This document shows, piece after piece, positions 1 through 64,000 of a stretch of 64,000 nt of DNA. Source of the DNA: Sphingomonadales bacterium (lineage in GTDB: Bacteria > Pseudomonadota > Alphaproteobacteria > SMXS01). Numbering within the stretch: the stretch's first letter is position 1; the number at the start of each line of letters is the position of its first letter. A program made the translations under genes and the position numbers. The DNA is taken from the NCBI GenBank assembly GCA_022844405.1, contig JALHLV010000001.1:248001-312000 (forward strand), read 5' to 3'. The notes below the pieces were generated by a model that ran no database searches, was not told where the DNA came from, and saw only the letters and a list, made by a program, of their open reading frames with translations.

Positions 1-1
1 C

Positions 2-712
2 ATGGTGGTCGCGGCCGCCGGTAAGGTCGATCACAAGCAGCTGGTCGAGCTGGCCGAGCGCCAGTTCGGCGGCCTGAAGCCGGCCGTCCCCGAGACGCTG
101 GCGGTCGCCGAATACCGCGGCGGCGAGGCGCGCTGCAACCGCAAGTTCGAGCAGGTCCACCTGACCTTCGGCTTCCCCGGCGTGTCGTTCCTCGACGACC
201 GGTTCTTCGCCATGCAGGTGATGTCGACCATCCTGGGCGACGGCATGTCGTCGCGGCTGTTCCAGGAAGTGCGCGAGAACCGCGGCCTGGCCTATTCGGT
301 CTATTCGTTCACCGCCGCGCTGGCCGATGGTGGCATGTTCGGCATCTATGCCGGCACCAGCCCGGACCAGATCGGCGAGCTGGTGACGGTGATCGCCGGC
401 GAGGTCCGCAAGATGGGCGACAAGGTCGAGCCGCGCGAGTTCGCCCGCGCCCGCGCCCAGATCAAGGCCGGCACCCTGATGGCGCTGGAGAGCTCGTCGA
501 GCCGCCTGGAGCAGATGGCGCGCCAGTTGCTGATGTTCGGCCGGGTGATCCCGCTGGAGGAAATCGTCGCCCGCATCGACGCGGTGACACCCGAGGCGGT
601 GGCCGAGATGGCGGGCTTCCTGCTCACCGAAGGCAAGCCCACCATGGCCGCCGTCGGCCCGCTGAAGAAGCTGCCGGACTACGACACGGTCGTGAGCCGG
701 TTCGCGGCGTAG
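2..712 (+). CDS. M16 family zinc metallopeptidase (processing-peptidase-like), C-terminal part
   Basis: This is the carboxy-terminal half of an M16 (pitrilysin / mitochondrial processing peptidase-like) protein; the 5' end, including the expected HxxEH zinc site, lies left of the window. The visible 236 residues have the M16 C-terminal domain pattern: the stretch FGFPGVSFLDDRFFAMQV, then LGDGMSSRLFQEVRENRGLA, which in this family contains the conserved R and Y residues that help bind substrate. A stop at 710-712 is followed by an interspersed palindromic repeat. In many alphaproteobacteria such a gene follows thrC. The family assignment is firm from the SSRLFQEVRE...GLAYSV signature; the substrate cannot be stated. 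Confidence 0.85.
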   Translation: MVVAAAGKVDHKQLVELAERQFGGLKPAVPETLAVAEYRGGEARCNRKFEQVHLTFGFPGVSFLDDRFFAMQVMSTILGDGMSSRLFQEVRENRGLAYSVYSFTAALADGGMFGIYAGTSPDQIGELVTVIAGEVRKMGDKVEPREFARARAQIKAGTLMALESSSSRLEQMARQLLMFGRVIPLEEIVARIDAVTPEAVAEMAGFLLTEGKPTMAAVGPLKKLPDYDTVVSRFAA

Positions 713-730
713 ATTCGCCACGCGGAGAGT

Positions 731-843
731 TACCCTCACCCTAACCCTCTCCCACAAGGGGAGAGGGGATAACGGAATAAATTCAGCGGTTTAGCCCTTC
801 TCCCCTTGTGGGAGAAGGTGGCGCGAAGCGCCGGATGAGGGGA
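731..843. repeat. Interspersed palindromic repeat (CCCTCTCCC..GGGAGAGGG type)
   Basis: The gap between the peptidase and yqgE holds two hairpins, one around CTCTCCCACAAGGGGAGAG and one around TTCTCCCCTTGTGGGAGAA, bracketed by CCCTCACC on the left and GGATGAGGGG on the right. The element is an overall inverted repeat. A related but diverged element occurs at 49149-49293, so this is a dispersed family rather than a gene-specific terminator, although it could act as one between these convergent genes. Confidence 0.7.
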
Positions 844-855
844 CCGCGAAGCGGC

Positions 856-1449
856 CTACGCGTGCCCGGCCTGGGTCGAGAGCATGGACAGGTCGATGCC
901 CAGCTTGGCCATGGCGAGCGCCCATTTCAGCGCCGCTTCGGTGCCGAACAGCAGGTCGGGATCGGCTTCGGTGTGCAGCCAGGCGTTGTCCTGGATCTCG
1001 GCCTCGAGCTGGCCCGGTCCCCAGCCCGCATAGCCCAGCGCCAGCAGACTGTGGCGCGGACCCATGCCATAGGCCAGCGCCTTCAGGATATCGACCGTGG
1101 CGCTCAGCGCCACCAGTTCGGACACGATCAGCGATGTGTCGTGCAGGTAGTCCGCCGAATGCAGCACGAAACCCCGATTCGGCTCCACCGGGCCGCCGGT
1201 GAACACGCCGACCTGCGCGCAGTTGGGCGGCGCCGGTATCTGCAGCTGGTCCATCAGCTCGGGAAAGGCGATGTGCTCGGCCGGCTGGTTGACGACGATG
1301 CCCATGGCGCCCTGTTCCGAGTGCTCGCACAGGCAGATCACGCTGCGCTCGAAGCGCGGGTCGCCCATGTTCGGCATGGCCAGCAGCAGCTTGCCGCGAA
1401 GGTAGTCGGGCTTGCGGCCCCGCCTGCTGGTGAAGGATTGCTTCGGCAT
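856..1449 (-). CDS. YqgE/AlgH family protein (UPF0301)
   Basis: A 197-residue cytoplasmic protein of the YqgE/AlgH (DUF179) family. The family signature is clear: LRGKLLLAMPNMGDPRFERSV near the N-terminus, then GAMGIVVNQPA, then FTGGPVEPNRGFVLH, and the late motif GYAGWGPGQLE. Length is typical. The biochemical function of the family is not established; AlgH was named from alginate regulation in Pseudomonas. The gene is divergent from the peroxiredoxin gene across about 220 bases and convergent with the M16 peptidase gene. Confidence 0.9.
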   Translation of the reverse strand: MPKQSFTSRRGRKPDYLRGKLLLAMPNMGDPRFERSVICLCEHSEQGAMGIVVNQPAEHIAFPELMDQLQIPAPPNCAQVGVFTGGPVEPNRGFVLHSADYLHDTSLIVSELVALSATVDILKALAYGMGPRHSLLALGYAGWGPGQLEAEIQDNAWLHTEADPDLLFGTEAALKWALAMAKLGIDLSMLSTQAGHA

Positions 1450-1667
1450 GGTCTGTAAGTGTGCCTTCTCGCGCGCCGCTCAAGAGGCGAACGCGGAAAA
1501 ACCCGGGTTTCCGAGACACTATAGACCCATTCGGCGGCGCCTGGTAACCGATCGGCGCGGCGCGATTTCCCTCATGCATTTCCGGTTGCGCTGCTGCTAT
1601 GATCCCGCGCGCTGCCGCCGGCCGGCGGCGACGAAATTCCGGATATTCGCAGGACAGGGAGATTCCC

Positions 1668-2150
1668 ATGACGATCAAAGTTGGTGACAAGATTCCCGAG
1701 GGCACGCTGACCCAGATGACCGAGAAGGGCCCGGCGCCGATCTCCACCGCCGAGCTGTTCGGCGGCAAGAAGGTGGTGCTGTTCGCCGTTCCCGGCGCGT
1801 TCACCCCGACCTGCTCGGCCAAGCATCTGCCCGGCTTCGTCCAGAACGCCGACGCCATCAAGGCAAAGGGCGCCGACGTGATCGCCTGCATGGCGGTCAA
1901 CGACGTGTTCGTGATGAACGCCTGGGGCAAGGACCAGAACGTCGGCGACAAGGTGGTGATGCTGGCCGACGGCAGCGGCAACTTCACCAAGTCGCTGGGC
2001 CTGGAGCTGGACCTCAGCGGCCTGGGCCTCGGCCACCGCTCGCAGCGCTTCTCGCTGATCGCCGAGGACGGCGTGGTCACCCACCTCAACCGCGAAGAGG
2101 GCGGCGCCTTCCAGAACTCCAGCGCCGAAGTGGCGCTCGGCCAGCTCTGA
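1668..2150 (+). CDS. Peroxiredoxin, Prx5 type (AhpC/TSA family)
   Basis: A 160-residue peroxiredoxin that reduces hydrogen peroxide and alkyl hydroperoxides using a peroxidatic cysteine. The active-site motif PGAFTPTCS places this cysteine at residue 49, and the family Arg lies in the later HRSQRFSLIAEDG segment. It lacks the C-terminal glutaredoxin fusion found in some Prx5 proteins, so an external glutaredoxin or thioredoxin is the probable reductant. The ATG at 1668 is preferred to an upstream in-frame start because AGGACAGGGAG sits just ahead of it and the protein then has the usual length. A strong intrinsic terminator follows. Confidence 0.93.
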   Translation: MTIKVGDKIPEGTLTQMTEKGPAPISTAELFGGKKVVLFAVPGAFTPTCSAKHLPGFVQNADAIKAKGADVIACMAVNDVFVMNAWGKDQNVGDKVVMLADGSGNFTKSLGLELDLSGLGLGHRSQRFSLIAEDGVVTHLNREEGGAFQNSSAEVALGQL

Positions 2151-2171
2151 GGTTTCGGGTTTCGAGACGGG

Positions 2172-2197
2172 AAGGGGCGCTTCGGCGCCCCTTTTTT
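2172..2197 (+). terminator. Rho-independent terminator after the peroxiredoxin gene
   Basis: A perfect 9-base stem (AAGGGGCGC / GCGCCCCTT) closed by a TTCG tetraloop is followed by a run of T. It sits 22 bases after the peroxiredoxin stop codon. Confidence 0.9.
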
Positions 2198-2254
2198 ATT
2201 ATTTATCAATTATTTAGCCGTCATCGCGGCGAAGGCCGGAATGACAATGAATGA

Positions 2255-2707
2255 TTAAATCCCCCGAACCTCTTCCAACCCCCGCCGCGCCAGCTCGTCG
2301 GCGCGGTCGTTCTCGGCATGTCCCGAGTGGCCCTTCACCCAGTGCCAGGCGACGTCGTGGCGCTGGATCAGGGCGTCCAGCTCCTGCCACAGCCCGGCGT
2401 TCTTCACCGGCTTCCGGTCGGCGGTGCGCCAGCCGTTGCGCTTCCAGTTGTGGATCCATTTGGTGATGCCGTCGCGCACATAGATGCTGTCGGTGTAGAG
2501 GTCCACGTCGCTGCGCTTGTTAAGCGCCTCCAGCGCCCGGATCGCGCCCATCAGCTCCATGCGGTTGTTGGTGGTCGGCGTCTCGCCGCCCCAGATTTCC
2601 TTCTCGGTGCCGTTATATTCCAGCAGCGCGCCCCAGCCGCCGGGGCCGGGATTTCCGGAGCAGGCGCCGTCCGTATGAATCCGGACCTTTTTGGAGTCTG
2701 GCGCCAT
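2255..2707 (-). CDS. rnhA: Ribonuclease HI
   Basis: Type 1 RNase H of 150 residues, which cuts the RNA strand of RNA-DNA hybrids during replication and R-loop removal. The four catalytic acids are present: Asp13 in [15 protein letters not shown], Glu in [10 protein letters not shown], Asp in DLYTDSIYV and Asp in [11 protein letters not shown]. The [15 protein letters not shown] block is the usual C-terminal signature. Its ATG overlaps the thrB stop codon by one base (TGATG), so the two genes are translationally coupled. The thrB-rnhA order is common in alphaproteobacteria. Confidence 0.96.
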
Positions 2708-3666
2708 CACAGGCCGTATTCGCCCGGGCTCTTGACCCGGCGGTGGAATAGCAGCTTCTCGACATATTCGGCCGGGTCCTTGGGCCGCACCAGCGCGCCG
2801 TCCACCTGGTTGACCCAGTCGTAGAGCCGGGTCAGCAGGAAGCGCAGCGCCGCGCCCCGCGCCAGCGCCGGCAGGGCGGCGATCTCGGCGGGCTCCAGCG
2901 GCCGCACCGCCTGGTAGCCGGCCAGCAGCCGCCGCGCCTTGGTGGCGTTGAACGACCGGTCCGGCTCGAAGCACCACGCGTTCATGGCGATCGCCAGGTC
3001 ATAGGCGAGGAAATCGTTGCAGGCGAAATAGAAGTCGATCAGGCCGGTGAGCTGCTCGCCCATGAAGAACACGTTGTCCGGGAACAGGTCGGCATGGATA
3101 ACGCCCGACGGCAGGTCCGTCGGCCACGCGCCGTCGAGCCACGCCAGCTCGTCGTCGATCATGCTCATCAGGCCGGGGCGGACCGCCTCGGCCTGCTCGC
3201 GGCAGGCACTGGCGAGCTGGTGCCAGCCGGCGAGGCCCAGGCCGTTCCCGCGGCTCATGCCGAAGTCGGCGACGGCCTGGTGCATCTCGGCCATGCCGCG
3301 GCCGACGCCGGCGCAGTGCATGGGCGTGGGGCGCACCACCGACAGGCCGCGCAGGAACGAGATCAGCGCCGCCGGACGGCCGCACAGCTCGCGCAGCGCC
3401 TTGCCGTCGTCGCCCATGATCGGCGTGGGGCAGGCCAGGCCCTTGCCCGCCAGATGCCCCATCAGCCCCAGGAAGAACGGCAGCTCGTCGCGGTTCACCC
3501 GCTTTTCGTAGAGGGTGAGGATGTAGCTGCCGCGCTCGGTCTGGAGCAGGAAGTTGGAGTTCTCGACGCCCTCGGCGATGCCCTTGAACGCGATCACCGG
3601 GCCCACGTCGTAATGGGCCACGAAGTCCGCCAGGGCATCCTCGTCGACGTGGGTGTAAACGGCCAT
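2707..3666 (-). CDS. thrB: Homoserine kinase (APH-fold, ThrB type II)
   Basis: A 319-residue homoserine kinase of the aminoglycoside-phosphotransferase fold, which phosphorylates homoserine in threonine synthesis. N-terminal [20 protein letters not shown] and [15 protein letters not shown] are typical of the family; the kinase catalytic loop is [13 protein letters not shown] and the metal-binding Asp lies in [10 protein letters not shown]. The start at 3666 was chosen because MAVYT is the conserved N-terminus; a longer ORF continues upstream without family similarity. It is the first gene of a coupled pair with rnhA. Confidence 0.95.
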
Positions 3667-3811
3667 GCTGGGTCGAAGTCGCGGGGTTGGAGGGCTGACG
3701 CCGGCGGGAGATCGCGGAAGCCGGGGCAGGCGCGCTTGTCCTGATCCCTGGCGTTCTCTAATATGCCGCTCGGACGCTTCATTTGTATAGCAGAGCAAGG
3801 GACATACCATC

Positions 3812-4051
3812 ATGGCTGAGCCGGTCATAGCCCAGAAAGAGCCCTACGGTATCGACGTCAAGGCCGGCAAGAGCTACTGGTGGTGCGCTTGCGGGCAGAG
3901 CAGCAAGCAGCCGTTCTGCGACGGCAGCCACAAGGGATCGGACTTCGCGCCGCTGGAGTACAAGGCGACGAAGGACAAGACGGTGTGGTTCTGCGGCTGC
4001 AAGCACACCGGCAAGTCGCCGATGTGCGACGGTGCCCACAACAAGCTCTAA
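3812..4051 (+). CDS. Double CDGSH iron-sulfur domain protein
   Basis: A 79-residue protein made almost only of two CDGSH zinc-finger-type motifs, each expected to hold a redox-active [2Fe-2S] cluster with three Cys and one His. Ligands in the first are C25, C27, C36 and H40 (CACGQSSKQPFCDGSH); in the second C61, C63, C72 and H76 (CGCKHTGKSPMCDGAH). This tandem layout matches the CISD3/Miner2 class rather than the single-motif membrane mitoNEET type; no membrane segment is visible. It is divergent from thrB and precedes a lipoprotein gene by 30 bases. Its partner and pathway cannot be told from sequence. Confidence 0.93.
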   Translation: MAEPVIAQKEPYGIDVKAGKSYWWCACGQSSKQPFCDGSHKGSDFAPLEYKATKDKTVWFCGCKHTGKSPMCDGAHNKL

Positions 4052-4081
4052 CTTACCGGACTCGGTCGAAAAGGCGGATTG

Positions 4082-4642
4082 ATGAAGTTTTCCATGGGCG
4101 TGCCGCGGGTTGCCGCGGTTGTGGTCGGAGCGTTGGCGCTGTCGGGCTGCGGCCTGTTCGGCGGCAAGGTCGACATGGGCATGTCCGAGGCGATGAAGCA
4201 GCACTGCCCGCCGGTAGGCATCGTCGCCTACACCGGCCAGGTGACCCGCTTCGCCGGCGCCGGCCGCCAGTCGGGCGACGTGACGCTGCGCGCCGAGGTC
4301 ACCAACCTGAAGATCTCGTGCGGCAGCCCCAAGGAGCGGACCGAGGTAATCGCCAAGGTCAGCTTCGACATCGTCGGCGAGCGCGGCCCGGCATCGACCG
4401 ACGCCGGCGCGACGGTGCGCTACTTCGTGGCGCTGGCCGACGAGAACCAGAAGGTCCTGAAAAAGGAGGTCTACGAAACCGGCCTGGTCTTCGGCACCGG
4501 CGGCGTGACCATCTCGCACGAGAAGCTCAACGCCGTGCTGCCGCAGAAGGGCGAGGAAGTCCCCTATGAGGAAATTCTGATCGGCCTGCAGCTCGAGCGC
4601 GACGAGTTCGGGTATAATGTGGCGCGCGGTTCCGGCAAATAG
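4082..4642 (+). CDS. Putative outer-membrane lipoprotein of unknown function
   Basis: A 186-residue protein with a lipoprotein signal: positively charged start, hydrophobic VAAVVVGALAL and lipobox LSGC, predicting diacylglyceryl modification of that Cys. The mature part is a single domain with alternating hydrophobic residues and the segment VTLRAEVTNLKISC, suggestive of a beta-sandwich. The ATG at 4082 was chosen over an earlier TTG because AAAAGGCGGA stands before it. I do not recognise the family. It may be co-transcribed with the CDGSH gene 30 bases upstream. Confidence 0.75.
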   Translation: MKFSMGVPRVAAVVVGALALSGCGLFGGKVDMGMSEAMKQHCPPVGIVAYTGQVTRFAGAGRQSGDVTLRAEVTNLKISCGSPKERTEVIAKVSFDIVGERGPASTDAGATVRYFVALADENQKVLKKEVYETGLVFGTGGVTISHEKLNAVLPQKGEEVPYEEILIGLQLERDEFGYNVARGSGK

Positions 4643-4717
4643 CCGGCGGGCCGGCCGGATCGGTGCCGTCGCCGACGGCGAAAGGGATCGGCCGAGGGAT
4701 CCAGGGGAATACTGATC

Positions 4718-5383
4718 ATGTCGTCGCAAACCACCGCGCCGCCAAACATGCTCGCCGCGGAACCCTGTTTCGCAACGCCGATCTTCACCTTCGAGGTCGC
4801 GGACGCCGAGGTGCTCAACCAGGCGCTGATGCGCGACATCGAGGCGTACCGCCAGGCGTCGGAGGGGATGAACCGCAGCAACCAGCACGGCTGGCATTCG
4901 CCCACCGACTTCTTCCGGCGTCCCGAGGCCTCGTTCCAGGCGCTCGCCCAGCAGATCAACAGCGCCGTCGCCATGGCGACCCGGCAGGTCGCGCCCAAGC
5001 TCGACCTGAGCCAGCGGCTCTACAAGATGCAGGGCTGGATCAACGTCAACCCGCCCGGCGCCTATAATACGCCGCACGCCCATCCCGACCACGAATGGTC
5101 GGGCAGCTACTATGTGAAGGTGCCCGACGTGCCGCCGGGAAGCCGCAGCGGCGGCATCGAGTTCCTCGATCCGCGCGGCATCATCCAGCAGATGGAAGGG
5201 CTGAACTCGCCCCACTTCGTGCCGAAGATCCGCAAGATGCCCAAGGCCGGCACCATGCTGGTGTTTCCGTCCTACCTGCGCCACTGGGTCTATCCCAACG
5301 AGCAGGACGAGATCCGCATCTCCATCGCCTTCAACACCAAGTTCGTGCTGAAGGAAGAGGCGGCCTCGCCAGCGGTGATCTAG
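4718..5383 (+). CDS. Putative 2OG-Fe(II) oxygenase (TIGR02466-like)
   Basis: A 221-residue protein resembling the TIGR02466 family of putative 2-oxoglutarate/Fe(II)-dependent oxygenases. The iron-binding facial triad is seen as HAHPDHEWSGSYYVKVP (His and Asp) and the distal His in SYLRHWVYPNEQDEIRISI, where the Arg following would hold 2-oxoglutarate. The N-terminal CFATPIFTFEV segment is also typical. The substrate is unknown. It ends on a CTAG that also serves as the stop of the convergent GNAT-nitrilase gene. Confidence 0.8.
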   Translation: MSSQTTAPPNMLAAEPCFATPIFTFEVADAEVLNQALMRDIEAYRQASEGMNRSNQHGWHSPTDFFRRPEASFQALAQQINSAVAMATRQVAPKLDLSQRLYKMQGWINVNPPGAYNTPHAHPDHEWSGSYYVKVPDVPPGSRSGGIEFLDPRGIIQQMEGLNSPHFVPKIRKMPKAGTMLVFPSYLRHWVYPNEQDEIRISIAFNTKFVLKEEAASPAVI

Positions 5384-6999
5384 GTCCGGTCCTTCCAGGT
5401 GATCTGGTAGAGGTCGAACCGCCGGTCGCGCAGGTTGCGCACCGTCCCCTGCGCCCTGGCCCAGGACAGGTCGGTCAGGTCCAGGTCGGCGATGGCGACC
5501 GTCTCCACGTTTTCGGTGGTTTCGGCGGCGATGCCGTCGCGGGCGAACGGAAAATCGCACGGCGTCAGGATGCAGGACTGGGAATACTGGATGTCCATGT
5601 TGTCGACGTTGGGCAGATTGCCCACATTGCCCGACATCACCACGTAGCACTGGTTCTCCACCGCCCGCGCCTGGCAGCAATAGCGCACCCGCAGGTAGCC
5701 TTGCCGGCTGTCGGTGCAGAACGGCACGAACAGCAGCCGCGCGCCCTCGTCCACCAGCCGCCGCGCCAGCTCAGGGAACTCGCTGTCGTAGCAGATCAGC
5801 ACGCCGATCGGGCAGCAGTCGGTCTGGATCGTCGCGACCGTGTCGCCGCCCTTGATGTTCCACCAGTGGCGCTCGTTCGGCGTCGGGTGCAGCTTCTCCT
5901 GCGCGTGCACCGAGCCGTCGCGCAGGAACACATAGCCGACGTTCTGGATGTCGTCGTCGTCGGTGCGCGTCGGGTGCGAGCCGCCGATGATGTTGATGTT
6001 GTAGCTGATGGCGAGCTGCCGCATCGCCTCGACGAAGCGCGGCGTATACTCGGTCAGCGTCTCGATCGCCTCGGCGGGGCTCAGCTTGCGCTTCTCCAGC
6101 GCGAGCAATTGCAACGTGAACAGCTCCGGGAACACGACGAAGTCGCAGCGGTAGTCGGCCGTGACGTCGACGAAATACTCCACGTTGGCGATGAACTCGT
6201 CGAATGTGTGGATCATCCGCTGCTGGAACTGGACGGTGGCGACGCGCACCGCCTCTTTCTGCCGCGTCGGCGCGTTCGCGGCGGCCGTCGTCTCCGGCGC
6301 GTAGGGATTGCGCCAGACCATGTGCGTGGCGTGGCCGCCCGACTCCTTGTCGCCCGGCAGGTAGCCGCTCAGCACGCCGATCGGCTCGAAGCCGGCCCGC
6401 AGGTGGAAGCCGATCACCGGATCGTCGATCTCGCGCTCCTTGACCGCCTCCACATAATCGAGCGGATCGGGATATTTCCGCCGCCGCCGCGCCCAGCCGG
6501 GCATCCGGCCGCCGAACACGATGCCCTTCAGCTCCCAGGCCTCGGCGAGCCCCTGCCGCGCGTCGTAGAGCCGCTGGCCGATGCGCAGCCGGCGCCGGCT
6601 CGGATCGACGCACACCTCCATGCCGTACAGCCAGTCGCCGTTGGGGTCGTGCCGCGAGCCGTAGCCGCCGCCGGTGATCTCTTCCCAGCGGTGCTGGCCC
6701 ATGGCCGTCTTCTCATCGATGACGAAGCTGGCGGCATAGCCGACCACCTCGCCCTCGTAGACCACCACGAACTGTCCTTCCGGAAAGGTCACGATCTGGC
6801 CGCGCACCATGCCGGCATTGTAGGGCAGGTCGTCCGGATAGACCCGCTGCACTAGCCCGATGATGGCGTCCACGTCGTCGGGCACGGCGTTGCGGATCAC
6901 CAGCTTGGCCGCCGCGCCGCGGCGCGCCGGCAGCTTTTCCGCCGGCGCCTTGGTCTGGCGCCGGGGAGCGGTCTTCTTCGGGGCGGGTACGCGGGCCAT
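5380..6999 (-). CDS. GNAT acetyltransferase - carbon-nitrogen hydrolase fusion
   Basis: A 539-residue two-domain protein. After a basic, Ala/Pro-rich tail (residues 1-30), a GNAT domain spans about 35-225, with YGMEVCVDPSRRRLRIGQRL as the acetyl-CoA pyrophosphate loop. A nitrilase-superfamily domain fills about 240-539, with the Glu-Lys-Cys triad seen in FVVFPELF, EKLHPTPNER and VLICYDSEFPE. Proteins with this same fusion are widespread; they probably acetylate and hydrolyse related amine/amide substrates, but the substrate is unproven. The start at 6999 is preferred to a longer ORF because no conserved sequence lies upstream. It shares a 134-base divergent promoter region with tesB. Confidence 0.9.
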   Translation of the reverse strand: MARVPAPKKTAPRRQTKAPAEKLPARRGAAAKLVIRNAVPDDVDAIIGLVQRVYPDDLPYNAGMVRGQIVTFPEGQFVVVYEGEVVGYAASFVIDEKTAMGQHRWEEITGGGYGSRHDPNGDWLYGMEVCVDPSRRRLRIGQRLYDARQGLAEAWELKGIVFGGRMPGWARRRRKYPDPLDYVEAVKEREIDDPVIGFHLRAGFEPIGVLSGYLPGDKESGGHATHMVWRNPYAPETTAAANAPTRQKEAVRVATVQFQQRMIHTFDEFIANVEYFVDVTADYRCDFVVFPELFTLQLLALEKRKLSPAEAIETLTEYTPRFVEAMRQLAISYNINIIGGSHPTRTDDDDIQNVGYVFLRDGSVHAQEKLHPTPNERHWWNIKGGDTVATIQTDCCPIGVLICYDSEFPELARRLVDEGARLLFVPFCTDSRQGYLRVRYCCQARAVENQCYVVMSGNVGNLPNVDNMDIQYSQSCILTPCDFPFARDGIAAETTENVETVAIADLDLTDLSWARAQGTVRNLRDRRFDLYQITWKDRT

Positions 7000-7133
7000 G
7001 GGCGTCCTTCGGGAAACGGAGCCCACTATATGGGCCTGGCGGCGTATATTGGAAACCGTGTTGCGCCGCAAACACGTGACAGCGCCGCAAGGCTGCGCAT
7101 AATACCGCGACCTGCCTTCCGACGGAGCCTGCC

Positions 7134-8006
7134 GTGAAAACCCCCAACAACAGCGTCGCCACCGACGACGTCATCGCGCTGCTCGACCTCGAGCCGCTCG
7201 AGGTCAACCTGTTCCGCGGCATCAGCCCGGACGTCACCTGGCAGCGGGTGTTCGGCGGCCAGGTGATCGGCCAGGCGCTGACCGCCGCCTACCGCACGGT
7301 GGAAGGCCGCATCTGCCATTCGCTGCACGCCTATTTCATCCGGCCGGGCGACCCCAAGGTGCCGATCATCTACGAGGTCGACCGCTCCCGCGACGGCACC
7401 AGCTTCGCCACCAGGCGCGTCGTCGCCGTCCAGCATGGCAAGCAGATCTTCAACCTGGCGGCCTCGTTCCAGATTCCGGAAGAGGGGTTCGAGCACCAGT
7501 TCGACATGCCCGACATACCCATGCCCGAGACCCTGCCCACCGACGAGGAGCTGCGGCTCGCCGTGATCGACAAGGTGCCCGAGGCCGTCGCCCGGCATTT
7601 CGCCCGGCCGCGCCCCATCGAGATGCGCCCGGTCAACCGCCACGACTTCGTCGATCCCAAAGCCGCGCCACCCTACCAGCAGATCTGGTTCAAGGCCCGC
7701 GACCCGGTCGGCGACAATCTGCCGCTCAACCAGTGCATGCTGGCCTACGCCTCGGACATGAGCCTGCTCGACACCTGCTTCCGCCCGCACGGCATCTCCT
7801 GGCTGTCGGGCAAGCTCCAGTCGGCCAGCCTGGACCACGCCATGTGGTTCCACCATCCCTTCACCATGGACGACTGGCTGCTCTACGACATGGACAGCCC
7901 CAGCGCCTCCGGCGCCCGCGGCTTCAACCGCGGCAGCGTTTACACCCGCGACGGCCTGCTGGTCGCGTCGGTCGCCCAGGAAGGCCTGTTCCGGTATCGG
8001 GGGTAA
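7134..8006 (+). CDS. tesB: Acyl-CoA thioesterase II
   Basis: A 290-residue double hot-dog thioesterase that hydrolyses acyl-CoA to free acid and CoA. The N-terminal hot-dog includes VFGGQVIGQAL and HSLHAYFIRPGDP; the C-terminal one has AYASDMSLLDT (Asp), SLDHAMWFH and the closing VASVAQEGLFR (Gln), corresponding to the catalytic Asp/Thr/Gln network of E. coli TesB. Translation starts at GTG 7134, which fits the conserved N-terminus and full family length. It is monocistronic here. Confidence 0.95.
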   Translation: MKTPNNSVATDDVIALLDLEPLEVNLFRGISPDVTWQRVFGGQVIGQALTAAYRTVEGRICHSLHAYFIRPGDPKVPIIYEVDRSRDGTSFATRRVVAVQHGKQIFNLAASFQIPEEGFEHQFDMPDIPMPETLPTDEELRLAVIDKVPEAVARHFARPRPIEMRPVNRHDFVDPKAAPPYQQIWFKARDPVGDNLPLNQCMLAYASDMSLLDTCFRPHGISWLSGKLQSASLDHAMWFHHPFTMDDWLLYDMDSPSASGARGFNRGSVYTRDGLLVASVAQEGLFRYRG

Positions 8007-8060
8007 AGGGTTCTCCTTTCTCCATTGTCACCCCGTTTTTATGCCCCGTATTCCAGACCG

Positions 8061-8807
8061 TCAGGAGGCTTCCGCTGTTGTGCGGAAATAGACCGCGTCG
8101 TACTGGAGCAGCCGCGCGGTCCTGGGGTCGCGCAGGACAGGCCTCTGGTCCCACAACCCGAAACCAAGCGACATGGCCAGCGCATGCAACTCGTCGGCAA
8201 GCATCTGGCCATCGTAAAGCGGCGCGACGGTCATCTCGAGGAGCAATCCCTGGACACCCGGCAACAGCCGTGCCGCCCCCTCAAGCACCAGCGGCTCCGC
8301 CCCCTGAACGTCGATCTTCAGGAAAATCGCACCGGTATTCGCGTCGGGAACGAACATCTCGTCGAGCCGCCTCAGGTCGACCGCGATGATCTCGCGCTCT
8401 CTCAGCGCCTCGCCGAATGCCCGCGATCGTTCGTTGGGCACAAGCAGCGAGCTGCTGACCAGGTTGTTGGTGACGTGAAACCACGCCTCGTCCGTCCGAT
8501 CCCCCAGTGCGCAGCAGGGCGCGACATGCCACCGGTCTCCACAAGCGGCGGTGGCCTGCGTGAGTTGCCTGTGAACCTCCGGAATCGCCTCGAAGGAGAC
8601 GACCCGGCCCGGGAAGCCCGCCCTGAGGAGCTCGCCCGCGAACTGCCCGCGATTGGCCCCCACGTCCAGCACGGTCGAGACCCGATGGACCGCGAGGTGG
8701 TGGACAAGCCGCAGATCCGCCCGGCTGTCGAGAGTGCTGCGGCGGCGCTGGAGGCCCGCGCGGTACAAGGCATGGCGCCCTATCCGCCTGAGTGTTCTGG
8801 TGATCAC
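8061..8807 (-). CDS. FkbM family SAM-dependent methyltransferase
   Basis: A 248-residue methyltransferase of the FkbM family, which transfers methyl groups from SAM to hydroxyls on sugars, polyketides or lipids. Motif I is VLDVGANRGQFAGELLRAG, motif II is VVSFEAIPEVHRQL, and the family hallmark FLKIDVQGAEPLVLEGA follows. The start codon is GTG at 8807. There are no glycan-biosynthesis neighbours, so the acceptor is unknown. The gene is divergent from an arsR-type gene over about 230 bases in which I see no clear operator. Confidence 0.9.
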   Translation of the reverse strand: MITRTLRRIGRHALYRAGLQRRRSTLDSRADLRLVHHLAVHRVSTVLDVGANRGQFAGELLRAGFPGRVVSFEAIPEVHRQLTQATAACGDRWHVAPCCALGDRTDEAWFHVTNNLVSSSLLVPNERSRAFGEALREREIIAVDLRRLDEMFVPDANTGAIFLKIDVQGAEPLVLEGAARLLPGVQGLLLEMTVAPLYDGQMLADELHALAMSLGFGLWDQRPVLRDPRTARLLQYDAVYFRTTAEAS

Positions 8808-9040
8808 ATCTTGCTCCGTCGGAGCGCCATCGAGGGTTTCGGTGACGGTTTGCTTAACTTACCAAACGGCGCCGCGCGTTGATGAACGCGATGTCGAGGC
8901 CAATTAAATAAACTGTCACCGAAACAATTCTCTCTCCCGCTCGTGCGACCAATCCGGAATATAGGCTTTCGGCCCGGTCCGCGCCTGCCGCAAGACCGAC
9001 ACTCTTGACGCGGCGTGGTATCGGGATAATACTTTAGCGA

Positions 9041-9373
9041 ATGCTTAAGTATGAGTCGCAGCTTGACGGTATCTTCCGCGCCCTGGCCGACCCGAGCCGG
9101 CGCGCGATGGTGGAGCGCCTGACGCACGGTCACGCCAGCCTCGGCGCGCTCGCCGAACCGCTCGAGATGACGCTGTCGGCGGTGCAGCAGCACCTGAGCA
9201 TTTTGCGCGACGCGGGGCTGGTCAGTACCGAGAAGGTCGGCCGGACCCGGATGTGCACGCTGCGCATCGAGCAGCTCGACCTGGTCGACCGCTGGTTCGA
9301 CGACCGCCGCGCGCACTGGGAGCGCAGGATCGATCGGTTGGACGCCTATCTGGCAAAGGGAGACGGGACATGA
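9041..9373 (+). CDS. ArsR-family transcriptional regulator
   Basis: A 110-residue winged-helix repressor. The core LKYESQLDGIFRALADPSRR and the recognition helix region LEMTLSAVQQHLSILRDAGL are characteristic of the ArsR subgroup that pairs with SRPBCC proteins. It lacks an obvious metal-binding ELCVCDL motif, so metal sensing is doubtful. The stop overlaps the start of the SRPBCC gene (ATGA), giving a coupled two-gene unit in which the regulator probably controls its own operon. Confidence 0.93.
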   Translation: MLKYESQLDGIFRALADPSRRAMVERLTHGHASLGALAEPLEMTLSAVQQHLSILRDAGLVSTEKVGRTRMCTLRIEQLDLVDRWFDDRRAHWERRIDRLDAYLAKGDGT

Positions 9374-9825
9374 CGCTCATTCATTCTCTCATCGAGGTCC
9401 GGCGGACGCTGAAGGCGCCGCCGGCCCGGGTGTTCGCGGCGTGGCAGGACACGCGCGCGCTGGAGCAATGGAGCTCGCCGGGCGACGACGGCTGGACGGC
9501 CGGCGTGACCGACCATGCCTTCGAGGTCGGCGGGCTGAAACGGATCGTGTTCGGGCCTCCCGGCGAGGAGCCCTATGTCGAGGAATCCCGCTATCTCGAT
9601 ATCGTCCGCGATGCCTACATCATCAATTCGGAGCGCATCCTCAAGGGGCCGGTGCTGATCTCCGCGTCGCTGATCACGCTGGAGTTTGCCGCCGCGGCGG
9701 GCGGCTGCGACCTGTTTGTAACGGACCAGATCACGCTGCTGTCGCCGACCGACGACCCGGAGAACCGGCGGCGGGGATGGGGCGAGGTGCTGGGCAAGCT
9801 GCAGGGCTTCGTCGAGACCGCATAG
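9370..9825 (+). CDS. SRPBCC (AHSA1-like) domain protein
   Basis: A 151-residue START/SRPBCC-fold protein with a hydrophobic ligand cavity. The N-terminal VRRTLKAPPARVFAAWQDTRALEQW and the C-terminal GWGEVLGKLQGFVE helix match the AHSA1-like family that is nearly always encoded next to an ArsR regulator. The ATG at 9370 overlaps the regulator's stop. Its ligand is not known. Confidence 0.92.
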   Translation: MTLIHSLIEVRRTLKAPPARVFAAWQDTRALEQWSSPGDDGWTAGVTDHAFEVGGLKRIVFGPPGEEPYVEESRYLDIVRDAYIINSERILKGPVLISASLITLEFAAAAGGCDLFVTDQITLLSPTDDPENRRRGWGEVLGKLQGFVETA

Positions 9826-9831
9826 CCGGCG

Positions 9832-10015
9832 TCACAACCGGTCCAGGTCCCAGACATAGGACACGAACGGCTCGTCGTCCGCCGTGCCGCCCGACGCCTC
9901 ATAGGTCCGGCGCGCGGCGGTGTTCGACACCTCCGTGCCCACCCACATCTCGAAGCAGCCGGCGTCGCGCGCCGTCTCGGCCAGCAGCCGTATCGGTTCG
10001 CCGGTGCTGCTCACC
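9832..10015 (-). pseudogene. Chimeric remnant: duplicated GNAT 3' end joined to a piece of the glycine riboswitch
   Basis: Bases 9832-9987 match 10929-11084, the 3' end of the intact GNAT gene, with no difference I could find, including the stop codon. The match then gives way, and 9983-10015 matches 14525-14557 of the glycine riboswitch at 31 of 33 positions. The two sources meet in a shared 12-base stretch, AGCAGACGCATC in the originals, which carries two substitutions in this copy. The remnant lies four bases beyond the aac(3)-like stop codon, in the same orientation. It encodes only the last ~52 GNAT residues and has no start of its own. Confidence 0.85.
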
Positions 10016-10019
10016 AAAA

Positions 10020-10787
10020 TTAGCGCGCCGAGGCGCGCGCCAGGTTGCAGTCGCCGCAGCCGGCCCCGGGCGGATGCAGGAACACCAGCGGATCGCGGGC
10101 CAGGTGCCCGAGCGCGGCGTCCACCACGTCGCGGATGCGGAACAGCCGCGCATGGGCGTTGCCGACATGGCCCTCGCACTGCTGCCCGCGCGCCCGCAGC
10201 CAGCCGTCGGCCAGGGCGAAGCGCTCGCAGCAATGGTCGTTCTCCCGGTAGTCGATGCGCGCCGGCCGCCCGTCTTGCAGCACCGTGATGTGCCTGGGCA
10301 CGCCATAGGGCACGCCGGCCAGCAACTCGGCCAGGTGCAGCGCCGTGTCGGCGTCGTGGCCCACGCCCAGCAGCAGCACCTGTCCATCCAGGTCGTGGAC
10401 GCGGCCGACGGGGCTTGCCGGGATGTGCGGCGGCAAGGGCAGGGGACCGGCGACGATCTCCGCCGCCCTCGGACCCGCCGCCGCGAAGGCGAAGGCATGG
10501 CCGCTGCGCCGCGTCCCCGGCATGGTGCGAAAGGCCTCCGCGACCGCGCCCAGATCGTCCGAGGCGGGCGTCGAGGCGGGGTCGAACGGCGTCGAGTCGT
10601 CGCCCGTCCAGCACGGCATGGCCAGCGTGCCCTCCGGCCCGAGCGCGTCCTTCAAGGCCCCGATCAGCCCGGCCGGTCCGCCCTCGACCGGCCGCACCGC
10701 GCGGAACGAGGTGTGGACCAGCAGCACGCCGTCCAGTGCAACGCCCAGTGCTCGGAGCTGTTCGGTCAGTTGGGCCTTATCCGTCAT
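10020..10787 (-). CDS. AAC(3)-family aminoglycoside N-acetyltransferase-like protein
   Basis: A 255-residue protein of the antibiotic N-acetyltransferase family that contains AAC(3)-II/III/IV/VI and the YokD-type proteins. Diagnostic blocks are VLLVHTSFRAV, EGTLAMPCWTGD, GAVAEAFRTMPGTRRSGHAF and VLLLGVGHDADTALHLAE; these form the acetyl-CoA and aminoglycoside pockets. Resistance is possible but not shown, since many chromosomal members have other substrates. It lies 141 bases downstream of a GNAT gene on the same strand and is flanked on the far side by a copy of that gene's 3' end. Confidence 0.9.
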   Translation of the reverse strand: MTDKAQLTEQLRALGVALDGVLLVHTSFRAVRPVEGGPAGLIGALKDALGPEGTLAMPCWTGDDSTPFDPASTPASDDLGAVAEAFRTMPGTRRSGHAFAFAAAGPRAAEIVAGPLPLPPHIPASPVGRVHDLDGQVLLLGVGHDADTALHLAELLAGVPYGVPRHITVLQDGRPARIDYRENDHCCERFALADGWLRARGQQCEGHVGNAHARLFRIRDVVDAALGHLARDPLVFLHPPGAGCGDCNLARASAR

Positions 10788-10928
10788 TTCTATCCGTGTT
10801 TCTGCTCTTTCCGTGCTTCTGCGAGCGCAGCGAAGCAGCCCAGCCAGCCCGCCACACAGCCGTCACGTGGCATGGCTGGATCGCGTCGCTTCGCTCGCGA
10901 AATCGGCAAGGGGTAGGGCGCGAAGACA

Positions 10929-11372
10929 TCACAACCGGTCCAGGTCCCAGACATAGGACACGAACGGCTCGTCGTCCGCCGTGCCGCCCGACGCCTCATA
11001 GGTCCGGCGCGCGGCGGTGTTCGACACCTCCGTGCCCACCCACATCTCGAAGCAGCCGGCGTCGCGCGCCGTCTCGGCCAGCAGACGCATCATGGCCTTG
11101 GCCAGGCCCCGCCGCTGGTGGCTTTCGGCGACCGCCAGCTCGTTCACCCAGAACTGCGGCCGCGTCTTGTCCGGATGGCTGTAACGCACCGCCGAGGCGA
11201 AGCCGACCATGACGCCGCCGTCGATCGCCGCCGCCATGTAGTGGCGCGGATCGGCCAGGAACGCCCGCGTCGCCGCCGGATCGACCGGATCGTCGAACAG
11301 GTCCGGCGGGACCGAGGCGAACAGGGCTTCGTCATCGGCGGTCAGCAGGCGAATGGTCACGGGCACGCGCAT
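10929..11372 (-). CDS. GNAT family N-acetyltransferase (AAC(3)-I-like)
   Basis: A 147-residue GNAT protein. The acetyl-CoA loop is ELAVAESHQRRGLAKAMMRLL; the remainder, with VGTEVSNTAARRTYEASGG near the C-terminus, resembles the gentamicin-3-acetyltransferase AAC(3)-I group and many uncharacterised homologues. The start at 11372 (MRVPVTIRLL) is preferred to an upstream alternative because the beta-1 strand IRLLTADD then lies at the proper place. The last 156 bases are duplicated at 9832-9987, beyond the neighbouring AAC(3) gene. The acceptor is unproven. Confidence 0.85.
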   Translation of the reverse strand: MRVPVTIRLLTADDEALFASVPPDLFDDPVDPAATRAFLADPRHYMAAAIDGGVMVGFASAVRYSHPDKTRPQFWVNELAVAESHQRRGLAKAMMRLLAETARDAGCFEMWVGTEVSNTAARRTYEASGGTADDEPFVSYVWDLDRL

Positions 11373-11441
11373 ACGCTGATTTTGAACCGCACCCCGGGCG
11401 CGAGACAAAGAAAAAGACGACAGCGCTCCGGGCGAAAGTGC

Positions 11442-11843
11442 TCAGGGTGACTTCGTGTCCCTGAAGGCCAGCGGAAAGAGCGCCGCGGCAAGCTGCGCCG
11501 CAAGGCCGAGCAGTCCCGCCGGACTCGTCAGCGCCGCCCATTGCGCGGCGCCCGTCCGGCCGAACAGCGTCAGGCCGAGCAACGCTTCGGCGGCCAGCAG
11601 CAGCCCGAGGAACCACGCGCCCATCGCCGCGCGGCTCGACACCCTGTAGGGAACCGACCACCGCCGGACAATCCAGCCGCAGGCAAGCCACGATGCCAGC
11701 AGCATCACCGGCACCTCCGCCATGGTGGCGGCCAGCTCGCCGATCCGGGGTGCCACCACGATCACCCGGACCGTGCCCAGCGCGAAGCCGAGGGCGAACA
11801 GAACGCCGAAGTAGACGCTCCCGGCGATCAGCGCGCGTTTCAA
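11442..11843 (-). CDS. Small four-helix membrane protein of unknown function
   Basis: A hydrophobic protein with four predicted transmembrane segments (ALIAGSVYFGVLFALGF, VPVMLLASWLACGWIV, AAMGAWFLGLLLAAEALLGL, GLLGLAAQLAAALFPLAF). The ORF is open up to ATG 11981, but the first 46 residues from that start are Arg/Gly-rich and look unlike the rest. I place the start at the TTG codon 11843, immediately before the first membrane helix; this is uncertain and no strong ribosome-binding site supports either choice. I do not recognise a characterised family. Confidence 0.6.
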   Translation of the reverse strand: MKRALIAGSVYFGVLFALGFALGTVRVIVVAPRIGELAATMAEVPVMLLASWLACGWIVRRWSVPYRVSSRAAMGAWFLGLLLAAEALLGLTLFGRTGAAQWAALTSPAGLLGLAAQLAAALFPLAFRDTKSP

Positions 11844-12133
11844 CGACGGGTCCGGGGCAGCGCCCGGGTCACCCTGATCGGCCGAACCGCATCTCCAGCC
11901 CCGATCAGAAACTGTCTCCGGTTGACCACTGCGACGCCTCCTCCTGCCGGCCACCACGACGCAGAGCATCGCACATATCAAGCCGGACAGTATTGATTCC
12001 GCTCACGGGGACGGGACGGCGTAGGTTGCGGAATGCACCCTCGCGGCTGGGCAAGCTGACGGTAGAAGCAGCGGAATGATCGAAGTTGCGGAGTATGCCC
12101 AGAGAGTGGGGATGATATCGCAGTGTCCGCCAT

Positions 12134-12174
12134 CACTCTTGAAGAGTGCTATCGTTTTTGATATTTTGATAGCA
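12134..12174. promoter_or_regulatory. Probable antitoxin operator: two adjacent palindromes
   Basis: A perfect 15-base palindrome CACTCTTGAAGAGTG (12134-12148) abuts a second inverted repeat, TGCTATC (12147-12153) and GATAGCA (12168-12174). Both lie in an AT-rich stretch about 30 bases before the FitA-like antitoxin gene, the place expected for an autoregulatory operator of a ribbon-helix-helix antitoxin. The palindromes are visible; the binding is inferred. Confidence 0.6.
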
Positions 12175-12202
12175 TCGCAGTCAGTCAGCGGAGGACGCCA
12201 TC

Positions 12203-12457
12203 ATGGCCGCCGTCACCATTCGCAACCTCTCCGAGGAAGCGCACCGCGCCCTGAAGGTCCGCGCGGCGCAGCACAATCGCAGCGCGGAAGCGGAAATGCG
12301 CGCCATTCTGGAGGCCGCCGTGCGCCCCGAAGGACGGCTGCGGCTCGGCACGGCCCTTTCGGAGTTGAGCCGGAAGATCGGGCTCACCAATGCCGATGTC
12401 GAGGCGCTCGAAAACGCTCGCGACATCCAACCCGCCAAGCCGATGCGCTTCGGATGA
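12203..12457 (+). CDS. FitA/VapB-type ribbon-helix-helix antitoxin
   Basis: An 84-residue antitoxin. The N-terminal VTIRNLSEEAHRALKVRAAQ is the Arc/MetJ ribbon-helix-helix of the FitA group, followed by NRSAEAEMRAILEAAV, the usual continuation. The C-terminal tail would wrap and inhibit the PIN toxin encoded next, whose ATG overlaps this stop (ATGA). Paired palindromes upstream are the likely autoregulatory site. Confidence 0.93.
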   Translation: MAAVTIRNLSEEAHRALKVRAAQHNRSAEAEMRAILEAAVRPEGRLRLGTALSELSRKIGLTNADVEALENARDIQPAKPMRFG

Positions 12458-12876
12458 TCCTGCTCGACACCAATGTCGTCTCAGAGGCGATGAAGCCCGA
12501 CCCCTACCCATCGGTTCGTGACTGGCTCGACGCCCAGGTGGCGGAGACGCTGTTTCTCTCCAGCGTCACCATGGCCGAGCTGTTGTTTGGCATCGGCGCG
12601 CTGCCCAACGGCAAGCGCAAGGACGCTCTGGCAGCGGCACTGGACGGCGTGCTGGAACTGTTCGTGGCGCGCATTCTGCCCTTCGATACCCAGGCGGCGG
12701 CACGCTACGCCGATCTCGCCGTCAAGGCACGAGCAGCCGGAAAAGGCTTCCCCACACCCGATGGCTATATCGCCGCGATCGCCGCCGCGCACGGATTCGC
12801 CGTGGCGTCGCGCGACACCAGCGCATTCACCGCGGCCGGCCTGACGGTGATCGATCCTTGGATCGTTGCGAATTGA
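12454..12876 (+). CDS. FitB/VapC-type PIN-domain toxin
   Basis: A 140-residue PIN-domain ribonuclease. The acidic metal-binding residues are visible: Asp5 in MILLDTNVVSE, Glu42 in VTMAELLFGIGALP, Asp in TPDGYIAAIAA and Asp in VASRDTSAF. Homologues degrade RNA when not bound by antitoxin. The arrangement with the FitA-like gene, including the four-base overlap, is that of a complete type II toxin-antitoxin module. Confidence 0.95.
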   Translation: MILLDTNVVSEAMKPDPYPSVRDWLDAQVAETLFLSSVTMAELLFGIGALPNGKRKDALAAALDGVLELFVARILPFDTQAAARYADLAVKARAAGKGFPTPDGYIAAIAAAHGFAVASRDTSAFTAAGLTVIDPWIVAN

Positions 12877-12936
12877 CAGCTCCGGACTGAACGGCATGGT
12901 CTGCATGGTTTTCGGAAGGATTATTATTTTTCACTT

Positions 12937-12968
12937 CCCGAATATGGTGGAAAGCCCATATTATCCGG
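12937..12968. promoter_or_regulatory. Inverted repeat before the HigB-like toxin gene
   Basis: CCCGAATATGG and CCATATTATCCGGG form an imperfect inverted repeat around an eight-base centre, with a three-base bulge in the right arm. It lies immediately upstream of the likely start at 12971 and overlaps the possible alternative start at 12944. It is a plausible operator for the HigA-like repressor encoded in this operon. Confidence 0.45.
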
Positions 12969-12970
12969 GA

Positions 12971-13345
12971 ATGGATTTAGGAGATTTGAAGCCGGTGGAA
13001 TGGGTGGGATCGTCGAAGGACGACCTGAAGTCCTTTCCGGCCAATGTTCTGGACGATATTGGCTTCGCGCTGCATGTGGCGCAGACCGGCGGCAAACATG
13101 CGGATACCAAGCCGTTGAAGGGCTTCGGTGGAGGTGTGTTGGAGGTGGTGTCGCGCTTTGACGGCGATACGTTCCGCGCGGTCTACACGGTGCGCTTCGC
13201 CGAGGCCGTCTATGTGCTGCACGTATTCCAGAAGAAATCAAAGACAGGCATTGCGACGCCGAAGCACGAGATGGATCTGGTGAAACTTCGGTTGAAGGTG
13301 GCCGAACGGCACTATGCCGATGCTTATGGGAAAGATGACAGATGA
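12971..13345 (+). CDS. HigB/RelE-type toxin (phage Gp49-like)
   Basis: A 124-residue member of the phage-derived Gp49-like / HigB group of the RelE superfamily, expected to cut mRNA at the ribosome. Signature stretches are ALHVAQTGGKHADTKPLKGFGG, TFRAVYTVRF and YVLHVFQKKSKTGIATPKHE. The ATG at 12971 (MDLGDLKPVEWVGSS) matches the family's usual N-terminus; longer starts at 12944 or 12866 exist. The gene order is toxin first, as in HigBA, and it overlaps its antitoxin by four bases. Confidence 0.93.
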   Translation: MDLGDLKPVEWVGSSKDDLKSFPANVLDDIGFALHVAQTGGKHADTKPLKGFGGGVLEVVSRFDGDTFRAVYTVRFAEAVYVLHVFQKKSKTGIATPKHEMDLVKLRLKVAERHYADAYGKDDR

Positions 13346-13671
13346 CCGAGGATGTGAAGGTTGAACGTGGCAGCGGCAACGTGTTCGCCGATCTCGGCCT
13401 GCCGGATGCCGACACCCATCTGCTGAAAGCCGATCTGGTCCGCCGGATAGATGGGATCATCCGGCAGCGCCGGCTGACTCAGGCACAGGCCGCCGAACTG
13501 CTGGGCCTCTCGCAGCCCGACGTGTCGCGTCTCCTGCGCGGCAGCTTCCGCGACTATTCCATGGAGCGCCTGTTGCGACTGCTGACGGCGCTTGGCCGCG
13601 ACGTGGAGATCGTCATCCGCAAGCCTCGCGCCAGGCGGCCCGGTCGATTGAGCGTCGAGGCGGCGGAATGA
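13342..13671 (+). CDS. HigA-like XRE-family antitoxin
   Basis: A 109-residue helix-turn-helix antitoxin. The DNA-binding domain spans about residues 35-75: RLTQAQAAELLGLSQPDVSRLLRG is a textbook HTH_XRE, and YSMERLLRLLTALGRDVEIVI is the C-terminal extension typical of HigA partners of Gp49-like toxins. The ATGA overlap couples it to the toxin. It probably represses the operon together with the toxin. About 200 bases of short GTCACCAGAATC-like direct repeats follow it with no gene. Confidence 0.93.
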   Translation: MTEDVKVERGSGNVFADLGLPDADTHLLKADLVRRIDGIIRQRRLTQAQAAELLGLSQPDVSRLLRGSFRDYSMERLLRLLTALGRDVEIVIRKPRARRPGRLSVEAAE

Positions 13672-13878
13672 AGCGCTGTCGATGGCGCCCGCTGTGGGCG
13701 GGCTTCAGCCATCTCGTGCCGAGGCGGAGTTAAATGCAGCGTCACCAGAATCGTCACCAGAATCCCAGAATCCACCGGAATCGCGCCGGAATCCGTGGCC
13801 ATAACGGTTGGTTAACGAATTGGCCGCAATGCGGTAATATTCCCCTACCCTATAGCTGAACAGGCAGACTGGGGACCG

Positions 13879-14346
13879 GTGAGCTTTCTGCGAGGTCTTC
13901 CGCGCATTGTGAAATTTTTTGGCGTGCTCGCGCTGCTCGTAATCCTATTGCTCTTTGCGTTAGGGCTCCTTGTTGGGGCATCGATGGCGCCATCCCGATT
14001 GAAGTCACCGAAGTTTGTCGCTGCAATTCTTGAGATTCCGGGGCTTCCGGCATCGGCCACCAAGATCGACTGCCTCGATCACGGTGTAACGGATTTCTTG
14101 GCATCGTGCTTTTTCGAGATTGAACCCCGAGACTTTCCTAAACTTCTGGAAGGACGCGAATTCGAGGCCTATGTCCCTGACTTCAAAAGTTCGCATGATT
14201 TTCAGGGTGGCCCCCCGGTTGGCCCAAAATTCAGCATTGGCACGGCATATTCGGCTATGCCTTCGGACGCACCCCATGGCGGAAGCCTGCGGGTGGCGAC
14301 CGACCGTTTCAGACACTACGTTGTGGTCGATATATACGTCGAATAA
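13879..14346 (+). CDS. Single-pass membrane or exported protein of unknown function
   Basis: A 155-residue protein starting at GTG 13879. One strong hydrophobic helix (FFGVLALLVILLLFALGLLVG) occupies residues 13-34, leaving a C-terminal domain of about 120 residues outside the membrane with two or three Cys (IDCLDHG, ASCFFEIEP). Base composition here is lower in GC than in neighbouring housekeeping genes, in line with an accessory origin. I do not recognise the family. Confidence 0.6.
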   Translation: MSFLRGLPRIVKFFGVLALLVILLLFALGLLVGASMAPSRLKSPKFVAAILEIPGLPASATKIDCLDHGVTDFLASCFFEIEPRDFPKLLEGREFEAYVPDFKSSHDFQGGPPVGPKFSIGTAYSAMPSDAPHGGSLRVATDRFRHYVVVDIYVE

Positions 14347-14384
14347 TTACGGGCACCTTCGCGTGGTTCTCAACCACCCCCTCC

Positions 14385-14412
14385 TTGACTCCCACCCTTC
14401 TCCTGCTACCTT
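14385..14412 (+). promoter_or_regulatory. Possible promoter of the glycine riboswitch-gcv transcript
   Basis: A TTGACT hexamer at 14385-14390 resembles a -35 box; a weak TACCTT lies 16 bases downstream. The position, some 20 bases before the first aptamer, is right for a riboswitch leader. Confidence 0.35.
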
Positions 14413-14430
14413 CCTCCTACGCCTCACGCC

Positions 14431-14632
14431 CTTGCGGGAGAGACCGGTCCTTGCCGGCGCCGAAGAAGCAACCGCCCCGGAAACTTTCAGGCAAAAGGAC
14501 CGCACGGGTACAGGCACTCTGGAAAGCAGACGCATCGGTTCGCCGGTGCTGCTCACCGAAGGAGTAAGCCGGCCAGGTCCGCCGTCACGGGCCGAAACCG
14601 GGCAAATCTCTCAGGTTCCGAAGACAGAGGGG
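14431..14632 (+). promoter_or_regulatory. Tandem glycine riboswitch
   Basis: Two glycine aptamers stand one after the other upstream of gcvT. Aptamer 1 contains GCGGGAGAGACC, CGAAGAAGCAACCGCC, GGAAACTTTCAGGCAAAAGG and CACTCTGGAAAGC; aptamer 2 contains ACCGAAGGAGTAAGCC, CAAATCTCTCAGGTTCC and GACAGAGGGGG. These are the conserved cores of the family (Rfam class gcvT). Glycine binding to such leaders generally turns on the glycine cleavage operon. The P3-type hairpin of aptamer 2 (ATCGG-TTCG-CCGGT) is the piece also found at 9983-10015. Confidence 0.95.
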
Positions 14633-14684
14633 GCAGCCTTCGTCCGGCCGGGCGCGGGTGGCACGCCCATATGTCAGGAACCCG

Positions 14685-15785
14685 ATGTCCGCTCCGGAAA
14701 CGCTGCTCACCACCCCGTTACACGCCCTGCACCGCGAGCTGGGTGCCGAGTTCGGCGGCTTCGCCGGCTACGACATGCCGATTCGCTACCCGGCCGGGAT
14801 CATGGCCGAGCACCAGCACTGCCGCGCGTCGGCGGCGCTGTTCGACGTCTCGCACATGGGCCAGGTGCTGGTGAAGGGTCCCAACGTCATCGCCGCGCTG
14901 GAAAAGCTGGTGCCCGGCGACATCGAGGCGCTGAAGGTGGGCCGCCAGCGCTACACCCTGTTCACCAATGCCCGCGGCGGCATCATGGACGATCTGATGG
15001 TCACCCGCCGCGAGACCGACCTGTTCGTGGTGGTGAACGCCAGCTGCAAGACCGAGGATTTCGCCCATATGAAGGCGCACATGCCGCCCGGCACCGTCGC
15101 GATGATCGACGACCGGGCGCTGATCGCGCTGCAGGGGCCGCAGGCGGTCGCGGTCATCGCCCGCATGGACCCGCGAATTTCGACCGTGCCGTTCATGGGC
15201 GCGACGGAGCTGAAACTGAACGGCCTGGACTGCTGGGTGTCCCGCTCGGGCTATACCGGCGAGGACGGCGTCGAGATTTCCGTGCCGGCCCACGGCGCCG
15301 AGGCGCTGGCGCGGCATCTGCTGGCCCAGCCCGAAGTGATGCCGGCCGGCCTCGGCGCGCGGGATTCGCTGCGGCTGGAGGCCGGCCTGTGCCTCTACGG
15401 CGCGGACCTGGACCAGAACACCACGCCGGTCGAGGCCGGGCTCACCTGGACCATCGGCAAGCGGCGCAAGCTGGAGGGCGGCTTCATCGGCGCCGAGGCG
15501 GTCCTGGAGCAGTTGTTCGCCGGGCCGAGGAAGGTCCGCGTCGGCATCCGGCCCGAGGGCAAGGCGCCGGCGCGGGCGCACACCCTGATCGTCGACGAGA
15601 CCAACAACGAGATCGGCGAGATCACCTCGGGCGGCTTCGGGCCGACGGTGGGCGCGCCCGTCGCCATGGGCTATGTCACGCCCGACTATGCCGATGACGG
15701 CACGGCCATCGGCCTGGTCATCCGCGGCAAGGTTCATCCGGCGCGGATCGCGCCGCTTCCCTTCGTCCCCAAAGGCTGGAAATAG
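14685..15785 (+). CDS. gcvT: Aminomethyltransferase, glycine cleavage T protein
   Basis: A 366-residue T protein, which takes the aminomethyl group from lipoylated H protein and makes methylene-tetrahydrofolate and ammonia. Motifs: TPLHALHRELGAEFGGFAGYDMPIRY at the N-terminus, ALFDVSHMGQ, and WVSRSGYTGEDGVEI, with DSLRLEAGLCLYG in the second domain. The ATG at 14685 follows CAGGAA and gives the conserved start; an earlier in-frame start is less likely. It is the first gene of the operon, about 50 bases beyond the riboswitch. Confidence 0.96.
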   Translation: MSAPETLLTTPLHALHRELGAEFGGFAGYDMPIRYPAGIMAEHQHCRASAALFDVSHMGQVLVKGPNVIAALEKLVPGDIEALKVGRQRYTLFTNARGGIMDDLMVTRRETDLFVVVNASCKTEDFAHMKAHMPPGTVAMIDDRALIALQGPQAVAVIARMDPRISTVPFMGATELKLNGLDCWVSRSGYTGEDGVEISVPAHGAEALARHLLAQPEVMPAGLGARDSLRLEAGLCLYGADLDQNTTPVEAGLTWTIGKRRKLEGGFIGAEAVLEQLFAGPRKVRVGIRPEGKAPARAHTLIVDETNNEIGEITSGGFGPTVGAPVAMGYVTPDYADDGTAIGLVIRGKVHPARIAPLPFVPKGWK

Positions 15786-15796
15786 GAGCCGGTTGC

Positions 15797-16174
15797 ATGA
15801 GCGACGTCCGCTACACCAAAGACCACGAATGGATCCGGCTCGAAGGCGGGATCGGCGTCGTCGGCATCACCGACTATGCCCAGAACGCGCTGGGCGACGT
15901 GGTCTTCGTCGAGGTGCCCGAAGCCGGCAAGGCGCTGACCGCGGGCGGCGAGGCCGGGGTGATCGAATCGGTCAAGGCCGCCAGCGAGATCTATTCGCCG
16001 GTGTCCGGCGAGGTGGTCGAGGGCAATGCCGGCCTGGACGGCGACCCGGCGCTGGTCAATTCCTCGCCGACGGGCGACGGCTGGATCTTCAAGGTGAAGC
16101 TGTCCAACCCGGACGAGGTCGGCAAGCTGATGACCGAGGCCGAATACCGGGCCTTCGTGGACGGGCTCGACTGA
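15797..16174 (+). CDS. gcvH: Glycine cleavage system H protein
   Basis: A 125-residue lipoyl carrier that shuttles the aminomethyl group between P, T and L proteins. Lys60 in GVIESVKAASEIYSP is the lipoylation site. The N-terminal YTKDHEWIRLE and the C-terminal DGWIFKVKL are family hallmarks. It lies 11 bases after gcvT. The lipoamide dehydrogenase (L protein) is not in the window. Confidence 0.97.
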   Translation: MSDVRYTKDHEWIRLEGGIGVVGITDYAQNALGDVVFVEVPEAGKALTAGGEAGVIESVKAASEIYSPVSGEVVEGNAGLDGDPALVNSSPTGDGWIFKVKLSNPDEVGKLMTEAEYRAFVDGLD

Positions 16175-16390
16175 ATGGGCTGGAGCCGCACCGAGCGTAT
16201 CGTCTTCCACGCGCCGCCGTCCGGCGAGCCGGCCGACTGGCGCACGCTGCGCCGTCCCATGCTGGACCTGTCCCGCCGCGTCTGGCGGCGCGAGGGCGGC
16301 TTCCGCTTCTCGGGCCCCTCCAGCACGCCCAACGGAACGGTGTCGGGCAATGCGCGCGTGCGCGCCGCCAACAGGAAAAGGATCCACTGA
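16175..16390 (+). CDS. Small basic protein of unknown function inside the gcv operon
   Basis: A 71-residue ORF that exactly fills the space between gcvH and gcvPA: its ATG follows the gcvH TGA with no gap and its TGA is followed with no gap by the gcvPA ATG. The product is very basic (about 15 Arg plus Lys), has a WRTLRRPMLDLSRRVWRR helix-like centre, and no signal peptide or membrane segment. I do not recognise it. The perfect tiling argues for a real translated gene, because intergenic space in this operon is otherwise minimal. It could be an RNA- or H/P-protein-binding peptide, but that is a guess. Confidence 0.6.
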   Translation: MGWSRTERIVFHAPPSGEPADWRTLRRPMLDLSRRVWRREGGFRFSGPSSTPNGTVSGNARVRAANRKRIH

Positions 16391-17734
16391 ATGCGCTACC
16401 TGCCGCTGAGCGACGGCGACCGCCGCGACATGCTGGCCAGCATGGGCGTCGGCAGCGTCGACGACCTGTTCCGCGACGTGCCGCAGGCCGCCCGGCTCGA
16501 CGGCCCGCTCGACCTGCCGCGCCACCAGGGCGAGCTGGAAGTGCAGCGTCACATGGAGGCGCTCGCGGCGAAGAACGTCTCGGCCGGCAGCGTGCCGTTC
16601 TTCGTCGGGGCAGGGGCCTACCGGCACCACGTGCCGGCCAGCGTCCAGCACCTGATGCAGCGCGGCGAGTTCCTCACCGCCTACACGCCCTACCAGCCCG
16701 AGATCAGCCAGGGCACGCTGCAGTATCTGTTCGAGTTCCAGACCCAGGTGGCGCGATTGACCGGCATGGATGTGGCCAACGCCTCCATGTATGACGGCTC
16801 CACCGGCTGCGGCGAAGCGGTGCTGATGGCCCAGCGCGTCACCAAGCGCCGGAAGGTCATCCTGTCGGGCAATCTGCACCCGCACTACGCCGACGTCGTC
16901 GACACGGTGACCCGGTTCACGCCGGAGGAAGAGGTGATCGTCCGCCGCGCCCCGGCGCCGCGGGGCGGCGAGGACCTGATCGGCCTGATCGACGCGGCGA
17001 CCTCCTGCGTGGTCGTACAGAACCCGGACTTCTTCGGCCGGCTCAACGATCTGACCGGCCTCGCGGCGGCGGTGCATGAAGCCGGCGCGCTGCTCGTCGT
17101 GGTGGTGACCGAGGCGGTGTCGCTGGGCGCCATCAAATCGCCGGGCGAGATGGGCGCCGACATCGTCGTCGGCGAGGGCCAGTCGATCGGCAACAGCCTC
17201 AATTTCGGCGGCCCTTACCTCGGCCTGTTCGCCACCCGCCAGAAATATGTCCGGCAGATGCCGGGGCGATTGTGTGGCGAAACCGTGGATTCCGAGGGGC
17301 GGCGCGGCTTCGTGCTCACCCTGTCGACCCGCGAGCAGCACATCCGCCGCGAGAAGGCGACGAGCAATATCTGCACGAATTCAGGGCTTTGTTCGCTAGC
17401 CTTCACGATCCACATGACGCTGCTGGGCGAAAAGGGCCTGCGGCAACTGGCGTTGCTCAATCACGCCAAGACCATCAAGGCCGCCGACACCTTGTCGCGC
17501 GTCCCCGGTGTCGAGGTGCTGAACGAGACGTTCTTCAACGAATTCACCATCCGGGTCTCGCGCCCCGCCGCGCAGGTGATCGAGCGGCTGGCCCAGCGCA
17601 AGGTGCTGGGCGGCGTGCCGGTATCGCGCTTCCACGACGGTCACGACGACCTGATCGTGCTCGCGGTCACCGAGACCAATACCGACGAGGACATCGACGC
17701 CTTGGCTACCGCGCTGACGGAGGTGCTGCAATGA
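16391..17734 (+). CDS. gcvPA: Glycine dehydrogenase (decarboxylating) subunit 1
   Basis: A 447-residue alpha subunit of the split P protein, which with GcvPB decarboxylates glycine. The N-terminal [52 protein letters not shown] and [12 protein letters not shown] are typical. The homologous C-terminal half of a fused P protein, which holds the PLP lysine, is encoded by the next gene. The stop overlaps gcvPB by ATGA, as suits subunits made in equal amounts. Confidence 0.97.
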
Positions 17735-19278
17735 ACCGGCAGGGACGCCCGACCGGGCCTTCGGTCAGCACGGGAGAAACCGCCGGCGCCACCTGGACCG
17801 GCAACAAGGCGCTGGCGCTCGACGAGAAGCTGCTGTTCGAGCTTGACGGCTGGGGCCGAACGGGCGTCGACCTGCCGGACGCCGGCCTGACCGCGGACCG
17901 GCTGGGCGGGCTGAACCGCAACAAGCCCATTGGCTTGCCCGGTCTTTCCGAGCCGCAGGCGGTGCGCCACTACACCCGCTTGAGCCGGAAGAACTACGCC
18001 ATCGACATGGGCCTTTTTCCACTAGGGTCCTGCACCATGAAGCACAACCCGCGCCTCAACGAGAAGATCGCCGGGCTCGCCGGTTTCGCCGACATCCACC
18101 CGCTGCAGCCGGTCTCGACCGTGCAGGGCGCGCTCGAGGTTATGGAGCAGCTTGCGTACTGGCTGACCACGCTCACCGGCATGCCCGGCGTGGCGCTGTC
18201 GCCCAAGGCCGGCGCCCATGGCGAGCTTTGCGGCCTGATGGTGATCCGCGCGGCGCTGGAAGCCCGCGGCGATGCACGTAGCCGCGTGCTCGTGCCCGAA
18301 TCCGCCCACGGCACCAACCCGGCCACGGCGGCGCTGTGCGGCTACACGGTCGATTCCATTCCGGCGACGCCGGCGGGCCGGGTCGACGTCGACGCCATGG
18401 TCGCCAAGCTGGGTCCTGACGTGGCCGCGCTGATGCTAACCAACCCGAATACCTGCGGCTTGTTCGAAAGCGATATCATTGAGATAGCCGAGAAAGTTCA
18501 CGCGGCGGGTGCATTCTTCTACTGCGACGGCGCCAACTTCAACGCCATCGTCGGCAAGGTGCGCCCGGGCGACCTGGGCATCGACGCCATGCACATCAAC
18601 CTGCACAAGACGTTCTCGACGCCCCATGGCGGCGGCGGTCCCGGCGCCGGCCCGGTGGTGTTCTCCGAGGCGCTGATGCCGTTCATCCCGCCCGCCTATG
18701 TGGTGCGCGAGGGACAGGACCTGCGCCTCGTCGAGGACGTGCCGCACGCCCAGGTCGGCCGCATGACCGCGTTCCACGGCCAGATGGGCATGTTCGTTCG
18801 CGCGCTCACCTACATGCTCAGCCATGGCGGCGACGGCCTGCGCCAGGTGGCCGAGGACGCGGTGCTCAACGCTAACTACATCCGCGAGAGCCTGAAGGAC
18901 GTGATGACGCCGTCGTTCGATGGCCCGTGCATGCACGAGGCGCTGTTCGACGACCGCTTCCTCAAGGACACCGGTGTGTCGACCCTCGACTTCGCCAAGG
19001 CGCTGATCGACGAGGGCTATCACCCGATGACCATGTATTTCCCGCTGGTGGTGCACGGCGCCATGCTGGTCGAGCCGACCGAAACCGAGAGCCGCGAGAG
19101 CCTCGACGACTTCATCGGCGCCATGCGCTCGCTGGCGCTGGCGGCGAAGGCCGGCGACACCGAACGGTTCGCATCCGCGCCAAGGTTCGCCCCGGTCGGC
19201 AGGCTCGACGAGACCCGGGCGGCGCGCACGCCGATCCTCACCTGGCAGGAGCCCGAGCCCAAGGCGGCGGCGGAGTAG
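17731..19278 (+). CDS. gcvPB: Glycine dehydrogenase (decarboxylating) subunit 2
   Basis: A 515-residue beta subunit carrying the PLP cofactor: Lys293 in [18 protein letters not shown] forms the Schiff base. The conserved [13 protein letters not shown] and [13 protein letters not shown] blocks are intact. A longer ORF in this frame begins at 17272 inside gcvPA, but the ATG at 17731 that overlaps the gcvPA stop is the real start. With GcvPA, GcvH and GcvT this completes all glycine cleavage proteins except the shared dihydrolipoyl dehydrogenase. Confidence 0.97.
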
Positions 19279-19348
19279 GGGGCATAGGGGAAAGCCACAA
19301 TTTGGATCAGATACGATTGCAACAGAACTGTTCAAACCATTAACATAA

Positions 19349-19747
19349 TTGTCATCCCCGCCTCGCGCGGGGACCCATGTCGATATCGGCCATACCATGT
19401 TCGAAAAGTACTATTACGTCTACATCGTTACCAACAGGACACGCGGCACGCTCTATGTCGGCGTCACCTCCGACCTCCCAAGACGCATTGCCCAGCACAA
19501 GGGCAAGATGCTCCCTGGCTTCACCGCGACCCACAGTCTTGACAAGTTGGTTTACTACGAGGTGTTCGGCGACGTAACGGAGGCCATCCGCCGCGAGAAG
19601 AGGCTGAAGCGGTGGAACAGGGCCTGGAAGATCGAAGCCATCGAGGCCGGTAATCCCTATTGGCACGACCTGTTTCCAAGCTTGTTCTAGGGCGTTGCCG
19701 CCATCGACATGGGTCCCCGCTCGCGCTTCGCTTGGCGGGGATGACAA
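19349..19747. mobile_element. Candidate mobile element: GIY-YIG gene between inverted repeats
   Basis: A 399-base unit ends in a perfect 14-base inverted repeat, TTGTCATCCCCGCC (19349-19362) and its complement (19734-19747). Just inside is a second perfect 16-base inverted repeat, GGGGACCCATGTCGAT (19369-19384) and its complement (19703-19718). The only gene within is a GIY-YIG nuclease. Units with the same kind of ends but no gene lie at 50341-50487 and 53754-53901. No target-site duplication is obvious. The pattern is seen directly; mobility is inferred. Confidence 0.6.
19397..19690 (+). CDS. GIY-YIG nuclease superfamily protein (UPF0213/YhbQ-like)
   Basis: A 97-residue single-domain GIY-YIG protein. 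The motif reads YYVYIVTNRTRGTLYVGVTSDLPRR, with Tyr and Arg at the catalytic places, then HKGKMLPGFT and the Glu of IRREKRLKRWNRAWKIEAIE. Solitary proteins of this group are common and often multicopy in alphaproteobacteria; related GIY-YIG domains cut DNA in repair and homing enzymes. The start MFEKYYYVYI at 19397 gives the usual length. Its position within paired inverted repeats suggests it may help the repeat move. Confidence 0.9.
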   Translation: MFEKYYYVYIVTNRTRGTLYVGVTSDLPRRIAQHKGKMLPGFTATHSLDKLVYYEVFGDVTEAIRREKRLKRWNRAWKIEAIEAGNPYWHDLFPSLF

Positions 19748-19806
19748 CCAGTTTTTGTGACCAGACCTACGAGTGCTTGCTGACAAGATGACAGTCTGGA
19801 CGGACG

Positions 19807-20202
19807 CTAAAGCAGTTGCCAGGCGATCATGCCCATGCCGGTCACGGCGACGGCCCAGAACACCGGGCGGACCCACGGCACGCCGGCGGCATAGACCAGG
19901 GCGTGGACGATCCGGCCACCCAGGAACAGCTGGCAGCCCAGCACGGTCCAGTGGTTCGAGACGCCGGCCACCGACGCCGCGAGCACCAGCGGGACGAACA
20001 GCACCATGTTCTCGATCATGTTGGCGGCCAGCCGGCGCAGCCGCTTGTTGGTGACGCTCGGCTCCGGAATCTGGTCGCGCGGGCCGGCCATCACCTTCAG
20101 GCCGTTGGTCAGCACCGACTGGGTCGCCGGCACCAGGATCAGCACGAAGGTCAGGATCACACTCCAGACCAGCATCATCAGTTCAGCGCTCGTCTCGTTC
20201 AT
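19807..20202 (-). CDS. MAPEG family membrane protein
   Basis: A 131-residue integral membrane protein with four helices, matching the MAPEG family (membrane-associated proteins in eicosanoid and glutathione metabolism). Recognisable points are the loop GPRDQIPEPS, the helix RLRRLAANMIENMVLFVPLVL, and FLGGRIVHALVYAAGVP. Bacterial members are probable glutathione-dependent transferases or peroxidases, but activity here is unproven. The start at 20202 (MNETSAELMM) is preferred because SD-like GGGAGGGAA lies just upstream. Confidence 0.88.
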   Translation of the reverse strand: MNETSAELMMLVWSVILTFVLILVPATQSVLTNGLKVMAGPRDQIPEPSVTNKRLRRLAANMIENMVLFVPLVLAASVAGVSNHWTVLGCQLFLGGRIVHALVYAAGVPWVRPVFWAVAVTGMGMIAWQLL

Positions 20203-20298
20203 CGTTCCCTCCCCAGGTAAACTGACGGTTACCATAGCGCCAAACATCGTCCGGCGATATGCCGGCGGAGATTTCCCGGCAGTGCTGCTTTTAACTTG

Positions 20299-20312
20299 TT
20301 ACCGATTGGTAA
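20299..20312. promoter_or_regulatory. TTACC-N4-GGTAA inverted repeat
   Basis: The sequence TTACCGATTGGTAA lies in an AT-rich stretch some 80 bases before the carotenoid oxygenase gene and 97 bases from the divergent MAPEG gene. Its form suits a dimeric repressor of the TetR kind, but no regulator gene adjoins it. Confidence 0.4.
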
Positions 20313-20339
20313 AATTATTACGCTGCGCGCAGTATTTCC

Positions 20340-20357
20340 GGGGCCATGCATGGCCCC
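20340..20357. promoter_or_regulatory. 18-base perfect palindrome in the carotenoid oxygenase leader
   Basis: GGGGCCATGCATGGCCCC is a perfect palindrome located 25-42 bases before the ATG at 20382. It may form a hairpin in the leader RNA or be a protein site. It also contains an in-frame upstream ATG at 20346, which is why the longer reading frame begins there. Confidence 0.4.
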
Positions 20358-20381
20358 TTCACTCATGCGAAGGTGCGCACC

Positions 20382-21806
20382 ATGTCGACGCAAGCCAAGG
20401 CTCCCGAAGTCTTCAATCCGTTCCTGAGCGGCAACTACGCGCCGGTTTCCGAGGAGATCACCGCCGAATGCGTTGAGGTGATCGGCAAGATCCCGGCCGA
20501 CCTCAATGGCCATTTCCTGCGCATCGGCCCCAACCCGGTCTATGTGCCCGATCCGGCGACCTACCACATCTTCGACGGCGACGGCATGATCCACGCGGTG
20601 CAGTTCGACAACGGCCGCGCCACCTACCGCAACCGCTTCGTCGATACCGAGGGCCTGCGCAAGGAACGCGCCAAGGGCACCTGGATCTGGAAGGGCATGG
20701 CGTCCATGGGTGATTTCGTGAAGGGCGTCGCGCCGCCCGCCGAAGGCCTGATGAAGAACACCGCCAACACCGCCATGGTCTATCACAACAAGACGCTCTA
20801 CGCCCTGATGGAGGCCGCGCCGCCGCACCGCATGTCGCTGCCCGGCCTGGACACGGAAGGCGAGCACACCTTTGGCGGCAAGCTGCGCCATCCGTTCACC
20901 GCCCACCCAAAGGTCGACGCGGTCACCGGCGAGATGATCACCTTCGGCTATTCGCCCATGCCACCCTACCTGACCCACAGCGTGGTCAGCCCGGAGGGCG
21001 AGATCGTCCACACCGCGCCCATCACCATCCCCAAGGGTGTGATGATGCATGACTGCGCCATCACCGAGCACTACACCGTGTTCCTCGACATGCCGATCAC
21101 CTTCGACTTCGGCCGCGCCATGGCCGGCGGGCTGATGCTGGACTGGGAGCCGGAGAACGGCTCGCGCCTCGGCGTCGTGCCGCGCATGGGCACGGACAAG
21201 GACGTGAAGTGGTTCGACGTGAAGACCGCCATGGTGTTCCACGTCTCCAACGCCTGGGAAGAGGGCGACGAGGTGGTCGTCCAGGCCAGCCGCTCGCTGC
21301 GCACCGACGTGTCGCGCGCCACCGAGAACGCCGGCAAGCACATGGACATGGCCGACCAGCTTGGCCAGCTCTACGAATGGCGCCTCAACATGAAGACCGG
21401 CGCCGTCGCCGAGCGCCATCTCGACACCAAGCACCACTGCGACTTCACCCGCATCAACGACGATTTGTGCGGCCGCAAGACCCGCTACACCTATGCGGCG
21501 CGCTTCGACCTCGAGCACGACGCGCTGTTCAACGCCGCGCTGAAATATGACGACCAGACCGGCGAGATCCAGGTCCACGCGCTGGGCGACGGCCGCTGGG
21601 GCGGTGAAGGCGTGTTCTGCAAGCGCGACGGCGCCGCCGCCGAGGATGACGGCTATCTGGTGCTGTTCGTCTGGGACGACAACAAGCAGCGTAGCGAGTG
21701 CATGGTCATCGACGCGCGGAACTTCACCGCGCCGCCGGTCGCCCGGATCATGATTCCCGGCCGCGTGCCGTTCGGCTTCCACGCCGGCTGGGCGCCTGCC
21801 GGCTGA
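20382..21806 (+). CDS. Carotenoid oxygenase (RPE65/CCD family)
   Basis: A 474-residue non-heme iron dioxygenase that cleaves double bonds of carotenoids or stilbene-like compounds (lignostilbene dioxygenases share the fold). The four iron-binding His lie in FTAHPKVD, MMHDCAITEHYTVF, VFHVSNAWEEGD and the final GFHAGW; the N-terminal LNGHFLRIGPNP and HIFDGDGMIHAV are hallmarks. The start at 20382 (MSTQAKAPEVFNPF) is chosen over 20346. No carotenoid synthesis genes are nearby, so a catabolic substrate is as likely as a pigment. Confidence 0.94.
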   Translation: MSTQAKAPEVFNPFLSGNYAPVSEEITAECVEVIGKIPADLNGHFLRIGPNPVYVPDPATYHIFDGDGMIHAVQFDNGRATYRNRFVDTEGLRKERAKGTWIWKGMASMGDFVKGVAPPAEGLMKNTANTAMVYHNKTLYALMEAAPPHRMSLPGLDTEGEHTFGGKLRHPFTAHPKVDAVTGEMITFGYSPMPPYLTHSVVSPEGEIVHTAPITIPKGVMMHDCAITEHYTVFLDMPITFDFGRAMAGGLMLDWEPENGSRLGVVPRMGTDKDVKWFDVKTAMVFHVSNAWEEGDEVVVQASRSLRTDVSRATENAGKHMDMADQLGQLYEWRLNMKTGAVAERHLDTKHHCDFTRINDDLCGRKTRYTYAARFDLEHDALFNAALKYDDQTGEIQVHALGDGRWGGEGVFCKRDGAAAEDDGYLVLFVWDDNKQRSECMVIDARNFTAPPVARIMIPGRVPFGFHAGWAPAG

Positions 21807-21916
21807 ATTTCGCATTTGAGCGGTAGAACTTAAACGGCTGGGGCGGGTACAATCCCGCTCCGGCGGCCGGCCCTGCATGGACGGTTGCCTCGTGGATTTT
21901 CCTGGAGGCGGGGACC

Positions 21917-24900
21917 ATGGTGCGACTTTCCGGCGTGAAGCGGTCGTTGCTGGCGGCGATGATGGCCGCGTTCGGGGCAACGGCGGCACAGGCGGCGTCG
22001 GTCGAAATGTTCACCCCCACGGGAACCGTCAAGGACGTGCGCCAGGTCGCGGTCCGATTCTCGGCCAACATGGTGGCGCTGGGCGATCCGCGGCTGCCCG
22101 ATCCCTTCGCCGTCACCTGTCCCGCCAAGGGCAAGGGCCGCTGGGCCGACCAGCGCAACTGGGTCTACGACTTCGACGAGAACCTGCCCGGTGGGGTGGT
22201 GTGCGAGTTCGCCGTGAAGCCCGAGCTGAAAGGGCTCGACGGCGTGGCCGTGTCCGGCGCCCGCGCGTTCAGCTTCGATACCGGCGGGCCGTCGATCCGT
22301 GCGTCGCAGCCTTATGAGGGCTCGCAGCAGGTCGACGAGGACCAGGTGTTCGTGCTGGCGCTGGACGCGCCGGCCGATCCCATGTCCGTCGAGAAGAACG
22401 CCTGGTGCGCCGTCGACGGCATCGGCGAGCGCATCCCGCTCAAGGTGCTGCGCGGCGCCGAGCGGGCGGCCATGCTGAAGGAGCAGCGGCGCATCGGCTA
22501 TTCCTACTATTCGATCCTGTGGAAGGACGGCGAGTGGAGCGACATCCGCGTCCGCGACCGGTCCATGACCGACAAGGCCGAGGCGCAGATCACCCTCGCC
22601 AAATGCCAGCGCCGCCTGCCGCCCGCCATGCGGGTCGAACTGGTCTGGGGCCAGGGCATCGCGACGGCCGCCGGCATCGGCACGCCCGCCGAGCAGCGGC
22701 TGGCCTTCCAGGTCCGGCCCTCGTTCACCGCGCGCGCCGAATGCGAGCGGGTCAACGCGCAGGCGGGCTGCCTACCCATGCGTCCGATCCGGGTCGGCTT
22801 CTCGTCGCCGGTGCCGCGCGACACGGCGCTGAAGGTCACCATGACCGGCGCGGGCGGCAAGCTGTTCAAGCCTGACGCCGCGACCCGCGAGGCCACGCTG
22901 CAGACCGTGGAGTTCAAGGGGCCGTTCCCCGAGCGCTCCATCCTCAAGGTGACCATGCCCGCTGGCATGGCCGACGACGCGGGCCGCAAGCTGGAGAACG
23001 GCGACCGCTTCCCGCTCGACATGCGGATCGACAGCTTCCCGCCGCTCGCCAAGTTCAGCGGCGAGTTCGGCATTATCGAGGCCCATGAAGGCGGCGTCCT
23101 GCCGGTGACCGTGCGCAACATCGAACCGCTGGTGGCGGGCAGCGCGTCGGTGACGCCGGCCATGGCCGGTACCGCCGCGCGCATGAGCGGGGACGACGTC
23201 CAGATCGCCGAATGGATGCGCCGGGTGAAGTCCGGCATGGAATCGCGCGGCGACTGGACCGGCGAGGGCGCCCACCAGAAATGGCAGGAGCGCACCGGCG
23301 ATACCTCGGTATTCACCAGCGAGGCCGAGGAAGGCGTCAGGACCATGGCCTTCCGCCTGCCCAAGCCGGAAGGCGCCAAGGCGTTCGAGGTGGTCGGCAT
23401 CCCGCTGAAGAATCCGGGGTTCTATGTGGTCGAGTTGGCCAGCCCGATCCTCGGCGAGGCGCTGATGGCCAAGGGCAAGGTCCGCCATGTGGCCACCGCC
23501 GCGCTGGTCACCGACATGGCGGTGCACTTCAAGCACGGCCGCGAGGGTTCGGCGGTCTGGGTCACGCGGCTGCACGACGCCGAACCGGTGAAGGGCGCCG
23601 AGGTCGCCGTGAGCGACTTCTGCACCGGCCAGGTGCTGTGGACCGGCGAGACCGGCAAGGGCGGCATCGCCGCCGTCGAGGCGGGCAAGCTGCCCGAACC
23701 GGGCTACACGTCGGAACGCTGCGGCGAGTACGGCGCCCATCCGCTGATGATCAGCGCCCGCACCGACAATGACATGAGCTTCACCCTGTCGTCGTGGAAC
23801 AACGGCATCGCGCCCTACGACTTCAACCTGTCGTCCTACGGCGCGCGCGAGTCCCTGGTTCATACCGTGTTCGACCGGCCGCTGTTCCGTGCCGGCGAGA
23901 CCGTGTCGATGAAGCACTTCCTGCGCCGCCACACCTCGGCCGGCATCGCCTCGATCAATCCCGGCGCGGCGCCTGTCAAGGTCGCCATCGTCCATACCGG
24001 CAGCGACACGCGCTATGAGAGCGAAGTGAAGTTCGACGCGGGCGGCATCGCGCTGCAGACGTGGCAGATCCCGCCGGAAGCCAAGCTGGGCGACTACGCC
24101 GTGCAGGTCGCGCTGGGCGAGCAGACCTTCACCGCCGGCTCGTTCAAGGTCGAGCAGTTCCGCGTGCCGACCATGTCGGCGGTGGTGCAGGGACCGGACG
24201 AGCCGCAGGTGAGGGTCAAGCAGGTGCCGTTCGACCTCTATGTCAGCTACCTGTCCGGCGGCGGCGCGGGCGGCGCGCAGGTAAAGCTGCGCACGGTTAC
24301 CATGCCGTGGCCGGTGTCGTTTCCCGACTATGACGGCTTCACCTTCGGCGGCAAGCCGGTGAAGGAAGGGCTGCAGACCGACGAAGGCAGCCCCTACGAC
24401 TTCGATCCCGAAGCCCAGGCCGCCGACGTCAAGCCGGTCACCCAGGTGATGCCGCTGACGCTGGACGCCAAGGGCGCGCTCCGGGTCACTGCCGCGGCGC
24501 CCGGGGACATCGTCGAGCCGTCGCGCATGGTGGCCGAGCTGGAATATGCCGACGCCAATGGCGAAATCCAGACCGCGACCGGCCGCGTCGGCCTCTATCC
24601 GTCGGCCATCAATCTGGGCGTCAAGACCGACGGCTGGGCCGGCAGCAGCGACAAGCTGCGCTTCACCGTGGTGGCGCTCGACCTGAAGGGCAAGCCGCTC
24701 TCGGGCCAGAACGTGCGGGTGTCGCTCTACCAGAAGACGATCTACTCCTACCGCAAGCGGCTGATCGGCGGCTTCTACGACTATGAAAGCTCGACCAAGG
24801 TCAGCCTGCTGCCCACGTCCTGCGACGGCGAAACGGACCGCAATGGCTATTTGCATTGCGACGTGGCGCCGGGCGTTTCGGGCGAACTGCTGATTCGGGC

Positions 24901-27721
24901 GCAGACCAGGGACGACGGCGGCAAAACCGCCGGCGCGACAATTTCGGCCTATGTGGCCGGCGGCGACGATAGCTGGTTCGACCAGTCGGCCAGCGACCGC
25001 ATGGACGTAATCCCGGAGAAACCCGAATACGAGGCGGGCGACACCGCGCGCTTCCAGGTTCGTTCGCCGTTCCGCTCGGCCACGGCGCTGGTCACCATCG
25101 AGCGCGAAGGCGTCATCGAGAGCTTCGTCACCGAGATATCGGGCGGCGATCCGGTGATCAAGGTGCCGATCAGGGACAACTACGCGCCCAATGTCTACGT
25201 CTCGGTGCTGGCCGTGCGCGGCCGGGTCGGCGACTGGAAGACCTGGATGTCCGACATGGCCCGCGAATACGACCTGCCGCGCTGGCTGGTGTCGCGCGAC
25301 GGCGGCAAGCCGTCGGCGCTGGTCGACCTGTCCAAGCCGGCCTACCGCATGGGCATGGGCAGGATCAAGGTCGGCTGGGCGCCGCACCGCCTCGACGTGA
25401 AGGTGAAGCCGTCGGGCGACACCTTCAAGGTACGCGACCAGGTCAAGGTGAAGATCCACGTCGAGCGCGCGGGCGGCAGGGAGATGCCGGCGGGCGCCGA
25501 AGTGGCCATCGCCGCCGTCGACGAGGGTCTGCTGGCGCTGGCGCCGAACAAGTCGTGGAAGCTGCTCGACGCCATGATGGGCGAGCGCGCCATGGAGGTA
25601 TGGTCCTCGACGGCGCAGATGCAGGTGGTCGGCAAGCGGCATTACGGCCGCAAGGCGGTGCCCACCGGCGGCGGCGGCGGCCGCGAGGGCGCCCGCGAAT
25701 TGTTCGACACCCTGTTGATCTGGAAGGGCCGCGCCCGGCTCGACGCCGACGGCAACGCCGAGGTGACGATCCCGCTCAACGACTCGCTGACCAGCTTCCG
25801 CATCGTCGCCGTGGCCAATGCGGGCCAGAGCCTGTTCGGCACCGGCGAGGCGTCGATCAAGACCACGCAGGACCTGATGGTGCATTCGGGTCTGCCGCTG
25901 ATGGTGCGCGGGGGCGACCGGTTCAATGCCATGTTCACCGTCCGCAACACCACCGGCTCGTCCATGGAGGTCGAGGCCGAAGCCGTGGTGACACCGGTGC
26001 TGGGCGACACGCTGAAGAAGCAGGTGGTCAAGGTTCCCGCGGGCGGCGCCTACGATCTGACGTGGCCCGTCACGGTACCGAATGGCCCGAAGGAGCTGAC
26101 CTGGAATGTGACGATCCGCGGCAAGGACTCCGCAACCGGCGACCACCTGCGGGTCAAGCAGACGGTCAGGGAAGCGGTGCCGGTACGGACCTTCCAGGCG
26201 ACACTGGAGCAGGTTGACGGCAGCCTGACCATCCCGGCCGAGCGTCCCGCCGATGCCATTCCCGGCCGCGGCGGGCTCGCGGTCACACTGCGCTCGACGC
26301 TGGGCAGCGGGCTCGACGGCGTTCGCGACTATATGAGGGACTACCGCTACAACTGCTTCGAGCAGAGCGTGTCGAAGGCGGTCGCCCTGCGCGACGCGGC
26401 GCGCTGGCGCACCATGATGGACCGCATGCCGGCCTACCAGGACAGCGACGGCCTGCTGAAATACTTCGAGTCCGACAGGCTGCTGGGCGACGACACGCTG
26501 ACCACCTACGTGCTCGCCATCGCCCATGAAGCCGGCTGGGAGATTCCGAACGCCGAGCGCGTGTCGATTATCGAGGCGCTCACGAAGTTCATCGATGGCA
26601 GGATCATCCGCGGCTCCGCCCTGCCTACCGCTGACCTGGCGATCCGCAAGATCGCAGCCATCGAAGCGCTGTCACGCTATGGCTCGGCGCGGCCCGAGAT
26701 GTTGACCAGCATCGCCATCGAGCCGACCTTGTGGCCGACCTCGGCGGTGATCGACTGGCGCAACATCCTGCAGCGGATGACGGCCATCCCGGGCCGCGAC
26801 CAGAAGCTCGCCCAGGCGGATTCCATCCTGCGCTCGCGGCTCAATTTCCAGGGCACCACCATGGGCTTTTCCACCGAGCGCGGCGACGCCCTGTGGTGGC
26901 TGATGATCTCGCCCGATTCCAACGCGGTGCGCGCCGTGCTCGGTGTGATGGACTCGCCGCGCTGGCAGGCGGACGTCCCCCGCATGGTGCGGGGCGCCCT
27001 GGGCCGCCAGCAGCACGGCCACTGGAACACCACGGTCGCCAATGCCTGGGGCGTGCTGGCCATGGAGAAGTTCAGCGCGAGGTTCGAGGCCACGCCGGTC
27101 ACCGGCGCGACCCGGTCCTCCTATGCTGGCCAGACCGTCTCCTCCGCCTGGGATGCGGCGGTCAAAGAGCACCTCCAGAACTTCCCGTGGGCGGAAGGCC
27201 GCCAGGATCTGACCGTGGCCCAGCAGGGCACCGGCAAACCGTGGGCCATGGTGCGGGCGCAAGCGGCGATCCCGCTGAGGGAGCCGTTCAGCAGCGGCTT
27301 CAAGGTCGCGCGCAGCGTCACGGCGGTGGAGCAGGCGAAGAAGGGCGTCTGGACGCGCGGCGACGTGGCCCGCGTGCGGCTCGACCTCGAGGCCCAGTCC
27401 GACATGACCTGGGTGGTGGTCGACGATCCGATCCCGGCCGGCGCCAGCATCCTCGGCAGCGGCCTGGGCGGCCAGTCCGACAGCCTGACCCAGGACCAGC
27501 AGGAGGAAGGCTGGGCATGGAAGGCCTATGAGGAGCGGCGTTTCGACGGCTTCATCGCCTATTACCGCTTCGTGCCGAAGGGCAAATGGACCGTGGAATA
27601 CACGGTGCGCTTCAACAATCCCGGCCTGTTCCAGCTTCCCGCGACCCATGTGGAAGCCATGTACGCGCCCGAGATGCTGGGCGAGTACCCCAACCGGGCC
27701 GTGGAGGTGAAGGCGCCGTGA
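21917..27721 (+). CDS. Bacterial alpha-2-macroglobulin (protease trap)
   Basis: A 1934-residue periplasmic or lipid-free exported protein with a Sec signal (LLAAMMAAFGATAAQAA). It has the bacterial alpha-2-macroglobulin layout: N-terminal MG domains, a bait region, a MG10-like block (AINLGVKTDGWAGSSDKLRF is mid-protein), the EVAIAAVDEGLLALAP stretch, and a thioester-domain motif C1480-F-E-Q1483, so covalent trapping of proteases is possible. No lipobox is seen, unlike E. coli YfhM. Start 21917 has GGAGGCGGGG before it. It overlaps pbpC by four bases (GTGA); this pairing with penicillin-binding protein 1C is a well-known partnership for defending and repairing the cell envelope. Confidence 0.95.
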   Translation: MVRLSGVKRSLLAAMMAAFGATAAQAASVEMFTPTGTVKDVRQVAVRFSANMVALGDPRLPDPFAVTCPAKGKGRWADQRNWVYDFDENLPGGVVCEFAVKPELKGLDGVAVSGARAFSFDTGGPSIRASQPYEGSQQVDEDQVFVLALDAPADPMSVEKNAWCAVDGIGERIPLKVLRGAERAAMLKEQRRIGYSYYSILWKDGEWSDIRVRDRSMTDKAEAQITLAKCQRRLPPAMRVELVWGQGIATAAGIGTPAEQRLAFQVRPSFTARAECERVNAQAGCLPMRPIRVGFSSPVPRDTALKVTMTGAGGKLFKPDAATREATLQTVEFKGPFPERSILKVTMPAGMADDAGRKLENGDRFPLDMRIDSFPPLAKFSGEFGIIEAHEGGVLPVTVRNIEPLVAGSASVTPAMAGTAARMSGDDVQIAEWMRRVKSGMESRGDWTGEGAHQKWQERTGDTSVFTSEAEEGVRTMAFRLPKPEGAKAFEVVGIPLKNPGFYVVELASPILGEALMAKGKVRHVATAALVTDMAVHFKHGREGSAVWVTRLHDAEPVKGAEVAVSDFCTGQVLWTGETGKGGIAAVEAGKLPEPGYTSERCGEYGAHPLMISARTDNDMSFTLSSWNNGIAPYDFNLSSYGARESLVHTVFDRPLFRAGETVSMKHFLRRHTSAGIASINPGAAPVKVAIVHTGSDTRYESEVKFDAGGIALQTWQIPPEAKLGDYAVQVALGEQTFTAGSFKVEQFRVPTMSAVVQGPDEPQVRVKQVPFDLYVSYLSGGGAGGAQVKLRTVTMPWPVSFPDYDGFTFGGKPVKEGLQTDEGSPYDFDPEAQAADVKPVTQVMPLTLDAKGALRVTAAAPGDIVEPSRMVAELEYADANGEIQTATGRVGLYPSAINLGVKTDGWAGSSDKLRFTVVALDLKGKPLSGQNVRVSLYQKTIYSYRKRLIGGFYDYESSTKVSLLPTSCDGETDRNGYLHCDVAPGVSGELLIRAQTRDDGGKTAGATISAYVAGGDDSWFDQSASDRMDVIPEKPEYEAGDTARFQVRSPFRSATALVTIEREGVIESFVTEISGGDPVIKVPIRDNYAPNVYVSVLAVRGRVGDWKTWMSDMAREYDLPRWLVSRDGGKPSALVDLSKPAYRMGMGRIKVGWAPHRLDVKVKPSGDTFKVRDQVKVKIHVERAGGREMPAGAEVAIAAVDEGLLALAPNKSWKLLDAMMGERAMEVWSSTAQMQVVGKRHYGRKAVPTGGGGGREGARELFDTLLIWKGRARLDADGNAEVTIPLNDSLTSFRIVAVANAGQSLFGTGEASIKTTQDLMVHSGLPLMVRGGDRFNAMFTVRNTTGSSMEVEAEAVVTPVLGDTLKKQVVKVPAGGAYDLTWPVTVPNGPKELTWNVTIRGKDSATGDHLRVKQTVREAVPVRTFQATLEQVDGSLTIPAERPADAIPGRGGLAVTLRSTLGSGLDGVRDYMRDYRYNCFEQSVSKAVALRDAARWRTMMDRMPAYQDSDGLLKYFESDRLLGDDTLTTYVLAIAHEAGWEIPNAERVSIIEALTKFIDGRIIRGSALPTADLAIRKIAAIEALSRYGSARPEMLTSIAIEPTLWPTSAVIDWRNILQRMTAIPGRDQKLAQADSILRSRLNFQGTTMGFSTERGDALWWLMISPDSNAVRAVLGVMDSPRWQADVPRMVRGALGRQQHGHWNTTVANAWGVLAMEKFSARFEATPVTGATRSSYAGQTVSSAWDAAVKEHLQNFPWAEGRQDLTVAQQGTGKPWAMVRAQAAIPLREPFSSGFKVARSVTAVEQAKKGVWTRGDVARVRLDLEAQSDMTWVVVDDPIPAGASILGSGLGGQSDSLTQDQQEEGWAWKAYEERRFDGFIAYYRFVPKGKWTVEYTVRFNNPGLFQLPATHVEAMYAPEMLGEYPNRAVEVKAP

Positions 27722-29862
27722 CCGGAGGTGGCAGGCGCGCGCTTGCCCTGCCGGCAATTCTGCTGCCGGCGATCCTGCTGTCTGCGATCCTGGTCGCCGG
27801 CGCCATCTGGCCCGGCAAGCCGACGCCGTCCTTCGAGCAGGTGAGGGACGGCTACCGGCCGTCCGAGGCGTGGCTGCTCGACCGGCACGGAAGGGTGATC
27901 GACGTCAAGCGCGTCGACTTCGGCATCAGGCGGCTGGACTGGGTGCCGCTCGACGGCGTCTCGCCGGCGCTGCGGGACGCCATCGTCGCCGGCGAGGACC
28001 GGCGCTTCCTGCGGCATGGCGGCGTCGACTGGACGGCGGCGGCCGGCGCGCTGCGGGACCGGCTGACCGGCGGCCCCAACCGCGGCGGCAGCACCATCAC
28101 CATGCAGCTCGCCGCGCTGCTCGACCCGCGGCTGAAGGTGCGCGGCGGCGGTCGCGGCTGGGGCCAGAAGCTGGCGCAGATGCGCGCGGCGCTCGTCATC
28201 GAGCAGTCGTGGAGCAAGCCGCAGATTCTCGAAGCCTATCTCAATCTGCTCGATTTCCGCGGCGAGTTGCAGGGGATCGGAGCCACCGCGAAATTCCTTG
28301 CCGGCAAGCATCCCTCGGGCCTCACCGCCAATGAAAGCCTGGTGCTGGCCGCGCTCCTGCCCAGCCCCGGCGCCTCGGCCGACCGCGTCGCCGCGCGGGC
28401 CTGCGCGCGGGCGGGCGGCGATTGCGCGGGTGTGCGCGATACCGCGCAGCTTCTGCTCGACAATGCCCGCGCGGCGCAAGCGCCCGGCCTCGCGCCGCAG
28501 CTTGCCAACGCGATGCTGCACAGGCCCGGCGAGCGGCGGCGGACCACGCTCGACCTCGACATCCAGCGCCGGGCCGTCGAGGCGCTCGGCCGTCAGCTCG
28601 GCGGGCTGACCGGCCGCAACGTCCGCGACGGCGCCGTGCTGGTGGTCGACAACGCCACCGGCGACGTGCTGGCCTATGTGGGCTCGAGCGGCAGCCGCTC
28701 GCGCGCCGCGCAGGTCGACGGCGTCCGCGCGCCGCGCCAGGCGGGCTCGACCCTGAAGCCGTTCCTCTACGGCATGGCGCTGGAGAGGCGTTACCTGACA
28801 CCGGCCTCGATCCTCGACGACTCGCCGCTCAACCTGCAGACCAGCGTGGGCCTCTACATCCCGCAGAACTACGACCGGGACTTCAAGGGCGCGGTCAGCG
28901 TGCGCACCGCGCTCGCCAGCTCGCTCAACGTGCCGGCGGTGCGGACGCTGGTGCTGGTCGGCGTCGAGCCGTTTCGCGACCGGCTGCACCGGATCGGCTA
29001 TGCGGGCATCGACAGGGACGGCGAGTATTACGGCTATTCGCTGGCGCTGGGCTCGGCCGAGGTGTCGCTGTGGGAGCAGGTCACCGCCTACCGGACGCTG
29101 GCGCGCGGTGGCCTGCTGACGCCGCTGCGGCTCGATCCCGCCGCGCCGGTCGCGCCGGACAGCCGCATCATGCCGGAGGATGCCGCCTTCCTCGTCGGCG
29201 ACATTCTCGGCGACCGGGCGGCGCGCATCACCACCTTCGGTCTGGCCAGCAGCCTCGACACAAGGTTCTGGAGCGCGGTGAAGACCGGCACCAGCAAGGA
29301 TATGCGCGACAACTGGTGCATCGGCTGGTCGCGGCGCTACACGGTGGGCGTCTGGGTCGGCAATTTCGAGGGCGACTCCATGCACGGCGTCTCCGGTGTC
29401 AGCGGCGCCGCGCCGGTGTGGCAGGACGTCATCGCCCGTCTCGACCAGGGCGACGCCATCGCCGCCCCCGCGCCGCCGGACGGCGTCGTCGCTCATGCGG
29501 TACGGTTCGATCCCGCGATCGAAGGCCCGCGCGAGGACTGGTTCCTCAAAGGCACGGAAACGGCGGTGATGCGCGCGGTCCCCGGCGGCAACTTCGCCCG
29601 CATCGTCAGCCCGGCGCACGGTGTGGTCATCGCGCTCGACCCCGACATCCCGGCCGGCAACACCCGCGTGCCGGTGCGCGCCGAGGGAGCAGACAAATCC
29701 CTGTCGCTGAAGATCGACGGCCGGGTGCTGGGCCGGGCCGACGCGTCCTATCTGTGGGCGCCGCGCCCGGGCACCTACACCGTCGTGCTCCAGCGGAAAG
29801 ACGGCAGCGTCGTCGACCGGGCGCAGATCACCGTGCGCGACATCAAGCCGGTGCGGAAATAG
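27718..29862 (+). CDS. pbpC: Penicillin-binding protein 1C
   Basis: A 714-residue bifunctional peptidoglycan synthase. An N-terminal membrane helix (ALPAILLPAILLSAILVAGA) is followed by the GT51 transglycosylase domain (AIVAGEDRRFLRHGGVDW, GGSTITMQLAALL) and the transpeptidase domain with the nucleophile in S344-T-L-K347, the SSLN element and K522-T-G-T. The C-terminal extension beyond 600 is the BiPBP_C domain specific to PBP1C. The start is GTG 27718, overlapping the upstream stop. PBP1C does not usually replace PBP1A/1B; it is thought to act in repair with the alpha-2-macroglobulin. Confidence 0.95.
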   Translation: MTGGGRRALALPAILLPAILLSAILVAGAIWPGKPTPSFEQVRDGYRPSEAWLLDRHGRVIDVKRVDFGIRRLDWVPLDGVSPALRDAIVAGEDRRFLRHGGVDWTAAAGALRDRLTGGPNRGGSTITMQLAALLDPRLKVRGGGRGWGQKLAQMRAALVIEQSWSKPQILEAYLNLLDFRGELQGIGATAKFLAGKHPSGLTANESLVLAALLPSPGASADRVAARACARAGGDCAGVRDTAQLLLDNARAAQAPGLAPQLANAMLHRPGERRRTTLDLDIQRRAVEALGRQLGGLTGRNVRDGAVLVVDNATGDVLAYVGSSGSRSRAAQVDGVRAPRQAGSTLKPFLYGMALERRYLTPASILDDSPLNLQTSVGLYIPQNYDRDFKGAVSVRTALASSLNVPAVRTLVLVGVEPFRDRLHRIGYAGIDRDGEYYGYSLALGSAEVSLWEQVTAYRTLARGGLLTPLRLDPAAPVAPDSRIMPEDAAFLVGDILGDRAARITTFGLASSLDTRFWSAVKTGTSKDMRDNWCIGWSRRYTVGVWVGNFEGDSMHGVSGVSGAAPVWQDVIARLDQGDAIAAPAPPDGVVAHAVRFDPAIEGPREDWFLKGTETAVMRAVPGGNFARIVSPAHGVVIALDPDIPAGNTRVPVRAEGADKSLSLKIDGRVLGRADASYLWAPRPGTYTVVLQRKDGSVVDRAQITVRDIKPVRK

Positions 29863-30004
29863 GGCATCGCGGCGTCGGGAATGTGCGCCCGGCGGTGATG
29901 CGCCCGGCGCCATCCGGCTGCGGGACCGGCTGCGGGACCGCTGGCCCTGCGCCTGCTATCTTGTATGCTGTCCCAAAGGGCAGCCGGATCGGAGTCGGAG
30001 GGGG

Positions 30005-31645
30005 ATGAGGCATCGTCGTGGGGTTGGTTGGCTGGCGGCCGGAGTCGCGGCGTTGCTGGCGTCTCCCGCAGGGGCGCAGGACCCGGCCGGCGACTGCGTT
30101 CCGAACGGCAGCCAGCGGGGCGTGCTGTATCAGGGTCTGGTCGACGGGCTCGCCCGCGACATCGAGGCGCCGCGCAAGGCCGGCGATCACGGCAAGGTGC
30201 TGAAAATCGCCGCCCAGGCGCAGGACACCGGGCTGTGCGGCATTCCCGCCGCGATCGCCATCGCGCAGGCCGAGGCGTTCGTCGCGGTGGAGCAGGTGTG
30301 CGACGCCGCCCAGCCGCTGGAGCAGTTTTTCGCCGCCGCCGCGCCGGGTGACAAGGATTTCGCCCGCGCCGAGGCCCTCTATGACGAGGTCCGTGAAGCG
30401 CGCGAGGCCGGGCTGTGCCGCAAGCCGGTGGGCGGGATCGCGCTCGGTGCGCCCAAGGCCGATGCCGCGCCGTCCCATGACGATGCGAAAGCCGCGTCCG
30501 ACGGCAAACCCGACGACGGCAGCGCGCGCGACGCCTATCGCGGCGGCGAGCTCAACGAGGGCCGGATGGCGTTCGACAGCGGCAATTACGGCCGTGCCGC
30601 CGAGCTGTTCGGCATCGTCATCCAGCAGGCGCCCGGGTCTTTCGAGGGCTATGCCAGGCGCGCCCAGGCGAATGCCCGGCTGAACCGGGTCGACGCGGCC
30701 ATGGCCGACTACGCCAAAGCCATCGAGCTGGCGCCGGCGCGCGGCTATCTGGTGATCGATTTCGCCCGCTACCTGATGGGCGTGAAGCGGGTCGAGGACG
30801 CGGTGGCGCTCTACAACACCTATCTGGAGCGCTATCCGACCGACGTGCAGGTGTTGCAGGAGCGGGCGGGCGCGCGCCTCAGGCTCGGCCTCGTCGACCT
30901 GGCGCTGGAGGACTACGGCAAGGCCATCGGGCTGGCGCCGGGCAACACCCAGCTCCGGCTGCTGCGCGCCTTCCTGTACCACGACAACGGCCGGTTCCAG
31001 GACGCCGTCGCCGACTACACGGCGGCGATCCGGGCCGGCGCGTCGGGCGCGGACGTGCGTTACCGCCGCGGCATCGCCTATTACGCGCTCAGCCGTCCCG
31101 ACGAGGCGATCGCCGACCTGGACGCCGCCATCGCCGCCAATCCGTCGCTGGCCGCCGCCTATACCGCCCGCGCCACGCTGCACCAGCTCGAAGGCGACGG
31201 CGCGGCGGCGGTGGCGGACTTCAGCAGGGTCATCGACCTGAAGCCGCAGAGCGCCGAGGCCTATCTGGACCGGGGCAGGGAGTACCAGCGCCAGCTCGAT
31301 GTGGCCGCCGCCATCAACGACTACTCCTCGGTGCTGCGGTTCGACCCCGGCAATCTCGATGCGCTGAAGGGCCGTGCCATGCTCTACCAACAGCAGGGCA
31401 ACTACGCCAACGCGCTCGACGACCTCAGCCAGATCATCAACCGGGACTATGTGGACGGCGACGCCTATGCGCGGCGGGGCTGGCTGTACTACGCCTGGAA
31501 GGACTACAAGCGGGCCATGGACGATTTCGACAAGGCGCTGGTGATCGACCCGAACGGCACCCAGGCAAAGCTGGGCCGACAGGCGGTGCTCGAGGCCGTG
31601 GCCGCCGCCGAGCAGGCCGCCGCCGAAGCCGCGAAGCGGCGCTGA
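30005..31645 (+). CDS. Exported tetratricopeptide-repeat protein
   Basis: A 546-residue protein with a signal peptide (WLAAGVAALLASPAGAQ). After a Cys-containing N-terminal domain and an Asp/Lys/Ala-rich linker (about 150-185), at least ten TPR units follow from about residue 190 to 540; clear examples are SADVRYRRGIAYYALSRPDEAIADLDAAI-type repeats with the W/G/A/P pattern. It is probably a periplasmic scaffold. A 12-base direct tandem (GGCTGCGGGACC) lies in the leader. Its partner proteins are unknown. Confidence 0.9.
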   Translation: MRHRRGVGWLAAGVAALLASPAGAQDPAGDCVPNGSQRGVLYQGLVDGLARDIEAPRKAGDHGKVLKIAAQAQDTGLCGIPAAIAIAQAEAFVAVEQVCDAAQPLEQFFAAAAPGDKDFARAEALYDEVREAREAGLCRKPVGGIALGAPKADAAPSHDDAKAASDGKPDDGSARDAYRGGELNEGRMAFDSGNYGRAAELFGIVIQQAPGSFEGYARRAQANARLNRVDAAMADYAKAIELAPARGYLVIDFARYLMGVKRVEDAVALYNTYLERYPTDVQVLQERAGARLRLGLVDLALEDYGKAIGLAPGNTQLRLLRAFLYHDNGRFQDAVADYTAAIRAGASGADVRYRRGIAYYALSRPDEAIADLDAAIAANPSLAAAYTARATLHQLEGDGAAAVADFSRVIDLKPQSAEAYLDRGREYQRQLDVAAAINDYSSVLRFDPGNLDALKGRAMLYQQQGNYANALDDLSQIINRDYVDGDAYARRGWLYYAWKDYKRAMDDFDKALVIDPNGTQAKLGRQAVLEAVAAAEQAAAEAAKRR

Positions 31646-31655
31646 GCCGGCGGAC

Positions 31656-32108
31656 ATGCTGGACATCTACATCGACGGCGACGCCTGCCCGGTCAAGGAA
31701 GAGGTGCTGAAGGTCGCCGGCCGCCATGGCCTGCAGGTGCTGTTCGTCAGCAACCGGTGGAGCCGCAAGGCCGACGCGCCGAATGTGCGCCAGGTGGTGG
31801 TGACCGAGGGCTTCGACGCCGCCGACAACTGGATCGCCGACAATATCGGCGCGGGCGACATCGCCATCACCGCCGACATCCCGCTCGCCGCCCGCTGCCT
31901 TAAGGCCGGCGCCCACGTGCTCGGCCCGACCGGCCGGGCCTTCACCGAGCACGGCATCGGCATGGCGCTGGCCATGCGCGACCTCAACGCCCACCTGCGC
32001 GAAACCGGCGAGATCAAGGGCTACAACGCCAGCTTCGCCAGGCAGGACCGGTCGCGGTTCCTCGGCGAGCTGGAAAAGCTGATCCAGCAGGCGCGCAAGT
32101 CGGGATGA
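31656..32108 (+). CDS. UPF0178 family protein (YaiI/YqxD)
   Basis: A 150-residue protein of the YaiI/YqxD family, which has a PIN-like fold. The signature MLDIYIDGDACPVKEEVLKVA, VFVSN and VTADIPLA-type DIAITADIPLAARCL are present. Function is unknown, although the fold suggests a nuclease. The last ~150 bases recur, diverged, at 35298-35449, at the far end of an accessory segment, so the 3' end of this gene marks a recombination or insertion boundary. Confidence 0.93.
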   Translation: MLDIYIDGDACPVKEEVLKVAGRHGLQVLFVSNRWSRKADAPNVRQVVVTEGFDAADNWIADNIGAGDIAITADIPLAARCLKAGAHVLGPTGRAFTEHGIGMALAMRDLNAHLRETGEIKGYNASFARQDRSRFLGELEKLIQQARKSG

Positions 32109-32179
32109 CCTGGTATTGTAGTATCGTGGACAGTGCGTTTGGTTGACGGCGCTGATCGAGGTCAAAGTCTACGCCAAAT

Positions 32180-32224
32180 AAATGCACGTTGATTTGGTAA
32201 GGTGCACCGTGATGCCACCGTAAT
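32180..32224. repeat. Short TGCAC/CCACCGTAA sequence, related to 37084-37160
   Basis: An AATGCACG...GTGCACCGTGATGCCACCGTAATG stretch lies between the UPF0178 gene and the alpha/beta hydrolase. It resembles in words and order a sequence at the other end of the accessory region (37084-37160). The similarity is patchy and only suggests a common repeat family. Confidence 0.3.
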
Positions 32225-32313
32225 GTATTCGGCTTGATACTAGCAGCGTCTAAGTCGGGTCGTTTTGCTGACCACACGGATTCCTGGAGGACGGAGGAGG
32301 AGTCAGCGCTTTC

Positions 32314-33405
32314 TCACTCGATGTCGCAGAGATTCGCAGTTCCTTTGAGCACGTCCTTCGTCAAAATCGTTCGCGTTCTTTCGGGTTCCTCGAACATGGG
32401 ACTGTGAGCGGAATCCTCGAAAGTGTAGAATCCCTTCAGCGGCGCGCGCAGTTGCTGCAGATAGGTTTTCGCCAGTGTGTAAGAAGTGGTGTAGTCGTGC
32501 CGACCAAGCAGGAAATAAACCGGGATATCCAGCTTGGGGACTTCGATCGTTACGTCCGTAACCAGAACCTCATTCCACAGTCGATCGGAATGCGCGGACC
32601 ATTTGCCGCGCCAAATATTCACCTTTTCGCCAAGCGTGTATTCGCGATCGAGCCATGTCGGAATGAACATGCCGCTGATTACCGATCGCATATCCCGAGT
32701 AGTGCCCACACCCAGACTGTGCATCGCGGCATCGCGGATTGCCAGATAGGATTTCGGCAACGGAACCGTCATTTCGAACGGGGCTGCTTGCAGTTTTTCC
32801 AGCATTTTCGTGTTTCGTTGCATCCTGCACTCATTCAGCATGAACCCGTAGGCCAATCGCTCAGACTCGAGTTGGTTGGTGATTTGCCCCACGCCAATAT
32901 AAGCGTGAAAACGCTCGGGAGCCTTGGCCGCGGCCTGAATTCCGATGAAGCTGCCCCATGAATGTCCCGTGAGGTAGATCTTGTCTTTGCCAAAACGGTC
33001 ACGCAAGTAATCGGTCACTGCCACCGTGTCGGCGACGATCTGCTGCACCGTCATCGTCTCAGGCGAAAGGTCGGATTTGTAAGAGAGGCCCGCGCCGCGC
33101 TGGTCCCACCAAACAATCGTGAAATCCTGTTCAAGGCCGGTCGGGTATCGCTGATCCAGGAAATAGGTCGGCATTGCCGGACCGCCGTGGACGAAAAGGA
33201 GCACCGGATGCGTGGTGTCGGTGCTTCTAACGAACATCCCTTGTTGGACGCCGTTTATGTTCACCCGAATCTTTTCGGAGATGCCGTTTGGGACAGGATT
33301 GCCACGCGCATCCAGAACAGGTCTCGCCGTGCCGGGACTCCGGAGCAACAGGAGACCGAAGATAACCACGATGAATGCAAACGGGATTATCAGGATAAAG
33401 CCCAT
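32314..33405 (-). CDS. Alpha/beta-fold hydrolase (proline iminopeptidase-like), membrane-anchored
   Basis: A 363-residue hydrolase. An N-terminal helix (ILIIPFAFIVVIFGLLLL) should anchor or export it. The catalytic domain has the oxyanion motif LLFVHGGPAMPTYFLDQ, WWDQRGAGLS, the nucleophile elbow LTGHSWGSFIG, then Asp in LLGRHDYTT and His in EDSAHSPMFEEPE, the order found in proline iminopeptidase-type enzymes. The start at 33405 has GGGAGGG upstream. GC content is lower than in the flanking genes, consistent with acquisition as part of the segment between the two UPF0178 3' ends. Confidence 0.9.
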   Translation of the reverse strand: MGFILIIPFAFIVVIFGLLLLRSPGTARPVLDARGNPVPNGISEKIRVNINGVQQGMFVRSTDTTHPVLLFVHGGPAMPTYFLDQRYPTGLEQDFTIVWWDQRGAGLSYKSDLSPETMTVQQIVADTVAVTDYLRDRFGKDKIYLTGHSWGSFIGIQAAAKAPERFHAYIGVGQITNQLESERLAYGFMLNECRMQRNTKMLEKLQAAPFEMTVPLPKSYLAIRDAAMHSLGVGTTRDMRSVISGMFIPTWLDREYTLGEKVNIWRGKWSAHSDRLWNEVLVTDVTIEVPKLDIPVYFLLGRHDYTTSYTLAKTYLQQLRAPLKGFYTFEDSAHSPMFEEPERTRTILTKDVLKGTANLCDIE

Positions 33406-33786
33406 GATCCGCCAACCCTCCCGAATTAAAGACCGAGCGACATGAATGGCCGGATGAATGCACGTTTCATCGTCCAGATGCTCCTTGCGAGCGGACACGC
33501 CAATTTTGAAAAGAGCTCCGGCCCCACGTTCGATCGATCAACTGGCATCGACCAGGCCGACACAACGACTTATGCATGGCGATCTCGAAAACCACAACGG
33601 TGGCGCTGGATGACAGATAGCAATTAGCGACTGGCATTTTTCGTGATGGGTTATTTTTTTTGAGGCGTATGCTCTCCGAGGAGTTCTACGGATATTTGAC
33701 GGCAGGCGTCAGTCACATAGTTGCTTTGTAACGCTGGACGGCGCGACCATGAGTGATCATGCCTAAGGGTTTTCCTCGGAGACGTT
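33406..33786. other. Gene-free stretch between hydrolase and GerW-like gene
   Basis: I see no gene here. It contains the hydrolase promoter region and, nearer the right, a perfect 10-base inverted repeat TCTCCGAGGA (33673-33682) and TCCTCGGAGA (33773-33782). The right arm covers the probable ribosome-binding site of the next gene, so base pairing could hide it. A run of T precedes the left arm. Confidence 0.4.
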
Positions 33787-34200
33787 GTGGATCGGATTCT
33801 CGACAGCACCCGTTCGTCCGCCCCTGCGTTGCTAGCAAACGATGGCATTGAGGCACAAAGCGTGTCCGGCGTTGAACGCTTGGCATCTGTGATCGGGCGG
33901 AGCGCCCGTGCCTGCGCGGTGTATGGCGAAGCGGTCTATCAGGGCTCAAGCGTCATTGTCCCCGTTGCAAAGGCAACCTGGGGGGTAGGGGGTGGCAAAG
34001 GCCCCGGTGATAGTGGTGAAGGCGGAGGCGGCGGAATGCACGTTGTGCCGGTCGGCTTTATCCACCTTGAGAAGGGCCGCGCGCGCTTTCACCCAATTAG
34101 AAAATCAGCACTGTCCTTTGGCGCGATAGCCGCATTGCTTGGCGCCTTGATGATAGTTGGGCGGCAAATTCGCTTGATGCGCCGGGACATGCGGACCTAG
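33787..34200 (+). CDS. GerW/YtfJ-like protein with C-terminal membrane helix
   Basis: A 137-residue protein. The core YGEAVYQGSSVIVPVAKATWG followed by a Gly-rich GGGKGPGDSGEGGGGGMHVVPVGFIHLE resembles the spore protein YtfJ/GerW family (Spore_YtfJ), in which the strand pair IxPVxKV and xPVGFI flanks a glycine loop. A C-terminal hydrophobic segment (SFGAIAALLGALMIVG) followed by basic residues would be a tail anchor. Start is GTG 33787 with GGAGA upstream. The family is known mainly from endospore formers, but homologues occur elsewhere; the function here is unknown. Confidence 0.7.
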   Translation: MDRILDSTRSSAPALLANDGIEAQSVSGVERLASVIGRSARACAVYGEAVYQGSSVIVPVAKATWGVGGGKGPGDSGEGGGGGMHVVPVGFIHLEKGRARFHPIRKSALSFGAIAALLGALMIVGRQIRLMRRDMRT

Positions 34201-34236
34201 CAAGAGGCGCTTCATGATCAGAATCCGAAGGGCCGC

Positions 34237-35295
34237 ATGGCAATGAATGACCCTTTTGCAGAGTGGAACATCAACGAGCAGGATTTTCCCCGCTTGGGCA
34301 CAAATGAGGAAAAGCTCGAATTCCTTATTGGCTATGCGATCCTCGCCCCTTCGGGTCACAATACGCAACCCTGGCTCTTCAGGCACCGCGCGGGCGGTAT
34401 CGATCTCATCTCGGATCGGACTCGTCGTTTGCCGGCCGTCGATCCCGATGACCGCGCCCTGATTATCTCGTGTGGGGCCGCGCTCGGTCATTTCCGCACG
34501 GCGATACGCTATTTTGGCTATGCAGGCGATATCGCAATCCTTCCAGACGCGGCAGACCCCGGCACGCTCGCGCATGTTTCTTTAGGATCACGTCACGAAC
34601 CGACGGACATCGAGAGAATGCGGTTCCAGGCAATCAAAAAGCGCCGGACTACAAGGCTGAGCTATCGCGACGAGCCATTGCCCCAGACACTCTCAGACGA
34701 CCTGTTAGAGGGTGTGTCGGCTGAGGGCGTTGAGCTCGCCGTAATCGTGCAAGACAAGATGAAAAGCGCCATCGCTAGCCTTGTTGCAGAGGGGGACCGT
34801 GTCCAGTTCGGTGACCCTGCGTTTAGAGCCGAACTGGCTTCGTGGGTTCATTCGCGCAGAGCAGCCAGCCGCGATGGCATGTCTGGAGCGAACTTTGGAA
34901 TGCCCGATATTCTGTCAGCAGTCGGCGGACTCGTGATCCGGACGTTTGACATGGGCGACGGTCAGGCGGCGAGCCACGAAACCATCGCAACGCATTCCCC
35001 AGCTTTGCTGGTGGTCGCAACAAGGGCGGATTTGCCGCACGACTGGATCGCAACGGGACTCGCTCTGTCAACGCTCCTGCTTACCGTGACAGCCGCAGGC
35101 TGGACGTCGGCCTATCTCAATCAACCGATTGAGGTTGCGGCACTGAGGCCATCGTTGGGCCAGGCTGCCAAAGTGGGCGGGTATCCGCAACTCCTCCTGA
35201 GGATTGGTCACGCGGCTGATATCAAGCCAGCTGGTCGGAGACCAGTGGACAAGGTGCTGCTCACTCGACCGCAGGTTCCGGTAACAACTTGCTAA
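34237..35295 (+). CDS. Acg-family nitroreductase-like FMN protein
   Basis: A 352-residue protein resembling the Acg / nitroreductase-like family, which has two fused nitroreductase lobes. Visible signatures: YAILAPSGHNTQPWLF near the N-terminus (FMN-binding), RRTTRLSYRDEPLP in the middle, and ATGLALSTLLLTVTAAGWTSAYLNQPIEV in the second lobe. Members are often stress-induced; some bind FMN without nitroreductase activity. Either MAMND (34237) or MND (34243) may be the start. It closes the accessory segment, ending just before the diverged UPF0178 fragment. Confidence 0.85.
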   Translation: MAMNDPFAEWNINEQDFPRLGTNEEKLEFLIGYAILAPSGHNTQPWLFRHRAGGIDLISDRTRRLPAVDPDDRALIISCGAALGHFRTAIRYFGYAGDIAILPDAADPGTLAHVSLGSRHEPTDIERMRFQAIKKRRTTRLSYRDEPLPQTLSDDLLEGVSAEGVELAVIVQDKMKSAIASLVAEGDRVQFGDPAFRAELASWVHSRRAASRDGMSGANFGMPDILSAVGGLVIRTFDMGDGQAASHETIATHSPALLVVATRADLPHDWIATGLALSTLLLTVTAAGWTSAYLNQPIEVAALRPSLGQAAKVGGYPQLLLRIGHAADIKPAGRRPVDKVLLTRPQVPVTTC

Positions 35296-35297
35296 AC

Positions 35298-35449
35298 TCG
35301 GCATGGCGCTTGCCATGCGCGACCTCAACACCCATCTGCGCGAGACCGGCGACATCAAGGGCTACAACGCCAGCTTCGCCAGGCAGGACCGCTCGCGCTT
35401 CCTCGGCGAGCCGGAGAAGCTGATCCAGCAGGCGCGGAAGTCGGGTTGA
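35298..35449 (+). pseudogene. Diverged 3'-end fragment of a UPF0178 gene
   Basis: These 152 bases match the last 152 bases of the intact gene at 31957-32108 at roughly 90% identity, and resemblance continues some 30 bases past the stop codon. About eleven substitutions were seen by eye and most are at third codon positions, leaving GMALAMRDLN-type protein sequence nearly unchanged. This means the copy came from a gene that had evolved under selection elsewhere. No start or upstream part is present; the match begins abruptly three bases after the Acg-like stop. Confidence 0.88.
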
Positions 35450-35538
35450 CCTGATGTTACAGTATTGCGGTTAAAGTGCTTTGGTGGTCGTTTTCGAGCC
35501 GCCGAACAATTGACCTAACTACGGCTAAGCAGTATATC

Positions 35539-35820
35539 ATGGTTGATGACGATTTTGAGTGGGACGACGACAAAGCAGGTGCGAACTTCGCGAAACACGG
35601 CATTGCGTTCGATGCGGCACGTGGGGTTTTCGGAGACCCGTTCGCGGTCGAGTTCCTCGATGAGCGCCAGGACTATGCCGAAGACCGCTACGCGATCATT
35701 GGCATGGTCGAGGGCCGTCTGCTGTATGTGGCGTACACCATGAGAGGCAACAGAAAACGGATTATCTCTGCCCGAGGTGCCAGTTCCCATGAGCAACGAT
35801 GCTATCATGAAGACACCTAG
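35539..35820 (+). CDS. BrnT-type toxin
   Basis: A 93-residue BrnT-family (RelE-fold) ribonuclease toxin. The opening FEWDDDKAGANFAKHGIAFDAA is the strongest hallmark, with VFGDPFAVEFLD, RYAIIGMVEGRLLYVAYT and the C-terminal RIISARGASSHEQRCY. The ATG at 35539 gives the conserved start. The next gene overlaps it and encodes a DNA-binding partner, as expected for BrnT. Confidence 0.93.
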   Translation: MVDDDFEWDDDKAGANFAKHGIAFDAARGVFGDPFAVEFLDERQDYAEDRYAIIGMVEGRLLYVAYTMRGNRKRIISARGASSHEQRCYHEDT

Positions 35821-36139
35821 ACGTTCCCGGCACGACTGGAGCCGCTTTGACGCCATGACGGCGGAGGAGAAGCGGGGCGCTGCCCTTGACGATCCGGACG
35901 CCCAGCCTCTCGCCGAAAAAGATGTGAAACATTTGCGGCGCACGCCCCGGGTAAGCATCATCCGGCGAGCGCTCAAGCTGACGCAGGAAGAGTTTTCCGA
36001 GCGTTTCGGAATTCCATTGGGGACGCTTCGCGACTGGGAGCAGGGGCGCAAGGAGCCCGACGCCGCCGCCAGAGCCTATCTCGTCGTGATCGGACGCAAC
36101 CCTGCCGCGGTCAGCGAAGCGCTGCATCCAACGCCGTAA
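35789..36139 (+). CDS. HTH antitoxin partner of BrnT
   Basis: A 116-residue protein overlapping the end of the toxin gene by 32 bases. The C-terminal half has a helix-turn-helix (KLTQEEFSERFGIPLGTLRDWEQGRKEPD), and PDAAARAYLVVIGRNP is typical of BrnT partners of the XRE-like kind rather than of the classical RHH BrnA. The start may be ATG 35789 or ATG 35807. It probably neutralises BrnT and represses the operon. Confidence 0.88.
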   Translation: MSNDAIMKTPRRSRHDWSRFDAMTAEEKRGAALDDPDAQPLAEKDVKHLRRTPRVSIIRRALKLTQEEFSERFGIPLGTLRDWEQGRKEPDAAARAYLVVIGRNPAAVSEALHPTP

Positions 36140-36165
36140 GATTGCGGTGACGCGCATTTCGGATG

Positions 36166-36591
36166 TCAGCGCCCGTGAGTCCACGGGTTGACGATATCGA
36201 CGCCGAGCGGCGCGAAGTCGGCCACGTTGCGGGTCACGATCGTCATGCCGTGCGCGAGCGCGGTCGCGGCGATGAACGCGTCGCGCTCGGGACGGGGATC
36301 GGGCACGTGAAGCGGCGCGCAGCGGAGCGCGACGGCCGTATCGACCGGCACCGTCCGCTCCGAGAACTCGGGCAGGACGCGGTTGTCCATCCAGGCGCGC
36401 AATCTCTCTCCCTGGACTGGGTCGCGCCGCTCGATCAACCGGATCCCCAGGTCCAGTTCCATGAGCGTGACGGCCGAGAGGTAGAACGCCGAGGCGTCCA
36501 TGCCGGACACCCACGCCACCACCGCGGCATCGGCCTTGCCGTCGCCCGCCTTGCGCAGCTCGGAAATCACGTTGGTATCGAGCAGGAACAT
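36166..36591 (-). CDS. VapC-type PIN-domain toxin
   Basis: A 141-residue PIN ribonuclease. Acidic residues include Asp5 in MFLLDTNVISELRK, Glu in VTLMELDLGI, and Asp residues in RPERDAFIAATA and VTRNVADFAPLG. The ATG at 36591 shares a base with the antitoxin stop (TGATG). Together with the upstream gene it forms a complete type II module in the opposite orientation to the BrnT module, with which it converges. Confidence 0.93.
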   Translation of the reverse strand: MFLLDTNVISELRKAGDGKADAAVVAWVSGMDASAFYLSAVTLMELDLGIRLIERRDPVQGERLRAWMDNRVLPEFSERTVPVDTAVALRCAPLHVPDPRPERDAFIAATALAHGMTIVTRNVADFAPLGVDIVNPWTHGR

Positions 36592-37019
36592 CACGATAGA
36601 TCGGCCGGGCGGGGCAGGTCTCGCGAGCGGGGAAACTCTACCTCGATATCGGCGAGGCCGGGCGCGGCCAGCGCCTCGACGAGGTTCCGGCGCCCGCCGG
36701 TGATGCGCCGATACTCTTCGTAGCTGAGCAGCACATGGGCCGGCCGGCCCCGGTTGGTGATGAACACCGGACCGGTGCGCGCGGCCTTCTGCGCGTCGGC
36801 GACCGCTTCCTCGATCAGGCTGTCCGGTTCATCGGCCGGCAGGTCGTCGAAACCGGCCCTTGCCTCGGCGAGGGTCAGGTCGAACAGCCGCCATTTGACC
36901 GCCTCCTCGATGAACCTCGAAAGGTCGCCCTTCTTCATCCCCCGCTGGGCGAGATAGGTACGCACCTCGATGTCGGTTTCCAGCGCCACATTCACCGTCC
37001 AGCGCGTCACGTCGCCCAT
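36591..37019 (-). CDS. Antitoxin with an N-terminal ribbon-helix-helix and C-terminal Phd-like region
   Basis: A 142-residue antitoxin. Residues about 7-45 (WTVNVALETDIEVRTYLAQ, then GDLSRFIEEAVKWRLF) look like the ribbon-helix-helix of XACb0070-type proteins. Residues about 85-110 (GPVFITNRGRPAHVLLSYEEYRRI) match the DNA-binding/dimer core of Phd/YefM antitoxins. Most antitoxins carry only one of the two; here the order is RHH then Phd. Its toxin gene follows with a one-base overlap. The upstream tandem ACGCTTAT repeats are a likely operator. Confidence 0.85.
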   Translation of the reverse strand: MGDVTRWTVNVALETDIEVRTYLAQRGMKKGDLSRFIEEAVKWRLFDLTLAEARAGFDDLPADEPDSLIEEAVADAQKAARTGPVFITNRGRPAHVLLSYEEYRRITGGRRNLVEALAAPGLADIEVEFPRSRDLPRPADLS

Positions 37020-37047
37020 GGTCGGATGCTCCTATATCGGTAGTTTT

Positions 37048-37063
37048 ACGCTTATACGCTTAT
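37048..37063. promoter_or_regulatory. Tandem ACGCTTAT repeats, probable antitoxin operator
   Basis: Two adjacent copies of ACGCTTAT (37048-37055 and 37056-37063) lie about 30 bases upstream of the antitoxin ATG, in an AT-rich stretch that would also contain its promoter. Direct repeats of this kind suit RHH binding. Confidence 0.5.
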
Positions 37064-37083
37064 CATGTTTAATGAGGATTGGC

Positions 37084-37160
37084 AAAATGCACGGTGCTGT
37101 CGTTGTGCCCACCGGCGGTTACGGTGGGTTACGGTGACAGTGCACTTAATTGACACCGGC
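37084..37160. repeat. Hairpin-forming repeat ending in GGTGACAGTGCACTTAAT
   Basis: TGCACGGTGCTGTC on the left and GGTGACAGTGCA on the right form imperfect arms around GGTTACGGTGGGTTACGG. Sequences ending in GTGACAGTGCACTTAAT are, from memory, often found beside REP-associated (Y1) transposases in proteobacteria. No transposase is present here, so at most this is a relic. Confidence 0.35.
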
Positions 37161-37247
37161 ACGTGATCGTGATCAGGGTGGCCGGACCGTAAGACGCCGC
37201 CGCAATCGAGACGATCCTGCAGACGTCCTATCCATGCACCATGAAAT

Positions 37248-38249
37248 CTACGGCCTGATCCGCATCATCATTTTGCCGATGTTCTCGCCCTCGTACAGGC
37301 GGTGGAGCATCTGGGGATAGTCCACGATGCTCCCTTCAACGATGTTCTCGCGCAATTTCAGTCGACCGTCCTTGACCCATTGGGCCATCTCCCGGCGGAC
37401 GGCGTCGAAGCGGTCCTCGTAGTCGTAGATGATGAAGCCCTCCATCCGCGCCCGGAGCGTCGCCAACACCATATAATTCTTCGGGCCGTAAATGTCGGCG
37501 GTGTTGTACTGCGACGTGGCGCCACAAATGATGATCCGGCCACGCATCGCAAGGCGGCGCAGAATGGTATCCAGCAGCGGTCCGCCGACATTATCGAATA
37601 CCACGTCGATGCGGTCGGGTGTCGCCTCCTTCAGGTCGCGGTAGAGATCCGGCGACCGATAATTGACCGCCGCATCGAATCCAAGTTCCTGGGTCAGCCA
37701 GCGGCATTTCTCTTCCGAACCGCACACGCCGACGGCTCGGGCGCCCTTGATTCGGGCGATCTGCCCCACCACCGAACCGACCGCGCCGCTGGCGGCCGTG
37801 ACCACGACGGTTTGCCCGGGTTGTGGCTTGCCTATCTCGAGCAGACCGAAGTAAGCGGTCAGGCCAGTAAGCCCCAATCCACCCAGCCAGACGGGGAGTG
37901 GGGCAAGCGCCAGATCGACCTTCGTCAGGTTGGCGCCGTCCGAGACCGCATATTCCTGGGTGCCCAGCGGTCCAACGACCTTGTCTCCTGTCGAGAAGAG
38001 CGGACTCGCCGAGGCGACTACTTCACCGGCCACCGGCACGTCGACGACTTCGCCAATGCCCACCATGGATCGATAGGACTGCCCCGCGTTGAGGTGGGTG
38101 CGCACCGATGGGTCAATGGAGATATACTCCGCCCGAACCACTACCTGCCCGGGCGCCGGATCCGGCACGGCTTCACGGGAAATATGGAAATCTCCGGTGA
38201 CAGCCTCGCCGCTGGGGCGCCGCGCCAAGCGCAATTGGGTGTTCAGCAT
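37248..38249 (-). CDS. MDR-family NADP-dependent oxidoreductase
   Basis: A 333-residue zinc-free medium-chain dehydrogenase/reductase of the leukotriene B4 12-hydroxydehydrogenase / curA-like group. The nucleotide-binding motif is VVVTAASGAVGSVVGQIAR; the N-terminal EYISIDPSVR and the C-terminal DYPQMLHRLYEGENIGKMMM are typical. Such enzymes reduce alpha,beta-unsaturated ketones and aldehydes. ATG 38249 follows GGGGAGAGAGG. Confidence 0.93.
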   Translation of the reverse strand: MLNTQLRLARRPSGEAVTGDFHISREAVPDPAPGQVVVRAEYISIDPSVRTHLNAGQSYRSMVGIGEVVDVPVAGEVVASASPLFSTGDKVVGPLGTQEYAVSDGANLTKVDLALAPLPVWLGGLGLTGLTAYFGLLEIGKPQPGQTVVVTAASGAVGSVVGQIARIKGARAVGVCGSEEKCRWLTQELGFDAAVNYRSPDLYRDLKEATPDRIDVVFDNVGGPLLDTILRRLAMRGRIIICGATSQYNTADIYGPKNYMVLATLRARMEGFIIYDYEDRFDAVRREMAQWVKDGRLKLRENIVEGSIVDYPQMLHRLYEGENIGKMMMRIRP

Positions 38250-38443
38250 CCTCTCTCCCCTTCGACGGAAGCGCCGGATGTTAGAAGAGACCGCGCAATG
38301 GCGCAACGAGGGCGGTCATGAGTGCTGGACCCCCGTTGCTCCAATGAGACGGATCGCGCTCGCTCCGGGAGCATGGCAGCCGCGGGTGGACGGCGGGGCA
38401 AAGCCTGCTATCATCGCCAGGTGGGGAACGACGGGGTGAACGC

Positions 38444-38692
38444 ATGCTGAAAACCGTCAAGGTGACGATCGAGCAGATCTACGTGCCGACCAAGTACCGC
38501 AAGTCCCTCGACCAGAAGAAGGTCGACAAGCTGGCGGACGACATCCTTGAGAACGGGCTGAAGATTCCGATCCATGTGCGGCCCGACGCCGGCCGCTACG
38601 TGCTCGTCGAAGGACTGCACCGGCTGGAGGCCGCCAGGGCGCTGGGCGAGGCGACCATCGACTCGCTGATCGTCCACGCCCACCGCGCCTGA
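38444..38692 (+). CDS. Small ParB/sulfiredoxin-like domain protein
   Basis: An 82-residue protein that consists only of a ParB N-terminal / sulfiredoxin-type domain. The residues DQKKVDKLADDILENGLKIPIHVRP and VLVEGLHRLEAARALGE correspond to the ParB box in which the GEHR-like Arg (here GLHRLEA) contacts nucleotide. There is no DNA-binding domain, so partitioning is unlikely. The sulfiredoxin cysteine (GCHR) is absent, which also argues against peroxiredoxin repair. Function unknown. Confidence 0.8.
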   Translation: MLKTVKVTIEQIYVPTKYRKSLDQKKVDKLADDILENGLKIPIHVRPDAGRYVLVEGLHRLEAARALGEATIDSLIVHAHRA

Positions 38693-38846
38693 CCTTTCGG
38701 GCGCCCGGCCCGATCAACGTGTCCGGATGTAACTTTCGGACCGCGCCGGGCGAATGTTTACCGGGAAGTTTTCCGGAAGCGGCGCGCCACGCAACGGTGT
38801 GCATGCAGGAAGCTTGACCGCGCCGCCAGCGAGGGAGGTTTGACTC

Positions 38847-39410
38847 ATGCGATTGATCGCCGTGATTGTTCTGGTTTTCGGGTTCATGGCCACGGCTTCG
38901 GCGAAACCGGATGTCGACCTGGGTCCGCCGATGGGCTCGCCGGCACCGGCGATTGGCACGCCGCTCGATTCCACCGGGACGCGGCGAGACCTGACGTCGC
39001 TGATGGGCGAGAAGGGCCTGGTGCTGCTGTTCGTCCGCTCCGCCGCCTGGTGTCCGTTCTGCCAGGCGCAACTGATCGACATCAACGGCGGTCTCGCCGA
39101 GATCGAGAAAAGAGGCTACCGCGTCGCCGGCATCTCTTATGACGAACCGTCGATCGGTGCGGCTTTCGTCGCGAAGCGCAGCATCGCTTTTCCGCTGCTG
39201 AGCGATCCGAAATCGGAAATCATCGATCGCTACGGCTTGCGAGATCCACAATATCCGCCGGGCCACCGGGCTCATGGTGTGCCGCGGCCGATCATTCTGA
39301 TTCTGGATTCCCAGGGCGTGATCAAGGCCAAGCTTTACGAGGCTTCCGTCATGAAGCGGCCGCCGGTCACGCTGGTGGTCGAAACCCTGGACGGCCTGGC
39401 GGCGCGGTAG
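38847..39410 (+). CDS. Exported redoxin (AhpC/TSA family)
   Basis: A 187-residue thioredoxin-fold protein with a signal peptide (VIVLVFGFMATASA). The active site is WCPFCQAQL, a CxxC site in the place of the peroxidatic Cys of AhpC/TSA proteins, so it may act as a periplasmic peroxidase or disulfide reductase. The ATG follows GGGAGGTTTG. Its gene converges on an IalB gene with a hairpin between them. Confidence 0.9.
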   Translation: MRLIAVIVLVFGFMATASAKPDVDLGPPMGSPAPAIGTPLDSTGTRRDLTSLMGEKGLVLLFVRSAAWCPFCQAQLIDINGGLAEIEKRGYRVAGISYDEPSIGAAFVAKRSIAFPLLSDPKSEIIDRYGLRDPQYPPGHRAHGVPRPIILILDSQGVIKAKLYEASVMKRPPVTLVVETLDGLAAR

Positions 39411-39449
39411 GCAGGCACTGCCCGCGACCTTGGGCCCGGCACAACGAAA

Positions 39450-39479
39450 GACGGCCGCCGCTGGTGGCGACGGCCGTCT
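39450..39479. terminator. Hairpin between convergent redoxin and ialB-like genes
   Basis: AGACGGCCG (39450-39458) and CGGCCGTCT (39471-39479) form a perfect 9-base stem with further pairing in the loop. It lies between two convergent stops and could act in both directions; there is no long T run. Confidence 0.5.
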
Positions 39480-39503
39480 GGAAACCGATGCGAAGAAAGC
39501 GGG

Positions 39504-40052
39504 TTACTGGACCCGCTTGTCCAGCGCGGCCTTGGCTTCGGGGAAACCCTTCAGGTCGAAGTTGAGCGCCACCTGCTTGCTGGTGGGCGACAGCAGGGTC
39601 AGCGTCGCCTGCTTGCCGCTCTGAAGCGAACGCAGCACCCCGTCGTTCACCGGGATCGCCACGCGGCATCCGCTCGACAGGCACTGCACGTAGTTGCCCG
39701 GGACGGCGGTGCCAGCGTCGACGGCGAACGGCGGATTGTTCTGCAGCCGGAAGCCCAGCGGCACGATGCCGACCAGGGTCTGGTTCGCGCCGGTCTTGCC
39801 ATAGGCCAGGGCGGCGACGAATTTCTTGTCCTTGTTCACCAGCACGACCTGGATCTGGCAGGCCTTGGGCTGCGGGCACACCAGGCCCCAATTGCCGAAC
39901 ATTTCCGGCGCGGGAGCGGTGGGCTGAGCGGCCGGAGCGGGCGTTTGCGCCATCGCCGCGGGCAAAGCGAAGACCGAACCCAGCGCCAGCACCCCCAACG
40001 TTACCGCGACGGCATTCGATCGAAGAATTTTTCCGAGCAAGTTGTCCTCCAT
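39504..40052 (-). CDS. IalB-family periplasmic protein (first of three)
   Basis: A 182-residue member of the invasion-associated locus B family. A signal peptide ends at PAAMAQ. The mature domain contains the usual WGLVCP, CQIQVVLVNKD, IVPLGFRLQNNPPFAVDAG, CLSSGCRVAIP and C-terminal FDLKGFPEAKAALDK. IalB aids erythrocyte entry in Bartonella, but homologues abound in free-living alphaproteobacteria where the role is unknown. The start at 40052 is chosen from the signal peptide. Confidence 0.9.
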   Translation of the reverse strand: MEDNLLGKILRSNAVAVTLGVLALGSVFALPAAMAQTPAPAAQPTAPAPEMFGNWGLVCPQPKACQIQVVLVNKDKKFVAALAYGKTGANQTLVGIVPLGFRLQNNPPFAVDAGTAVPGNYVQCLSSGCRVAIPVNDGVLRSLQSGKQATLTLLSPTSKQVALNFDLKGFPEAKAALDKRVQ

Positions 40053-40338
40053 GGGACTGAAGATTAAGCAGACATTGGATTGCCACGACCCCCTCGGCCA
40101 CCCGTACCGGCCGCTGATCGAGCGGCCGATGGGTAGCATTCTTGCCGGTTGGCGTCCATGGCCGTGTTTTCACGAGTCTTGGAGGAAGTAAGAGCCCCGC
40201 CCGCCCATGTCGACCGCGAAACGGTCCTCGAGGGGCGAACGGGCGGGTATTTGGCGCCGCCGTGTCGATTCTTCCGTGCCCCTGCGCAAGGCCTCGGCTA
40301 GAACAGGGCGCCTGACAGGAATCGAGGGGAGACGGCCG

Positions 40339-41475
40339 ATGTCCAACAGCTTCCGTTCGCTTTATCCGGAGCCGCGCGTGCTGATGGGTCCGGGCCCGTC
40401 CAACGTCCACCCGCGCGTGCTGGCGGCCATGGCGCGGCCCACGGTCGGCCATCTCGACCCGTGGTTTTCCGGTTTCATGGAGGACCTGAAGGAGCTGCTG
40501 CGCATGGCGCTGCGCACCCGCAACGCGCTGACCTTTCCGGTGTCGGCGCCCGGTTCCGCCGGCATGGAAACCTGTTTCGTCAACCTGGTGGAGCCGGGTG
40601 ACAAGGTCGTGGTCGTGGTCAACGGCGTGTTCGGCAGGCGGATGATCGAGAACGTCGTCAATTGCGGCGGCATTCCGGTCGCCGTCGAGTTCGACTGGGG
40701 AACGACGGTCGATCCGGCGAGGATCGACGACGCGCTGCGAGCCCATGCGGACGCCAGATTGCTGGCGTTCGTCCATGCGGAGACCTCGACCGGCGTGGCG
40801 ACCGACGCCGCGGCGATCAGCGCCATCGCCCGCGAGCACGATTGCCTGACGCTGATGGACGCGGTCACCAGCGTCGCCGGCATCCCGGTCGAGGTCGACG
40901 GCTGGCAGATCGACGCGGTGTACTCCGGCACCCAGAAATGCCTGTCCTGCCCGCCCGGCCTGTCGCCGGTGTCGTTCTCCGAGCGCGCCGTGGCGGCGGT
41001 GAAGGCGCGCCGGACGCCGGTGCAGAGCTGGTTCCTCGACCTCACCAAGGTGATGGCCTACTGGGACGGCAGCGGCGGCCGCTCCTACCACCACACCGCG
41101 CCGGTGAACGCGCTCTACGGCCTGCACGAATCGCTGGTGATGCTGGCCGAGGAGGGCATCGAGAATTCGTGGGCGCGCCACGCCGCCATGCACCAGGAGC
41201 TGAAGACGGGACTGGAATCGCTCGGCCTGGAATTCCTGGTGCCCGCCGAAAGCCGCCTGCCGCAGCTCAACGCGGTGAAGGTTCCGGCCGGCGTCGACGA
41301 AGCCGCCGTGCGCGCCCATGTGCTGCGGCGCTACGGCCTGGAGATCGGCGCGGGTCTGGGCGCGCTGGCCGGCAAGATCTGGCGCATCGGGCTGATGGGC
41401 CAGACCGCCCAGCGCGGCTCGGTGACCCTTTGCGTCGAGGCGATGAAGGACGCTCTCGCCGCCCAGGGGCGCTGA
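40339..41475 (+). CDS. Class V aminotransferase (serine-glyoxylate / alanine-glyoxylate type)
   Basis: A 378-residue PLP enzyme. The N-terminal MGPGPSNVHPRVLAAMARPTVGHLDP and the glycine-rich SAPGSAGMETCFVN are hallmarks of the serine-pyruvate / alanine-glyoxylate aminotransferase group. PLP is expected to bind Lys200 (GTQKCLSCPPG). With a glycine cleavage operon in the same region, it may feed glycine from glyoxylate, but this is inference because the genes are 20 kb apart. Start ATG 40339 follows GAGGGGAGA. Confidence 0.92.
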   Translation: MSNSFRSLYPEPRVLMGPGPSNVHPRVLAAMARPTVGHLDPWFSGFMEDLKELLRMALRTRNALTFPVSAPGSAGMETCFVNLVEPGDKVVVVVNGVFGRRMIENVVNCGGIPVAVEFDWGTTVDPARIDDALRAHADARLLAFVHAETSTGVATDAAAISAIAREHDCLTLMDAVTSVAGIPVEVDGWQIDAVYSGTQKCLSCPPGLSPVSFSERAVAAVKARRTPVQSWFLDLTKVMAYWDGSGGRSYHHTAPVNALYGLHESLVMLAEEGIENSWARHAAMHQELKTGLESLGLEFLVPAESRLPQLNAVKVPAGVDEAAVRAHVLRRYGLEIGAGLGALAGKIWRIGLMGQTAQRGSVTLCVEAMKDALAAQGR

Positions 41476-41494
41476 TGGTTGCCGGGTCCGGCGG

Positions 41495-42037
41495 CTACTT
41501 CACGCGGGCGAGCAGCGCCTTCTCGGCGTCGGCGTAGCCGTTCAGCGAGAACTTGACCGCCGCGGTCCGCTGTCCCGTGAGGTTGAACGTCACCGTCAGG
41601 TCGGCGCCCTTGCGCATCGCATCGAGGAATGCGGGGGCGGCTGTCATCCGCGCCATGCACGCGCGCGGCGAGCAGCGGAGATAGCTGAGGGCGTCGGTGG
41701 TCGCGCCCTTGTCCACCTGCAGCGACGGGTTCTTGCGCAGGTAGACGCCGATCGGAAGGTCGATGCGCAAATCCGTCTCGGCGCCGTCCTTGAAAGCCGA
41801 GGCGCGGGCCACCTGCTGGTTTTTCTCGTTGCGCAGCGCTTGCTGGATCTCGCAGGCCTCGCCGCCGGTCTTGACGGGCGCGCACAGCAGGGTCCATGCG
41901 CCATAGGCTTGCTTGAACACGTTCGCCGCGGCCGGTGTGGCCGGCGCTTGCGCGTGGGCGGCGGGGATCGCCAGCAGGGCGAGGCCGGCTCCCGCCAGCA
42001 GAGTCTTGCGGATCGCGTTCGTCGCAGCGGTCAACAT
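41495..42037 (-). CDS. IalB-family periplasmic protein (second of three)
   Basis: A 180-residue protein with a signal peptide (LLAGAGLALLAIPAAHAQ). The IalB domain shows WTLLCAPVKTGGEACEIQQAL, DLPIGVYLRKNPSLQVD, YLRCSPRACMARM and VKFSLNGYADAEKALLARV. It is about as long as the other two copies but clearly diverged from them, pointing to old duplications. Confidence 0.9.
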   Translation of the reverse strand: MLTAATNAIRKTLLAGAGLALLAIPAAHAQAPATPAAANVFKQAYGAWTLLCAPVKTGGEACEIQQALRNEKNQQVARASAFKDGAETDLRIDLPIGVYLRKNPSLQVDKGATTDALSYLRCSPRACMARMTAAPAFLDAMRKGADLTVTFNLTGQRTAAVKFSLNGYADAEKALLARVK

Positions 42038-42092
42038 CTCGTGCTCTCTCGGCTTGGGGGCGGCGGCGCCGCCCGGATGGATACGGAAGCTA

Positions 42093-42611
42093 TCACGGCC
42101 GTTCGGCCAGCGCCTTCTCGGCGGCCGAGAAGCCCTTCAGCGTGAACTTGACCGGAACCGGCGTGGCCGCGTCGGCGTACATGGTCAGGGTGACGCCGCT
42201 GCTTTTGCGCAGCGAGTTGAGGAACGGTTCGGTCATCGGCATCTGCGCCAGGCAGCCATTGGTGTCGCAGCGCAGGAAGGTCAGGGCATCGGTGCCGATC
42301 CCGTTGTCGATCTGCAGCATCATGTTCTTGTTGAGCAGCACGCCCAGCGGGACACGCACGATCAGGACGACGGCGTCGCCGCGCCGCGTCAGGTACATGC
42401 CCGCGGCCAGCTTGCTCTTGCTGTTGGACAGGAGCTGGTGGATCTCGCAGTTCTGGGATTCGCCGGGCTTCGAGGCCGGGCAGTACAGCTGCCAGCTGTC
42501 GTAGTCGACGCGAACCTCGTCCGCCGCCCGGGCGCCGGACGCGAGACACAGCACGGCCAGGCCGATGGCCAGGGTCCGGCACAATAAACGTGATGTCGCC
42601 GCGAAGATCAT
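42093..42611 (-). CDS. IalB-family periplasmic protein (third of three)
   Basis: A 172-residue protein with a signal peptide ending at ASGARA. The IalB domain shows DSWQLYCP, NCEIHQLLSNSKSK, VPLGVLLNKNMMLQID, FLRCDTNGCLAQM and VKFTLKGFSAAEKAL. It is 55 bases upstream of the second copy on the same strand, so the two are likely co-transcribed. The start at 42611 sits just before the signal peptide. Confidence 0.9.
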   Translation of the reverse strand: MIFAATSRLLCRTLAIGLAVLCLASGARAADEVRVDYDSWQLYCPASKPGESQNCEIHQLLSNSKSKLAAGMYLTRRGDAVVLIVRVPLGVLLNKNMMLQIDNGIGTDALTFLRCDTNGCLAQMPMTEPFLNSLRKSSGVTLTMYADAATPVPVKFTLKGFSAAEKALAERP

Positions 42612-42716
42612 CTCAGCCCCCAGAACCCGCGTCCTGGATCGCCGATCCCGGACTCGACAATGCGCCATGGCGACGGCGTATCATGGCGGCACCCGCACGC
42701 CAACCGGCTTTTCCCG

Positions 42717-43232
42717 TCACGCCAGCCAGGTCTTGAGAATATCGTTCAGGCGGGCCTCGGTCGCCTGCGTCAGGCGCTTGAGCTCATATTCCTCCAGCAC
42801 CGCCCGGAACAGCTCCTCGCGCGAGATCAGGTCGTGGTTGACGCGGATTTCCAGCATCACCTCGGCCAGTTCCGACGCCGGCACCTCGTGCAGCGTCCGC
42901 GAGCCCCGGCCGCGGACGATTACCCGCGGCTGGCCCGGCAGCCGGATCACTTTTTCCTCGTTGTCGCCGAACGTCTCGGTCTCGACCGCCAGGATGCCTT
43001 CGCTTTTGCCGTGGGCGAGCGCCGTGGTGAAGCGGCGGCGGGTGTGGTCGTAGATGCGGCCCAGGTCGCCGGCGCGGGCATAGAGCGCGTAGAGCCGGTC
43101 CTCCAGGATCGGACCCTCGGCGGCGGCGATCTTCGCCATGCCGTGCACCAGTTGCGGCACCGTCGCCGCGCGCGGATCGGCGACGGCGGTCTGCGGCCAT
43201 TCGGTGTAGGGGTGCTTGGTGATGGTTGCCAT
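42717..43232 (-). CDS. DUF3320-like protein of unknown function
   Basis: A 171-residue soluble protein. The middle (VHGMAKIAAAEGPILEDRLYALYARAGDLGRI) and the end (SREELFRAVLEEYELKRLTQATEARLNDIL) resemble the DUF3320 module, a winged-helix-like domain often found at the end of large nuclease/helicase proteins. Here it occurs alone. Start MATITKHPYTEWPQ at 43232. Family resemblance is by eye only. Confidence 0.7.
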   Translation of the reverse strand: MATITKHPYTEWPQTAVADPRAATVPQLVHGMAKIAAAEGPILEDRLYALYARAGDLGRIYDHTRRRFTTALAHGKSEGILAVETETFGDNEEKVIRLPGQPRVIVRGRGSRTLHEVPASELAEVMLEIRVNHDLISREELFRAVLEEYELKRLTQATEARLNDILKTWLA

Positions 43233-43414
43233 TGTCGCGCCTCGTCGTGTCGCCTGCCGAACGGCGCATTCTGCCCGGAAGGCCGCCAATAGCAAGCGGC
43301 ACGCCCAAGATGCGCCGTTCGCCGCCGGCGCGGTCCGGGGCAAGACCGGGGCTTGCCTTTCGGCGGCCGGGCGCGATCTTATCTGGTCAGCGCAACAGCG
43401 AACGGGAGACGATC

Positions 43415-43948
43415 ATGGCCGAACTGGAAACCGCGACACTGGCCGGCGGCTGCTTCTGGTGCACCGAGGCCGTGTTCCTGCCGATCAAGGGCGTCGAGGC
43501 CGTGCGCTCGGGCTACACCGACGGGCTGACCGTCAACCCCAACTACCGCGATGTGTGTTCCGGAACGACCGGGCACGCCGAGGCGGTCGAGGTACGCTTC
43601 GACCCGGACGTGGTGTCCTACGGCACCATCCTCGACATCTTCTTCGCCACCCATGATCCGACCCAGCTCAACCGCCAGGGCGGCGACGTGGGCACCCAGT
43701 ACCGGTCGGCGGTCTACTATCATTCCGAGGCGCAGAAGCAGGCGGCCGAGGCGGCCATCGCCCGCGCCGGCGAGGTGTGGGACCGGCCCATCGTCACCCA
43801 GCTCCGTCCGGCCGTTACCTTCTGGCCCGCCGAGGCCTACCACCAGGACTACTTCGCCAACAATCCGGGCCAGCCCTATTGCATGGCCGTGGTGGCGCCC
43901 AAGGTCGTCAAGGCGCGCCAGAAGTTCAGGGACCTGCTGAAAGCCTGA
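43415..43948 (+). CDS. msrA: Peptide-methionine (S)-S-oxide reductase
   Basis: A 177-residue enzyme that reduces methionine S-sulfoxide in proteins. The catalytic Cys13 is in GGCFWCTEAVF; SGYTDG and the EAYHQDYFANNPGQPYC resolving-Cys region are conserved. A cytoplasmic protein with no signal. The stop at 43948 opens a 52-base repeat that recurs at 45978. Confidence 0.96.
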   Translation: MAELETATLAGGCFWCTEAVFLPIKGVEAVRSGYTDGLTVNPNYRDVCSGTTGHAEAVEVRFDPDVVSYGTILDIFFATHDPTQLNRQGGDVGTQYRSAVYYHSEAQKQAAEAAIARAGEVWDRPIVTQLRPAVTFWPAEAYHQDYFANNPGQPYCMAVVAPKVVKARQKFRDLLKA

Positions 43949-43999
43949 AGCGCTCTCGGCCAAGGCGCGATCGCCCTGGCGTCCGAGAGCCGCGGCGAC
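43948..43999 (+). repeat. 52-base structured repeat, copy 1
   Basis: Begins at the last base of the msrA stop codon. GCTCTCGG pairs with CCGAGAGC, and GGCG(CGAT)CGCC forms an inner hairpin. 45 of 52 bases match copy 2 at 45978-46029. Confidence 0.7.
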
Positions 44000-44004
44000 G
44001 GCTC

Positions 44005-45450
44005 CTAGCGCATGTCGAATTCGCGCCAGCGCGGGCGGCGCAGGCTCAGCGCGTACTGGAACGCGAAACGCGGCCAGTTGTTGGTGATCTTGCCGCTGGC
44101 GGTCTTGTACCAGCTGCCGCACTGGGCGTCCCAGACCATGCCCTTGAGCTGCCGCTGGATGCGCCGGTTGTAGCGCGCCATGGCCGCCCGCCGCACGTCG
44201 ATGTAGCGCAGCCGCTTGCGGCTCATGCGCAGCAGGCAGCGCATCATGTAGCGCACCTGCGCCTCGACCATGAAGATGATCGAGGCGTGGCCCAGATTGG
44301 TGTTCGGGCCGTAGAGCATGAAGAAATTGGGAAAGCCCGCCACGGCGACGCCGCGATGTGCCTCGGCGCCGCCGCGCCACGCCTCGTTCAGGCTGACGCC
44401 GCCCAGGCCGGTGATGTGGACCGGGGACAGGAACTGGGTGGTCTTGAAGCCGGTACCGTAGATGATCGTGTCGAACGCGCGCGCCGCGCCGTCGCTGGTG
44501 ACGATGCCGCCGGCCTCGATGCGCGCGATCGGTTCGGTCACCACCTCCACATTGGGCCGCGTCAGCGCCGGATAATAGTCGTAGGACAGCAGGATACGCT
44601 TGCAGCCGGCCGGATAGTCGGGCGCCAGCTTGGCGCGCAGCGCCTTGTCCTTGATGTGGTGCTTCATGAAGATGCCGAGCTGCTTCTCGGCCCGGGGCCG
44701 CAGGAAGCTCTTCTTGAAGAAGTTGGCGAACCCCAGCTCGAAGCGCAGGAATATGGCCAGCCGGTGCAGCTTGCGGCGCAGCGGCGAGCGGGCGAATGCG
44801 CGCTTTTGCTCTTCCGTATAGGGCGCGTCCTCCTTAGGCGCGACCCAGTTCGGGCTGCGCTGGAAGATGGTGAGGTGCTGCACGATGGGCGCGATGCGCG
44901 GGATGAACTGGGTGGCGCTGGCGCCGTTGCCGATCACCGCCACGCGCTCGCCGGCCAGATCGTGGGCCGCGTCCCAGCGGGCGGAATGGAACGACGTGCC
45001 CGCGAAAGTCTCCATGCCCGGAATGTCGGGCCATGCCGGGATGTTCAGCTGGCCCAGGCCGCTGATCAGGATATCGGCGGTCGCCTCCTCGCCGGACTCC
45101 AGCGTGAGCCGCCACAGATTGTCCTGTTCCTCGAACCGCGCCGAGGCGACCGGCGTCCGGAAGCGGATATGCGGCCGCAGCCCGTATTTGTCGGCGCAGC
45201 GGTTGAAATACGCCTCGATCTCGGGCTGTTCGGCCCAGATGCGGCTCCAGTCCGGATTGGGCTCGAACGAGAACGAATAGAGGTGCGACGGCGTGTCGCA
45301 GGCGCAGCCGGGATAGATGTTGTCGTGCCAGGTGCCGCCGACGGCATCCGACTTCTCGTAGATGGTAAAGCTGTCGATGCCGGCCCGCTTGAGCTGCATG
45401 GCCGCGCACAGCCCCGACACGCCCGCGCCGATGATGGCGATCCGCAACAT
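44005..45450 (-). CDS. FAD-dependent monooxygenase (Baeyer-Villiger / flavin-containing type)
   Basis: A 481-residue class B flavoprotein monooxygenase. The FAD dinucleotide fold is IAIIGAGVSGLCAAMQL; GTWHDNIYPGCACD is the NADPH/flavin-linked motif; GTSFHSARWD corresponds to the BVMO fingerprint FxGxxxHxxxW; the second Rossmann site is VAVIGNGASATQFIP. The C-terminal FPNFFMLYGPNTNLGH is also typical. Substrates are usually ketones or aromatic ketones. Two small ferredoxin genes lie divergently, but class B enzymes need only NADPH, so a link is uncertain. Confidence 0.93.
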   Translation of the reverse strand: MLRIAIIGAGVSGLCAAMQLKRAGIDSFTIYEKSDAVGGTWHDNIYPGCACDTPSHLYSFSFEPNPDWSRIWAEQPEIEAYFNRCADKYGLRPHIRFRTPVASARFEEQDNLWRLTLESGEEATADILISGLGQLNIPAWPDIPGMETFAGTSFHSARWDAAHDLAGERVAVIGNGASATQFIPRIAPIVQHLTIFQRSPNWVAPKEDAPYTEEQKRAFARSPLRRKLHRLAIFLRFELGFANFFKKSFLRPRAEKQLGIFMKHHIKDKALRAKLAPDYPAGCKRILLSYDYYPALTRPNVEVVTEPIARIEAGGIVTSDGAARAFDTIIYGTGFKTTQFLSPVHITGLGGVSLNEAWRGGAEAHRGVAVAGFPNFFMLYGPNTNLGHASIIFMVEAQVRYMMRCLLRMSRKRLRYIDVRRAAMARYNRRIQRQLKGMVWDAQCGSWYKTASGKITNNWPRFAFQYALSLRRPRWREFDMR

Positions 45451-45569
45451 CTTGTTCCTCCCCGGTAACAGCATAGCACGGGCGGCGCGGATGGAAATGC
45501 GTTCCCGGTTGGCGGGCGCCCGCCCGATCGCCTACAATCGGCGTTGGCGGGAGCGTCAGGGGAACCATC

Positions 45570-45770
45570 ATGAAGATCAAGCTCGATACCGCGATCTGCC
45601 GTGGCGGCGCGCGGTGCTGGGAGAATGTCCCGGAGGTGTTCGGCAAGGACGCGCGCAATCATGCCGTGCTGCTGACCGCCGAGATTCCGGACGATCCGCA
45701 ACTGCAGAGCGACGTGTCCTGGGCGGTCAGCGCCTGCCCGACCGGCGCGCTCAGCATCGTCGAGGACTAG
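45570..45770 (+). CDS. Small ferredoxin ([3Fe-4S]-type), first of two
   Basis: A 66-residue ferredoxin with cysteines in CRGGARC and CPTGAL only, i.e. the three-cysteine pattern of [3Fe-4S] ferredoxins that serve cytochromes P450. No P450 or ferredoxin reductase is in the window. The ATG follows CAGGGGAACC. A second ferredoxin gene starts four bases after this one ends, so both are likely co-expressed. Confidence 0.88.
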   Translation: MKIKLDTAICRGGARCWENVPEVFGKDARNHAVLLTAEIPDDPQLQSDVSWAVSACPTGALSIVED

Positions 45771-45774
45771 GCCG

Positions 45775-45978
45775 GTGAAGGTTCGCATCGACCACGCCAG
45801 GTGCAAGTCCCACGGCCGCTGCTATTCGTTCGCGCCCGACGTGTTCGAGCCGGGCGAGACCGGCAGGGGCGAGGTGAAGGTGCCCGAGTTCTCCGAGGAC
45901 GACGGCGAAACCTACCGCGCCGCCGAGACCGGGGTCATGATGTGCCCGGCCGGCGCCGTCAGCGTCGACGATGACTGA
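45775..45978 (+). CDS. Small ferredoxin ([3Fe-4S]-type), second of two
   Basis: A 67-residue ferredoxin starting at GTG 45775. Cysteines are in CKSHGRC and CPAGAV; KVRIDHARCKSHGRCYSFAPDVFE is the usual N-terminus of P450-associated ferredoxins. Its stop opens copy 2 of the 52-base repeat. The first ferredoxin's FGKDARNHAVLL region differs from this one's, so they are not recent duplicates. Confidence 0.9.
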   Translation: MKVRIDHARCKSHGRCYSFAPDVFEPGETGRGEVKVPEFSEDDGETYRAAETGVMMCPAGAVSVDDD

Positions 45979-46029
45979 AGCGCTTTCAGCCCGGGCGGAA
46001 TCGCCCTGGCGTCCGAAAGCCGCGGCGAC
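45978..46029 (+). repeat. 52-base structured repeat, copy 2
   Basis: Starts at the last base of the ferredoxin stop codon, as copy 1 does for msrA. The outer stem keeps pairing although it differs in sequence from copy 1 (GCTTTC with GAAAGC instead of GCTCTC with GAGAGC). The inner hairpin is GGGCG/CGCCC. Confidence 0.7.
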
Positions 46030-46050
46030 AAGCACCGGAGTGGTTCAGCG

Positions 46051-46382
46051 ATGAACCGCTCCAGGCCGTTCGGCTGGGGGAACATTCTCGCCGATGTTCC
46101 CGCGCGCCTCGCCGAGGAGCAGGTCCTCGACCTCGTCGCCGCGCCCGGCATGCGCATCACCCGCATCGTCTCGACCGGTCACGTCACCGGCTGGCAGGAT
46201 CCCGGCGAGGACGAATGGGTGCTGGTGCTGCAGGGGAGCGGCACGCTGCATTTCGCCGAGAACGACCGGCTGCTGGTTCTGGGGCCGGGCGACTGGTGCC
46301 ATATCCCCGCCGGCGCCCGGCACCGCGTCGAGGAAACCGATCCGCGCCAGCCGACGGTGTGGCTGGCGGTGCATTTCAAGGG

Positions 46383-46386
<4 letters not shown>
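46051..46386 (+). CDS. Cupin-domain protein
   Basis: A 111-residue single cupin. The segment VTGWQDPGEDEWVLVLQGSGTL is motif 1 (with Glu but without the second His) and LGPGDWCHIPAGARHRVEE is motif 2, with GxxxxHxPAGxxHR. It resembles the small cupins annotated as putative metalloproteins or phosphomannose isomerase-like. Substrate is unknown. It converges with feoB, sharing four bases at the stops. Confidence 0.88.
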
Positions 46387-48244
<1,858 letters not shown>

Positions 48245-48248
<4 letters not shown>

Positions 48249-48511
48249 CTAGGCGCGTCGACCTCGACCAGGATGGTGTCGGCCTCGCGGCGGCGCAGCG
48301 CCAGGATCACGCCGTCCACCTTCACCGCCATGGGATCGCGCCCGAACAACCCTTCGTGGCGGACCTCGATGGCCGCGTCCTCGGCGAAGCCCATGCGCAG
48401 CAGGCGCTCTTCCAGCTCGGGGCTGACCGCCTGATCCGCCAGTCCGATCACCCGGCAGGTCTGGCCTGGGCGGAGCGAGCCGAGGGTGCGGGTGTTGGCG
48501 GAAACCTTCAT
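48245..48511 (-). CDS. feoA: Ferrous iron transport protein A
   Basis: An 88-residue SH3-like cytosolic protein needed for FeoB activity. The pattern LGSLRPGQTCRVIGLAD, LLRMGFAEDAAIEV and GDPMAVKVDG-type (RDPMAVKVDGVILALRR) is typical. ATG 48511 is chosen; a GTG six bases earlier is possible. It leads the feoAB operon; a weak Fur-like site lies just upstream. Confidence 0.94.
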
Positions 48512-48526
48512 GGGCACCTGTGCAAC

Positions 48527-48541
48527 TGCAAGTCATTCGTA
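48527..48541. promoter_or_regulatory. Weak candidate iron-regulator (Fur-like) site before feoA
   Basis: TGCAAGTCATTCGTA, read on the plus strand, has partial two-fold symmetry and resembles alphaproteobacterial Fur sites of TGCxAxTxATTxGCA type. Several symmetric positions do not match, so the call is tentative and rests mainly on location 16 bases before feoA. Confidence 0.22.
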
Positions 48542-48680
48542 AGTTGGGGCAATGTAGCAGATATCTGGCGTTTGTTAAGGCGAATGTTCGGCGTTTCGTT
48601 CAGCCCCCGTTTAGGAAGGCCTTGGTATTGTTCGTTACGCTTCTAAATCTTCTTCATTGGTCAAAAACGGGAACACCGAC

Positions 48681-49085
48681 ATGAAACTCCATCAAATCGT
48701 CATGGCCGCGGCCGCCGCGTCGGTTGCGTCACTCGCGCTTGCCGGCGCGTCGCTGGCCGCGTCGTCCGCTGACAAGCTGGCCCAGTACCAGCCGACCGGC
48801 AAGAAAATCAGCTGTGTCGACACCCACTACATCCGCGAGACGGATGTGATCGACAACCAGAACATCCTGTTCCGTACCAACGGCAACAAGTACTACATGA
48901 ACCGTTTGCCGAACCGCTGTTCGGGCCTGAAGATCCAGGATGGGTTCAGCTACACGCTGCGCGGCCTCAACAAGCTGTGCAACGTCGACGTGGTCACCCC
49001 GGTGTCGACCGGCGCCGCCGTCTACGGGCCGTGCCCGCTGGGCGACTTCGAGGAAGTCACCAAGGTCGACAAGCCGACTCAGTAA
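48681..49085 (+). CDS. DUF6491-like periplasmic protein
   Basis: A 134-residue exported protein with a signal peptide (MAAAAASVASLALAGASLAA). The mature part, ISCVDTHYIRETDVIDNQNILF, YYMNRLPNRCSGL and LCNVDVVTPVSTG, matches the pattern of small proteins annotated DUF6491, with four conserved cysteines that could form disulfides. The start at 48681 is selected because it gives a proper signal peptide; a longer ORF from 48657 has none. Confidence 0.8.
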   Translation: MKLHQIVMAAAAASVASLALAGASLAASSADKLAQYQPTGKKISCVDTHYIRETDVIDNQNILFRTNGNKYYMNRLPNRCSGLKIQDGFSYTLRGLNKLCNVDVVTPVSTGAAVYGPCPLGDFEEVTKVDKPTQ

Positions 49086-49148
49086 TCGGCGGCTAGTGCA
49101 AGAGCTGCTCAGGTTGGCTTAGCGGCACCATCGTGCCGCTGACGCGGC

Positions 49149-49293
49149 GCCCCTCATCCGGCGCTGCGCGCCACCTTCTCCCCGGCGGGGAGAAGGGCTC
49201 CGTCCGTGCCGCAGCACAGGCGGATTCCCTTCGCTCCAACGGGGAGAGGATGGCCGCGAAGCGGCCAGGTGAGGGGGACCGCGAAGCGGTTCC
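49149..49293. repeat. Interspersed palindromic repeat, relative of the 731-843 element
   Basis: Contains CCCCTCATCCGGCGC, then CTTCTCCCCGGCGGGGAGAAG as a hairpin, then a second part GGGGAGAGG ... GGTGAGGGGG, the ends being inverted with respect to each other. It shares the words CCTCATCCGGCGC and GCGCGCCACCTTCTCCCC with the complement of the element at 731-843. No gene is seen in the 257 bases around it. Confidence 0.65.
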
Positions 49294-49342
49294 GAGTCGG
49301 ATCGGCGGCTCAGCCAGCGGACCGGATGTCTCGGCTACCGCT

Positions 49343-50209
49343 CTACTCCGGAAGGGGTATGAACTCGGTTTCGCCCGGCACTTTCGGGAACCGCTGCTCC
49401 TTCCAGTCGGCCTTCGCCTGCTCGATCCGCTCGGGCCGGCTGGATACCAGGTTCCACCAGATGTGCCGCTCGCCGATATTGGCGCCGCCCAGCAGCATCA
49501 GCCGCGAGTCCGCGAGCGCGCGGATCGTGACCGCCGCGCCCGGCGCGAACACCAGCATCCTGCCGCTTTCATAGGCTTCGCCGCCGATCTCGACCGCGCC
49601 CTCGGCGATGTAGACGGCACGCTCCTCGTGCTCGTCGGTCAGCGGCAGCACGCTGCCGCCTTGCATCGCCGCGTCCAGATAGAAGGTGGGAGAAAAGGTC
49701 CTGACGGGCGACTCCTTACCATAGGCCGTGCCGGCGATCAGGCGCAGGCGGACGCCGTCCAGGTTGATCATCGGCAGGCTGTCCTTGCCGTGATGATGGA
49801 AGCTTGGTTCGGTCTCCTCGGCCTCCACCGGCAGCGCCACCCACGCCTGGATACCATGCATGGCGAAGCCGCGCGCCCGCGCTTCCGGCGCCGTCCGTTC
49901 CGAATGGACGATGCCGCGCCCGGCGGTCATCCAGTTGACGTCGCCCGGCATGATGTTGCGCACCGCGCCGACGCTGTCCCGGTGCATCATCTCGCCCTCG
50001 AACAGATAGGTGACGGTGGCCAGCCCGATATGCGGGTGAGGCCGCACGTCGACGCCGGTACCCGGCGCGAACACCGCCGGGCCGATATGGTCGAGGAACA
50101 CGAACGGTCCCACCATCCGCCGCTTGACGAACGGCAGCACCCGCCGCACCTCGAACCCGCCCAGATCGCGCGGCCGGGGCTCGATGACCAGTTCGACGGG
50201 TGAGGGCAT
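49343..50209 (-). CDS. Pirin family protein
   Basis: A 288-residue double-cupin pirin. The metal-binding His/Glu lie in [45 protein letters not shown] follows, as in quercetinase-active pirins such as YhhW. The C-terminal cupin has [21 protein letters not shown]. Start at 50209 ([23 protein letters not shown]). Quercetin dioxygenase activity or regulatory roles are known in the family; not proved here. Confidence 0.94.
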
Positions 50210-50340
50210 TGGGAGGGCTCCTTGGGGTGGTTTTCGGCTTCGTCGCAACTTCGACGCTTGCTGCATCATACCCACAAAATTCCTTGTCATCCCGGGGGAG
50301 TTGTCCATAGGCGTCAACTTAGCGGTCGCACTCTCTAAAG

Positions 50341-50487
50341 TTGTCATCCCCGACGCTAGTCGAGCCCGCGAACCGGCAGGTTCGCGGCTGCGAGACTTGC
50401 GATCGGGGACCCATGTCTCCGCGTGAAAGTTGCGAGCCCCGGGTCGACATGGGTCCCCGCGCGCGCTTCGCTTGGCGGGGATGACAA
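50341..50487. mobile_element. Gene-less inverted-repeat element, relative of the GIY-YIG unit
   Basis: TTGTCATCCCCG at 50341 and its complement at 50476-50487 form the ends; inside lie GGGGACCCATGTC on the left and GACATGGGTCCCC on the right, the same words as in the GIY-YIG element. The centre holds only hairpins (GCGAACCGGCAGGTTCGC). Bases 50210-50340 and 50488-50556 hold the pirin promoter region and no gene. Confidence 0.6.
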
Positions 50488-50556
50488 ATGAGGGGAGGCT
50501 CGCCCGTTGAATTGACGCCTATGGGCTTTCGCCGGGATGACAATTATATATTGAAA

Positions 50557-51591
50557 TCAAATACTTGACGCTACGCTCACCGGCACCCCGTCGATCACCT
50601 GGTCGAGAAACTCCGACAGGCCGTAGCCCACCTTGCCGTTGCAGCGGTATTCGGTCATGCCTTCTGTGATCCGGGTGCTGAGCATCGAACCATCAGGCGC
50701 GGTGCGGCGGTTGCGCAGCGGGATCAGCGACAGGACCTTGCCATCCACGCGGTATTCGCCCTTTTCGGTGCGGCACCAGGCGGTCAGCGATTTCTGGTAC
50801 CAGTTTTCGTCGAACTCGGCCTCGATGCGCGCGTCCTCGATGGGCCAGTAGCGGCCGTCCTCGAACACCATGCCGCTGGCGCGCTGTCCGTCCGGCGTGC
50901 CGGAGACGGTCATCACCATGCCGAAATCCGGGCCGAAATTCATCGGCAGCCACTTGTACCAGCTGATCGCCTGCCAGTGGCGCGGACCCCAGGATTTGTC
51001 GCGCACGCCGTAGCCGTCGACCGTCCATGACCGGCCATCGACCGAGATGGTCCCGGCCGCCGCCATGTGCTGTTCGTAATGGCCGCGCAGGAAGCTCTTC
51101 TCCGGATCGAGCGCCAGCTTCGATCCGTCCTCGTTCACGATCTCGCCGCCGTCCATGGGCGACACGCCGGTGTAGTCCAGGCTCATGGCGACCTTCACCA
51201 TGGGGTTCTCGGCGAACGCCTTCTTCGGGTTGGCCATCTGGTGCGGGTCCGACAGCAGGCAGGCGTCGCCCTCGAACGTCACCTTCAGCCGCCTGAACGG
51301 CTCGATCACGTCGATGCGCATGCCGCCCGCGTCCATGGCGTCGTTGCTGGCGATCTCGGCGCGCTTGAAGATGAAGGCCACCTTGCCGTCGGGCAGGTAG
51401 AGGCAGCAGGACATCTCGGCATAATGCTCGTTCGGCCGGTTGCCGATGCGGAACCAGCCGCCGATCCGCTGCGCCGGATCGTACATGTTGAAGTACATGC
51501 TCTCATTGTAGTTCTTCGCCGCTTCGGGCGTGTGCGTGTACTCGTCCTGCGGGTCGAGACGCAGCTTCAGACCGGGCGCCAGCTTGGCCAT
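50557..51591 (-). CDS. DUF7064/DUF7065-type protein (tocopherol-cyclase/CrtC-like fold)
   Basis: A 344-residue soluble protein. Blocks YNESMYFNMYDPAQRIGGWFRIGNRPNEH and YGVRDKSWGPRHWQAISWYKWLPMNFGPDFGMVM are characteristic of a large group of bacterial proteins with a lipocalin-like CrtC/tocopherol-cyclase type fold (DUF7064/DUF7065). Members often lie near steroid or terpenoid metabolic genes; function is unproven. Neighbours here give no clue. Confidence 0.75.
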   Translation of the reverse strand: MAKLAPGLKLRLDPQDEYTHTPEAAKNYNESMYFNMYDPAQRIGGWFRIGNRPNEHYAEMSCCLYLPDGKVAFIFKRAEIASNDAMDAGGMRIDVIEPFRRLKVTFEGDACLLSDPHQMANPKKAFAENPMVKVAMSLDYTGVSPMDGGEIVNEDGSKLALDPEKSFLRGHYEQHMAAAGTISVDGRSWTVDGYGVRDKSWGPRHWQAISWYKWLPMNFGPDFGMVMTVSGTPDGQRASGMVFEDGRYWPIEDARIEAEFDENWYQKSLTAWCRTEKGEYRVDGKVLSLIPLRNRRTAPDGSMLSTRITEGMTEYRCNGKVGYGLSEFLDQVIDGVPVSVASSI

Positions 51592-51701
51592 GATGTTCCT
51601 CCGTTTGGCACCAGCATAGCGCCAGTGTTACCGGATGGAAACAGGTTGTGAGCCCGCGTTGGTGTCCTAAATCAGATGTCTGCTAAGGGTGGAAGCTGAC
51701 G

Positions 51702-52295
51702 CTAGCCCTCTGCCCTCTCGAGGATGCTAACTGAAAAGATTTTGTAAATGCCTTCTTCACAACCTCCGCCGAACTTCCCGGAATCAATGGCCGCTTTAGC
51801 CTCCTCCAAGTCATCGAAGAGGCAGAAGCTATTCACTTTCAACGCAGCGGCGACGGAGTTGCACGACAACGGTGAGTGCTCCAGAAAATCACCGAACACG
51901 ACAACATCATAACCGAGTAACCTCCAGGCCCCGCCATCGCCCGCACGTGGAATAGTCACGTCGTTCGGAATGTCGGATGATGCCGCGCGGGTAATGGGTC
52001 TCCATTCATGAGGCTCAAAGGTCCAGCCATCGGACTCTAGCTCGTGTTCATATGCAGAATAGAAGAAGAGTTTTGAACCGGACAAATCGATTGCGTCTTT
52101 AGCCCCAAGTTCCCGAAGAACCTCGGGATTGTTAGCAACACCAAAGCCGTTGTGTTTCCAGCTATCCTGGGGCTCGACCACGTTATCGTTTACGCAGTTC
52201 GCCACGCTACATACCTCGGTGATGTGCGATGTGTTCGATTCAAGCCAACCCGGCGGAGGCACCGTGCGCTTTATGAGGTAGCCAGCGGGGATCAT
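51702..52295 (-). CDS. Hypothetical protein of lower GC content
   Basis: A 197-residue soluble protein that I do not recognise. It is acidic, contains four Cys spread along its length, and WKHNGFGVANNPEVLRELGAKDAI and LLGYDVVVFGDFLEHSPLSCNSVAAAL look like real coding sequence. Base composition is clearly lower in GC than in the flanking genes, so it may be a recent arrival. It converges on nothing and is followed by the MBL gene on its 5' side. Confidence 0.6.
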   Translation of the reverse strand: MIPAGYLIKRTVPPPGWLESNTSHITEVCSVANCVNDNVVEPQDSWKHNGFGVANNPEVLRELGAKDAIDLSGSKLFFYSAYEHELESDGWTFEPHEWRPITRAASSDIPNDVTIPRAGDGGAWRLLGYDVVVFGDFLEHSPLSCNSVAAALKVNSFCLFDDLEEAKAAIDSGKFGGGCEEGIYKIFSVSILERAEG

Positions 52296-52363
52296 CTCGA
52301 CACGCTAAAGCAAAGCGCAAATGTCCGAAATAGGTCGCGGACTCTAAAACCGCACCGCCGCGC

Positions 52364-53029
52364 TCACACACCCTGCCCACTATTCATGCTGATCGCAAAA
52401 TCCGACACGAACGGGTTCCATTTGCGCTCGTTGCCGAAGGTCGAGGTGCCGCCGTGGCCGGGGACGAAGGTGATGTCGTCGCCGAACGCCCACAGCTTGT
52501 TGGTGATGGCGTCGATCAGGTGGCCGTAGTTCCCCTGCGGCAGGTCGGTGCGGCCGATGGAGCCCTGGAACAGCACGTCGCCGACGATGGCGATGCGCGA
52601 CGTCCGGCTGATGAACACCACGTGGCCGGGCGTGTGGCCGGGGCAATGGACGACGTCGAGCACTTCCTCGCCGACGGTGACGGTGTCGCCGTCCTCCAGC
52701 CAGCGGGTCGGCACGAAGGTGCGGGCCTCGGGGAAGCGGTAGCGCTCGGCCGACTTGGGCAGGGCGTCGATCAGGAACTGGTCGCGCCGGTGCGGGCCCT
52801 CGATCGGCACGTTCAGCTTCTCGGCCAGGTCAGCGGTGGCGCCGGCGTGATCGAGATGGGCATGGGTGATCAGGATTTTCTCGATGGTGACGCCGTTTTC
52901 CTCGGCGACGGCGAGGATCTTGTCCAGGTCGCCGCCCGGATCGGTGACCGCGCCGCGCATGGTCTTCTCGCACCAGATCACACAAGAGTTCTGGGCGAAC
53001 GGCGTCACGGGGTTGATGGCCACCTTCAT
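52364..53029 (-). CDS. Metallo-beta-lactamase-fold hydrolase (glyoxalase II-like)
   Basis: A 221-residue MBL-fold enzyme. The di-metal site is seen in ITHAHLDHAGATADLA (HxHxDH), VVHCPGHTPGHV, VGDVLFQGSIGRTDLP and FVPGHGGTSTFGNE. This set matches the YcbL/GloB-like group that hydrolyses thioesters such as S-lactoylglutathione. Start MKVAINPVTPFAQN at 53029. Confidence 0.93.
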   Translation of the reverse strand: MKVAINPVTPFAQNSCVIWCEKTMRGAVTDPGGDLDKILAVAEENGVTIEKILITHAHLDHAGATADLAEKLNVPIEGPHRRDQFLIDALPKSAERYRFPEARTFVPTRWLEDGDTVTVGEEVLDVVHCPGHTPGHVVFISRTSRIAIVGDVLFQGSIGRTDLPQGNYGHLIDAITNKLWAFGDDITFVPGHGGTSTFGNERKWNPFVSDFAISMNSGQGV

Positions 53030-53100
53030 GTCGATATCCTGCGCGCATCCATTGTTCACGAACACATAGCGCCGAAGGGCGCGCAAGACCAGAGGAACCA

Positions 53101-53250
53101 ATGCGGGCGATGCTGCAACGGGTGACGGAAGCCGCGCTGCTGGCGGACGAGGGCGTGCCCGTCGAGACCGGAAGATTCGCCGCCTCCATGACGGAGTCGC
53201 TGGTCGATGACGGTCCTTTCACCATCTGGATGGATTCGCGGGAAGCCTGA
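53101..53250 (+). pseudogene. Internally deleted dtd (D-aminoacyl-tRNA deacylase) remnant
   Basis: A 49-codon ORF reads MRAMLQRVTEAAL, then jumps to EGVPVETGRFAASMTESLVDDGPFTIWMD. These are the opening (MRALLQRV) and the final conserved block (PVETGRFGADMxVSLxNDGPVTxxL) of D-aminoacyl-tRNA deacylase, a protein of about 145 residues. Around 95 codons, including the SQFTL catalytic motif, are missing, apparently as an in-frame deletion. Start and stop are kept. The product cannot be an active deacylase. It is divergent from the MBL gene. Confidence 0.8.
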
Positions 53251-53299
53251 CCATGACCGTGCTACCGTCGCGGCCGGACAAGACAGGAAGGAGCGCGTC

Positions 53300-53656
53300 A
53301 TGAAGGTTTACGGCATTCAGATCCTCGTCAGCGATTACGATGCGGCGCGCGCCTTTTATGTGGACACGCTCGGCCTGCCGCTTGCCTGGGACCTCGCCGG
53401 GATGGGCGCCTTCGGCGTCGTCGTCGAGCCGGTGCAGTTCATCGTCACCACGGCAGGCGAAAACGAAGGCGCCATGGGGGCCAAGCCGGGCCGGTTCCTG
53501 GGCGTCTCGATTGCCGTCGACGACATCGAGGCCGTCTACCGCGACCTCACCGCCAAGGGCGTGCCGTTCGAAGGCTCGCCGGAGACCCAGCCCTGGGGCG
53601 GCACGCTCGCCTATTTCCGCGATCCGTCCGGCAACATCTTGACATTGATGGCGTGA
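53300..53656 (+). CDS. VOC-family (glyoxalase/bleomycin resistance) protein
   Basis: A 118-residue vicinal-oxygen-chelate protein with two beta-alpha-beta-beta-beta modules: VYGIQILVSDYDAARAFYVDTLGLPLAWD and RFLGVSIAVDDIEAVYRDLTAKGVPFEGSP, ending YFRDPSGNILTLMA. A metal site is likely but substrate unknown. ATG 53300 follows AGGAAGGAGC. Confidence 0.92.
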   Translation: MKVYGIQILVSDYDAARAFYVDTLGLPLAWDLAGMGAFGVVVEPVQFIVTTAGENEGAMGAKPGRFLGVSIAVDDIEAVYRDLTAKGVPFEGSPETQPWGGTLAYFRDPSGNILTLMA

Positions 53657-53753
53657 TCCCGAGGTTGCGAAATCTTGGGTAAAGTGTAGTACCAATCCCA
53701 CTCACATCGTTGTCATCCCGGCGAAGGAGCGTGTGAAGATCTCAATATGCGAC

Positions 53754-53901
53754 GTCATTCCCGCGCACGCGGGAACCCAGTCGGTCGTAGGGCCCAGTAC
53801 TCGACATGGGCTCCGTTAACGAAAAGAGTCTTTCGTTGTATGGAGCGGTTCAGCGGCTCTTGCCCTTTCCCCAACTGGGTTCCCGCGTGCGCGGGAATGA
53901 C
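53754..53901. mobile_element. 148-base element with perfect 28-base terminal inverted repeats
   Basis: The ends 53754-53781 and 53874-53901 are exact reverse complements, starting GTCATTCCCGCGCACGCGGG. Each arm is itself a hairpin. No gene lies within. The centre contains TCGACATGGGCTCC, close to the inner words of the elements at 19349 and 50341. The whole 312-base gap 53657-53968 contains only this element and a loose GTCATCCCGGCGAAG half-repeat at 53712. Confidence 0.7.
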
Positions 53902-53968
53902 GGCGCTTTGTGAGACTGATTCACAAGCTCGCAAGCCGGCATGACACCGTATTTCTGATCGACGAGCC

Positions 53969-54628
53969 ATGACCTCCAGCGACCGCCATTCCATCGGCCA
54001 GTCCGTGATCGACGCATGCCTCGCCATGACGGCGCTCGGCGTCAATCACGGCACGTCGGGCAACGGCTCGGCGCGCTGGCAAGACGGTTTCCTGGTGACG
54101 CCGACCGGCCTGCGCTACGAGGACCTGAAGCCGGCCGACCTGGTCTATGTCACGCTGGACGGCCTTGCGCACGGGCCGCTCGAGCCGTCGAGCGAGTGGC
54201 GCATGCACTGCGACATCTACCGGGCGCGGCCCGAGATGAACGCGGTGCTGCACGCCCATCCGCCCTATGCCACGGCGCTGTCGTGCCTGCGCGAGGGCAT
54301 CCCGCGGTTCCATTACATGGTCGCGGCGGCGGGCGGGCCGGATATCCGCTGTGCGGACTATGCGCTCTACGGCAGCGCCGCGCTGTCCGCCGCCATGGTG
54401 AAGGCGCTCGACGGAAGGAAAGCCTGTCTGCTGGCCAATCACGGCATGATCGTCTGCGAGACGACCATGCAACGCGCCCTGTCGCTCGCCGTCGAGGTCG
54501 AGGCGCTGGCGCGGCAATACTGCATCGCCCGGCAGACCGGCACGCCGGTGCTGCTGACCGAGGCGCAGATGGACGAGGCGCTGGCGCGCTACGCGACCTA
54601 TGGAGAGCAGCCCGGGGGCAAGGCATGA
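53969..54628 (+). CDS. Class II aldolase (probable 5-deoxyribulose / methylthioribulose phosphate aldolase)
   Basis: A 219-residue class II aldolase/adducin-family protein. The zinc-binding His are in [14 protein letters not shown] and [11 protein letters not shown], and [26 protein letters not shown] is the phosphate loop. Its ATG-coupled neighbour is mtnA, so its likely substrate is a 5-substituted ribulose-1-phosphate: Ald2 of the DHAP shunt (deoxyribose / methylthioribose salvage) is the best match by context. The alternative is L-fuculose-phosphate aldolase. Confidence 0.87.
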
Positions 54629-55713
54629 AGGTGGAAGGTGTGGCGCAGCGGCCGATCCGGCTGCATCACGACGGCTGGTCGGTGGACGTCATCGACCAGA
54701 CAAGGCTGCCGCACCGGATGGAGATCGTCACGCTGCGCACCCTCGATCACGCGGCCCATGCCATCGAGTCCATGCAGGTGCGCGGCGCGCCGCTGATCGG
54801 CGCGACGGCGGCCTATGGCATGGCGCTCGCCATGCGCGCCGACGCCAGCGACGTGGCCATGGGCATCGCCGCCGACCGGCTGCTGGCGACGCGGCCCACG
54901 GCGGTCAATCTGCGCTGGGCGGTCGAGGAGATGCTGGGCGCGCTGTTCACTGTGCGCCCCAACGAGCGGGTCGAGGCGGCCTACCGGCGTGCCGGCGACA
55001 TCTGCGAGGAGGACGTGGCGATCTGCCATGCCATCGGCGCCCACGGCCTGACGCTGATCGAGCAGGCCGCCGCCCGCAAGCCGGGCGAGGCGGTCAACAT
55101 CCTGACCCATTGCAACGCCGGCTGGCTCGCCTGCGTCGACTGGGGCACGGCGACCGCGCCGATCTACATGGCCCACGACGCGGGTATTCCGGTGCATGTC
55201 TGGGTCGACGAGACCAGGCCGCGCAACCAGGGCGCTTCGCTGACCGCGTGGGAGCTGGGCCAGCACGGCGTGCCGCACACGCTGATCTCGGACAATTCGG
55301 GCGGCCACCTGATGCAGCGCGGCCTTGTCGACCTGTGCATCGTCGGCACCGACCGCACCACGGCGACCGGCGACGTGGCCAACAAGATCGGTACCTATCT
55401 GAAGGCATTGGCGGCGCACGACAACGGCGTGCCGTTCTACGTGGCGCTGCCGTCGACCACCATCGACTGGACGCTGGATGACGGCTTCGCCATTCCGATC
55501 GAGCAGCGGGCGGGCGAAGAGCTGACCCATCTCACCGGGCGCACCAAATGGGGCGAGACTGTGACGATCTCGTTGGCGCCGAAAGGCACGCCGGCGCGCA
55601 ATGACGCCTTTGATGTGACGCCGGCGCGGCTGGTGACCGGGCTGGTCACCGAACGCGGCATCGCCGAGGCGAGCCGGGAAGGGCTGAAGGCGCTGTTTCC
55701 GGAGCGGCGCTAG
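54625..55713 (+). CDS. mtnA: Methylthioribose-1-phosphate isomerase
   Basis: A 362-residue isomerase that turns 5-methylthioribose-1-phosphate (or 5-deoxyribose-1-phosphate) into the ribulose form. Hallmarks: [23 protein letters not shown], the catalytic Cys in [18 protein letters not shown] and Asp in [21 protein letters not shown]. Its start overlaps the aldolase stop (ATGA). Neither mtnK nor mtnP is in the window, so substrate supply must come from elsewhere. Confidence 0.95.
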
Positions 55714-55904
55714 CGCGTGATGGCGGCCGTCCGGGCCTGTTTCCGGCCAATCCGCCAGCGATGGTCCAGTTCGGCCTGGCAGTCCCGCACCAGCGCAGCG
55801 TCGCCATTGCGGTGCGCGCGGACCAGAATCAGGATCAGGTCCTGCCGGCTGCGGCGCCCCAGCAGGGAGATGGTTTGGGACGGTTGGACGAGGTGTGCGG
55901 GCAC
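55710..55904 (-). CDS. Possible small protein of unknown function
   Basis: A 64-residue ORF from GTG 55904, convergent with mtnA and sharing a CTAG stop with it. The centre [28 protein letters not shown] has the look of a real helical segment. There is no clear ribosome-binding site, so this is tentative. Confidence 0.4.
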
Positions 55905-56065
55905 TTCTGGAGTCCAGATAGCCTTATTTACGCCATGTTTTAGCCAGCTACCGCCTCAATTGCAACCCTTGGCTGGGGCCTTTCGCCCCAAAAATGCACG
56001 CGATTGCCACTCTTTGCAGCCGTTGCAGTCGGTTGACGAAGACGCCCATCGGTGCACATAGTGGA

Positions 56066-56170
56066 CTCGTTCCAGGGGTGCCCTCAGGGCTGAGAGGACG
56101 CGGGGAAGTGCCGCGCAAACCCTTCGAACCTGATCCGGGTCATGCCGGCGAAGGGAAGGAGCTTCCGGAC
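56066..56170 (+). promoter_or_regulatory. TPP riboswitch (THI element)
   Basis: The thi-box core is present: CAGGGGTGCCC, GGGCTGAGAGG, then ACCCTTCGAACCTGATCCGGGTCATGCCGGCG with the final GAAGGGAAGGAGC. It lies about 50 bases before thiC. TPP binding should lower thiC expression. Confidence 0.96.
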
Positions 56171-56190
56171 ACTCCGTTTCCCGCACATGA

Positions 56191-58059
<1,869 letters not shown>

Positions 58060-58163
58060 AGCGTACCCGCGCTATCTTCGGCCGTCATCCCGGGACACAA
58101 CACGGAGGCCTCGGCTTGGACCTGCGAGTTCGGCACATGAACTTGAGTACAAGGCGCTGCACC

Positions 58164-58190
58164 CAAAAAAAGCAGGCCAGATTGGCCTGC
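58164..58190 (-). terminator. Rho-independent terminator of the secreted Gly/Arg-rich protein gene
   Basis: On the minus strand GCAGGCCA and TGGCCTGC form a perfect 8-base stem with a three-base loop, followed by seven or eight T. It lies 39 bases past the stop of the gene at 58229-58762. Confidence 0.9.
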
Positions 58191-58228
58191 CTTAAGTTTC
58201 GCCGAAATTTAAGTCTTGGCTGGTGTAG

Positions 58229-58762
58229 TTAGCGTCGGCGGCGGTGTCCGCCGAAGCCGCCGCGGCGCTCCCTCATACGGTAGCCGCCATCGGACCCGCC
58301 GCCAAGGCGACGACCACCATACTGACGATCGTTACCGCCGAGACGACGACCGCCGTAGTAGCGCTCGTTGTCGCCGAGACGACGCTCGCCGTACTGACGA
58401 TAGTTCCCGCCGCGATAGCCGTTCTGCCGCCAATCGCCATAGCCGCGCTGCATGCCTCGCCGGGGGGCGTAGTCCTGGCTAAAGCCATGCCGCTGGTAGC
58501 GGTCGGGGCTCATCTCATAGGACGGCGGTGGCGCATTGGCATAGGGGGCCGGCTCGGGCGCCGGCGCGGCATAGGGCTCGGGCTGGTAGTATGGAACGGT
58601 CGGCGGTGCCGCGCAGGGCGGCAGCTCGGTCATGGCCGACTGGGGATCGTAGTAGGACTGGGCATGGGCCGGGGTGGTCGAGGCGATGGCCACCAGGCCG
58701 GCACCAACGGCGATGGCCAGCGCGAGCCGGCGGCTGAGCTTTTCGATGTTGAGCGTCGTCAT
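58229..58762 (-). CDS. Exported low-complexity Tyr/Gly/Arg-rich protein
   Basis: A 177-residue protein with a signal peptide (LAIAVGAGLVAIASTTPAHAQ). The mature region has a Pro/Tyr-rich part (PYYQPEPYAAPAPEPAPY) and then repeats of the type YGGRRLGGNDRQYGGRRLGG, ending in GGHRRRR. It has no enzyme signature; the composition suggests an RNA- or surface-binding, or structural, exported protein. An intrinsic terminator follows. Confidence 0.8.
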   Translation of the reverse strand: MTTLNIEKLSRRLALAIAVGAGLVAIASTTPAHAQSYYDPQSAMTELPPCAAPPTVPYYQPEPYAAPAPEPAPYANAPPPSYEMSPDRYQRHGFSQDYAPRRGMQRGYGDWRQNGYRGGNYRQYGERRLGDNERYYGGRRLGGNDRQYGGRRLGGGSDGGYRMRERRGGFGGHRRRR

Positions 58763-58936
58763 GTTCTGTCTCCTGGGGTACTAGATGTCCCAAGGACACA
58801 CTGCATCCGAATGGCCGGATTCCGTCTAAATCAGCACCGAAAATATTTTTGAGGTACCAGCTTCCGGATTTGCCGGAATCCACGACTCCATCCGTATCCT
58901 GCATGAGGCTTTTCTCTTGAGTCGGTTGGAGGCAAG

Positions 58937-59821
58937 ATGAGAATCTTACCTCGATACCGGGAAAAAGCATCAAGAGATTGTAAGTCTGAAATCGGAGAAA
59001 AAATCGTGTCGGAGAAAATTGTTGTAACCATCGAATCGTTGGTCGGACTGTTCATCCCTGAAAGCTCACGGCTTAAAGTATTCACTACTGATATGAAGAG
59101 AATTTTTATAGATTTGATAAATATTTATCCGCCCATGGCATTATATTTTGAGAAAAATACACATCTTATTCAAGATTGTCTCTTGAGCGTTCTAAAGCGT
59201 ATATGGAACATCGAGGTAGTTTTTCAGGGAGATAATTGGCGTCTCAATAAGGATTGGGCAATGGAGTATGTGTTGAGGGTATTCTATGTAGAATTATGTA
59301 TTCTTTTAAAAGAAGGCTTTATTGAAAATGGAAAAAAATCCGAAAAACTGAAAATAATAGAAGAAGTATTCAGGGATATTGTAGAAACTCCAAGAAATAC
59401 AACTTTATCTAAAGAATTCATTGCAAGGGTTGAAATAGAGATGTACGCTATGAGATTCTCTGATGATCGGGATATCATGGATATTCTCCATGTGTTTAGA
59501 TCCCTGGACGATGATGTCGATACGGCTCTTTTTTCGAAATCCGCTGGCAAGGGTAACCCCCGAAAGGCTTCACCTGTCAGCATGTTGGGAGAAGGCCATG
59601 TTGCCTGGGGCGAAACGTCCCTTGGCGTTGTCGGCAAGCAGAAGCCACAATACGTGGCTCCCTACAATGACATCTCAAACCAAGCATTGGCCGCTGAACT
59701 GAATCAAGATCTCAGCGCGCAGCGGCACGACTGGACCAGTGACCAAGTAGCGACAAAGCTGCAAAAGCTTAGGCGCTATGTCAGTAAGGTTCTCGGCGAT
59801 ACAAAGGTCATGATGTCATGA
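58937..59821 (+). CDS. Gene A of unknown-system operon: 294-aa protein with AT-rich 5' part
   Basis: A 294-residue soluble protein that I do not recognise. Residues up to about 190 are helical, Ile/Leu/Lys/Glu-rich and encoded by DNA unusually AT-rich for this genome (most marked at 59060-59460); the last 100 residues (from GKGNPRKASPVSMLG on) have a more typical base content. ATG 58937 follows TTGGAGGC; a GTG at 59007 is an alternative. It heads a chain of overlapping genes, ending in ATGA with the micro-ORF. The AT-rich part indicates transfer. Confidence 0.7.
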   Translation: MRILPRYREKASRDCKSEIGEKIVSEKIVVTIESLVGLFIPESSRLKVFTTDMKRIFIDLINIYPPMALYFEKNTHLIQDCLLSVLKRIWNIEVVFQGDNWRLNKDWAMEYVLRVFYVELCILLKEGFIENGKKSEKLKIIEEVFRDIVETPRNTTLSKEFIARVEIEMYAMRFSDDRDIMDILHVFRSLDDDVDTALFSKSAGKGNPRKASPVSMLGEGHVAWGETSLGVVGKQKPQYVAPYNDISNQALAAELNQDLSAQRHDWTSDQVATKLQKLRRYVSKVLGDTKVMMS

Positions 59822-59946
59822 TCTCGTTGGAGGTAGCCTCTTCGCCGTATCAGGCTCGCCAATCTGTCTTAAATCGGATTGGCAAGGCCTTTACACAACG
59901 TTCCTTTTCCTTTGCTCGATCGAGCCAGTTCGGAGCCGAACAATGA
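59818..59946 (+). CDS. 42-aa micro-ORF coupled to both neighbours
   Basis: The ORF MISLEVASSPYQARQSVLNR...SSQFGAEQ begins with an ATG that overlaps the stop of gene A (ATGA) and ends with a TGA that overlaps the ATG of gene B (ATGA). Both junctions have the same four-base form, so a ribosome could move through all three genes. The product is small, basic and soluble. It might also be a leader that couples A to B and have no function of its own. A GCCAATC...GATTGGC hairpin lies in it (59858-59883). Confidence 0.5.
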   Translation: MISLEVASSPYQARQSVLNRIGKAFTQRSFSFARSSQFGAEQ

Positions 59947-60695
59947 CCAAGCTCTCGAAAGCTGAGAAACTCCAGATTCTAGTCGATCTTCTGCAGTCCG
60001 GAAATCGACAGCATGTCGATGCTGCCGAGAGCTTCCCGGCAGTACTACTGGTGAGTGACGAAGAGCAAGATCAAGTCAGGGCGGTCATGATCAAGGCCCT
60101 AGGTCTTCCAGAAAATTGGCTTCATGACCATGGCGACTTCGGTGAGATTCGGGCCCTGCTGGAAGGCGCGGCCCAGACCCCTTCGGCGATTTCCCATCAT
60201 GTTTCCGAAAGCACTTCCGTCTTGCAGGATGCGGTCGATGATATGGTAGCGGCTATTGCCAGTTACAAACGGCGCCTCGTCGAATCCAGGGTGCTGCTGC
60301 TTGATTTTTATTTCAGCGAAAAGAACAGGCCGGCTGGTGCGCTTGCCGCCGACAAGTTGCCTCAGATTCCGGCCGCGGGAACGACGCCCAGCGTTCGGGT
60401 GAGTTGGGAGCAATCCGGGCAGAAATGGTCGCTGAAGGGCTTTAAGCGGGACCGTGAATTCGAGGTAGAACTGCGCCCGGAGGAGGGCGCTGCCGGGAAA
60501 CCGGTCGCCATCAGTTGGCTCAACGCCAGATCAGGCAAGCTGGATCGCTTTGCGGTCACTAATGTTGAGGACCGGTACTTGGTTCGCATAGGGCTCGCCA
60601 ACCTGCAAATGCAGTTGGAGGTGTTGGAGAGGGCAGCTTCCGGCCATGCCCCGGAGGGGGGACTGCCCCTCGTCGAATTCACAGAATCTCCGTGA
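59943..60695 (+). CDS. Gene B of unknown-system operon: 250-aa protein
   Basis: A 250-residue protein without a recognised domain. The first ~120 residues are helical (KAEKLQILVDLLQSG, AVDDMVAAIASYKRRLVESR); the rest looks beta-rich (VRVSWEQSGQKWSLKGFKRDREFEVELRP and RFAVTNVEDRYLVRIGLANLQMQLEVLE). There is no signal peptide. Its TGA shares one base with the next ATG (TGATG), so it is coupled to gene C and probably a partner of it. Confidence 0.75.
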   Translation: MTKLSKAEKLQILVDLLQSGNRQHVDAAESFPAVLLVSDEEQDQVRAVMIKALGLPENWLHDHGDFGEIRALLEGAAQTPSAISHHVSESTSVLQDAVDDMVAAIASYKRRLVESRVLLLDFYFSEKNRPAGALAADKLPQIPAAGTTPSVRVSWEQSGQKWSLKGFKRDREFEVELRPEEGAAGKPVAISWLNARSGKLDRFAVTNVEDRYLVRIGLANLQMQLEVLERAASGHAPEGGLPLVEFTESP

Positions 60696-63600
60696 TGGAT
60701 AGTCTCGAAGACATCTGGCTGCGGGACCAGGCGCTCGCGTTGAGCGCGACGTTGCTGGCCGATCTGCCCAATGCCGTGGATCGATGGCGTATCGATGAGG
60801 TGTCGAGGGCAACGCAGGTGATCGCCGATCTGCTGTCCAAAACGAGTCTAACGGTGCTGTCGGATTCCACGATTTCGCTCCTCGCCAGCGTGCCGACTGG
60901 ATATGCCAATGCCGAAGAACTCCAGGATTTCGATGCTGCCACACCGCTGACACCCTTCCTCGCTCAGGTAAGGCAGGAAGTGGAGGCCAGAAAGTCGCTC
61001 TTGAACCAACAGGCGAAAAGCGCCGAAAGGCGCGATTGGCCGGAAATTCTGATTTCGCACGCGGTTCACGTCCTCAGCCAGGACCACCTGTCGGTCGAGG
61101 ACTTTCTGAAATGGGTCCAGCGCGTTGTCATGCGGCAGAAGTCGGTCATTGGCTATATCCTCGACAAGCTGGAGGCGGACGGGCAAGGAAACCAAGCAAG
61201 CGAGGATACGAATGCACTTCTAGCGGCGGCCAGGGGAAACTCCAGGCAAACCAGGGATCGCGTCGAGGCCATTGACCGGTTACATCGGCGCATATCTGAA
61301 CTCGCGGGCTCGGGCTACTCCCTTGAATGGTGGACGAGAACCTGCCTGGCCTTTCGCAACAGCCTGTATTGCTGGCCGCTAATGGTGTCGGTGTCGGAGA
61401 TGTCCGAGTTGAATGGCATCAGTCTGCCTGTCGGTCTGTTCCTGTCGCCCGACGACAATAGCAAGGTATATTTCAAGAAGATTGTGTCCCGAGGTTCCCG
61501 GGAGCCGCCTACGCACTTTGTCGCAGCGACGAGGGACCTACCTGCACACTTAACCGGCAGCAAACTTTACTGGAATCGGGAATGGGGTGATTCCTTCGTC
61601 CGGGGACTGAGGATCGCGAAGGCGTTGTGGAAGAGCCAGAACGGCCGGTTCAACTTCGTTAATTCTGCCGCCGCTGAACACAAGATGAAGGAAAGCCTGA
61701 TCGTCGATCTGGGGCCGGCCTGCGCTATCGTCGACTTCGTCTTCGGTCCACTTCAGGCGGCACGTTTTGAACTCGCCGGTCGAAGCGCGGAAGCCTATTG
61801 GACGCAGGCCGTACTAGGGCTGCTGCTGCCGGGCAGTCAGCTGCCCACCGGCGTGGTGACCGGAAAGGTCGTCGATGCGGATGGTGCGTTTGAGCTGCGC
61901 CATGTCGAGGGTATCCGCAAGAAGCTTGAATATGCCGATCGTGCCGGCTTTTCCCGGATCGTTCTGCCCCCAGGTGAAGAGGATGAGGTCGAGGCATTTC
62001 AGAACCGGTTAAAGTCCATGGGGAATGCCCAACGGATCGAGATGAACGTCTGCCAGAACGCTCGCAGCGCTGCGGACGCGATGCAGCCTTCAGGCTGGCG
62101 TAGAAGCTACTTCCTGCGGTTACCAGAGGTTCAGCAATCTTTCAGCACCAATCTTCGGCGACTTTTCATGAGGCAGCAGCTCGAAAGGGGCGAAGCTATT
62201 AAGCCCGCAGAGCTGCGGACCTATCGCAGGAATCCATGGGAGGCAGCCGAGACGAAGCATCTAGAGAATCTGGACCGGTTCCTCTGCTCGCGGACGAAAG
62301 CGATAAAGTTCTGGGACTGCAGCAAACATCGAACGGACATCGAAAGCGACATCGGCAAGTGGCTTGCCTGGAAGGACGAGCAGGTCAGGGAAGGTCAGGC
62401 CACGGGTGCCCGAGGACCTGGGCTGGGCGTGCTCTGTATCCGTACCGCAGCACGCGACAATGAAATGCGGGTATGGGCGGCGATTGCCGATGCTCTTTGC
62501 GCCAGTCCTGATTGGTGGGAAAAATTCCAGTGGTCTAGCCGGGATCAGGCTGCCGAGTTGCTCGCCCAACTGCTGGGGAACCAAAGGGCCGACCCTACGA
62601 TTAGTGCCTCGCCGGCGCCGGACATCCTTGTAATTTTTGACGGCGGTGATTTCACACGCACCCGGCGGAGCGCGGTGTTCCCGGACGACTTTCGTGGACG
62701 GTGGCGCGAGTTGCTGAACCCAACCAAGGGTACACGCAATACGGCTCGTAAGGCCGATGACCCTCTCAGTGAGGCACTTTTGAGGATGGGCGGTGGCCGA
62801 CTAGGGCCAACCCGCATCATCGTGATTCAGGGAAGTCAGTCGACATCACCATGGCCGTTCCCAGAGGATTTGTCGGACGACGACCGGGCTGCACTACGCA
62901 GGTTATCGATCTTCCGCTATGGCTTCTCCCGGCAGGCGGCGTATTCCATAATCAATTTCAGGCGCCCGACGGCGGATAATCGGGAGTGGCCAGAGATCAT
63001 GGAGCAGCTGGGCCGACTGGTCCAGAAGGGTCTGCTCAAGCGCACGCGCGGCCAGTACCATATTCCGGCGGCCTATCGGCAAGCGTTAAACGGCGCACAC
63101 GTCGATGATCCCGCAATGCATTATCAGGCCGCCAAGGTCTTGGTGCCGATTTTGGAGCCTACCGGGCACTTCCTATCCTCGAATCGTGATCGCGAGTTTG
63201 AGCCGGAGCCCGTTCTCGAGGCCACGTGGCATCTCAGCAAAGCGAGGGACTTGCTATCGAAACGGGACATATCGCTCCGTCCGCGATGCAGCGATGCTGC
63301 CTCGCGCCTGAATTTTCTCCGTCCGTTTCCCGACTGGGACACGGTCTTCGAGCTTCGCGCTCATCCGCAGACGCAGAATGCCGCAGTGGAATTGGGCCGA
63401 GAACTTTTGAGCCGAGAGCAAGAGTCAGCAAAGCGCCTGCCCCACAGTTCCAGGATAGCGGCGCATCTGGCTACGATCGCCAGATTATCCGGGTCAAATC
63501 TAGATGAAATGCGTCTTCAGAGTTTACAGACTGAAGTGGAATATTACATCACGATGGCGCACAAAAGTATAACCACTACATTTACGTCGGCACGGTGGGG

Positions 63601-64000
63601 TCAATATCGTAAGTTATACTCAGACTACTTATACTGTCTCAAGGCGCTTGGCATTAGAGGTAAATTCGTCAAGCGCGCCGAAAATTATCTGCAGGCGGCT
63701 ATGGCGGAAATCAGTAGTGATGCTTTTCTGACAAGAGTCGATAGGTCGACGGATTACATTCACAAATTTCCGATCTCCCAAGATTTCTGGCGTGTTTTTT
63801 GGCTGGACCAAAATCTCGCTCCCCGGTCTCGTCTGGCCTATGCATTCTGCGCCACCCGCGCAAATCTTGGCGCTTGGGTTGACGGAAAGCAGACAAGGAT
63901 GCCATGGGATCTGCCGTGGCTTGAGTATTTTGCGCTTACGGAGCCGTTGAAATACGGACGGGATGAGGTCGTCACTCAGTTGCGCACCTGGCACCGGGTT
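60695..64000 (+). CDS. Gene C of unknown-system operon: giant protein with Lon-like protease and STAND-like parts (continues off window)
   Basis: An open frame from ATG 60695 runs for all 1102 codons to the window end with no stop. Residues about 318-435 resemble the Lon (S16) proteolytic domain: ELAGRSAEAYW puts Ser364 where Lon has GPSAG, then PTGVVTGKVVDADGAF, and VEGIRKKLEYADRAGFSRIVLP puts Lys410 where Lon has its catalytic Lys. Residues about 575-795 look like a STAND-type NTPase: LGVLCIRTAARDNEMRVWAAI, hhhhD-type DILVIFDGGDF (643-653), RIIVIQGSQ (707-715) and a winged-helix-like LVQKGLLKRTRGQYHIPAAY; a Walker A GxxxxGK[ST] is not visible. Helical residues follow to the end. The role is unknown; a triggered protease is my inference. 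Confidence 0.8.
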   Translation, partial: MDSLEDIWLRDQALALSATLLADLPNAVDRWRIDEVSRATQVIADLLSKTSLTVLSDSTISLLASVPTGYANAEELQDFDAATPLTPFLAQVRQEVEARKSLLNQQAKSAERRDWPEILISHAVHVLSQDHLSVEDFLKWVQRVVMRQKSVIGYILDKLEADGQGNQASEDTNALLAAARGNSRQTRDRVEAIDRLHRRISELAGSGYSLEWWTRTCLAFRNSLYCWPLMVSVSEMSELNGISLPVGLFLSPDDNSKVYFKKIVSRGSREPPTHFVAATRDLPAHLTGSKLYWNREWGDSFVRGLRIAKALWKSQNGRFNFVNSAAAEHKMKESLIVDLGPACAIVDFVFGPLQAARFELAGRSAEAYWTQAVLGLLLPGSQLPTGVVTGKVVDADGAFELRHVEGIRKKLEYADRAGFSRIVLPPGEEDEVEAFQNRLKSMGNAQRIEMNVCQNARSAADAMQPSGWRRSYFLRLPEVQQSFSTNLRRLFMRQQLERGEAIKPAELRTYRRNPWEAAETKHLENLDRFLCSRTKAIKFWDCSKHRTDIESDIGKWLAWKDEQVREGQATGARGPGLGVLCIRTAARDNEMRVWAAIADALCASPDWWEKFQWSSRDQAAELLAQLLGNQRADPTISASPAPDILVIFDGGDFTRTRRSAVFPDDFRGRWRELLNPTKGTRNTARKADDPLSEALLRMGGGRLGPTRIIVIQGSQSTSPWPFPEDLSDDDRAALRRLSIFRYGFSRQAAYSIINFRRPTADNREWPEIMEQLGRLVQKGLLKRTRGQYHIPAAYRQALNGAHVDDPAMHYQAAKVLVPILEPTGHFLSSNRDREFEPEPVLEATWHLSKARDLLSKRDISLRPRCSDAASRLNFLRPFPDWDTVFELRAHPQTQNAAVELGRELLSREQESAKRLPHSSRIAAHLATIARLSGSNLDEMRLQSLQTEVEYYITMAHKSITTTFTSARWGQYRKLYSDYLYCLKALGIRGKFVKRAENYLQAAMAEISSDAFLTRVDRSTDYIHKFPISQDFWRVFWLDQNLAPRSRLAYAFCATRANLGAWVDGKQTRMPWDLPWLEYFALTEPLKYGRDEVVTQLRTWHRV

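What the first reader, a model, noticed from the sequence alone, without database searches (positions are those of the whole stretch)
58937..64000. Uncharacterised operon (294 aa, 42 aa, 250 aa, >1102 aa) with a Lon-like and STAND-like giant protein
Four reading frames follow each other with ATGA, ATGA and TGATG overlaps, so they are made together. The last encodes a huge protein combining an apparent Lon-type protease with a STAND-like segment; the others have no family I can name, and the first is partly AT-rich. A sensor ATPase joined to an effector protease and coupled to small partners is the general design of many conflict systems, so an antiphage or stress-triggered proteolysis role is plausible. 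The proof lies partly outside the window.
Basis: partly seen in the sequence, partly recalled or inferred. Interest (0 to 1): 0.85.

Follow-up and report, generated by a model that had tools for sequence, protein, structure and literature searches.

The report
Mobile operon with dead-protease-like giant protein
A rare, horizontally acquired set of three or four genes, centred on a giant protein with a broken Lon-protease-like domain, recurs on foreign-looking DNA in three bacteria, once beside an anti-phage-type gene, and is probably an undescribed defence or stress-switch system.

Summary
Four overlapping frames run from 58937; the last, cut by the window, is 1338 aa long (60692-64708). The block is an insertion after thiC: five congeners have thiC next to the genes that here lie beyond the island, and here 733 bp of thiC's 3' end are repeated past the island. 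Its genes have third-position GC of about 0.65 or less, against 0.9 in the host. No product matches Pfam, NCBIfam, PADLOC, PHROGs or PDB. Both have gene 1, gene 3 and gene 4 in the same order; there gene 1 has a sigma-region-4-like helix-turn-helix, and a DUF4407 membrane protein and a helical protein lie upstream. In G190 the set rides a roughly 21-kb tRNA-Ala integrative element with an integrase, Prim-Pol and an Avs4/PDC-M54-like gene. The Lon resemblance is real (profile score 34; at most 21 in 200 shuffles), but the catalytic lysine is R/V/V in the three proteins, so proteolysis is unlikely. STAND is not supported: no Walker A, no similarity to nSTAND1, failed structure models. Best reading: a mobile sensor scaffold tied to a regulator, probably defence. 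That function is inferred.

The parts
58937..59821 (+). gene 1, 294 aa, no family; the AT-rich first ~200 codons are joined to a GC-normal C-terminal ~94 aa; same operon position as the HTH/sigma-region-4-like gene 1 of the two relatives
59818..59946 (+). gene 2, 42-aa frame overlapping both neighbours; may be a translational coupler rather than a functional protein
   Evidence: no homologue recognised in relatives
59943..60695 (+). gene 3, 250 aa; conserved partner of gene 4, conservation mostly in the C-terminal ~100 aa
60692..64000 (+). gene 4, 1338 aa; continues to window coordinate 64708 outside the window
61649..62056 (+). Lon-peptidase-like region of gene 4 (aa 320-455): Ser365 (codon 61784-61786) lines up with the Lon catalytic Ser; Arg409 (codon 61916-61918) sits where Lon has its catalytic Lys
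58229..58762 (-). small secreted-looking ORF (177 aa) at the left end of the insert; absent from 9 other genomes of the family
57326..58058 (+). 3' part of thiC that is repeated (97%) beyond the island at about window coordinates 65416-66148 (outside the window), marking the insertion

Best explanation
This is a rare, mobile three-component system (gene 1 regulator, gene 3 adaptor, gene 4 giant scaffold) brought in by horizontal transfer and inserted behind thiC. Shown: island insertion, foreign base composition, conserved gene 1-gene 3-gene 4 order in three hosts, a sigma-region-4-like helix-turn-helix in gene 1 of two hosts, a Lon-like domain lacking the catalytic Lys, no P-loop, and carriage on an integrative element beside an Avs4-like gene in one host. 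Inferred: gene 4 is a non-catalytic receptor and scaffold that recognises an invader or stress signal through its Lon-fold and helical regions; gene 3 couples it to gene 1; the signal frees or activates gene 1, which changes transcription, and in the fuller versions a DUF4407 membrane protein and its helical partner act at the membrane. The likely purpose is defence against phages or other mobile elements.
For: Insertion with an empty site in five congeners and a thiC repeat only here. GC3 of 0.64-0.65 in genes 3 and 4 against 0.90-0.93 in the neighbours, and the system is also AT-richer than its surroundings in both relatives. Gene 4 absent from the other genomes of the family and found in 2 of 399 phylum genomes. 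Conserved order with DUF4407 and the helical gene in two genomes. In G190: tRNA-Ala plus a 17-bp repeat, integrase, Prim-Pol, DUF3987 and a 1775-aa protein matching the PADLOC models PDC-M54A (4.4e-12), DUF626_VIII (1.9e-13) and Avs4 (1.3e-5). Lon similarity above all 200 shuffles. Published precedent for ECF sigma + adaptor + multidomain conflict systems and for inactive STAND receptors (PMC8195603).
Against: Nothing here tests function. Gene 1 of the window shares no significant similarity with gene 1 of the relatives. The DUF4407 pair is missing from this genome. The one clear defence neighbour is seen in one genome. The domain reading of gene 4 outside the Lon segment rests on low-confidence models (pLDDT 35 and 48). 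With three family members, statistics of neighbourhood are impossible.
Confidence: 0.45

Rival explanations
1. An active proteolytic defence system: gene 4 is an NTP-driven STAND-Lon protease that cuts a target when triggered.
For: Lon-like region is real and Ser365 is invariant in the three proteins; Lys411, two residues from the Lon Lys position, is invariant.
Against: The aligned catalytic Lys position is Arg/Val/Val; no Walker A in any member; no similarity to an nSTAND1 profile.
Confidence: 0.12
2. A mobile-element regulatory or stress-response module: gene 1 is a sigma-like regulator and genes 3 and 4 control it in response to a cell-envelope or metabolic signal, with no defence role.
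For: Sigma-region-4-like helix-turn-helix in gene 1 of two relatives; DUF4407 membrane partner in the same two.
Against: Scattered distribution, foreign composition and the Avs4-like neighbour fit defence cargo at least as well.
Confidence: 0.28
3. A selfish or decaying leftover of an integrative element with no present benefit; gene 1 here is a chimera and the membrane module has been lost.
For: No DUF4407 gene in this genome, abrupt composition change inside gene 1, no integrase noticed among the island's larger frames.
Against: Genes 3 and 4 are intact and full length, with many invariant residues in gene 4 at 38-39% identity across three hosts, which indicates selection on the proteins.
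Confidence: 0.15

Closest known systems
ECF sigma + DUF1822 + EACC2-caspase systems (Kaur et al. 2021, PMC8195603)
   Same: Sigma-like regulator gene, middle adaptor gene and a large multidomain protein encoded together; predicted conflict role
   Different: No caspase, EACC2 or DUF1822 match in this system; the giant protein carries a Lon-like domain instead; gene 1 here has no detectable sigma domain
iSTAND / iSTAND2 MoxR-vWA ternary systems (Kaur et al. 2020 and 2021, PMC7159879 and PMC8195603)
   Same: A giant protein with a possible NTPase-like segment that lacks the nucleotide-binding motif, proposed there to be an invader sensor
   Different: No MoxR-vWA pair was identified with this operon; STAND homology of gene 4 is not demonstrated
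Lon protease / Lon_C (PF05362)
   Same: Detectable profile similarity centred on the motif V-G-x-x-x-K-L...A-x-RAG...P; Ser aligned
   Different: Catalytic Lys replaced, no AAA+ P-loop, far larger protein, different operon
Avs4 / PDC-M54-type STAND defence genes
   Same: A gene matching these models is carried on the same integrative element in G190
   Different: It is a separate neighbour gene; no homology of gene 4 to it was detected

Membership tests
Lon protease | Lon_C peptidase-domain similarity | tested here: met
   hhalign against 30 Lon domains: score 34.1, P 8.5e-5; 200 column shuffles reach 21.4 at most. HMMER/Pfam sees nothing
Lon protease | Ser-Lys catalytic dyad | tested here: not met
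   Ser365 invariant and aligned (low-confidence part of the alignment); Lys position is R/V/V in the three family members
Lon protease | AAA+ ATPase with Walker A | tested here: not met
   No [AG]xxxxGK[ST] in any of three gene 4 proteins
STAND NTPase | Walker A P-loop | tested here: not met
STAND NTPase | Profile similarity to a STAND family (nSTAND1) | tested here: not met
   score 19.0, within the shuffled range up to 24.1; other STAND families not compared
STAND NTPase | P-loop fold followed by winged helix | tested here: inconclusive
   Order of predicted strands and helices fits, but pLDDT 47.7 and Foldseek finds nothing
iSTAND ternary system | MoxR-vWA gene pair in the operon | tested here: not met
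   No Pfam match of that kind in the four window genes, nor in gene 1, 3, 4, DUF4407 and helical genes scanned in the relatives; a weak vWA match (E 0.008) lies on the opposite strand downstream in L009
ECF sigma-DUF1822-EACC2 caspase system | Sigma-factor gene in the operon | tested here: inconclusive
   Sigma70_r4 at E 1.4e-4 in G190 and 0.02 in L009, both below the curated cut-off; none in the window's gene 1
ECF sigma-DUF1822-EACC2 caspase system | Caspase domain and DUF1822 protein | tested here: not met
   No Pfam match of that kind in genes 3 and 4 of any of the three genomes
Known anti-phage systems in PADLOC-DB 2.0 (including BREX BrxL) | Match to a system protein model | tested here: not met
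   No match for any of the four window proteins at E <= 1

The most novel reading that the evidence does not exclude
A new class of mobile bacterial immunity or conflict system in which a giant receptor built from a dead Lon-peptidase fold, a P-loop-less NTPase-like segment and helical regions controls a sigma-like regulator and an optional DUF4407 membrane module.
Probability: 0.35. Interest if true: 0.78.

Novelty: new variant of a known kind. Interest (0 to 1): 0.55.

Why it matters
No family library used here recognises the giant protein or its gene 3 partner, yet the pair travels intact on foreign DNA among distant hosts and in one of them lies beside a recognised type of anti-phage gene. 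If it is a defence system, it would show a protease fold and perhaps an NTPase fold reused as non-catalytic sensors, and would add a transcription-output design to bacterial immunity. It is small enough (about 5.8 kb here) to be cloned and tested directly.

Tried and rejected
Pfam, NCBIfam, PADLOC and PHROGs scans and PDB sequence searches of the products: nothing useful beyond a sub-threshold Lon hit in PDB at E about 1. Relatives of gene 4 in phages, plasmids and viral contigs: none (the only plasmid hit, E 0.4, is chance-level). Gene 1 has none in plasmids, gene 3 only chance-level plasmid hits, DUF4407 and the helical gene none in plasmids, the helical gene none in viral contigs. STAND homology by profile against nSTAND1: rejected at this sensitivity. 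AlphaFold of gene 4 aa 207-827 (pLDDT 35) and aa 536-827 (pLDDT 48) from two-row alignments: unusable; Foldseek gave no match at E <= 0.001. Weak gene 4 matches in G031, G306 and G056 were discarded: short, with in-frame stops. Core or housekeeping origin: rejected because congeners lack the island.

Full report
Observation. The window cuts gene 4; from the same contig it is complete at 1338 aa and ends at window coordinate 64708. I see no further gene of the operon after it: the next features are a small reverse-strand secreted-looking frame and a 3' fragment of thiC.

Where it sits. Upstream is an intact thiC (56218-58059); downstream, beyond the island, 733 bp of thiC's 3' end recur at 97% identity, with a stretch of about 450 bp that is identical between diverged ends, the footprint expected of recombination at thiC. 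In five genomes of the same genus thiC is followed within about 0.1-1.4 kb by TrmO, an EamA transporter and a luciferase-like monooxygenase, with no island (TrmO was not detected at DNA level in one of the five, and the fifth stretch ends within the transporter) (names). Only this genome has the second thiC piece. Gene 4 was found in none of the other nine genomes of the family, and the small secreted-looking frame at the left edge is also private to this genome. Third-position GC is 0.35 in the first 200 codons of gene 1, 0.64 in gene 3 and 0.65 in gene 4, against 0.93 in thiC and 0.90 in TrmO. This is horizontally acquired DNA.

Relatives. Both carry gene 3 directly upstream of gene 4 (G190 and L009 gene 3 are clearly homologous; the window's gene 3 is more distant, 24-26%, but shares position and C-terminal motifs). 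Both carry a gene 1 with a C-terminal helix-turn-helix that resembles sigma-70 region 4 (E 1.4e-4 and 0.02, below the curated cut-off). Both also carry upstream a DUF4407 membrane protein and a helical protein 67% identical between them. The window's genome has neither, and its gene 1 shows no significant similarity to the others, although its last ~94 codons, unlike the first 200, have the operon's base composition.

Mobile element and defence neighbour. In G190 the system starts about 280 bp after a tRNA-Ala gene; the 3' end of that tRNA recurs as a 17-bp exact repeat about 21 kb further on, just beyond a tyrosine integrase, with Prim-Pol and DUF3987 genes between. The next large gene after the operon encodes 1775 aa and matches PADLOC models DUF626_VIII (1.9e-13), PDC-M54A (4.4e-12) and, weakly, Avs4 (1.3e-5). 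So in that genome the system is cargo of an integrative element that also carries a defence-type gene. In all three genomes the system is AT-richer than its surroundings.

Domains. Comparing a three-sequence profile of gene 4 with 30 Lon peptidase domains picks residues 404-441 of gene 4; for the segment 320-455 the score is 34.1 (P 8.5e-5), while 200 column-shuffled versions reach 21.4 at most. Ser365 falls on the catalytic Ser in the less certain part of that alignment. The catalytic Lys position is Arg in the window's protein and Val in the others. So the fold is probably Lon-like but the Ser-Lys dyad is broken (inference from alignment, not assay). The STAND reading fares worse: no Walker A in any member, no similarity to an nSTAND1 profile beyond shuffles, and structure models too poor to use. 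What remains is a plausible order of strands, a conserved hydrophobic strand ending in Asp and a winged-helix-like segment.

Mechanism. Most likely gene 4 is a non-catalytic receptor and scaffold, gene 3 an adaptor and gene 1 the output regulator, with a membrane module in fuller versions. This is inferred from architecture and from the published sigma-plus-adaptor conflict systems and inactive STAND receptors. A defence purpose is favoured by mobility, rarity and the Avs4-like neighbour, but rests on three loci and no experiment.

Verdict. Real, accessory, horizontally acquired and unnamed by current libraries; the protease and STAND labels should not be used as functions. Interest moderate to good because it is testable and the core proteins match no family in the libraries searched.

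Noticed in passing
window 57326-58058 and L002:9417-10149 (about window 65416-66148): 733-bp repeat of the thiC 3' end flanks the island; diverged at both ends but identical over about 450 bp in the middle, suggesting recombination or gene conversion at thiC.
   Followed up: yes
window 58229-58762 and L002:8851-9174: Two small reverse-strand secreted-looking ORFs rich in Tyr/Arg/Gly sit at the two edges of the island; no Pfam match, and the left one is found in no other genome of the family.
   Followed up: partly
L008:4773-4848 to L090:11808-11824 (G190): About 21-kb integrative element at tRNA-Ala with integrase, Prim-Pol, DUF3987, a 1775-aa Avs4/PDC-M54-like gene and the system described here.
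   Followed up: yes
L008:5125-7508 and L009:3-1753: Conserved pair of a DUF4407 membrane protein and a helical protein (67% identical between hosts) directly upstream of the system in both relatives.
   Followed up: partly
L009:8634-18365: Downstream of the Neomegalonema copy, on the opposite strand, a run of large membrane or secreted proteins including one with a vWA-like domain (weak CoxE match).
   Followed up: partly
window 58937-59821: Gene 1 changes abruptly from 36% to 54% GC at about codon 200, as if a foreign N-terminal part had been joined to an older C-terminal part.
   Followed up: partly
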